Shown here: in pieces, positions 1 to 16,935 of the stretch
Layout of the letters: every line of letters starts with the position of its first letter
Numbering within the stretch: the first letter of the stretch is position 1
From: Elusimicrobia bacterium HGW-Elusimicrobia-2
GTDB lineage: Bacteria; CG03
Reading direction: 5' to 3'
Assembly (NCBI GenBank): GCA_002841685.1
Contig: PHAM01000042.1
Location: forward strand, 1-16,935
Length of the DNA stretch: 16,935 bases
Program-made: the position numbers and the translations under genes
Notes under the pieces: generated by a model
What the model was told of the DNA's origin: nothing
The model's input: the letters and a program-made list of their open reading frames with translations, nothing else
Databases searched by the model: none

Positions 1-133
1 GCATATTTTCAGTCTCTCCCCGACGAGCGCCTGTTTGCGCGACCCCCAAAATCCGCTTATTTTCGCTGTTTTTTTCGCTGTTTTGGCGAACTTGGGTTAC
101 TGAATTATATCATATTTTCCCCGCCGGTGGGGT
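1..133. other. Gene-free left edge, possible mobile-element end
   Basis: No ORF is supported here. The stretch has a near-perfect 14-bp palindrome (CCCCGCCGGTGGGG, about 119-132) beside a segment that reads GAGCCTGTTGCATAAACC on the minus strand. That segment begins where the ATPase gene to its right loses its family sequence. From memory it resembles terminal inverted repeats of some insertion sequences (a core like CTGTTGCA), which would explain the truncation. No transposase is visible, so any element would lie outside the window. A short tandem repeat of TTTTTCGCTG-like units lies at about 60-90. Confidence 0.35.
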
Positions 134-946
134 TTATGCAACAGGCTCATTTACACTTTTAATCTCTGTCGCATTCTTCAATCTGTTGTATGTGGACAAA
201 TTCCCCGTGTTTGTTAAAAGATACCTTGCCAGCTCCTTTACCTGCTTGATATTTCCAACTTTGTATCTTTCAGCTATATCCCTGTCTATTATGTTGTTAA
301 AGTATTCCTGCAGTATTTCTTTCTTCCTGTACTTAAGAAATTCGGGGAACCCTCCCGTTTTGACATATTCATCCAGATATTTTTTTATTACCGCTCTTTT
401 TTCCGTCATGTAAACTGCTCTTTCCCCGTAATCCACTTTTTTAAATCTGAGCATTTCTCTGAAGCTGAACGGGAATATTGAAAACTGGAGGTGACGGCCC
501 GTCAATAGAGTAGCCAGTTCTTTACTCAGCAGTCTTGCGTTTGAACCTGTTATAAAGAACTTGAATCCGTCACCGTACATTCTCCTTACCCATTTTTCCC
601 ATCCGTAAATATTCTGAATCTCATCCAGGAAAAATATTTTCGCCTTTCCAAAAAGCTCTATGCACGCTTCGTAAAGAGAGTTGAAGTCTTTCAGTTCAAA
701 GTCCGCAAGCCGCTCGTCTTCAAAATTAATGTAATAATACCTGACGGAGTAACTGTTCATTATCTGCGACAAAAACACCGATTTGCCGCACCTCCTTATC
801 CCACTTATAACTACCGCATGCTTCAGCCGGGCAAATCCCGAAACCTTCTTAAGTTTTTCTCTTTCCACATAGTTTCCGTTTTGCATATTCCTGATTTTTC
901 GTTTCTGCTCAAGCAGAATTTCTTTTAATAATTCTTTTGATATCAT
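134..946 (-). CDS. AAA_14/DUF4143-family ATPase, C-terminally truncated
   Basis: This is the ATPase half of the AAA_14 plus DUF4143 family, common single-gene P-loop proteins of unknown function that are often exchanged between genomes. Visible motifs are a Walker A loop (GIRRCGKS, residues 49-56), a Walker B strand (IFFLDE, 104-109) and a sensor-1-like stretch (FITGSNA, 131-137). It then has the helical region that normally leads into DUF4143 (YLLTNTGNLSTYNRLKNA). Family members run to about 400-450 residues. This one stops at 270, just after IKSVN, where the family would continue into DUF4143, so the C-terminal domain is lost. The start is well supported: GGGAGG lies 4-5 nt before the ATG. 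The gene is more AT-rich than the operons to its right, which fits transfer. It is probably non-functional, although the ATPase core is intact. Confidence 0.8.
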   Translation of the reverse strand: MISKELLKEILLEQKRKIRNMQNGNYVEREKLKKVSGFARLKHAVVISGIRRCGKSVFLSQIMNSYSVRYYYINFEDERLADFELKDFNSLYEACIELFGKAKIFFLDEIQNIYGWEKWVRRMYGDGFKFFITGSNARLLSKELATLLTGRHLQFSIFPFSFREMLRFKKVDYGERAVYMTEKRAVIKKYLDEYVKTGGFPEFLKYRKKEILQEYFNNIIDRDIAERYKVGNIKQVKELARYLLTNTGNLSTYNRLKNATEIKSVNEPVA

Positions 947-985
947 CTTTCCTCCCGGAATTTAACCACTGCAATAAAAATGGCA

Positions 986-1040
986 ATGAACAATAATCAA
1001 CAATATTGTTCATTTGATTGTACAATAACAGAAGTTATTG
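986..1040. promoter_or_regulatory. Cluster of three palindromes upstream of the ATPase gene
   Basis: Three inverted repeats are packed into 55 bp. A 10-bp perfect inverted repeat has arms ATGAACAATA (986-995) and TATTGTTCAT (1004-1013). A perfect 10-bp palindrome ATTGTACAAT lies at 1017-1026. A 7-bp inverted repeat has arms CAATAAC (1023-1029) and GTTATTG (1034-1040). All share the theme ATTGTNCAAT or ATTGTTCAT. They lie between the start of the ATPase gene and the end of the CHAT ORF, so they may be operator sites or a decayed repeat element. No T-run follows, so this is not a classical terminator. Confidence 0.45.
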
Positions 1041-1046
1041 CGCAAG

Positions 1047-1889
1047 CTATTTTATTACTTTGATCGCCGCCCAAACGAAGGGCGATAAACCATCCGCTAT
1101 CGCCTGCTTTTGAGCTTGCTGGAGCGCCCTCTCCGAGGACAAACCCCTGCTGAAACTTTCATAGAATAATTTTGTCATTATCGGTGAATGGCTGTCACTC
1201 ACTTCCCAGAGGTTCACGATCACCTCATCAGCCCCCGCGAAATGAAACGCGCGGGAAAATGAATTCATCTCGTCGCCGGGAAGCACTTTTCCTCTCGCTG
1301 TCTGGCAGCCGTTCAGGAACACGAAACGGCTCTTTATCTTACGTCCAAAAAGTCCGCTCACCCTTAATGCTCCGTCGCTGAGAAGCAGCCGCGACATATC
1401 CTGCTGACTCTCTTCTATGACGGCGTGACCGGCAAAATGGAACATTGAATATTTCTCAAGAGCGCTGAGCACACTTTTCCTCCTGCAGGCGCTTCCTTTC
1501 AAATCACGCGTTCCTAATGCTTTGTCTGAAATAACGAAGACTAATCGCTTTACTTGTTCGGTTACTTGTTCGGTCTCGCTGTCAGTCACTTGTAAAAACT
1601 TAGGCTGAATAGGAAGTTCCACCACAAAATAACTGCGGTCGTCGTCCGTATGAAAAACCGGCTTAGGCGACTCGTTCTTTTTAAGCGCCCGCAAAATCTT
1701 CGGGAATCCTGCCCCTTTCCCTTCTGTCATATCAAGTTCTTTTAAGAACTCTCCTATCCTGCGGTTACGGTATCTTCTGGATACCAAACTATATTTTTTA
1801 ATATCTTTATCCAAAATGGATCTGTCCGGCCCGCCATTTATTTTACTTTGAACTCCAATATTCAACGCTCGGCCGATTGGAAATGACAA
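1047..1889 (-). CDS. Chimeric ORF: AlbA_2-type protein tail fused to partial CHAT protease domain
   Basis: The 280-codon ORF joins parts of two unrelated families. Residues ~20-130 match the C-terminal part of AlbA_2/HATPase_c_4 ATP-binding proteins (RecG-like annotation): SRRYRNRRIGEFLKEL, then FPKILRALKKN, DDDRSYFVVELPI, and the start of the winged helix ending at GTRDL. From ~133 the sequence is the catalytic half of a CHAT caspase-like protease. Its His is in FHFAGHA (H155) and its Cys in FLNGCQTARG (C195), followed by the conserved FHFAGADEVIVNLWEVSD and the C-terminal SPFVWAAIKVI. The N-terminal parts of both families are missing. The only in-frame starts are TTG (1889) or CTG, with no visible Shine-Dalgarno and an in-frame TAA just upstream (1905-1907). 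I infer a deletion-generated remnant. An internal AGGAGG followed by GTG at 1472 could allow a 141-residue CHAT piece to be made. Confidence 0.6.
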   Translation of the reverse strand: MSFPIGRALNIGVQSKINGGPDRSILDKDIKKYSLVSRRYRNRRIGEFLKELDMTEGKGAGFPKILRALKKNESPKPVFHTDDDRSYFVVELPIQPKFLQVTDSETEQVTEQVKRLVFVISDKALGTRDLKGSACRRKSVLSALEKYSMFHFAGHAVIEESQQDMSRLLLSDGALRVSGLFGRKIKSRFVFLNGCQTARGKVLPGDEMNSFSRAFHFAGADEVIVNLWEVSDSHSPIMTKLFYESFSRGLSSERALQQAQKQAIADGLSPFVWAAIKVIK

Positions 1890-1894
1890 ACTGA

Positions 1895-1978
1895 TCAGGC
1901 GCGCTTATCGCCCTTTCTATTTACGGCCTGCTCTTCGCGCTGATACTTGCCGGTATAAAAAAGTTCAGAAAAAAATAG
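1895..1978 (+). pseudogene. Tail fragment of a membrane-protein gene
   Basis: Twenty-seven plus-strand codons between a TGA (1892-1894) and a TAG (1976-1978) encode a single hydrophobic helix followed by a basic tail (SIYGLLFALILAGIKKFRKK). This is the usual look of a C-terminal transmembrane anchor with a cytoplasmic positively charged end. There is no start codon or ribosome-binding site, so it cannot be expressed alone. I read it as the surviving 3' end of a deleted gene. The parent family is not recognisable. Confidence 0.4.
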
Positions 1979-2004
1979 GCGAACTAGTTCCAGCTATTGC
2001 GGCA

Positions 2005-2913
<909 letters not shown>

Positions 2914-3054
2914 ATCAACCTTCCTTTATCACAATCTGATTTCTAACGCGCCAGAGGCCACAAATCTTAGCTCTCAATATGTTAGACGCCTGAAAGCGGC
3001 TGTCTGTTACAATTTTTGAAAAATTAATTGAAAACTTATACGGCGGCTAATGCC
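2914..3054. other. Intergenic spacer upstream of the collagen-like gene
   Basis: This AT-rich 141-bp spacer separates the end of the exonuclease gene from the start of the collagen-like gene on the same strand. It should hold the collagen-gene promoter, but I find no -35/-10 pair with correct spacing, and no clear hairpin-plus-T-run for the upstream operon. Confidence 0.4.
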
Positions 3055-3582
3055 CTATCGTAGTCCGCTCAGCATTTCTTCAAACGCCGGCCTGTCCGTC
3101 TCCATCGTCTTTAACACTATACTGGCGCACGCGTTCGCGTCCGAGAGGGGATCGTGATGCTTGAGTTTGATCCTCAGCTCCCTGCAGACATTGTCCAGTG
3201 TCGCCGGCCTTATATCCAGTATTTTTCTTGACACCTGCACCGTGCATATAAACGGCGCGCGGGGCATTTCCACTCCGGCATTTTCACAGCAGGCCCTCAG
3301 CACAGTCCTGTCAAATCCCTTGTTGTGCGCCGCGAGATAGTGCGCACCGTCGAGCTTCCGCCTAAGTTCCGGCCAGAGCTGGGCGAATGTGGGCGCGTCC
3401 TTCACATCATCCCAGGTGAGGCCGTGCACATAGGTGAACATGAAATCCCGCCGCGGGGGGCGGATAAGATAATGAGTCCTGTCGGTTATCATGTTGCCCT
3501 CTATCCTCACAATACCGATGGCGCAGGCGCTGTCGTGGCCGTGGTCCGCCGTCTCAAAATCAATCGCGACAAAACTTTTCAT
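3055..3582 (-). CDS. DnaQ-like DEDDh 3'-5' exonuclease
   Basis: This compact exonuclease of the DNA polymerase III epsilon (DnaQ) superfamily has 175 residues. All three motifs are visible: ExoI AIDFET (D8, E10), ExoII AAHNKGFD (D91) and ExoIII HDPLSD (H143, D148, the DEDDh signature). It should remove 3' nucleotides from DNA or RNA. Stand-alone members of this size are common and their cellular substrates are usually unknown. I start it at the ATG at 3582, 26 nt after the lolD stop. A longer frame runs back to 3798, but its extra 72 residues are arginine-rich and overlap lolD, so they are an artefact. It is the last gene of the lysS-lolE-lolD operon, and its weak leader lies inside an inverted repeat. 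Confidence 0.88.
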   Translation of the reverse strand: MKSFVAIDFETADHGHDSACAIGIVRIEGNMITDRTHYLIRPPRRDFMFTYVHGLTWDDVKDAPTFAQLWPELRRKLDGAHYLAAHNKGFDRTVLRACCENAGVEMPRAPFICTVQVSRKILDIRPATLDNVCRELRIKLKHHDPLSDANACASIVLKTMETDRPAFEEMLSGLR

Positions 3583-3587
3583 AAATC

Positions 3588-3623
3588 GGGGACGCCCGCC
3601 TGCCGGAGTCAGCCCCTGTCCCC
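3588..3623. repeat. GGGGAC/GTCCCC inverted repeat across the lolD-exonuclease junction
   Basis: The arms GGGGAC (3588-3593) and GTCCCC (3618-3623) flank a GC-rich core. The element encodes the last LolD residues and stop codon, and ends just before the exonuclease ATG. On the minus strand it opens with ATGGGGACAGG, close to ATGGGGACGG at 8494 upstream of nfeD. Together these suggest a dispersed REP/MITE-like element in this genome. Confidence 0.45.
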
Positions 3624-4301
3624 ATCCTGGAGGACGCCGTTGCGAAGATGCAGCACGCGTCGGCCCGAGGCCGCGGCGAGGTCGCGGTTGTGGGTGACGA
3701 AGAGCACGGCGGCGGAACTCATTTCCAAGAATAGCGTCATCGCCTTCATAACGAGAGCGGCGTTGCCGTCGTCGAGCTGACCCGTGGGCTCGTCGCACAG
3801 GAGGAGCGAGGGATCGTTCATCAGCGCCCTGAGGATGGCGAATCTCTGGAGCTCGCCGCCGGAGAGTTGAGAGGGATAATGCTGGGCGCGCTCTCCCACG
3901 CCCATCGTATCAAAAAAGTTTTTCGCTTTTTCGTAAACTGTTTTTTTGTCTGCCCCGGCGATCAGCGACGGCATCATCACATTTTCCGAGGCCGTGAATT
4001 CCGGAAGGAAAGTCGGCTGCTGGAAGACAAAGCCCACCGATGTGTTTCGGAGCTTCGCCTTTTCTTTTTCCGTCATAAGAGAAGTGTCTTTGCCGGAGAT
4101 TATCACCTTCCCCGATGTTGAAGAATCCAGCAGACCCGCGAGATTTAAAAGAGTTGTCTTACCGGAGCCGCTCGGTCCCAGAAGATATGTGAAAGACGAT
4201 TCCGCGAGCGAGAAAGAAACATCCGACAGGGCCTTCACCTCAAGAGGCGTGAGGGCGGAATATATTTTCTCCGCTTTTTCAAGAATGAGAATATCACTCA
4301 T
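3609..4301 (-). CDS. lolD: Lipoprotein-releasing ABC transporter ATPase (LolD type)
   Basis: This is the cytoplasmic ATPase that would power release of lipoproteins from the inner membrane with the permease encoded just upstream. Its 230 residues are the standard length. Motifs are Walker A GPSGSGKTT (42-50), Q-loop FVFQQ (~91-95), signature LSGGE (~145), Walker B LLLCDEPTG and H-loop VTHN. They fit the LolD/MacB/FtsE group. The ATG overlaps the lolE stop by 8 nt (ATGAGTGA), so translation is coupled. Assignment to Lol rather than another MacB-type system rests on pairing with a LolC/E-like permease. The last few residues are encoded by an inverted-repeat element. Confidence 0.88.
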   Translation of the reverse strand: MSDILILEKAEKIYSALTPLEVKALSDVSFSLAESSFTYLLGPSGSGKTTLLNLAGLLDSSTSGKVIISGKDTSLMTEKEKAKLRNTSVGFVFQQPTFLPEFTASENVMMPSLIAGADKKTVYEKAKNFFDTMGVGERAQHYPSQLSGGELQRFAILRALMNDPSLLLCDEPTGQLDDGNAALVMKAMTLFLEMSSAAVLFVTHNRDLAAASGRRVLHLRNGVLQDGDRG

Positions 4302-5511
4302 AGCGCAAAATCACCGCCGGAGAGAGCTTGCCCGCCTGCCTGGCGGGTATATATGACGCCAGCAGAATAAAAAACATGCTCGCGGCGTTCACCACGGCAA
4401 AATCGGAAACGCTCATTATCACGGGGAGCTTGTTCATATAATAAACGGCCGCGGGGATATCTATAAACTCATATCTTCTCAGAAGAAGGCAGGCCGCAAC
4501 GGCGATGATATTGCCAAGTATCAAACCCGCCGCGCCGCTCATTATCCCCTGATAAACGAAGATCTTCTCTATGAAGCTCCTGTCGGCGCCAAGGGCTTTG
4601 AGGACTCCTATGTCACGCACCTTCTCTATCGTCTGGAGGAGCAGGCTGGAGATTATGTTGAAGACCGCCACCATGACGATGAGGCTCATTATTATGAACA
4701 TCGTTTTTTTCTCGAGCTCCAGCGCCGCGAAAAGAGTGCGGTTTATTTCCCTCCATGTCCGCACCCACAGCCTCACATCCAGAGCCTTGCGAATCGAGGA
4801 GGCGACTTCATCGGCCCTGCCGGAATCGGCAACGGCTATCTCAAGACCCGTCGCTATATCGCCGGTGCCGTAGAGGTCCTTCATCTCCTCTATGTTTATG
4901 TAAACGAGGTTCATATCGTATTCCCACATTCCCGAGGTGAAGATGCCCGAAATCTTAAACTCCCTCACCCGCCCGCCGGAAAACGGCGACATCTCTGATG
5001 TGTCCGACGGGGGAACTGTGAGAAAAACGCTGTCTCCGACGGAGAGGCCGTAACTTGAAGCGAGCTCCGCGCCTACGAAGATATCGTCTTTGATCAGCGA
5101 ATATTTGCCTTTCATCACCTGTTTCTCAAGCGTTGAGACTTTGTTCTGGAGCGCCGGGTCAACGCCCTTGACCATCACGCCCTGCGAGCGCCCTCTCTTT
5201 GTGAAAACGGCCTGATTCATCAGATACGGGGCGAAGGCTGTCACCCCCTTAACCTCGGTTATTTTGTCTGATACGGCCTTCCTTGCCGCCGCGTCGAAGT
5301 GCTGGGGGAAAAGGATGTTCACGGCGCTGGATGTGGATAAAAATTTGTTTTTGAGATCCGTGTGAAAACCGTTCATGACCGAAAGCGTTATCAAAAGAGC
5401 CGCCGAGCCTATGGCTATTCCCGCGACGGAGATTATGGAAGAAAGGAGAAGAAAAACCTCTTTACGCCTTGAAAAAAGGTAACGGAGCGCTATTTCAAGC
5501 TGAAGCGTCAC
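4294..5511 (-). CDS. lolE: Lipoprotein-releasing ABC permease (LolC/LolE family)
   Basis: This 405-residue inner-membrane permease has the LolC/E topology. It has one N-terminal membrane helix (~20-45), a large periplasmic domain (~46-265), and three C-terminal helices (~270-292, 318-340, 370-392). It ends with the family signature IPARQAGKLSPAVILRYE, and the coupling-loop region EKVRDIGVLKALGA is also typical. With the LolD-type ATPase it would extract lipoproteins from the inner membrane for the outer membrane. A single permease gene suggests a homodimeric LolF-like arrangement, or a second subunit elsewhere. The start is GTG at 5511, overlapping the lysS TGA by 4 nt (GTGA), which supports it. 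The N-terminal LEIALRYLFSRRKE matches the usual family start. Confidence 0.88.
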   Translation of the reverse strand: MTLQLEIALRYLFSRRKEVFLLLSSIISVAGIAIGSAALLITLSVMNGFHTDLKNKFLSTSSAVNILFPQHFDAAARKAVSDKITEVKGVTAFAPYLMNQAVFTKRGRSQGVMVKGVDPALQNKVSTLEKQVMKGKYSLIKDDIFVGAELASSYGLSVGDSVFLTVPPSDTSEMSPFSGGRVREFKISGIFTSGMWEYDMNLVYINIEEMKDLYGTGDIATGLEIAVADSGRADEVASSIRKALDVRLWVRTWREINRTLFAALELEKKTMFIIMSLIVMVAVFNIISSLLLQTIEKVRDIGVLKALGADRSFIEKIFVYQGIMSGAAGLILGNIIAVAACLLLRRYEFIDIPAAVYYMNKLPVIMSVSDFAVVNAASMFFILLASYIPARQAGKLSPAVILRYE

Positions 5512-6929
5512 TTCTTTTTCAACTGCGGGAAGATGATGACATCCTTGACAGAGGCGCTTTTTATCAGCACCATGACAAGACGGTCTATCCCTATTCCGAG
5601 CCCCCCCGCCGGAGGCATGCCGTATTCCAGAGCCTCAAGAAAATCCTCATCAATATTTTTAGCGCTCGCGTCGGAAACCTGCGCCTCAAAATTCTCGCGC
5701 TGTTTGGCGGGGTCGTTGAGCTCCGAATAGGCGTTGGCTATCTCCATGCCGTTCATATAAAGCTCAAACCTGTCCGCTATCTTCGTGCCGGGCTTCGGTT
5801 TCGCCAGAGGGGAAAACTCCTCGGGGAAATCGTGCATAAAAACCGGCTCCGTCACGCCCTCAAGAAGTATGCCTTCGGAGAGATTCTCGAATATCTTCGG
5901 GGCTGAGGCGTCTTTTTCAAATTCAATGCCCAGTTTGGAGGCGGATTCAGCAAGAAATGCCCGTTCAAGATTCCCCTCAAAATTTATACCCGTCTTCTCA
6001 AGAAGAGCCTCAAACACGGCTATCCTTCTGAAGGGCTTGTTGATATCGATCGCCGGTTCTTCACCGGGAAAAGCCCGGAGAGCGGCGTCCTTTATCAATT
6101 CCTCACAGAGATCCATCATGCCCTGACAATTTGAGTAAGCCTGATAGAGCTCGAGCATCGTGAATTCGGGATTGTGCCTCGTGGAAATACCCTCGTTCCT
6201 GAAATTCCTGCCCAGCTCATAGACCCTGTCGTATCCGGCGACAAGCAGCCTTTTAAGATAGAGCTCAGGCGCTATTCGCAGGCTGAGATCCAGGTCAAGA
6301 GCGTTGTGGTGGGTTTTAAAGGGCTCGGCCTCGGCGCCGCCGGCTATGCCGTGAAGAATGGGCGTTTCCACCTCCATGAACTCTCTCTCGTCCAGAAATT
6401 TCCTTATACCTGATATGACCCGGCTCCTGGCCTTGAAATTATTCCGGGAACGCTCGTGGGTGAGGATGTCAAGATAACGCTTGCGGAGTATCTGTTCCTC
6501 ATCCTTGAGGCCGTGCCATTTTTCCGGAAGGGGCCTGGCGGACTTGCACAGAAATGTGAATTTTTTCGTGTGTAGCGTCGTCTCGCCCATTTTTGTCTTG
6601 AAGACGAATCCGCTCACATTGGCGAAATCGCCAATATCGGTTTTTTTGAACACATTAAAGTCGTCGGGTATCTCATCCCTTTTTATGTACATCTGTATTT
6701 TGTTACCGCCGGAAAAGATTTCCGCGAACGCGGCTTTGCCCATAAGGCGCACCGCCGTGACGCGTCCCGATACGGAAGCGTCAAAAGATTCACCGTCTTT
6801 CTCAAAACGCTCTTTTATCTGTGCGATGTTTTCCGATTTTCCGCTCAGAACGGGATAGAGCTCTATTGAATTTTCCTTCAGCCACTTCAGATGTTCTTTC
6901 CTCGCGTTCATTATGTCCTGTTCAGCCAC
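5508..6929 (-). CDS. lysS: Lysyl-tRNA synthetase, class II
   Basis: The enzyme charges tRNA-Lys with lysine in the cytoplasm. Its 473 residues comprise an N-terminal OB-fold anticodon-binding domain (~50-145) and a class II catalytic core. Motif 2 includes FRNEGISTRHNPEFTMLE (~242-259), and motif 3 is GLGIGIDRLVM (~443-453). It is slightly shorter than the usual ~490-505 residues. The start is GTG at 6929: AAAGGAG lies about 7 nt upstream, whereas the next ATG, six codons in, has no equally good site. It is the first gene of the lysS-lolE-lolD-exonuclease operon, with a clear promoter at 7019-7046. Confidence 0.95.
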   Translation of the reverse strand: MAEQDIMNARKEHLKWLKENSIELYPVLSGKSENIAQIKERFEKDGESFDASVSGRVTAVRLMGKAAFAEIFSGGNKIQMYIKRDEIPDDFNVFKKTDIGDFANVSGFVFKTKMGETTLHTKKFTFLCKSARPLPEKWHGLKDEEQILRKRYLDILTHERSRNNFKARSRVISGIRKFLDEREFMEVETPILHGIAGGAEAEPFKTHHNALDLDLSLRIAPELYLKRLLVAGYDRVYELGRNFRNEGISTRHNPEFTMLELYQAYSNCQGMMDLCEELIKDAALRAFPGEEPAIDINKPFRRIAVFEALLEKTGINFEGNLERAFLAESASKLGIEFEKDASAPKIFENLSEGILLEGVTEPVFMHDFPEEFSPLAKPKPGTKIADRFELYMNGMEIANAYSELNDPAKQRENFEAQVSDASAKNIDEDFLEALEYGMPPAGGLGIGIDRLVMVLIKSASVKDVIIFPQLKKK

Positions 6930-7018
6930 TTTTACTCTCCTTTAAAATTCAATTCAATAACAAGCAGGGTTTTTATCGCTCTCAAGTTACGAAATTTCTC
7001 CTTTGCGCCTAATTTTTT

Positions 7019-7046
7019 ATTATACAATTTCCCCGTATTAAATCAA
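7019..7046 (-). promoter_or_regulatory. Sigma70-type promoter of the lysS operon
   Basis: On the minus strand, TTGATT (7041-7046) and TATAAT (7019-7024) are separated by 16 bp. Transcription should begin near 7012, giving an ~80-nt leader before the lysS GTG. No T-box-like specifier region was recognised in the leader. Confidence 0.7.
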
Positions 7047-7135
7047 AAATCCGTCTTTGCCGCCCGTCTTGTAATACCCCGGCATCCTAATCATTACCAT
7101 GTTTATTACCACGTTTCAGCCAGAGCGCTCCGCGG

Positions 7136-7161
7136 CCGGTTTTCCTTAAGACTTAAACCGG
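7136..7161. repeat. CCGGTTT/AAACCGG inverted repeat
   Basis: The arms CCGGTTT (7136-7142) and AAACCGG (7155-7161) enclose a 12-nt loop, and TTTAAAAAA follows on the plus strand. It lies directly beyond the nfeD terminator. It may be a second, back-up terminator hairpin or a protein-binding palindrome (TAAACCGGTTTA is itself a perfect 12-mer at 7154-7165). Confidence 0.4.
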
Positions 7162-7164
7162 TTT

Positions 7165-7195
7165 AAAAAACGCCCGGTTATTAAAGCTAACGGGC
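7165..7195 (-). terminator. Intrinsic terminator overlapping the nfeD stop codon
   Basis: On the minus strand, GCCCGTTA and TAACCGGGC (one bulged C) form a stem around a 7-nt loop, followed by GTTTTTT. The first arm contains the last nfeD codons and its TAG stop (7187-7189). It should end the nfeD transcript before the lysS promoter. Confidence 0.75.
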
Positions 7196-8473
7196 ATGGC
7201 CATCTCTGTCCCTGTTCACTGTCAGCAGATTCCCCTCTTCGCCCACGACGACCACAGCTTCGCCTTTTTTTATTTTTTCGGCACAACGCGCTGTCCAGAT
7301 CTCACCGTGCACGAACACCGTCCCTTTCAGGTCTATGTCCTCAAGGGCTTCGCCCTTCGCACCGAGCATCCCCTCTATCCCCGTGGATGATTTTTTCTTC
7401 TGGCTCTTCATAATCGCCCGCACAACGAAAGTCATAAAAAGAAAAAGAAAAACAGCCGTCGGCAGTATCGCCGAAAGCGACACGCCTATCGTCATTTTTG
7501 TTTTATCTATGAGCATCATGCCTCCGAATATCAAAGACGCCAGTCCTCCCGTCGTCAGCACCCCGAAAGCGGGCGTGAAAATCTCAAGGAAAAAGAGCAC
7601 CAGACCCAGAATAATAAAGAGCAATCCAACAATATTTATGGGAAGTATCCTCATCGCGAAGAAAGCCAGCAGCAGGGATATTGAACCTATAGCGGCCCCG
7701 AAACCCACGCCGGGAGAAGAAGCCTCGTGTATCAGTCCCCACACGCCTATCATCATCAGGATAAAAGCGATGTTGGGGTTGGCGATCATGTGAAGAAAAT
7801 TTTTCGCGGAGGAAAGATTTTTGTATCTTATCACAATATCCGATGTGCCGATCTTCAGGGTCTTCCCGCTCTTTTTTATTTCTCTGCCGTCGACCTGCTC
7901 CAAGAACGTGGCGATGTCGGGCGCTATAAAATCAACGATTCCCTTCTCGCGCGCAAGCTCCGCGCCTATTGAGACACTTTCCACAACAGCGGCTTTTACC
8001 CATTCAAGGGAGCGCCCCCTTTCTTTGGCTATGGATTGTATGTAGGCCACGGCGTCGTTGACCATTTTCTTGGACATATCGGCACTTGTTTTTGCTTCGC
8101 CGCCCGCGGCCAGCTGCACGGGATGCGCCGCGCCTATGTTTGTGGCCGGAGCCATGGCCGAAAAATCCGCGGCAACGGTTATGAAAACTCCCGCCGAAGC
8201 CGCACGGGAACCGGAGGGCCCTATCCACACGCCTACGGGCTTGGGACAATTCATCATTTCTTTGACAATATCCTGCATGGAATCCATGAGGCCACCGGGG
8301 GTGTTCAAAGCTATCACGGCAATATCAAAATCGGCGTCCGCAAAGCCGTCCCTCACATATTCGGCGATAACAGGGTCTATCACACCCTCAACCGTCAGAA
8401 CGCGGCAAACTGCCCCTCTCGAGGACGATGCCCATAAAGCGAAAGCGGCGAAGATCAAAACGATTTTTTTCAT
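7187..8473 (-). CDS. nfeD: NfeD-family membrane serine protease (ClpP-like, long form)
   Basis: This long-form NfeD protein has three parts: a signal peptide (MKKIVLIFAAFALWASSS), an extracytoplasmic ClpP-like Ser/Lys protease domain, and about four to five membrane helices with a C-terminal OB-fold. The nucleophile is the Ser in GSRAASAGVF, and the likely catalytic Lys is in SKKMVNDAVAYIQSIA. The helices start at NIAFILMMIGVWGLI, and the OB-fold is GMLGAKGEALEDIDLKG onward. By analogy with Pyrococcus 1510-N it would cleave hydrophobic membrane-protein segments such as stomatin. No stomatin/slipin gene lies alongside here, although that is the usual neighbour. I start at the ATG at 8473 (428 aa). 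A TTG seven codons earlier lies upstream of the predicted -10 and is unlikely. The transcript appears leaderless. Confidence 0.88.
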   Translation of the reverse strand: MKKIVLIFAAFALWASSSRGAVCRVLTVEGVIDPVIAEYVRDGFADADFDIAVIALNTPGGLMDSMQDIVKEMMNCPKPVGVWIGPSGSRAASAGVFITVAADFSAMAPATNIGAAHPVQLAAGGEAKTSADMSKKMVNDAVAYIQSIAKERGRSLEWVKAAVVESVSIGAELAREKGIVDFIAPDIATFLEQVDGREIKKSGKTLKIGTSDIVIRYKNLSSAKNFLHMIANPNIAFILMMIGVWGLIHEASSPGVGFGAAIGSISLLLAFFAMRILPINIVGLLFIILGLVLFFLEIFTPAFGVLTTGGLASLIFGGMMLIDKTKMTIGVSLSAILPTAVFLFLFMTFVVRAIMKSQKKKSSTGIEGMLGAKGEALEDIDLKGTVFVHGEIWTARCAEKIKKGEAVVVVGEEGNLLTVNRDRDGHAR

Positions 8474-8479
8474 GGTTTT

Positions 8480-8488
8480 ATTATAGCA
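8480..8488 (-). promoter_or_regulatory. Extended -10 promoter giving a leaderless nfeD transcript
   Basis: On the minus strand, TGCTATAAT (extended -10, TGnTATAAT) ends 6 nt before the nfeD ATG. Standard spacing places the transcription start at or within 1-2 nt of the A of ATG (8473). No Shine-Dalgarno precedes the ATG. The -35 region is poor, as is common with extended -10 promoters. Confidence 0.6.
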
Positions 8489-8490
8489 CA

Positions 8491-8576
8491 CCAATGGGGA
8501 CGGTTCCTAATGCTATCTGCGGCGCCGCAACTCCTTATAAAATAAGTATCGAAATGCTTCATCCGCCGTGGCGGAG
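8491..8576. repeat. Short intergenic packed with palindromes and a REP-like motif
   Basis: Between the GGDEF/HEAT gene and nfeD lie three elements. First is ATGGGGACGGTTCC (8494-8507), resembling one end of the inverted repeat at 3588-3623. Second is a perfect 12-bp palindrome TGCGGCGCCGCA (8518-8529). Third is TCCGCC-GT-GGCGGA (8562-8575), immediately after the upstream stop codon. The last shares its core with the hairpin inside the peptidase gene at 11753-11766. No T-run follows, so a strong intrinsic terminator is not evident. Confidence 0.5.
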
Positions 8577-10292
8577 TCAAACTCTGTCACCTTTTTGTTC
8601 GCGGCGGACGATGGTTAAAATGGTTTTTGACGCGGCCTCGGCGACTTCGTGAGAGGGATCTTTCAGGAGCAGGCGCAGTTTTTCCACGGCGGGGTCTAAA
8701 ACACGGGGCGGCATCTCCGTTTCTGATAAAGCATTTACCGCTGATAAACGCACAAAGGCGCTGCTGTCGTCAAGAAAAAGCAGAATATCCTCTTCCCTGC
8801 CGCAAAATTTTGACAACGACGAAACAGCGGCGCCCCTGACTACCGCCGAAACATCTTTTGTGAGAGCGTTTAGCGTTTTCTGGGCGAATTTTCCCGCTGA
8901 CTCCCCGCAAAAAACGGCAAGGGCGCGTCGAACGGCGAAGGATTTATCGGAAACAAGATAAGACAGATCTTTTTCCTCTCCCGTTTTCATGGCGCCGTTG
9001 CGTATAAGGCAGGCGGCGGTATCCAGACACTCCGCTCTTATCAGGGGACTTTTCATATTGAGGTTTTCCAGTAAAAGCCCGCCCGCGGGACAATCGCTAA
9101 TCTCTCTTATTATCTTCAGTCCGCACAAGCGCAGCTCTATCTCAACGGCGTCATTGTTTATGAACAGCGGCAGGCTCTCTACCGTGTCTTTGTCGCCGAG
9201 CATGGCCAGAGAAATAAAGGCCTCGTTTCTGACATCGCTGACATTCATCCTGCGTTTCAGCAAATCGCAGAAAGCGCTATCCCCCATTTTGCCCAGAGCC
9301 AGAACCGCGGCTTTTCTGACGAAATAATTTTTATCATCGGCCAGAGCGGCGGCGCTCTTTGAATATTCAGGGATGCCCATCTCTCCTATGGCTTCAACGG
9401 AACGCATCCTCAAATGCGCGGACGGATGATTGAAAAATTCAGCCACCTTCGGCGCTGTTTCTTTTAATCTGAGCCGGCCGAGGGCATACAAAGCGCTTTT
9501 TTTTAAAACCAAGTCAACATCACCATCAAGAATTTTAGCGAGGATACCACCGTAAGAAAAATCCCCCGCCTCGCCGAGGGCCTCAACGGCGGCGCGGCGT
9601 ATTTTCATCGGGATCTTATCATCGCTTATCACATCTTCCAGAGGCGTCAGCGAAGAACCGTCATATTTAAAAACAATGGAATTGCCCGTGTGTTTTTCCG
9701 CCTTAAGTTTTGCCGCCCTTTTCAGCTCCGAGGCGAATTCACCTACGCTGTCAGCCGCTTTGAAATTCCGGATCTTCTCGAAACCGACCGCCGTCAGGCC
9801 CATGAGAGGATAACGGCTCCTCCTGCCCGAACGGTCAAATGTGATTATGCATTTTCTTTCAAAATCCAGAGTGTCGTAAAATTCTTCAAGTTTCTTCTCA
9901 AAAAAAGTTATCACGCCATCCATGAGAGAATCAAAAGAGCTTTCCTCTATCACCGCCATAAAATCGTCGCCGCCTATGTGTCCCGCGAAACCCGGCACCG
10001 ACGATAAAAGACGCTCCGCCAGATCTTTTATGACCTTATCGCCTTTTATAAAACCGTAATTGTCATTGTACGGCTTGAAAGCGTTTATATCGATATAGAC
10101 CATCATGGCACCCGGTGGGCCGTTTAAGAATTTGTCCTCTATCGCGCGCTTTATTTCCGTGTTCCCGGGCAGTCCCGAAAGCGGCGACCGCTCTTTGAAA
10201 CGCCGGATCTCATCTTCGTTGACGATGTAAGCCTCGCCGCCGGAATAGCCCTCAACGATTTTCGCTATCTCCGGGGCGCTCTTCCTGATCAC
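8577..10292 (-). CDS. GGDEF-like domain fused to HEAT repeats
   Basis: This 571-residue cytoplasmic protein has no signal peptide or membrane helix. Residues ~25-195 form a GGDEF (diguanylate-cyclase-type) domain: SPLSGLPGN, YIDINAFKPYNDNYGFIKGD with the metal-binding Asp, and HIGGDDF (~105-111) in place of GGDEF. Residues ~215-560 are about ten HEAT-like helical repeats (for example AAVEALGEAG, RSVEAIGEMG, AAVLALGKMG), a protein-interaction scaffold. The NDxYGF subfamily often carries GGDDF, so it may make or only bind c-di-GMP or a related nucleotide; the product is unknown. I choose the GTG at 10292: it overlaps the upstream TGA as GTGA and has GGAG 5 nt before it. An ATG at 10316 would overlap more. 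It is the last gene of the trpD operon. Confidence 0.8.
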   Translation of the reverse strand: MIRKSAPEIAKIVEGYSGGEAYIVNEDEIRRFKERSPLSGLPGNTEIKRAIEDKFLNGPPGAMMVYIDINAFKPYNDNYGFIKGDKVIKDLAERLLSSVPGFAGHIGGDDFMAVIEESSFDSLMDGVITFFEKKLEEFYDTLDFERKCIITFDRSGRRSRYPLMGLTAVGFEKIRNFKAADSVGEFASELKRAAKLKAEKHTGNSIVFKYDGSSLTPLEDVISDDKIPMKIRRAAVEALGEAGDFSYGGILAKILDGDVDLVLKKSALYALGRLRLKETAPKVAEFFNHPSAHLRMRSVEAIGEMGIPEYSKSAAALADDKNYFVRKAAVLALGKMGDSAFCDLLKRRMNVSDVRNEAFISLAMLGDKDTVESLPLFINNDAVEIELRLCGLKIIREISDCPAGGLLLENLNMKSPLIRAECLDTAACLIRNGAMKTGEEKDLSYLVSDKSFAVRRALAVFCGESAGKFAQKTLNALTKDVSAVVRGAAVSSLSKFCGREEDILLFLDDSSAFVRLSAVNALSETEMPPRVLDPAVEKLRLLLKDPSHEVAEAASKTILTIVRREQKGDRV

Positions 10293-11794
10293 AGCATCTC
10301 CATGAAAGCCGCGCATTCAGCGGCTTTTCCCTTTTCCCCGTTCTTCATGTATATGTCATAAAGCTGTTCATATCCTTTCCTGTAAAAAGGATTCCTCTCC
10401 AGCGCCCTGAGCAGCAGCGGCGCGCTCTCCTCAGACCTTCCCCCGCTTATAAAAAAATCAGATCTTGAGACGAGGCAGACGAAATCATCATCCGCGATAC
10501 GCGCGGCTCTGGCGAAATACTCATCCGCCTTCTCTCTGTTTCCCGAGGCGGCGAGCGTCTTGGCTGTTTTCACCAGCACGAGCGTATTTTCCGGCTCAAG
10601 CGCCTCCGCTTTTCCGTATTGCAGAAGAGCGAGAGAGTATTTCCCCGCCGAACGCAATCTGTCGCCCATCCTCATATAATCTTTGATGGGCAATGACAGG
10701 AAATCGTCATCCTCCTTCCAGTATATAAAATCCGGCGAGGCGCCCTGCCAGACCCATTCATTGGCCCTCATGTTTTCCCAGTAGGAAGACATGTAATCCT
10801 CAAGGGGGCCGACATATTTTTCAAAGCTCTTTTCAAAACCCTCTTGTCCGCAGCCGATGAGCATTTGTTTTATTTTTTTCGCACCTGCGCTCTCAAACAT
10901 TCCGTAAACGAGATAATTCACCTCGGCGAAAGCGAGAGCCACATCCTTCTGGCTTTCAAGGGAGGGCATGCCTCTTTCAAATTTTTTGAATTCTATAAAA
11001 CCCTCTTCTTTCGCCCGCGCGAGCTGGTTTTTCACAGGAGCTCCAAGCTCGGGCGAGTCTTTTCTCCACAGCGTTTCAAAAGTCCTGGCTATCCCCTCAT
11101 TGAGATAAAGGGGTATGTTCATCGCCGTAAAATTTCCTATTATGTGATGTATGTATTCATGGCAGACCGTGTCGTCCCATCTGTAACCGTAAGGAAGAAG
11201 GCGCGGGCTGAGTATCATCAGGCGCGAAAATTTCGCTATGGCCACGGTCCCCGACCTTTCCAGCTCTTCGGCGCTGAGCGTGGAGGCTTTCAAAAACTTC
11301 TCTCTGTCGGGGTATATTTCAAGAGTAACGCCGCCGGGGCTGAAAGCGAATATCCTTTTCATCGCCCTGTTTATTTTCGGGAGCTTTTCCCGAAGATAAG
11401 GCAGCATCACTTTGTCGCGGGGGTAGAATCTCACATTAAAACCGGCGATGTTCTCGCTCTCAAAACCCTCACCTATTTCCTTCATCGCGCTTATGTACTC
11501 TTTCCAGCTGTCATCGGAGGGCGCCCCCGACTTGCTCATCTCGTCATGAGCTTCGCTGTAAAGGCCTTTGTGCATGAAATAAAGGGCGCGGGCATAGGAT
11601 TTTTCCTCATCTTTTAAGGCGCCGATCTGTTCACGGGCCTGATCAAGACGGTAATTAAAAATATCTCTCGCCACATCCTGAAATGTGACGCCGGAGAACA
11701 CAGCGCAAACGGCAAACAATAGAAAAAAGGGGATGTCTACGCCGCGACGCAGTCCGCCTCGGCGGATGCGACATTTCAGCTTATTTTTTTTCAT
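10289..11794 (-). CDS. Secreted peptidase MA-like zinc metalloprotease with TPR repeats
   Basis: The 501-residue protein has an arginine-rich N-terminus and a hydrophobic segment (IPFFLLFAVCAVFSGV, 21-36) that acts as a signal peptide or anchor. A gluzincin domain follows: CHEYIHH (HExxH, H212/E213/H216) and the downstream LNEGIA (E233) would bind zinc. C-terminal TPR-like helices (~370-495, for example LALLQYGKAEALEPENTLVLVKTAKTLAASG) follow. It is probably active in the periplasm; the substrate is unknown. The start overlaps the rdgB stop as ATGA, and the stop overlaps the next gene as GTGA. Oddly, residues ~7-20 are encoded by a hairpin repeat (11732-11774), which supplies the Arg-rich n-region of the signal peptide. 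Confidence 0.8.
   Translation of the reverse strand: MKKNKLKCRIRRGGLRRGVDIPFFLLFAVCAVFSGVTFQDVARDIFNYRLDQAREQIGALKDEEKSYARALYFMHKGLYSEAHDEMSKSGAPSDDSWKEYISAMKEIGEGFESENIAGFNVRFYPRDKVMLPYLREKLPKINRAMKRIFAFSPGGVTLEIYPDREKFLKASTLSAEELERSGTVAIAKFSRLMILSPRLLPYGYRWDDTVCHEYIHHIIGNFTAMNIPLYLNEGIARTFETLWRKDSPELGAPVKNQLARAKEEGFIEFKKFERGMPSLESQKDVALAFAEVNYLVYGMFESAGAKKIKQMLIGCGQEGFEKSFEKYVGPLEDYMSSYWENMRANEWVWQGASPDFIYWKEDDDFLSLPIKDYMRMGDRLRSAGKYSLALLQYGKAEALEPENTLVLVKTAKTLAASGNREKADEYFARAARIADDDFVCLVSRSDFFISGGRSEESAPLLLRALERNPFYRKGYEQLYDIYMKNGEKGKAAECAAFMEML
11732..11774. repeat. Hairpin repeat inserted in the peptidase signal-peptide coding region
   Basis: The inner arms TCCGCC (11753-11758) and GGCGGA (11761-11766) extend to CGCA/TGCG with one bulge. 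Outer arms are ATGTC (11733-11737) and GACAT (11770-11774). The core ATCCGCCGNGGCGGA also occurs at 8561-8575, so this looks like a dispersed palindromic repeat that landed in frame. Confidence 0.55.
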
Positions 11795-12432
11795 TGGCCG
11801 GAATTTTCGGGCGCGTCGGAGGAGGACTCAGGCGCGGATAAGCTGTCTCTCAATGCCAGTTTTTTTATTACCCCGGCCATTTTTCTGAAAGCTTCGCCCC
11901 TGTGGCTTATGGCGTTCTTTTCGTCATCAGCCAGCTCGGCGAGGGTCTTCCTCTTTTTCGCTATGTAAAAAACGGGGTCATAGCCGAAACCTCCCCCTCC
12001 CGAAACTTCTTTTGAGATCCGGCCTTCCAGCTTTCCGCGTGATGTGAAGATCTCCCCGCCGGGAAAATAAAGAACGCTCACGCATACAAAGGCCGCTTCG
12101 CGATGCCGCTCGAGTCTCATTTTAAACAGCAGTTTCCGCACATTGTCCTCATATGAAGCTTTTGCCCCCGCGTACCTTGATGAATAAATTCCGGGCGCGC
12201 CGCCGAGAGCCTCAACGACGAGCCCCGAATCGTCGGCCAGGGCGGGCAAGCCCGTGTGAACGGACACTTCATAAGCTTTTTTTCTGGCATTGCCGAAAAA
12301 TGTGCCGCTGTCTTCCACGACTTCCAGCGGCGGGAATTCGCTCAGGGGCACAAGTTCAACGGGACAGCCTTTGAGTATGTTTTGAATTTCTCTCACCTTA
12401 TCGGCGTTTCCTGTGGCGAGGACTATTTTCAT
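11791..12432 (-). CDS. rdgB: XTP/dITP diphosphatase (RdgB/HAM1 family)
   Basis: The enzyme hydrolyses non-canonical purine nucleotides (XTP, dITP, ITP) to monophosphates and pyrophosphate, keeping them out of DNA and RNA. Family motifs are MKIVLATGNADKVREI, EDSGTFFGNARKKA, ALADDSGL, YSSRYAG, GGGFGYDPVF and ISHRGEAF. The C-terminus (SAPESSSDAPENSGQ) is a low-complexity tail beyond the usual end. I use the ATG at 12432 because the family starts MKIVLATGN. An ATG four codons earlier (12444) directly abuts AAAGGA, leaving no spacing for a ribosome-binding site, but it cannot be excluded. It lies 14-26 nt behind trpD and ends in an ATGA overlap with the peptidase gene. Confidence 0.93.
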   Translation of the reverse strand: MKIVLATGNADKVREIQNILKGCPVELVPLSEFPPLEVVEDSGTFFGNARKKAYEVSVHTGLPALADDSGLVVEALGGAPGIYSSRYAGAKASYEDNVRKLLFKMRLERHREAAFVCVSVLYFPGGEIFTSRGKLEGRISKEVSGGGGFGYDPVFYIAKKRKTLAELADDEKNAISHRGEAFRKMAGVIKKLALRDSLSAPESSSDAPENSGQ

Positions 12433-12458
12433 TCCCTTCCCCATTCCTTTCGCGGGCT

Positions 12459-13532
12459 CTATGCGTAAAAAATTCCGCGCGGTTCTCGCTTTTGTATTTT
12501 TTTCAGCTGATTGAGTTTTTCCATGGCGGCGCCCGAATCTATGGATTTTTCCGCCAGAGTTATGCCCTCTTTGATCGTTTCGGCCTTCCCCGCGCAGACT
12601 ATAGCGAGAGCCGAGTTGAGAAGGACGATGTCGCGGCGGGCGCCTTTTTCACCGCTTAAAACCGCTATGACTTTCTTCGCGTTCTCGGGAGCGCTGCCGC
12701 CTTCTATTTCTTTCGGGTGCCGGCTGAGCATGCCGAAATCCTCCGGCCTTATCTCGCTCACCGTCACTTTGGCGTTTTTCACCTCAGCCACGAGCGTCGG
12801 GCCGGTGATGGTCACCTCATCGAGCGTGTCAAGGCCGTGCACGACGAAAGCCCTTTTTATTTTCAGATTGTTCAGGACATTAGCCATCACCTCGACCAGC
12901 GCCGCGGAATACACGCCGAGCACCTGGGCGTTGACGCCGGCGGGAGAAGCCAGCGGCCCGAGGATGTTAAAGATCGTCCTCACTCCTATTTCTTTCCTCG
13001 TAGCTCCGACATTTTTCATGGCGGGGTGAAAAAGCGGCGCGTAAAGAAACCCTATTCCTATTTTTTTAACGCAGTCGGCGGACTGTTCGGGGCTCATCGT
13101 TATGTCAACGCCCAGATTCTCCAGCACATCCGCGCTGCCGCAGGGAGATGAGGCGGAACGGTTGCCGTGCTTGGCGACCTTGATGCCCGCTCCGGCGACG
13201 ACAAAAGCGCTCGCCGTGGAAATGTTGAATGTGTTGGTGCCGGAGCCCCCCGTCCCGCAGGTGTCTATTATCGTCTCCATGTCCTCGTTGATCTCTTCCC
13301 TGTCAATATCAATGTCTGTGCGGACATTGATTTTCACCATTTTTTCGCGCATTATCCTCGCGGCCGCCGTTATCTCCTCAATTGTCTCGCCCTTAAGCCG
13401 GAGCGCCGTCAGAAAAGCCGCCATCTGGGAGGGCGTGGCGGCGCCTTCCATTATTTCCCTGAAAACCGTCGCCGTCTCCTCACCCTGAAGATCCTCTCCG
13501 TTGCAAAGTTTGATAATAGCTTCCCTGATCAT
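12459..13532 (-). CDS. trpD: Anthranilate phosphoribosyltransferase
   Basis: This enzyme of tryptophan synthesis joins anthranilate to phosphoribosyl pyrophosphate in the cytoplasm. Key motifs are the PRPP-binding glycine loop CGTGGSGTNTFNIST (92-106), VAKHGNRS (119-126), GSADVLENLG (132-141) and the metal-binding Asp-Glu in HGLDTLDEV (D238, E239). Its 357 residues slightly exceed the usual ~340. The extra length is an acidic insert (~72-86, including DIDIDREEINED) just before the PRPP loop. The ATG has GGAAGGAG at 5-nt spacing, with a near-consensus promoter upstream. No other trp gene is in the window; here trpD heads an operon with rdgB and two proteins unrelated to tryptophan. Confidence 0.93.
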   Translation of the reverse strand: MIREAIIKLCNGEDLQGEETATVFREIMEGAATPSQMAAFLTALRLKGETIEEITAAARIMREKMVKINVRTDIDIDREEINEDMETIIDTCGTGGSGTNTFNISTASAFVVAGAGIKVAKHGNRSASSPCGSADVLENLGVDITMSPEQSADCVKKIGIGFLYAPLFHPAMKNVGATRKEIGVRTIFNILGPLASPAGVNAQVLGVYSAALVEVMANVLNNLKIKRAFVVHGLDTLDEVTITGPTLVAEVKNAKVTVSEIRPEDFGMLSRHPKEIEGGSAPENAKKVIAVLSGEKGARRDIVLLNSALAIVCAGKAETIKEGITLAEKSIDSGAAMEKLNQLKKIQKREPRGIFYA

Positions 13533-13577
13533 AAACGCTCCTTCCGTATATAACGGTTTCTTCCTCTGTATGGAAAA

Positions 13578-13606
13578 ATTCTATCAAGCCCGACGGGATG
13601 TGTCAA
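13578..13606 (-). promoter_or_regulatory. Near-consensus sigma70 promoter of the trpD operon
   Basis: On the minus strand, TTGACA (13601-13606) and TAGAAT (13578-13583) are separated by exactly 17 bp. This predicts a start near 13571 and a ~38-nt leader before trpD. No leader peptide or attenuator was seen. Confidence 0.85.
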
Positions 13607-13643
13607 TGCCGAGCCAAGGCAGTTTTATCTCCCCCGAATAAGT

Positions 13644-13763
13644 AATTTCGGCAGAGCTACCCGCAGACGGCCGCTCAGGTATGCGCTTCGCTGCCAATTT
13701 GCTCAGGGCTGGGGCAAAACCCTTCGCTCATATGGCCCGCTGCGGATACCGTCTGCCGAAATT
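13644..13763. repeat. 120-bp imperfect fold-back (MITE-like) element
   Basis: Perfect 12-bp terminal arms AATTTCGGCAGA (13644-13655) and TCTGCCGAAATT (13752-13763) continue inward as imperfect arms that share CCGCAG and GGCC blocks. A further CCCCCGAA (13631-13638) / TTCGGGGG (13782-13789) pair flanks the element outside. No ORF is convincing inside. It fills most of the trpD-btuF divergent intergenic region (13533-13983), which otherwise holds the trpD promoter, the riboswitch and its terminator. I could not identify a confident promoter for btuF between the element and the riboswitch. Confidence 0.6.
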
Positions 13764-13829
13764 GCCGTTAATAATCTTCTTTTCGGGGGCGATTAAAACA
13801 CGGGCTGGACAAGGGGATGATATTTCTGA

Positions 13830-13915
13830 TACAGTGAGGTGTTTCGCAGGGAAAGCGCCGTTTGATACGGCCGCTGCCCCGCAACGGTAAAGCCCGAAAG
13901 CCTGCGGAATGTAAA
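13830..13915 (+). ncRNA. Cobalamin riboswitch upstream of btuFCD
   Basis: The core elements are in order: TTTCGCAGGGAAAG (the GGGAA motif), a short stem GCCGTTTGATACGGC, the conserved GCTGCCCCGCAACGGTAA segment (equivalent to the GCCACTGT region), and the B12 box AGCCCGAAAGCCTGCGG (13891-13907). The following sequence leads into an intrinsic terminator. The expected behaviour is that bound cobalamin favours termination and turns off btuFCD. The outer P1 pairing is weak in my reading, so the outer boundaries are approximate. Confidence 0.85.
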
Positions 13916-13954
13916 ATTCGCTTCGCGGGAGGCACGGATTATTTTCCGTTTGAT

Positions 13955-13983
13955 AAGCCGGCCCGCAAAGGCCGGCTTTTTTT
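13955..13983 (+). terminator. Riboswitch expression-platform terminator
   Basis: The arms AAGCCGGC (13955-13962) and GCCGGCTT (13971-13978) enclose an 8-nt loop, and T7 runs to 13983, directly abutting the btuF ATG (13984). It probably forms when the cobalamin aptamer is occupied. The only purine-rich ribosome-binding candidate (AAAGG, 13967-13971) lies in the loop and stem, so folding would also hide it. Confidence 0.85.
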
Positions 13984-14784
13984 ATGCTTATATTAATTTT
14001 TTTATCAGCTCTTATTATCGCCCCAGGATGCTCGAGCCGGAAGGCGCCGGAGGGGCTGCGTGTTGTGTCGCTGTCACCGGCGATCACGGAGATAATATAC
14101 GCCATAGGCGCCGAGAATGCCCTTTACGGGATAACAAATCACTGCAACTGGCCGCCGAAAGCTTCCCGCGAGAAAGAATCCGTCGGGGATTTTTCTTTTC
14201 CGTCTATGGAGAAGATAGCCCTCATACAACCTTCACTGATACTCGCCGCCGGTGACGGCCAGGGGAAAGCTATCTCACATCTGATCAACGCGGGCTACGA
14301 TGTGAGGGTCTTTCATCCCGCTGACATCGCCGAGCTTTTCGCCCACATCATGGAAATAGGCCGCATACTGGGAAAAACAAACAACGCCTCAGAACTCGTC
14401 AAGAACATGAAAAAGGAAATATCCTCAATTCCTAAACTGAAAAATAAAAGCGTTTTTATAGAGGTCTGTCCCAAACCGCTTATAGCGGCATCCGACAAAA
14501 CTTTTTTGAGCGCTATTTGCGAAAGAATAGGATTAAGGAATATCGCCGTCTTCCAAAACAGCTATCCCGGCGTTAACGCCGAATGGCTCATACGCAAAAA
14601 ACCCGACTACATCCTCCTGACGGGCTGCTCGGAAGAAGAGTTCCGCGCGCTCCATCCCTACATAAAAAACTCTAAAATAATCCGCCCGTCTGACATTGAC
14701 ATGATCGTCCGGCCGGGGCCGAGGATAACGCGGGGCATGCGGGAAATTTATTATCTCGCGGAAGACGCGGAAAAAAAACAATGA
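13984..14784 (+). CDS. btuF: Cobalamin-binding periplasmic lipoprotein (BtuF-like)
   Basis: This 266-residue substrate-binding protein is of the BtuF/FecB (TroA) type. It has a short lipoprotein signal with a lipobox-like APGC (Cys16), then RVVSLSPAITEIIYAIGA, a central helix region, GDFSFPSMEKIALIQPSLILA, and a C-terminal lobe (FQNSYPGVNAEWLIRKKPDYILL). It would bind corrinoid in the periplasm and deliver it to the permease. Specificity for B12 is inferred mainly from the riboswitch. The ATG directly follows the riboswitch terminator's T-run, without a well-spaced Shine-Dalgarno. It is the first start codon in frame, since a TAA lies at 13954-13956. The signal peptide lacks the usual basic n-region. 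It overlaps btuC by ATGA. Confidence 0.9.
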   Translation: MLILIFLSALIIAPGCSSRKAPEGLRVVSLSPAITEIIYAIGAENALYGITNHCNWPPKASREKESVGDFSFPSMEKIALIQPSLILAAGDGQGKAISHLINAGYDVRVFHPADIAELFAHIMEIGRILGKTNNASELVKNMKKEISSIPKLKNKSVFIEVCPKPLIAASDKTFLSAICERIGLRNIAVFQNSYPGVNAEWLIRKKPDYILLTGCSEEEFRALHPYIKNSKIIRPSDIDMIVRPGPRITRGMREIYYLAEDAEKKQ

Positions 14785-15713
14785 GAGGCAGAAAAGATTT
14801 ACTTCTGATCCTCACGGGAGCCGCTATCGCGGGAGCCGCCGTGTTCTGCCTGTCCTTATACCTGGGGCCGGAAGGCTTATCCATGCCCGGGGATGAAATC
14901 CTCAGGCTCCGGATCATGCGCGCCCTCTGCGGCGCCGGAACGGGCGCGGCGCTTGCCGCCGCGGGTGTCGCATACCAGACGGTGCTGGCGAATCCCCTCG
15001 CCGATCCCTACCTTCTCGGCAGTTCATCCGGCGCCGCGGCCGGAATCGCCGCTCTCTCTTTTTTCGGAGTCAGCCGCGCGGGTTTGATATTCCCCCTGAC
15101 AGCCGGCCTTTGTTCATGTCTTACGGTGGCGGCGGTCCTGAAAATAGCGGGACGCTCTTTCTCAAAGAAAAACATAATCCTTTCCGGCGTGGCGGTAAAT
15201 CTTTTTCTCTCAGCGGCGGTCATATTCATGGTAAGCATACGCAAAAAAGAATTTTTTTCCGTCATGTATTTTATGATGGGCGACCTCGGTGAGACGAGGC
15301 TATCTCTCATAGCCGCCGCCCTCATGATCGCGGCGGCGGGGAGTTTATTCCTCTTCGCCAAATCACGGTTTCTGAACGCTCTTGCCGCGGGAAAAACTTT
15401 GAGCCGCCAGCTCGGATGCGACTGGAAGAAAGAATCCCTCGCGGCTCTGGCGGCGGCCTCTGTCATCACCGGCGCCGCGGTGAGCATTTCCGGCACCATC
15501 GGATTCATCGGCCTTATGGCGCCTCATATCGCCAGAAAATTCGTAGGCTCCGACGTGAGATTCCTCATGCCCGCCGCCGCGGTTTCTGGCGCCGCACTTC
15601 TTATGATTTCCGATTTCGCGGCGAAAAACATTCTGTTCCCGCAGGAAATACCTGTGGGAGTAATAACATCAATGCTCGGCGCGCCGTTTTTTCTCTGGAT
15701 ATACAAAAAATGA
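14781..15713 (+). CDS. btuC: Cobalamin ABC transporter permease (FecCD family)
   Basis: This 310-residue inner-membrane permease belongs to the FecCD/BtuC family (usually ~325-335 residues, about ten helices). Signatures are AAAGVAYQTVLANPLADPYLLGSSSGA (~57-83), the central membrane segments, and the coupling region near GTIGFIGLMAPHIARKFVGSD, where the ATPase docks. It forms the channel that moves B12, passed on by BtuF, into the cytoplasm. Its ATG overlaps the btuF stop (ATGA), and its TGA overlaps btuD in the same way, so all three should be made together under riboswitch control. Confidence 0.92.
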   Translation: MRGRKDLLLILTGAAIAGAAVFCLSLYLGPEGLSMPGDEILRLRIMRALCGAGTGAALAAAGVAYQTVLANPLADPYLLGSSSGAAAGIAALSFFGVSRAGLIFPLTAGLCSCLTVAAVLKIAGRSFSKKNIILSGVAVNLFLSAAVIFMVSIRKKEFFSVMYFMMGDLGETRLSLIAAALMIAAAGSLFLFAKSRFLNALAAGKTLSRQLGCDWKKESLAALAAASVITGAAVSISGTIGFIGLMAPHIARKFVGSDVRFLMPAAAVSGAALLMISDFAAKNILFPQEIPVGVITSMLGAPFFLWIYKK

Positions 15714-16492
15714 TAGAATTCAAAAATTTTTCGGCCGGCTATACTGACCATTTTGTAATTCAAAATATCAACTGCCGCCTTGTAAGCGGAAAAATATACG
15801 CCCTCATAGGCCCCAACGCAGCCGGAAAAACAACATTGCTCCGCAGCCTTATCGGAGATATTCCGCGCTCCGGCGGTGAAATAACAATTGACGGTCAAAA
15901 TATCAAACTTTTTTCCGCGAGGGATCTGGCAAAAAAAGTGTCTTACGCGCCCCCCGAAATAAATCCCGCTTTTAATTACAGCGTATCCGAGTTCGTCACT
16001 ATGGGGAGATTCGCCGTAAACAGAGCTTTCTGGGAGACAGACGAGGATATTGAAGAAGCCGCCAACGCCCTCATAACAATGGATCTCGCTGATGTCGCGG
16101 ATAAAGCCGTCGCTGAACTTTCTTCGGGGCAGAAACAGAGCTGCCTTCTGGCGCAGATTATAGCCAAAAACACGGATATAATACTGCTTGACGAACCGGC
16201 GGCGCATCTTGATATAAAACACAGGGCGGATTTTTTCAGAAAAATACTGTCGTTAAAAAAGAATGCGGATAAAAGCATTATTATCACCTTCCACGACCTC
16301 AATGACGCTATAAACGCCGCCGACAGTTTTATGCTTTTGAAAGAAGGCCGCCTCACGGCCTGTAAAGAAAAAGATGGAATAACCGGCGGGATGTTATCGG
16401 AACTGTATGGAACAGAAGTGCTTATTTCGGAATTCCCCGACGGGCGAAAAGCCGTACTTCCGCGCTTCGCCCGCGCGGAAAACACCATATGA
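15710..16492 (+). CDS. btuD: Cobalamin ABC transporter ATPase (BtuD-like)
   Basis: This 260-residue ATPase pairs with the upstream permease. It has Walker A GPNAAGKTT, signature LSSGQKQ (a variant of LSGGQ), Walker B IILLDEP, D-loop HLDIKH and H-loop ITFHDLNDA. The Q-loop is unusual: relatives read YVPQ or YLPQ, but this protein has SYAPPEINPAF, with proline (residue 82) where the glutamine should be. That glutamine normally senses nucleotide and contacts the permease. The start ATG at 15710 overlaps btuC by ATGA; a longer upstream frame is only a shadow across btuC. The stop overlaps a small HTH gene by ATGA. Confidence 0.92.
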   Translation: MIEFKNFSAGYTDHFVIQNINCRLVSGKIYALIGPNAAGKTTLLRSLIGDIPRSGGEITIDGQNIKLFSARDLAKKVSYAPPEINPAFNYSVSEFVTMGRFAVNRAFWETDEDIEEAANALITMDLADVADKAVAELSSGQKQSCLLAQIIAKNTDIILLDEPAAHLDIKHRADFFRKILSLKKNADKSIIITFHDLNDAINAADSFMLLKEGRLTACKEKDGITGGMLSELYGTEVLISEFPDGRKAVLPRFARAENTI

Positions 16493-16653
16493 AAAAAAGC
16501 TCGGTCTATGACAATTTTCTAAAAGAAAGAAACAGAAAAATACTCGCCGAGCGCACGCTGGGGCGCTCTCTGAAATATATCGCAAATAAATTCTCGCTCA
16601 GCCTACGCCATGTGAACCGCATATTAAAAAGCATGTCTGTAAATGTCCGATAA
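16489..16653 (+). CDS. 54-residue helix-turn-helix protein
   Basis: A 54-codon ORF starts with ATG overlapping the btuD TGA (ATGA), the same junction used throughout this operon. It ends at TAA (16651-16653). The protein is very basic, and its middle reads as a helix-turn-helix: RNRKILAERTLGRSLKYIAN followed by KFSLSLRHVNRIL. This is the layout of Mor-like or resolvase-type DNA-binding segments (first helix, 'G-S-L' turn, recognition helix with S-x-R-x-V). A role as a regulator or DNA-binding accessory of the B12 genes is inferred from position only. It is too short to assign to a family with confidence and could be a fragment, although start, coupling and stop are all coherent. Confidence 0.65.
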   Translation: MKKSSVYDNFLKERNRKILAERTLGRSLKYIANKFSLSLRHVNRILKSMSVNVR

Positions 16654-16659
16654 TGTCTC

Positions 16660-16688
16660 TTGCGTGTTTTCAGCGGCATCAGTAGAAT
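16660..16688 (+). promoter_or_regulatory. Sigma70-type promoter of the second riboswitch transcript
   Basis: TTGCGT (16660-16665) and TAGAAT (16683-16688) are separated by exactly 17 bp. Transcription would begin near 16695, about 15 nt before the riboswitch P1 stem. The -10 hexamer is identical to that of the trpD promoter. Confidence 0.7.
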
Positions 16689-16709
16689 AATGAAGTTTTG
16701 TATGTTGGC

Positions 16710-16838
16710 ACCGAACAGTCAGGGAAAGTTCCCGTGTGATCCGGGACGCTGCCGCGCAGCAGTAATGCCTTTTGCGCAGGGCCGTGGCGCTCGCCGCGGG
16801 CCTTGCGAAGGGCGAGCCTGAAAACCGGCTGTTCAGGT
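16710..16838 (+). ncRNA. Cobalamin riboswitch, second copy
   Basis: A well-closed P1 stem is visible: ACCGAACAG (16710-16718) pairs with CTGTTCAGGT (16829-16838), one base bulged. Inside are AGGGAAAG, CCGTGTGATCCGGG, the conserved GACGCTGCCGCGCAGCAGTAA core, a long variable arm, and the B12 box GAGCCTGAAAACCGGC (~16814-16829). Only 23 nt separate P1 from the downstream ATG, and no terminator is present. Control is therefore probably translational, by hiding the GGAGGGG ribosome-binding site (16852-16858). Confidence 0.9.
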
Positions 16839-16861
16839 AAGTACCCGCGAAGGAGGGGAAG

Positions 16862-16935
16862 ATGTTGAGTAAAAAGAAATCCGCGATAGGCGGAAAAAGT
16901 GTTGTTTTGATCCTGGCTTGCTGGATGGTGTGCTG
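16862..16935 (+). CDS. Secreted protein start, possible outer-membrane B12 receptor (partial)
   Basis: Only 24 complete codons are in the window. They encode a basic start (MLSKKKSAIGGK) followed by a hydrophobic core (SVVLILACWMVC), which is a signal peptide. GGAGGGG lies 3-4 nt before the ATG, and the gene sits directly behind a cobalamin riboswitch. In other bacteria the gene in this position next to btuFCD is often a TonB-dependent receptor (BtuB) or another secreted corrinoid-handling protein. That identity is inference from context, since no diagnostic domain is visible. Confidence 0.65.
   Translation, partial: MLSKKKSAIGGKSVVLILACWMVC

Follow-up and report, generated by a model that had tools for sequence, protein, structure and literature searches.

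Within the window, the 16,935-nt stretch of Elusimicrobia bacterium HGW-Elusimicrobia-2 DNA analysed here, a frame of 280 codons beginning with TTG runs uninterrupted on the minus strand from 1889 to 1047. The plus strand of the same interval contains many stops. The frame had been reported in the first-pass annotation, which left its strand unstated and described a two-part protein, the tail of an AlbA_2 protein joined to a CHAT protease core. Both of these parts are present. A third donor precedes them: residues 1-19 belong to neither family and come from sequence upstream of a DUF4349 gene, read antisense. The chimera is therefore built of three donor pieces, with the boundary between the AlbA_2 and CHAT parts at about residue 131 (Table 1).

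Table 1. Coordinates of the chimeric frame, its pieces and the neighbouring features in the window.
Feature	Position	Strand	Basis or remark
Chimeric open frame	1047..1889	-	280 codons; TTG first codon without a Shine-Dalgarno-like sequence
Residues 1-19, antisense of the DUF4349 gene upstream region	1833..1889	-	Match to G003:C39
Residues 20-131, AlbA_2/HATPase_c_4 C-terminal part as far as the early winged helix	1497..1832	-	G001 identity; Pfam HATPase_c_4
CHAT domain C-terminal half (residues 132-280) with stop codon; His155 and Cys195 retained	1047..1496	-	Pfam CHAT; G007:C179 identity
Last 13 codons and stop of the CHAT gene, a remnant also in G001	1047..1088	-	40/42 bases identical to G001:C198 4779-4820; same frame, same stop
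AGGAGG, 6 nt, then GTG (residue 140; GTG at 1472)	1470..1484	-	Best start-like site inside the frame
tRNA-Asp 3'-end-like sequence with conserved flank CGCCATnnnnnTTACTTTGAACT; possible old attachment site	1827..1854	+	23-nt pattern
Last about 26 codons of the deleted DUF4349 gene	1892..1978	+	98% identical to G003:C39 3675-3760
Truncated gene for an AAA_14/DUF4143-type ATPase, about 266 of 432 codons kept	134..946	-	Pfam AAA_14 8.1e-36; intact 432-aa relative G006:C59 4605-5903
Collagen-like protein gene between the exonuclease gene and the scar, outside the chimera	2005..2913	-	Pfam Collagen 9.1e-16; PHROG tail-fibre collagen-like matches

In Pfam searches of the whole ORF, residues 36-90 matched positions 35-87 of the 89-position HATPase_c_4 profile (E 1.1e-8) and residues 96-277 matched CHAT (E 1.7e-31). 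The first-pass annotation had made its fusion reading depend on each half finding its own family. Scanned apart, the halves still match HATPase_c_4 (2.7e-9) and CHAT (3.2e-31 over profile positions 129-285 of 289, a range that comes from the scan of the CHAT half alone), so neither match arose by chance.

The AlbA_2 piece has a close intact relative in the same genus. Residues 20-98 are 91% identical to the product of a 516-aa gene at G001:C198 1953-3503, and the DNA of the piece is 86% identical to that gene. The G001 protein carries SLFN_AlbA_2 (residues 17-145), HATPase_c_4 and a Fic-like C-terminal domain. The closest relatives of this part, whatever their phylum, start matching at residue 20 (GPDRSI). 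The match reaches about GTRDL, where the CHAT part starts (KGSACRRKSV versus SGKNARKEKI in G007), and the alignment thus places the break at or adjoining GTRDL in the winged helix, as had been proposed. Residues 20-131 are a close relative of the C-terminal part of SLFN_AlbA_2 plus HATPase_c_4 proteins (PF04326, PF13749), but the chimera lacks their AlbA_2 domain, their middle and most of the winged helix. Pfam finds no N-terminal AlbA_2 domain (PF04326) in the frame, and HATPase_c_4 itself is incomplete, with profile positions 1-34, the first third of the domain, missing. The same genome has six other HATPase_c_4 matches over the cut-off in long open frames.

Comparison of the AlbA_2 piece with G001 gave 7 nonsynonymous and 23 synonymous codon changes (dN about 0.056, dS about 0.75). 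The low dN relative to dS indicates that the piece was strongly constrained through most of the period after the two species diverged. These values fit either a recent truncation or continued constraint, and a recent cut is the simplest reading; it would account for the frame being still open. For the CHAT half, the corresponding comparison with G007 is saturated and yields no usable dN/dS.

The CHAT part is 50% identical to a CHAT ORF in G007:C179. Aligned with it, the catalytic residues His155 (in HFAGH) and Cys195 (in FLNGC) are intact, as the first-pass annotation stated. The chimera does not contain the whole domain (PF12770, about 289 positions), of which it has only 129-285, whereas intact relatives in G007 and G011 cover profile positions 4-287 and 5-289. 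No CHAT domain over the search threshold was found in any other genome of the same genus, the viral contigs scanned with the CHAT half held no relative, and a PDB sequence search with an intact CHAT relative gave no match. For the chimera, PADLOC returned no more than a weak BovA match (E 0.0014). The chimera has the His, the Cys and the C-terminal domain half in common with CHAT proteases such as Csx29 of Cas7-11 systems. Unlike them, it is missing the domain's first half and a TPR or other sensor part, and no partner genes were seen.

The region around the frame is decayed as well. Residues 1-20 are 95% identical to the antisense of G003:C39 2706-2765, which lies upstream of the DUF4349 start at 2834; this contig of the same-genus genome G003 holds an intact DUF4349 gene. 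Compared with it, about 906 bp are missing from the window between copies of AGGC. CGGG is common to the AlbA_2 gene and the DUF4349 upstream region where they meet at 1830. Base-level comparison covers two joins, this one (CGGG) and the one at AGGC, each sharing about 4 bp, because at the third, between AlbA_2 and CHAT, the G001 AlbA_2 tail differs in sequence and an intact CHAT gene is kept by none of the close relatives. Every gene to the left of 1978 is cut (DUF4349, AlbA_2, CHAT and AAA_14), giving four truncated genes within 2 kb.

The AAA_14 truncation lies close to a repeat of about 99 bp at the start of the window (1-99), which recurs at three other contig ends in this genome (C5, C39 and C49; 95-100% identity). 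The repeat is probably one end of an element, mobile or repeated, that disrupts the assembly. The PADLOC matches of the truncated ATPase gene are to the phage-defence candidate PDC-S01 (E 2.7e-72). On the other side of the scar, the collagen-like protein has a signal-like N-terminus and GxKGDKG repeats and is similar to phage tail-fibre collagen-like families. Its gene was not seen at the equivalent place in the sister genomes read.

Gene order in a sister species provided insights into how the pieces came together. On one strand, G001:C198 carries an exonuclease gene (276-800), a YgjP-like gene (831-1322), a macro-domain gene (1319-1846), the AlbA_2 gene (1953-3503) and a TIM-barrel gene (3547-4773). 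The 42 bases after the TIM-barrel gene (4779-4820) preserve nothing of the same CHAT gene beyond its final 14 codons, counting the stop. In G001, then, an intact AlbA_2 gene precedes this CHAT remnant on one strand. The window has the same exonuclease gene followed by the AlbA_2 piece and the CHAT piece, in the order and orientation of G001. This agreement indicates that the AlbA_2 and CHAT genes were near neighbours in an ancestor, the CHAT gene having eroded separately and differently in the two lineages. The macro-domain, AlbA_2 and AP_endonuc_2-like TIM-barrel genes stand in a row at this site in G001 (1319-4773).

The fusion itself was found nowhere else. The 60 relatives searched contain no AlbA_2-CHAT fusion, a set that takes in all 15 other genomes for the phylum, and none of 16 loci from a species-genome collection has both halves in one frame. 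No plasmid record covers 80% of the chimera query, and the literature search turned up no relevant case of CHAT fused to AlbA. The same architecture in other genomes, expected of a stable two-domain fusion family, was not found. The flanks of the 16 AlbA_2 loci contain no CHAT relative, giving no sign of a standing partnership between the two genes. The first-pass annotation had suggested comparing related genomes for the same fusion or for separate parents, with many full-length homologues of the same architecture speaking against a remnant; the comparison yielded none of these, and G001 retains AlbA_2 and the CHAT tail.

Taken together, the frame is very probably a relic, a pseudogene left behind by a series of illegitimate deletions in a variable region of accessory genes next to a lysS / ABC transporter / exonuclease block. 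The AlbA_2/HATPase_c_4 gene and the CHAT protease gene formerly lay close together on one strand. One deletion would have removed the first half of the CHAT domain together with the AlbA_2 end and anything between them. The remainders would have joined in frame, for which the chance is one in three. Another deletion would have truncated AlbA_2 in its 5' part, leaving it fused to the sequence upstream of the DUF4349 gene, and a third would have taken nearly all of the DUF4349 gene. What the sequences show directly is the three donor pieces, the gene order of the sister species, the truncated neighbours and the microhomology of about 4 bp at two joins. A deletion fusing neighbouring accessory genes, with a remnant as the preferred reading, had been proposed at the outset. 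The genes kept by G001 beside the same exonuclease bear this out, as does the weak TTG start, cited then as favouring a remnant. The locus is more decayed than was described, with a third donor piece at the 5' end and two further truncated genes adjoining. The deletions were presumably recent. We infer that no functional protein is made from the frame, because the whole frame has no credible start and both folds lack their first halves. Against a remnant stand the lack of a stop in 280 codons, the strong past constraint on the AlbA_2 piece and the two intact catalytic residues.

The way in which the block arrived is a separate matter, on which one proposal is compatible with a deletion remnant. 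Within 1827-1854, CGCCAT is followed by five bases and then TTACTTTGAACT. This 23-nt pattern has five exact copies, with no mismatch, in eight genomes. Two directly follow tRNA-Asp in sister genomes (G003:C100 306-328 and G001:C94 113-135), and three are free copies at variable sites: the one in the window, G003:C39 2703-2730, which has an excisionase-like HTH gene nearby, and G000:C34 489-511. The 1830 join may accordingly be an attachment site, with the AlbA_2/CHAT/AAA_14 block as one degraded end of an integrative element that had inserted at the 3' end of tRNA-Asp. This is possible, although the odds are somewhat against it. No integrase was found in the contigs read and the tRNA-Asp of G000 has a different flank, so the attachment site is put forward tentatively; in addition, only 7-10 nt of tRNA sequence are in common.

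A working small protein is improbable. Either the fused frame or a 141-aa CHAT core starting from the GTG at residue 140 would be expressed as a caspase-like peptidase. The open frame and the intact His155 and Cys195 would fit such a protein, and the GTG follows one of only two AGGAGG-6-GTG sites in the window (both strands). This AGGAGG is simply two Arg codons, and the site is for that reason probably a chance occurrence. The CHAT part also lacks about the first 128 profile positions, nearly all of which intact relatives retain, and the restriction of the fusion to one genome argues against a function. In the characterised TPR-CHAT protein Csx29, a pseudo-caspase domain (CHAT1) precedes the active domain and activation needs partners (PMC10028731). 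Structure prediction of the chimera alone from its single sequence was uninformative (mean pLDDT 38). Functional chimeric proteins made by deletion are known in bacteria (PMC7671302). There, as in the deletion remnant proposed here, a deletion with both ends inside genes joins two frames; some of those fusions are expressed and have spread in lineages, whereas the present chimera occurs in one genome only, in a decaying region. That the deletion gave birth to a new gene, an expressed miniature CHAT peptidase (from GTG 1472 or as the whole fusion) kept by selection, is more improbable still.

Assemblers need overlaps far above 4 bp. It is just as improbable that a short-read assembler joined unrelated fragments into a chimera absent from the cell: the genome is a draft of 94 contigs and the window starts in a repeat found at three other contig ends, but no more than about 4 bp is shared at the joins, G001 and G003 show the same genus-specific surroundings for the entire locus, and contamination of the genome is estimated at 0.42%.

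The chimera is an ordinary feature. To annotate it as a novel DNA-binding/caspase fusion would in all likelihood be a mistake. A frame in a draft genome with two convincing Pfam matches can be a deletion scar, and comparison within the genus settles the question. The locus itself marks a variable accessory-gene site with a possible link to tRNA-Asp.
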